Below, one piece after another: positions 1 to 7,155 of a DNA stretch of 7,155 nucleotides. Source of the stretch: an uncultured Anaerolineae bacterium (GTDB lineage Bacteria > Chloroflexota > Anaerolineae > Anaerolineales > Villigracilaceae). The first letter of the stretch is position 1. Each line of letters opens with the position of its first letter. Location of the stretch: positions 1-7,155 of the forward strand of contig CAINXK010000295.1 of NCBI GenBank assembly GCA_903854805.1, written 5' to 3'. A model generated the notes under the pieces. That model did no database searches. It was not told the DNA's origin and saw only the letters and a program-made list of their open reading frames with translations. A program made the translations under genes and the position numbers.

Positions 1-300
1 ATCTACCTGCGCCGCACCGGTGATCATGTTCTTGATATAGTCGCGGTGACCAGGCATGTCGACGTGGGCATAGTGACGCTTATCGGTCTCATATTCCACG
101 TGGGCGATATTGATCGTAATACCACGCGCCTTTTCTTCAGGAGCGTTGTCAATCGAATCATAAGCGCGAAAATCCGCTTTGCCCATCAAACCAGACACTT
201 TGGTGATCGCCGCGGTCAAGGTCGTCTTGCCGTGGTCGATGTGCCCCATTGTTCCCACATTGAGATGAGGCTTGTTACGGTTAAATTTCTGTTTCGCCAT
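1..300 (-). CDS. tuf: Elongation factor Tu, N-terminal 100 residues (3' end beyond window)
   Basis: EF-Tu is the GTPase that delivers aminoacyl-tRNA to the ribosomal A site in the cytoplasm. Reading from the ATG at 300-298, the frame stays open to position 1 and gives exactly 100 residues, so the rest of this roughly 400-residue protein lies outside. Visible GTPase motifs: the P-loop GHIDHGKT at residues 19-26, the effector region around ARGITIN (58-64) and the G3 motif DMPGH at 81-85 with the catalytic His85. MITGAAQVD ends the visible part. The start is set by a strong AAGGAGAGG ribosome site at 304-312. It is the last gene of a tRNA-Thr/Tyr/Thr-tuf cluster, 45 bases after tRNA-Thr(GGT), and is presumably co-transcribed from the promoter at 707-735. 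Oddity: most bacteria have Cys where this protein has Met82, and Arg86 replaces the usual Ala. Identity is certain. Confidence 0.98.
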
Positions 301-345
301 TTTCCTCTCCTTTTGGAAAAGAACAACTGAGGATAGCAGCAACTG

Positions 346-418
346 AGCCCTCAATGGGATTTGAACCCATGACCCCAGTCTTACCAAGACTGTGCTCTAC
401 CAACTGAGCTATGAGGGC
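346..418 (-). tRNA. tRNA-Thr (anticodon GGT)
   Basis: A complete 73-base cloverleaf reads on the minus strand: acceptor GCCCTCA/TGAGGGC, D arm GCTC/GAGC, anticodon stem CAGTC/GACTG with loop TTGGTAA, and T arm ATGGG/CCCAT with loop TTCAAAT. The anticodon GGT (bases 383-385) decodes ACC/ACU threonine codons. The discriminator is U and no CCA is encoded, so CCA must be added after transcription. It lies directly upstream of tuf, as in the classic tRNA-tufB operons. Confidence 0.97.
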
Positions 419-449
419 TTGTCTTGCTGCCCGGAGTAATCCGGGAAGG

Positions 450-532
450 TGGGCAGTGAAGGATTCGAACCTCCGAAGGCGTCCGCCAGCTGATTTACAG
501 TCAGCCCCCTTTGGCCACTTGGGTAACTGCCC
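450..532 (-). tRNA. tRNA-Tyr (anticodon GTA)
   Basis: An 83-base class II tRNA with a long variable arm, as expected of bacterial tRNA-Tyr. The acceptor GGGCAGT pairs with ACTGCCC, the anticodon stem GCTGA/TCAGC closes loop CTGTAAA, and the anticodon GTA is at 496-498. The discriminator is A, followed by CC but not CCA, so the 3' end is completed enzymatically. It sits between the two tRNA-Thr genes and is part of the same transcript. Confidence 0.97.
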
Positions 533-604
533 ATTTTACTTACTAGAGCCATTACTGACTCGCATTTGGGGTCATTCCTGGCCCCAAACGCCAGCCATCA
601 ATGG

Positions 605-677
605 AGCCGACGACGAGAATTGAACTCGTAACCTCCCACTTACAAGGCGGGTGCTCTGCCGATTGAGCTACGTCGGC
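605..677 (-). tRNA. tRNA-Thr (anticodon TGT)
   Basis: A 73-base cloverleaf: acceptor GCCGACG/CGTCGGC, D arm GCTC/GAGC, anticodon stem CCCGC/GTGGG (one G-U pair) with loop CTTGTAA, and T arm ACGAG/CTCGT. The anticodon TGT (642-644) decodes ACA-type threonine codons and complements the GGT isoacceptor downstream. The discriminator is U and CCA is not encoded. It is the first gene of the tRNA-tuf operon, about 30 bases after the -10 element. Confidence 0.97.
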
Positions 678-706
678 GGGATTAATGTCCCGCATTAAGC
701 GGGCAA

Positions 707-735
707 ATTATACCAAATCCTTCCCGCGGTTACAA
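707..735 (-). promoter_or_regulatory. Sigma-70-type promoter of the tRNA-tuf operon
   Basis: On the minus strand a -35 TTGTAA (730-735) and a perfect -10 TATAAT (707-712) are separated by exactly 17 bases. The bases after the -10 are GC-rich (TTGCCCGC), the discriminator type known from stringently controlled stable-RNA promoters; that control is inferred here. Between the start of transcription and the first tRNA lie alternating CCCGC/GCGGG blocks (676-703) able to form a short leader hairpin. Confidence 0.85.
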
Positions 736-753
736 GGTTACTGGCAAAATTAA

Positions 754-792
754 TCAGCCTGTACCCGTTTTTTTCCTCGGGCTTCAGGCTGA
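754..792. repeat. Inverted repeat between divergent promoters
   Basis: TCAGCCTG (754-761) is matched by CAGGCTGA (785-792), and an inner CCCG (764-767) by CGGG (778-781), leaving a T-rich 10-base loop. It lies upstream of both promoters and so terminates neither known transcript. It could be a relic terminator or a protein-binding site. Function is unknown. Confidence 0.5.
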
Positions 793-851
793 ATATTAGC
801 CCTAGCGGAAAGGGAGTTTATCAGGATTCTCTCAGGCCGTCAAGTCCAGTA

Positions 852-860
852 TGTTATAAT
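852..860 (+). promoter_or_regulatory. Extended -10 promoter of the selenoprotein-trpS-dtd operon
   Basis: TGTTATAAT gives a perfect TATAAT (855-860) preceded by the TGn extension that lets sigma-70-type promoters work without a good -35. No convincing -35 is present 16-18 bases upstream. The expected start near 865-867 gives a leader of about 130 bases. Confidence 0.7.
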
Positions 861-889
861 TCGCACAATTAAACAGCTTTTCTAATCAT

Positions 890-957
890 CTGAACCAGAT
901 CTCCTGTCAACCCGGCCAAAACCAGTTTGATGTTTTCCACTCAGTGGCCTGGTTCAG
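890..957 (+). promoter_or_regulatory. Structured 5' leader of the selenoprotein operon (possible attenuator)
   Basis: The 9-base arms CTGAACCAG (890-898) and CTGGTTCAG (949-957) pair perfectly. Inside, GCCA (915-918) can pair with TGGC (945-948), coaxial with the outer stem. A second AACCAG copy (920-925) can compete for the same 3' arm, giving an alternative fold. The 3' arm is followed by TTTCTTAT, so the fold resembles a weak intrinsic terminator. The ligand or factor, if any, is unknown, and it does not match a T-box. Confidence 0.4.
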
Positions 958-982
958 TTTCTTATACCACAAGTAATGCTCC

Positions 983-987
983 AGGAG
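983..987 (+). promoter_or_regulatory. Shine-Dalgarno site that fixes the selenoprotein start
   Basis: AGGAG lies 7 bases before the ATG at 995. The in-frame GTG at 1049, which begins the first TGA-free frame, has no ribosome site in front of it (ACCGGGCC). This is direct evidence that translation begins upstream of the in-frame UGA. Confidence 0.85.
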
Positions 988-994
988 TCAGATT

Positions 995-1234
995 ATGTTA
1001 AAAATTGAGGTAACTTACTGCGCAGTTTGACACTACACTGACCGGGCCGTGAGCCTGGCAAATGAACTGCTGAAAGCGTTTGAAGCTGATATCGAGACCT
1101 TTACCCTGATCCCATCAGATGGTGGTCGTTTTGAAGTGACTGTAAACGCAACCCTGATCTACTCAAAGCTCAAGACCAACCGGCATGCTGCACCCGGTGA
1201 GGTGCTTGGTCTTGTAAAAAAAATCATCCCTTAG
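995..1234 (+). CDS. SelW/Rdx-family selenoprotein (in-frame UGA = Sec12)
   Basis: Starting at ATG 995 behind a good ribosome site, the frame reads MLKIEVTYCAV, then TGA (1028-1030), then continues open to TAG at 1234, giving 79 residues if UGA is read as selenocysteine. The result carries the Rdx (SelW/SelT/SelH) active site CxxU at C9-A10-V11-U12, right after the first beta strand. Next come a helix (RAVSLANELLKAF, 17-29), the family strand pair with GGRFEVTVN (43-51), and a C-terminal helix (GEVLGLVKKII). The length matches SelW-type proteins. Related bacterial proteins usually have CxxC, and Cys-to-Sec exchange at the second position is the known pattern. A SECIS-like hairpin follows the UGA. 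These proteins are thioredoxin-fold oxidoreductases of poorly defined substrate, probably cytoplasmic. trpS starts 9 bases later, so the two are co-transcribed. The alternative, a broken CxxC gene, is less likely because the rest is intact. Confidence 0.88.
1039..1060 (+). promoter_or_regulatory. Bacterial SECIS-like hairpin after the UGA
   Basis: CCGGGC (1042-1047) pairs with GCCTGG (1053-1058), six pairs with one G-U, closing a 5-base loop CGTGA. TG (1039-1040) pairs with CA (1059-1060) below a bulged A1041. Seventeen bases separate the UGA from the loop, and the loop carries G at its second position followed by U. This agrees with the known bacterial SECIS form: a short stem with a G in the first two loop positions, about 16-37 bases after the UGA, bound by SelB. 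Confidence 0.75.
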
Positions 1235-1243
1235 CGAGGTAGA

Positions 1244-2233
1244 ATGGCAAAGAAAGGCCGTGTTTTTTCAGGCGCCCGCCCCACAGGACGCCAACATCTG
1301 GGCAATTATCTCGGTGCGATTAAGAATTATGTCGCCCTGCAAGCAGACTATGAATGTGTTTACTGCATTGTAGATGTGCATGCGCTCACCACCATTGAAA
1401 CCACCCGCGACCTGGTGCCCAATACTTACGACATGGCCATCGATTGGCTGGCAGCTGGCATTCGCCCGGAAGATTCGATCGTTTTCGTTCAGAGCCATGT
1501 GCCACAGGTGATGGAACTGCACACATATCTTTCGATGGTAACTCCCTGGGGTAAGTTGACCGATCTGCCTACATTTAAAGAAAAAGTCAGACAGCAGGAA
1601 AGCAATGTGAATTATGGTCTGGTGGGCTACCCGGTATTGATGACTGCCGATATCGTGCTGTATAAAACCGACACGGTACCGGTGGGTGTTGACCAGGCTC
1701 CGCATATTGAATTTGCCCGCGAAACAGTGCGTTCTTTCAATTATCGTTACGGTACCAACGTGCTCCGAGAACCGCAGATGAAGAACACCGAGGTCCCCAA
1801 GGTCCTGGGCATTGATGGCGTCCAGAAGATGGGCAAGAGTCTCAACAATCATATCGAGCTGGCCAGCACACCCGATGAAACCCGCCTGCGTGTCATGCAG
1901 ATGGTCACAGACCCGCAGCGCCTCAGGCGCACCGATCCGGGCAACCCGGATATTTGCAATGTATATTCGATGCACAAGATCTTCACACCCACACAAGACC
2001 TGGAAATGATCAACCAGGAATGTCGTCGGGCCGGAATTGGCTGCGTGGATTGCAAGAAACGCTTCGCCGAGAATCTAAATAACAATCTGGCACCATTCCG
2101 CGAGAGGCGCGCCGAAATTGGCAAGAGCCCGGATACAGTCTGGGACGTGCTCCACGATGGAGCCAAACGCGCGCGCGCCATCGCCGAGGAAACCATGGTC
2201 GAAGTGCGCGCCGCCATGCAGCTGCCAAAATAA
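1244..2233 (+). CDS. trpS: Tryptophanyl-tRNA synthetase, iron-sulfur type
   Basis: Class I synthetase charging tRNA-Trp with tryptophan in the cytoplasm; its 329 residues are normal for the family. The HIGH-like motif is HLGNYLG at 18-24 after FSGARPTG, and the KMSKS motif appears as KMGKS at 195-199. The substrate-pocket block YPVLMTADIVLYKTD...PVGVDQ lies at 129-151. Four cysteines, C238, C260, C267 and C270, form C-x21-C-x6-C-x2-C in the anticodon-binding part. A nearly identical pattern (x22 in the first gap, as I recall) holds a [4Fe-4S] cluster in the Thermotoga enzyme, so this one probably carries a cluster. ATG 1244 follows GAGGT (1236-1240) at rather close spacing, 9 bases after the selenoprotein stop. 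It is co-transcribed with that gene and probably with dtd. Confidence 0.97.
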   Translation: MAKKGRVFSGARPTGRQHLGNYLGAIKNYVALQADYECVYCIVDVHALTTIETTRDLVPNTYDMAIDWLAAGIRPEDSIVFVQSHVPQVMELHTYLSMVTPWGKLTDLPTFKEKVRQQESNVNYGLVGYPVLMTADIVLYKTDTVPVGVDQAPHIEFARETVRSFNYRYGTNVLREPQMKNTEVPKVLGIDGVQKMGKSLNNHIELASTPDETRLRVMQMVTDPQRLRRTDPGNPDICNVYSMHKIFTPTQDLEMINQECRRAGIGCVDCKKRFAENLNNNLAPFRERRAEIGKSPDTVWDVLHDGAKRARAIAEETMVEVRAAMQLPK

Positions 2234-2250
2234 TAAGCTCACCCCAAAAG

Positions 2251-2278
2251 CCGGATTGCTGCAACAGCAGCATACCGG
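2251..2278 (+). other. Hairpin between trpS and dtd
   Basis: CCGG (2251-2254) pairs with CCGG (2275-2278), and TGCTGC (2257-2262) with GCAGCA (2267-2272) around an AACA loop, with a 2x2 internal loop. There is no T-run after it, so it is not a standard terminator. It may be a processing or stability element within the operon. Confidence 0.45.
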
Positions 2279-2297
2279 TTAGCCGGGAGAATTAAAA

Positions 2298-2735
2298 ATG
2301 CGTGCCCTGGTTCAGCGTGTCAAATATGGTAAGGTCAGTGTAGCAGGCAGCACCATCGCCGAGATTGGCACAGGCCTGATGATTCTGTTGGGCGTGGGGC
2401 ACGCCGATAGCGAAGAGCAGGCCGCCTTCCTGGCTGATAAGATCGCCAACCTGCGAATCTTTGAAGACGCCGAAGGCCGCATGAACCTCTCGCTGCTGGA
2501 TGTGGGTGGGGCTGCCATCGTCGTCTCTCAGTTCACCCTGTACGCCAATATGAGCAAAGGCCGCCGGCCATCCTTTACCGAGGCAGCCTTGCCCGAAATT
2601 GCCCGCCCATTGGTAAGTCGTTTTGCAGAATTTCTGGCGGCCCAGGGTGTTGCCACCGGGCAAGGTGTTTTTGGTGCCGATATGCAGGTGGAAATCCACA
2701 ACGACGGCCCCGTGACCATCTGGCTGGAAAAATAA
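2298..2735 (+). CDS. dtd: D-aminoacyl-tRNA deacylase
   Basis: DTD hydrolyses D-amino acids, and also glycine mischarged on tRNA-Ala, off tRNA, so it acts as a proofreading enzyme of translation. The protein has 145 residues, the usual length. It starts MRALVQRV and carries both signature loops: SQFTLY at 77-82 and the Gly-cisPro loop NDGPVTIW at 135-142 (Gly137-Pro138), which reach into each other's active site in the homodimer. KGRRPSF (87-93) is also typical. A ribosome site GGGAG (2285-2289) lies 8 bases before the ATG. It is 64 bases after trpS on the same strand with no clear terminator between, so the two probably share a transcript. Confidence 0.97.
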
Positions 2736-2743
2736 GGACCGCC

Positions 2744-2792
2744 AACGAGCATGCTCGCCGGCTTGAAAGATCAAAAAAACGCTGCTCGTTTT
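2744..2792 (+). terminator. Possible terminator after dtd
   Basis: AACGAGCA (2744-2751) pairs perfectly with TGCTCGTT (2783-2790), which runs into TT. The loop of 31 bases is long for an intrinsic terminator. The 5' arm also overlaps a self-complementary CGAGCATGCTCG (2746-2757). It starts 8 bases after the dtd stop, the expected place. Confidence 0.35.
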
Positions 2793-3014
2793 GTGGACGG
2801 CCTGCCAGCCGGGCGCCAAAAACGGGCATAAAAACTCCACGTATCGGGGAACCTGGCCAGAAAAACTTGCCGGGTAAACGTTGGATTGGATAGGTGCTGA
2901 CCCAAAATATTGAAATTCGTCATCAAAGTGATGCAAATCAGGGCATCTTTCGGCGAATCTGCTTAAAAATGACCGTTTTTCAGCCTGAACGAAGCTGAAA
3001 TTCCCATTAAAACC

Positions 3015-3043
3015 TTGACGAGTGAAGATTTCACTGATATATT
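3015..3043 (+). promoter_or_regulatory. Promoter with palindromic operator-like spacer
   Basis: TTGACG (3015-3020) and TATATT (3038-3043) are separated by exactly 17 bases, giving five of six consensus matches in each hexamer. The spacer contains the perfect inverted repeat AGTGAA-GAT-TTCACT (3021-3035), the classic place for a repressor site. Transcription should start near 3050. Confidence 0.75.
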
Positions 3044-3049
3044 TTGAGA

Positions 3050-3121
3050 TGTAGGATGCAAGTAAGTTTTCGTTGGAAACAGGTAGACGACGGCTCAAAG
3101 CATTGCCTTTGAGCCGTTTTT
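3050..3121 (+). ncRNA. Candidate small RNA or attenuated leader upstream of the cold-shock gene
   Basis: The promoter at 3015-3043 and the terminator at 3090-3121 bracket a transcript of about 70 bases with no reading frame of note. It would fold into a hairpin GTTTTC/GGAAAC (3066-3071 with 3075-3080) followed by the terminator stem. Either it is a free small RNA, or the 5' part of a long leader of the cold-shock gene with termination regulated by read-through. The ends are inferred from the signals only. Confidence 0.45.
3090..3121 (+). terminator. Intrinsic terminator upstream of the cold-shock gene
   Basis: An 11-base perfect stem, ACGGCTCAAAG (3090-3100) with CTTTGAGCCGT (3107-3117), and loop CATTGC are followed by a T-run to 3121. 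It acts on the plus strand only, as there is no A-run before it. It lies 75 bases before the cold-shock start codon, so it either ends a small RNA or attenuates that gene. Confidence 0.85.
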
Positions 3122-3196
3122 GATAAGACCGGCCGAAGACATTACTGCACCACAACTCTCCACCCTTTTTGTTGTTTTGCTCTAAGGAGGCAAAAA

Positions 3197-3406
3197 ATGT
3201 CTGAACGTGTCATCGGTACGGTAAAGTGGTTCAATGGTAGCAAGGGCTACGGTTTCATCTCCCGCGAAGGCGGCCCTGATGTCTTCGTCCACTTCTCCGC
3301 TATCCAAGGCGATGGATTTCGTAACCTTGAAGAAGGCCAGCGCGTAGAATTCACGGTCGAAAAAGGCCCCAAGGGTCTGCAGGCCGCGAACGTCAAGGCC
3401 ATCTAA
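3197..3406 (+). CDS. Cold-shock protein (CspA family)
   Basis: A 69-residue single cold-shock domain that binds single-stranded RNA and DNA, melting RNA structure and often acting as a transcription antiterminator. The RNP1 motif KGYGFIS spans 16-22 and RNP2 DVFVHFS spans 28-34, after the family start GTVKWFN (7-13). The C-terminal strand reads [10 protein letters not shown]. The length is standard. The near-perfect ribosome site AAGGAGG (3184-3190) sits 6 bases before ATG 3197 and suggests high expression. No clear promoter lies between the terminator at 3121 and the start, so transcription may come from 3015-3043 through that terminator. The gene ends 18 bases before a strong terminator shared with the convergent gene on the minus strand. 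Confidence 0.97.
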
Positions 3407-3424
3407 TAGCCTGACTGTACAACC

Positions 3425-3452
3425 AAAACCCCGTCGTGAGACGGGGTTTTTT
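3425..3452. terminator. Bidirectional terminator of csp and the convergent PyrD-like gene
   Basis: AAAACCCCGTC (3425-3435) pairs with GACGGGGTTTT (3440-3450) around a GTGA tetraloop, with the T-run extending to 3452. It stops csp on the plus strand. On the minus strand the same stem ends in TTTT and follows directly on the TAA of the convergent gene (3451-3453). Confidence 0.92.
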
Positions 3453-4215
3453 ATTTCCACAAAAGTGTATCGAGCTGCACCGCCAGCGCGCCACAGTCCA
3501 GCATGGCCGCCGCCTGTTCCTGGCTATAGACGCCCACCCCACCAATCACCGGCAGACCCAGGCGCGTAAGGCTGTGCAGCAGACCGAGCGCCTGGGGGAA
3601 CAGCGCCGGACCATATAAGCGGCCATTGATCAATGCGCCTGCTCCAGACTGATCCCTGCCCATCAAAGAGCCGCGTGGTGCTGCAAAGCTCAGTGCAGCC
3701 GCGCCATTCTGGATGACCCGCGGCCCCAGGCTTAACAACTGTTCAAACGGCAGGTTCGCGATCAACGGCAGCTCACCCAGCGACATTTCCAGGGTCCGCA
3801 GGATAATATCTGCCGCCAACTGCGGGGCAAAACCCAATTCGATAGCGGCAATATTATCCAGCCCTTCCAGGCCGCGCACCATGCGCGCAGTCTCATCCGG
3901 AAGGTCGGCCATGAGATGAACGATAACCGGCTGCGAAGCAACCGCCCAGCGGCGCGCATACTTCTTTAGCGCACCCGAAAACCCCGGGTTGGGCAGCCCG
4001 GTATGTAAAAGCAACCCACCAGGATATTCAATCATTTCCGGAAGACTGGCAACCCGCCGCGCGCGCAGACTGAGCGGATTGGTCACAAAGGCGCCCAAAT
4101 CGTCCCAGCTGCCGGCCGGAAATGTATTCAGCGCCGCGCGGACATCCGGGGCGAATCCCAGCATCCCGGCAGCGTTCATCAATGGCTTGCGAAAGATCAG
4201 GTCATTTTTAAACAT
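3451..4215 (-). CDS. Dihydroorotate-dehydrogenase-like TIM-barrel protein, orotate site not conserved
   Basis: The 254-residue protein follows the class 1 PyrD plan. It begins with IFRKPLMNAAG (7-17, FMN-side strand), then GAFVTNPLSLRARR (41-54), GLPNPG (73-78), a GPALFPQAL segment (202-210) and the C-terminal phosphate-site region IGGVGVYSQEQAAAMLDCGALAVQ (224-247), where FMN binds. It is shorter than typical PyrD (about 300). The active-site NxSCPN loop is replaced by IELGFAP (125-131), without the catalytic Cys/Ser or the Asn residues. The flavin-contacting Lys after the second strand is Asn46, and the later KL motif reads ANLP (153-156). It therefore probably keeps an FMN-barrel fold but not dihydroorotate oxidation. 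ATG 4215 is two codons after an in-frame TAG and lacks a clear ribosome site. It lies 60 bases after the gene at 4276-4818. Confidence 0.75.
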   Translation of the reverse strand: MFKNDLIFRKPLMNAAGMLGFAPDVRAALNTFPAGSWDDLGAFVTNPLSLRARRVASLPEMIEYPGGLLLHTGLPNPGFSGALKKYARRWAVASQPVIVHLMADLPDETARMVRGLEGLDNIAAIELGFAPQLAADIILRTLEMSLGELPLIANLPFEQLLSLGPRVIQNGAAALSFAAPRGSLMGRDQSGAGALINGRLYGPALFPQALGLLHSLTRLGLPVIGGVGVYSQEQAAAMLDCGALAVQLDTLLWK

Positions 4216-4227
4216 ATGCTAACAATC

Positions 4228-4254
4228 CGCCAGTCCTTTTGGCTGGGCTGGCGG
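4228..4254. repeat. Inverted repeat between the two minus-strand genes
   Basis: CCGCCAG (4228-4234) and CTGGCGG (4248-4254) form a 7-base stem with a 13-base loop just upstream of the PyrD-like start. On the minus strand it is followed by ATTGTTAG, a poor T-run, so termination would be weak. It may act as a leader hairpin near the start codon. Confidence 0.4.
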
Positions 4255-4275
4255 AAAAAGTTTAATCCTATGGGT

Positions 4276-4818
4276 TTAATTTGGGCCTTGTGGCTGTGTT
4301 TGGGCCGGATTGGTTGGCACAGGATTTGGAACATGCTCACCAATCAGAATCATCTGGTTCTTGTTAAAAATGATCGTGCTCCTGCGGATGGTAATGGCAG
4401 GATAAAGCGAGTAAATCACGGTTGCATCCGTGATCGGGATAAAATCGTCTGAGCGCGATAACAACACACGCCGGATATCCATTTTTTCGGTCAGGTGAAC
4501 CGAGCCAAACAACTCAAAATTGGGCAGAAGCACGCAAATCGGATAAACCTGCCGGCTGGCACGCCGATAAATGCTCTTAGTGGTCATATCACGTTCGTCA
4601 GGATAAGCGAACAGGATGGAGTGTTTTTCCATGCGCAGCTCACTCATTTGGATCGGCGCGGACTTCCCCATCCCCAGGAGTTGACTGATCTGCGCTTCGC
4701 GAACCATGATACTTGTTTCATTCTTAAGATTCATCAGGTCACTCAGGCGCTCGTGGGGCGTATCCACCAGCCCCCGCACTACATGATCATACGTATAAAA
4801 TTCAGCTTCGAAGTACAT
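4276..4818 (-). CDS. Unrecognised two-repeat protein, 180 residues
   Basis: I do not recognise a function. The chosen ATG (4818-4816) has GGAAGG (4825-4830) 6 bases upstream; an in-frame ATG 16 codons earlier (4866) has no such support. The protein appears to be two copies of one module. GLVDTPHERLSDLMN followed by TSIMVREAQIS (16-45) corresponds to GSVHLTEKMDIRRVL followed by DFIPITDATVI (105-135), and each is followed by a hydrophobic strand (HSILFAYP, 66-73; STIIFNKNQMILIGE, 147-161). The tail (163-180) is rich in Pro, Gln and Asn and probably disordered. There is no signal peptide or membrane span, so it is likely cytoplasmic. It resembles Chloroflexota proteins I recall as DUF6812, with low certainty. 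It lies upstream of the PyrD-like gene, probably in one transcript. Confidence 0.8.
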   Translation of the reverse strand: MYFEAEFYTYDHVVRGLVDTPHERLSDLMNLKNETSIMVREAQISQLLGMGKSAPIQMSELRMEKHSILFAYPDERDMTTKSIYRRASRQVYPICVLLPNFELFGSVHLTEKMDIRRVLLSRSDDFIPITDATVIYSLYPAITIRRSTIIFNKNQMILIGEHVPNPVPTNPAQTQPQGPN

Positions 4819-4845
4819 GTCACACCTTCCAGAACTTATTTGATG

Positions 4846-4875
4846 ATAATAAAAACCCTGGGCCACCGCTGGTAA
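4846..4875 (-). promoter_or_regulatory. Possible promoter of the minus-strand pair (two-repeat protein and PyrD-like)
   Basis: On the minus strand TTACCA (4870-4875) and TATTAT (4846-4851) are 18 bases apart, giving four and five consensus matches. The position, about 28 bases before the start codon, fits, leaving a leader of about 20 bases with the ribosome site. Confidence 0.45.
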
Positions 4876-4958
4876 TACCTGTGTATTTACCCAACCGGAG
4901 AGCCAAACACAGAAAAATATTTTGTAGACGGCTAGCCATGGTAGGATGTGCTTTCCGC

Positions 4959-5043
4959 CGGAACTCCATCTTGCGGGAAACCCACCAGTTGGCTTGCATT
5001 GAGCGATAAAATCAGGATAAAAGGGACCCGCAAGAAGGTTCCG
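4959..5043. repeat. Two-part inverted repeat upstream of purB
   Basis: CGGAAC (4959-4964) matches GTTCCG (5038-5043), and CTTGCGGG (4970-4977) matches CCCGCAAG (5027-5034). The arms are separated by unequal bulges of 5 and 3 bases and enclose 49 bases. This could be a structured RNA if transcribed, or a protein-binding site. The likely purB promoter is downstream of it, so it may not be in the purB leader. No riboswitch family is recognised. Confidence 0.45.
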
Positions 5044-5114
5044 TGAGTAAATAAAATCTTGCGCACCAACAAATCTGCTATTTCAGCTTGATGGAAGTCA
5101 GACGGCATTGCTCA

Positions 5115-5143
5115 TTGAAGAAATATCAGATGATAAAATAATT
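5115..5143 (+). promoter_or_regulatory. Tentative purB promoter
   Basis: TTGAAG (5115-5120) lies 17 bases before ATAATT (5138-5143) in an AT-rich stretch ending about 48 bases before purB. The -10 match is modest, and overlapping choices exist in the same region. Confidence 0.3.
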
Positions 5144-5190
5144 ATACAACCTTCTTCACACTCATTCGCTCTCAATCACACGGAAAAATC

Positions 5191-6585
5191 ATGACTGACT
5201 ACAGTTCCTATCAATCTCCTTTCTCCTGGCGCTACGGAACCACCGAAATGCGCCGTATCTGGTCCGAACACCACAAACGCCTGCTCTGGCGGCAGATCTG
5301 GGTGGCGCTGGCGGAGGTGCAGGCCAGCTATGGACTGGTGCGCCCTGAACAAGTCGCTGACCTGCTGGCACATTCTACCCAGATCGATTTGCCGCGCGCG
5401 CTTGAGATCGAGGCCGAAATTCAGCATGACCTGATGGCTGAGGTGCGCGTCTTCGCAGAACAAGCCAGCGTTGGTGCTGGCATCATCCACTTTGGAGCCA
5501 CCTCGATGGATGTGGAAGACAATGCCGATGCCCTGCGCCTGCGCCAGGGGCTGGATCTGATCCTGCAATCACTGCGCGATCTGCTGGCCAGCCTGGCTGG
5601 CCTGATGCAAACCTATGCGCATACCACGCTGATCGCCTTTACCCATCTCCAGCCGGCCGAACCATCCACGCTCGGCTACCGGTTGGCGCAATATGCCCAG
5701 GATCTGCTCAGCGATTACGAGACTCTCCAGGCTGCGCGCCAGGGCATCCGCGGCAAGGGCTTCAAAGGCGCGGTTGGCACGGGCGCTTCGTATGCCGAAC
5801 TCTTCGGGGTGGACGAACTCGCCAATTTTGAGAACCAGCTGAGCCTCAAACTGGCACTGCCCTTCTATCCGGTTGCCACACAAACCTATCCGCGCAAACA
5901 AGATTACACTGTCCTTTCAGGTCTGGCCGGGCTGGGCCAGTCACTCTATAAAATGGCCTTTGACCTGCGTCTGCTGCAGTCGCCACCCATCGGCGAATTG
6001 AGCGAGCCATTCGGCGCCAGGCAGGTCGGCTCATCGGCCATGCCATTCAAGCGCAACCCCATCCGCGCCGAAAAGATCGACTCACTGGGACGCTATCTGG
6101 CGCAACTGCCGCGCGTGGCCTGGGATAATGCGGCTCATTCACTGCTGGAACGCACCCTGGACGACTCAGCCAACCGCCGCACCATTCTGCCTGAAGCTTT
6201 TCTGGCTGCCGATGAAATCATCAAAACAGCCAGCGCAATCCTGGCAGGCCTGGTGGTGGACGAACGCGCCATGGCCCACAACCTGGCTATCTACGGACCA
6301 TTTGCGGCCACCGAAAGAATCCTGATGTCAGCCGTTAAAGCTGGCGCCGACCGGCAGGTAATGCATGAACTGATCCGCGGGCAGGCCATGCGCGCCTGGG
6401 AGAGTATCCGCAGCGGCGAAGCCAATCCATTGGAGACCAACCTGAGCGCTGATCAAGAATTATTAAGGTTCATCGCGCCAGAACAAATCCAGGCCCTGAT
6501 GGCTTACCAGGCCCACGTGGGCGATGCGCCCAAGCGCACCCTGGATCTGGCAGGTGTCATTCTGAATCGTATCCAATCTAAATAA
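5191..6585 (+). CDS. purB: Adenylosuccinate lyase
   Basis: Fumarate-lyase superfamily enzyme. In purine synthesis it releases fumarate from SAICAR and from adenylosuccinate, giving AICAR and AMP; the active form is a cytoplasmic homotetramer. The 464 residues agree with the family. Three conserved active-site regions are visible: HFGATSMDVEDN (100-111), THLQPAEP (151-158, with the proposed general-acid His152), and the signature GSSAMPFKRNP (280-290) containing the catalytic-loop serines 281-282. FKGAVGTGAS (191-200) is also typical. The ribosome site is weak (only CGGA shortly before ATG 5191). It stands alone on its strand, with no other purine genes nearby, and ends 6 bases before a strong palindromic terminator. 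Confidence 0.97.
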   Translation: MTDYSSYQSPFSWRYGTTEMRRIWSEHHKRLLWRQIWVALAEVQASYGLVRPEQVADLLAHSTQIDLPRALEIEAEIQHDLMAEVRVFAEQASVGAGIIHFGATSMDVEDNADALRLRQGLDLILQSLRDLLASLAGLMQTYAHTTLIAFTHLQPAEPSTLGYRLAQYAQDLLSDYETLQAARQGIRGKGFKGAVGTGASYAELFGVDELANFENQLSLKLALPFYPVATQTYPRKQDYTVLSGLAGLGQSLYKMAFDLRLLQSPPIGELSEPFGARQVGSSAMPFKRNPIRAEKIDSLGRYLAQLPRVAWDNAAHSLLERTLDDSANRRTILPEAFLAADEIIKTASAILAGLVVDERAMAHNLAIYGPFAATERILMSAVKAGADRQVMHELIRGQAMRAWESIRSGEANPLETNLSADQELLRFIAPEQIQALMAYQAHVGDAPKRTLDLAGVILNRIQSK

Positions 6586-6591
6586 GTGTAT

Positions 6592-6631
6592 TAAACGAAC
6601 AGGGCAGCCAATTGGCTGCCCTGTTCGTTTA
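6592..6631. terminator. Perfect 40-base palindrome, bidirectional terminator
   Basis: The left arm from 6592 (TAAACGAACAGGGCAGCCAA) is the exact reverse complement of the right arm ending at 6631. As RNA it folds into an 18-base-pair stem with an AATT loop. The purB stop lies 6 bases to the left and the TAA of the convergent 39-residue gene is inside the right arm, so it serves both. The T-run is only TTT, so the strength comes from the stem. Confidence 0.85.
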
Positions 6632-6748
6632 GTCCTGCATCTGCACAAGCGAGTCGCTATCCGATTCCTTATAAGAATCGGGTATGAAACTGATGATTGC
6701 GAACAAAAGGACCAGGAAAATAATGACGCCGATCACAAAAATGGACAT
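6629..6748 (-). CDS. 39-residue single-span membrane protein
   Basis: A short gene on the minus strand, supported by a near-ideal ribosome site AGGAGG (6754-6759) 5 bases before ATG 6748. The product starts MSIFVIGVIIF and has one hydrophobic segment of about 20 residues (3-22, Ile/Val/Leu/Phe only). It then has a polar acidic tail with PDSYKESDSDS (23-33) and ends VQMQD. With no positive charge before the span, the topology is probably N-terminus outside and tail in the cytoplasm, by inference. The stop codon lies in the shared palindromic terminator. No family is recognised; it could be a small regulator or subunit of a membrane complex. Codon spectrum cannot be judged at this size, so the ribosome site, single membrane span and terminator are the evidence. 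Confidence 0.75.
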   Translation of the reverse strand: MSIFVIGVIIFLVLLFAIISFIPDSYKESDSDSLVQMQD

Positions 6749-6875
6749 GACAACCTCCTACTAATAAACTATCCTGACACTTATATAACGTAAAACGGGG
6801 CAAAAAAGTTTCGTTTTCCTATATTAATGAAACACCATTTTTCGCTTTCTGTTCCTTACAACTAACCGACAGCTA

Positions 6876-7115
6876 ATGGGGATGGATGATCTTTCCAGCG
6901 CGCTCGATGTGGAAACTGAACTGCAACTTTGGAAGAGGCGGGCGGGTTTGCGGGATGCAGCATGCCTGGTGGTCTCGCACCACCGGGCTGCCTATCGTCA
7001 GGCGGATAAAATCATCGTATTGAAAGATGGCCATCTGGAGGCCGAGGGCAGCCTGGCTGAACTTCTTGAATCTTCGCGTGAGATGCAGCGCTTGTGGGAA
7101 CAGCAGCCTGCGTGA
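6876..7115 (+). pseudogene. C-terminal remnant of an ABC exporter ATPase
   Basis: The 79-codon frame matches the end of an ABC-transporter nucleotide-binding domain. It has the Walker B/D-loop block MDDLSSALDVETE (3-15), a linker helix, then the H-loop VVSHH (32-36, switch His35), ADKIIVLKDGHLEAEGSLAELL (43-64) and a final helix. A whole domain needs a Walker A P-loop and an LSGGQ-type signature further upstream, but the 120 bases before it are AT-rich intergenic sequence with a TGA in frame at 6828-6830. Homology begins abruptly at the Walker B strand (about 6873). There is no ribosome site before ATG 6876. It cannot bind ATP alone and is best read as a gene fragment left by deletion. A short expressed frame is possible but unsupported. 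Confidence 0.75.
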
Positions 7116-7155
7116 GTTTTATTGTGATACCCTTTCAAGACACCACAGGAAGTCC

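Follow-up and report, generated by a model that had tools for sequence, protein, structure and literature searches.

Evidence for a SelW-Like Selenoprotein Gene Beside trpS in an Anaerolineae-Like Chloroflexota, with Two Putative SECIS Registers Among Its Relatives

Gene Organization and Predicted Protein

The window (i.e., the whole stretch of 7155 nucleotides that was analysed) harbors a gene of the Rdx family followed by trpS and dtd (Table 1). The gene starts at ATG 995, is coding from 995 to 1231, ends on the stop codon TAG 1232–1234, and contains a sole in-frame TGA at 1028–1030. When this TGA is read as U, the frame gives a complete 79-residue Rdx/SelW-like protein with C9-A-V-U12 (CxxU). 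The original prediction had held that the full-length protein requires read-through of this codon and carries CxxU at residues 9–12, and both points are borne out. The protein matches Pfam Rdx (PF10262; 72.2 bits, cut-off 22.6; E-value 4.1e-20) and TIGR02174 CXXU_selWTH (55.4 bits, cut-off 34.2); it stays below the cut-off of the narrower NCBIfam equivalog NF041051 SelTWH_Campy (75 vs 88 bits). The AGGAG that had been named ahead of ATG 995 was found as well.

The 79-residue protein is predicted to adopt a thioredoxin-like SelW fold (pLDDT 96.7). In the predicted secondary structure, residues 2–9 form a strand and residues 15–32 a helix, which would place CxxU where the first strand ends. The product is most likely a small thiol/selenol oxidoreductase, for which we infer a redox activity and a partner.

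Table 1. Coordinates of the features in the window and the evidence for each
Feature	Position	Strand	Evidence or detail
selW-like (Rdx family) gene, 79 codons, one in-frame UGA	995–1234	+	frame, family matches
Shine–Dalgarno-like AGGAG	983–987	+	7 nt before ATG 995; sequence
C-A-V-U (CxxU) redox motif codons	1019–1030	+	Cys9 1019–1021, putative Sec12 UGA 1028–1030
Predicted bacterial SECIS hairpin, form A	1042–1058	+	stem 1042–1047/1053–1058, loop CGTGA 1048–1052
trpS, tryptophanyl-tRNA synthetase	1244–2233	+	TIGR00233, 282.7 bits vs 176.75; synteny
dtd, D-aminoacyl-tRNA deacylase, next in the conserved order	2298–2735	+	TIGR00256, 168.8 bits vs 101.5
tRNA-Thr(TGT), tRNA-Tyr(GTA), tRNA-Thr(GGT), then the 5′ part of a minus-strand gene	1–677	−	
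cspA thermoregulator	3089–3454	+	RF01766, 97.1 bits vs gathering 78; around a cold-shock gene, 3197–3406
Dihydroorotate dehydrogenase-like	3451–4215	−	Pfam DHO_dh, 43 bits; far below the NCBI PyrD cut-offs (73.8 vs 269)
C-terminal piece of an ABC transporter ATPase	6876–7115	+	weak NCBIfam matches, residues 3–77 to the profile ends

The minus-strand gene piece at the beginning of the window is, as recognised from its sequence, presumably EF-Tu. The ABC transporter ATPase piece has no Pfam match, and no gene start was seen upstream of it; it looks like a remnant and has TGA as its stop codon.

Codon 12 in Relatives and the Meaning of the UGA

Relatives were collected by scanning genome contigs with six peptide patterns, none of which includes the UGA. 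In all 49 loci obtained, codon 12 is TGA and codon 9 specifies Cys. A second sample comprised 298 genomes of the class of G018 (the genome of locus L018, titled Anaerolineales, so that the class is taken to be Anaerolineae). Rdx matches occur in 128 of these genomes; in 125, a match contains a single in-frame TGA, whereas six matches lack TGA. From this sample, 82 of the 125 TGA matches and all six others were fetched, pooled with the 49 relatives and the window, and made unique, giving 133 sequences. Codon 12 is TGA in 127 of them, TGT in five, and TGC in one, and Cys9 is kept in 133/133 (window included in both counts). The expectation that homologues would bear Sec or Cys at position 12 is therefore matched by every distinct sequence, and the assignment to a likely Chloroflexota genome agrees with the nearest relatives, which are titled Anaerolineae or Anaerolineales.

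Public catalogues mostly cut the protein just past its active site. Among the matches listed (301 found), 112 of 120 catalogue proteins are shorter than 70 amino acids and start behind the motif; some of the shortened proteins carry the JGI and NCBI names selenoprotein W-related or SelT/SelW/SelH family. This is what would be seen if the UGA were a true stop, leaving either a pseudogene or only a 61-residue protein from GTG 1049. Such a reading is extremely improbable, given how the codons ahead of the UGA evolve. In comparisons of the window with 38 relatives of its hairpin type (form A, described below), pN/pS is 0.24 for codons 3–11 in frame, against 1.32 (+1) and 0.89 (+2) in the shifted frames, and 0.34 for codons 25–76 behind the UGA; the 38 comparisons all share the window as reference and are thus not independent. 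Codons 3–11 upstream of the UGA evolve as coding sequence, under purifying selection in frame. Moreover, the 61-residue form would be devoid of the first strand and of both redox residues of the predicted fold, and retention of TGA in 127 of 133 sequences is unlike decay.

It is even less credible, to the point of being nearly impossible, that UGA serves as a Trp sense codon or is read by a near-cognate tRNA-Trp to give CxxW. The adjoining trpS would fit such a role, as would the W found at the Sec position in 7 of the 120 catalogue proteins among the matches listed (301 found). However, 30 of the 127 TGA-Rdx genes use TGA as their own terminator, so that UGA is also a stop and is not simply reassigned. 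The other triplets at codon 12 in the 133 sequences are Cys codons only, and the W-bearing catalogue protein P0004 shares 94% identity with the product of locus L006, whose codon is TGA. tRNA-Sec(TCA) and SelA, SelB, and SelD are present in relatives as well. On the basis of the TGA terminators, the Cys-only alternatives, and the sel machinery of relatives, reassignment of UGA to Trp was rejected. The W-bearing catalogue proteins are P0002 and P0004–P0009, and for the six besides P0004 no close locus was found. They are probably table-4 readings of the gene caller.

Selenocysteine Machinery in Related Genomes

A full-length tRNA-Sec scoring at least 61 bits is encoded in the genomes of 44 of the 49 relatives. 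All 44 were called tRNA-SeC(tca) by ARAGORN, which was run on 46 stretches; the two stretches that gave no such call are contig-end pieces of G017. Because 5 of 14 control genomes also exceed the RF01852 cut-off, this score was not relied on by itself. SelA, SelB, and SelD are over cut-off in 45, 43, and 43 of the 49 genomes, respectively, so the search that had been proposed for selA, selB, selD, and a tRNA-Sec with anticodon TCA came out positive in most of the genomes of relatives. All four components occur in 35 of the 49, and at least one is missing at cut-off or at full length in the other 14, nearly all of the records being metagenome bins and possibly incomplete. In G002 (1.7 Mb), SelB is the sole sel component. 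For the organism of the window itself, we infer selA, selB, selC, and selD from these relatives. In two records titled chromosome, G019 and G026 (loci L019 and L026), SelB is partial, covering positions 2–264 and 1–119 of 581; assembly frameshifts or decayed genes would account for this in single-chromosome records.

Across the 298 genomes, SelB is over cut-off in 239. It accompanies TGA-Rdx in 119 of 125 genomes and is missing from six; among genomes without Rdx, 120 have SelB and 50 do not; and the three genomes with only a non-TGA Rdx all lack it. The co-occurrence of TGA-Rdx and SelB has a Fisher p of 7e-9 (the three non-TGA-only genomes counted as lacking TGA-Rdx), a value to be read with the caveat of non-independence among related genomes and of possible gaps in the bins. 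Looking for overlooked Rdx genes with a profile raised the number of genomes with a match from 128 to 129 only; poor sensitivity is therefore an unlikely cause of the 120 SelB genomes without Rdx. Sec use in this class extends beyond the SelW-like gene, with 120 of the 239 SelB genomes having no Rdx match.

A SECIS-Like Hairpin Behind the UGA

An 11-nt spacer separates the UGA from a hairpin of sequence CCGGGC-CGTGA-GCCTGG with a folding energy of −8.8 kcal/mol. According to passages of PMC13188914, the bacterial SECIS model comprises an apical loop of 3–9 nt, an upper stem of 4–16 bp, a G in the first two loop positions, a UGA-to-loop distance of 16–37 nt, and a minimum free energy of −7.5 kcal/mol or lower. 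The window hairpin agrees with all four constraints of the model; its 5-nt loop and 6-bp stem are both inside the limits, as is its UGA-to-loop distance of 17 nt (1031–1047). No SECIS family was listed by Rfam in the window up to an E-value of 1, and the hairpin emerged from sequence comparison.

When the 13 codons after the TGA of the window were redrawn synonymously, 0.83% of 10,000 draws gave a hairpin of equal or better energy. The 127 TGA genes have a mean best hairpin energy of −7.59 kcal/mol, versus −2.97 in the synonymous null (sd 0.22, 200 draws). The signal is uneven among individual genes: only 60 of 127 have a 17-nt core hairpin at −7.5 kcal/mol or below, and three have weak hairpins (L017, −1.5; L193, −2.4; and L104, −3.5 kcal/mol). 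Among the six Cys relatives, four have −0.8 kcal/mol or weaker, and L141 (−4.2 vs a null mean of −3.5) is unremarkable. The remaining one, L139, is of the Cys type with no UGA and has a hairpin of −7.5 kcal/mol at the SECIS place (vs −3.3 for its null mean), which may be left over from a switch of Sec to Cys.

The hairpin might instead be a by-product of codon and amino-acid constraint with no SECIS function, a view that we regard as highly improbable. It could draw on the three weak hairpins, on the 71 of 127 genes whose hairpin is not beyond the 5th percentile of the gene's own synonymous redraws (56 are at or below it), and on the nearly invariant stems of form A, which leave covariation thin. 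Nevertheless, the pooled redraw control holds the amino acids fixed, form B shows covariation at third codon positions, and a loop G is found in 125 of 125 assigned sequences, with both registers placing G near the loop start.

Two Registers over the Same Codons

By hairpin energy, the TGA genes fall into form A, to which the window belongs, with the loop 17 nt after the UGA (39 of 127), and form B, with the loop 21 nt after it (86 of 127) and a GCCGTC/GACGGC-like stem; two are ties. Counting pairs with G-U allowed left A and B inseparable in 38 of 133 sequences and was replaced by the energies. The two forms overlap, are mutually exclusive, and use the same codons (RAVSL in the window), and 18 of the 127 sequences are able to fold into either one with an energy of −3 kcal/mol or better; sequences capable of both include L010, L031, and L074. 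A G lies within the first two loop positions in 39/39 form A and 86/86 form B sequences.

Pairs 18/30 and 21/27 of form B, which join third codon positions throughout, are intact in 86 of 86 sequences and occur as five and three pair types; independence would predict pairing in 72% and 93%, respectively. Form A is less variable, with joint changes from CG to TA at 12/28 and from GC to AT at 15/25. Of the six pairs, the outermost is open in 44 of 86 form B and 7 of 39 form A sequences (pair 12/28 in the latter).

On an unrooted tree built from 72 columns with the SECIS columns excluded, the A/B label needs seven changes, versus a mean of 33.5 when label A is shuffled, and for label A only one change is forced by the starred branches. 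Support is below 80 for 60 of 125 inner branches, which makes seven a provisional count of register switches. Form B also occurs at L042, L045, L046, L048, and L049, titled Gemmatimonadetes, Planctomycetota, and Thermomicrobiaceae. On the unrooted tree, this distribution suggests that form B is older and that form A arose in Anaerolineae. The two registers, together with the sequences capable of both hairpins, provide a natural series for testing the tolerance of SelB toward the UGA-to-loop distance and the way in which a recoding signal can shift inside coding sequence.

Proposed Mechanism

The gene is, with strong confidence, a real SelW-like (Rdx family) selenoprotein gene of an Anaerolineae-like Chloroflexota, and selenocysteine at residue 12 is very probable on computational grounds. 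Translation would initiate at ATG 995, and SelB, held by the SECIS hairpin at 1042–1058, would bring selenocysteine to UGA 1028–1030. The outcome would be the 79-residue thioredoxin-fold protein, in which CxxU begins where the first strand ends and extends into the loop that precedes the first helix.

The trpS–dtd Neighbourhood

The original prediction described the Rdx gene as joined to trpS. The two are adjacent, with a gap of 9 nt (1235–1243), but are not fused. At 49 of the 133 loci, a same-strand trpS follows within 300 nt downstream, and at 84 none was found there; a strongly diverged trpS could escape this count where the flank is short. The linkage concerns 34 of 39 form A, 14 of 86 form B, one of the two ties, and none of the six Cys loci. 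Among L001–L049, trpS is present at 36, with dtd as well at 35 of these. At L019, L026, L028, and L030, dtd directly follows selW without trpS (gaps of 59, 54, 40, and 139 nt), making dtd as steady a neighbour as trpS. The selW–trpS gap is at most 25 nt in 22 of the 34 trpS-linked form A loci. Gene order and tight spacing support a putative selW–trpS–dtd operon.

A scan of 678–1330 returned three plus-strand terminator-like consensus matches, all within 1112–1261, versus 1.0 expected. Three promoter-like sites were found in the same stretch (0.8 expected), all on the minus strand, and none for selW or trpS.

A speculative and very improbable extension is a second role for the selenoprotein gene, as a selenium-sensitive leader of trpS–dtd through which selenium supply would tune tryptophanyl-tRNA synthetase. 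If Sec insertion failed at codon 12, ribosomes would stop and the approximately 200 nt from there to trpS would go untranslated; expression of trpS–dtd might then be lowered via polarity or lost translational coupling. The idea builds on the selenium-dependent Sec recoding of 30–40% given for E. coli in part of PMC4513850.

Comparison with Known Systems

The gene is ordinary in kind, as the Rdx/SelW-like selenoprotein family is already known from bacteria (passages of PMC1088965, PMC1794560, and PMC2398784). For ocean data, a section of PMC2398784 gives 427 Sec versus 56 Cys forms of SelW-like proteins. According to an excerpt of PMC1794560, very few or no Cys homologues exist in Sec-using organisms and Sec seems to be the original form, which fits the 127 TGA and six Cys sequences counted here. 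The description of such a gene as not widely described thus holds for the trpS neighbourhood and the phylum in the literature searched, but not for SelW-like Sec proteins as such, which are long known in bacteria. In literature titles and abstract openings, no report of a SelW-like Sec gene in Chloroflexota or of the trpS neighbourhood was found. The words Chloroflexi and SelW are absent from the main texts of PMC12013277, PMC9312934, and PMC13188914, and neither occurs in that of the survey PMC5029168, whose supplementary tables may list the gene.

Sec use is known from the phylum. Portions of PMC4959059 describe Sec formate dehydrogenases and SelB in Anaerolineales and, for Anaerolinea thermophila UNI-1, an encoded Sec elongation factor with no dehydrogenase annotated with Sec; for deep-sea Chloroflexi, Sec formate dehydrogenases are described in a portion of PMC5736913. 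TGA-Rdx is present in two of two genomes of the genus to which G002 (locus L002, titled Anaerolinea thermophila) belongs; UNI-1 was not identified among them. TGA-Rdx would give SelB in Anaerolineales a role besides formate dehydrogenase. The interest lies in the spread of a Sec protein through 125 of 298 genomes of one Chloroflexota class, in its systematic truncation in catalogues, and in the two SECIS registers.

SelD of the same genomes is likewise a selenoprotein with a SECIS-like hairpin after its UGA. An in-frame TGA is present at 43 of the 44 places over cut-off, the exception (G039) beginning behind that point, and the U motif was seen in 30/30 loci inspected. In predicted folds, the SelD loop begins 32–33 nt after the UGA in 29 of 30 stretches (L065 folds otherwise), compared with 17 or 21 nt for Rdx, and thus one SelB would have to accept several distances.

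Solved SelW-related structures include mouse SelW (2npb) and the bacterial 2fa8, 2p0g, 2obk, 3dex, 2oka, and 2ojl, which are 26–34% identical to the window protein. The bacterial ones presumably carry Cys where the window protein has Sec. As far as the consulted portions of the literature go, the present gene resembles the bacterial SelW-like selenoproteins in its Rdx domain, its CxxU motif, the predominance of Sec over Cys, and a predicted bacterial SECIS just after the UGA. In contrast to those described, it occurs in Chloroflexota, lies beside trpS–dtd, and has two putative SECIS registers among its relatives.
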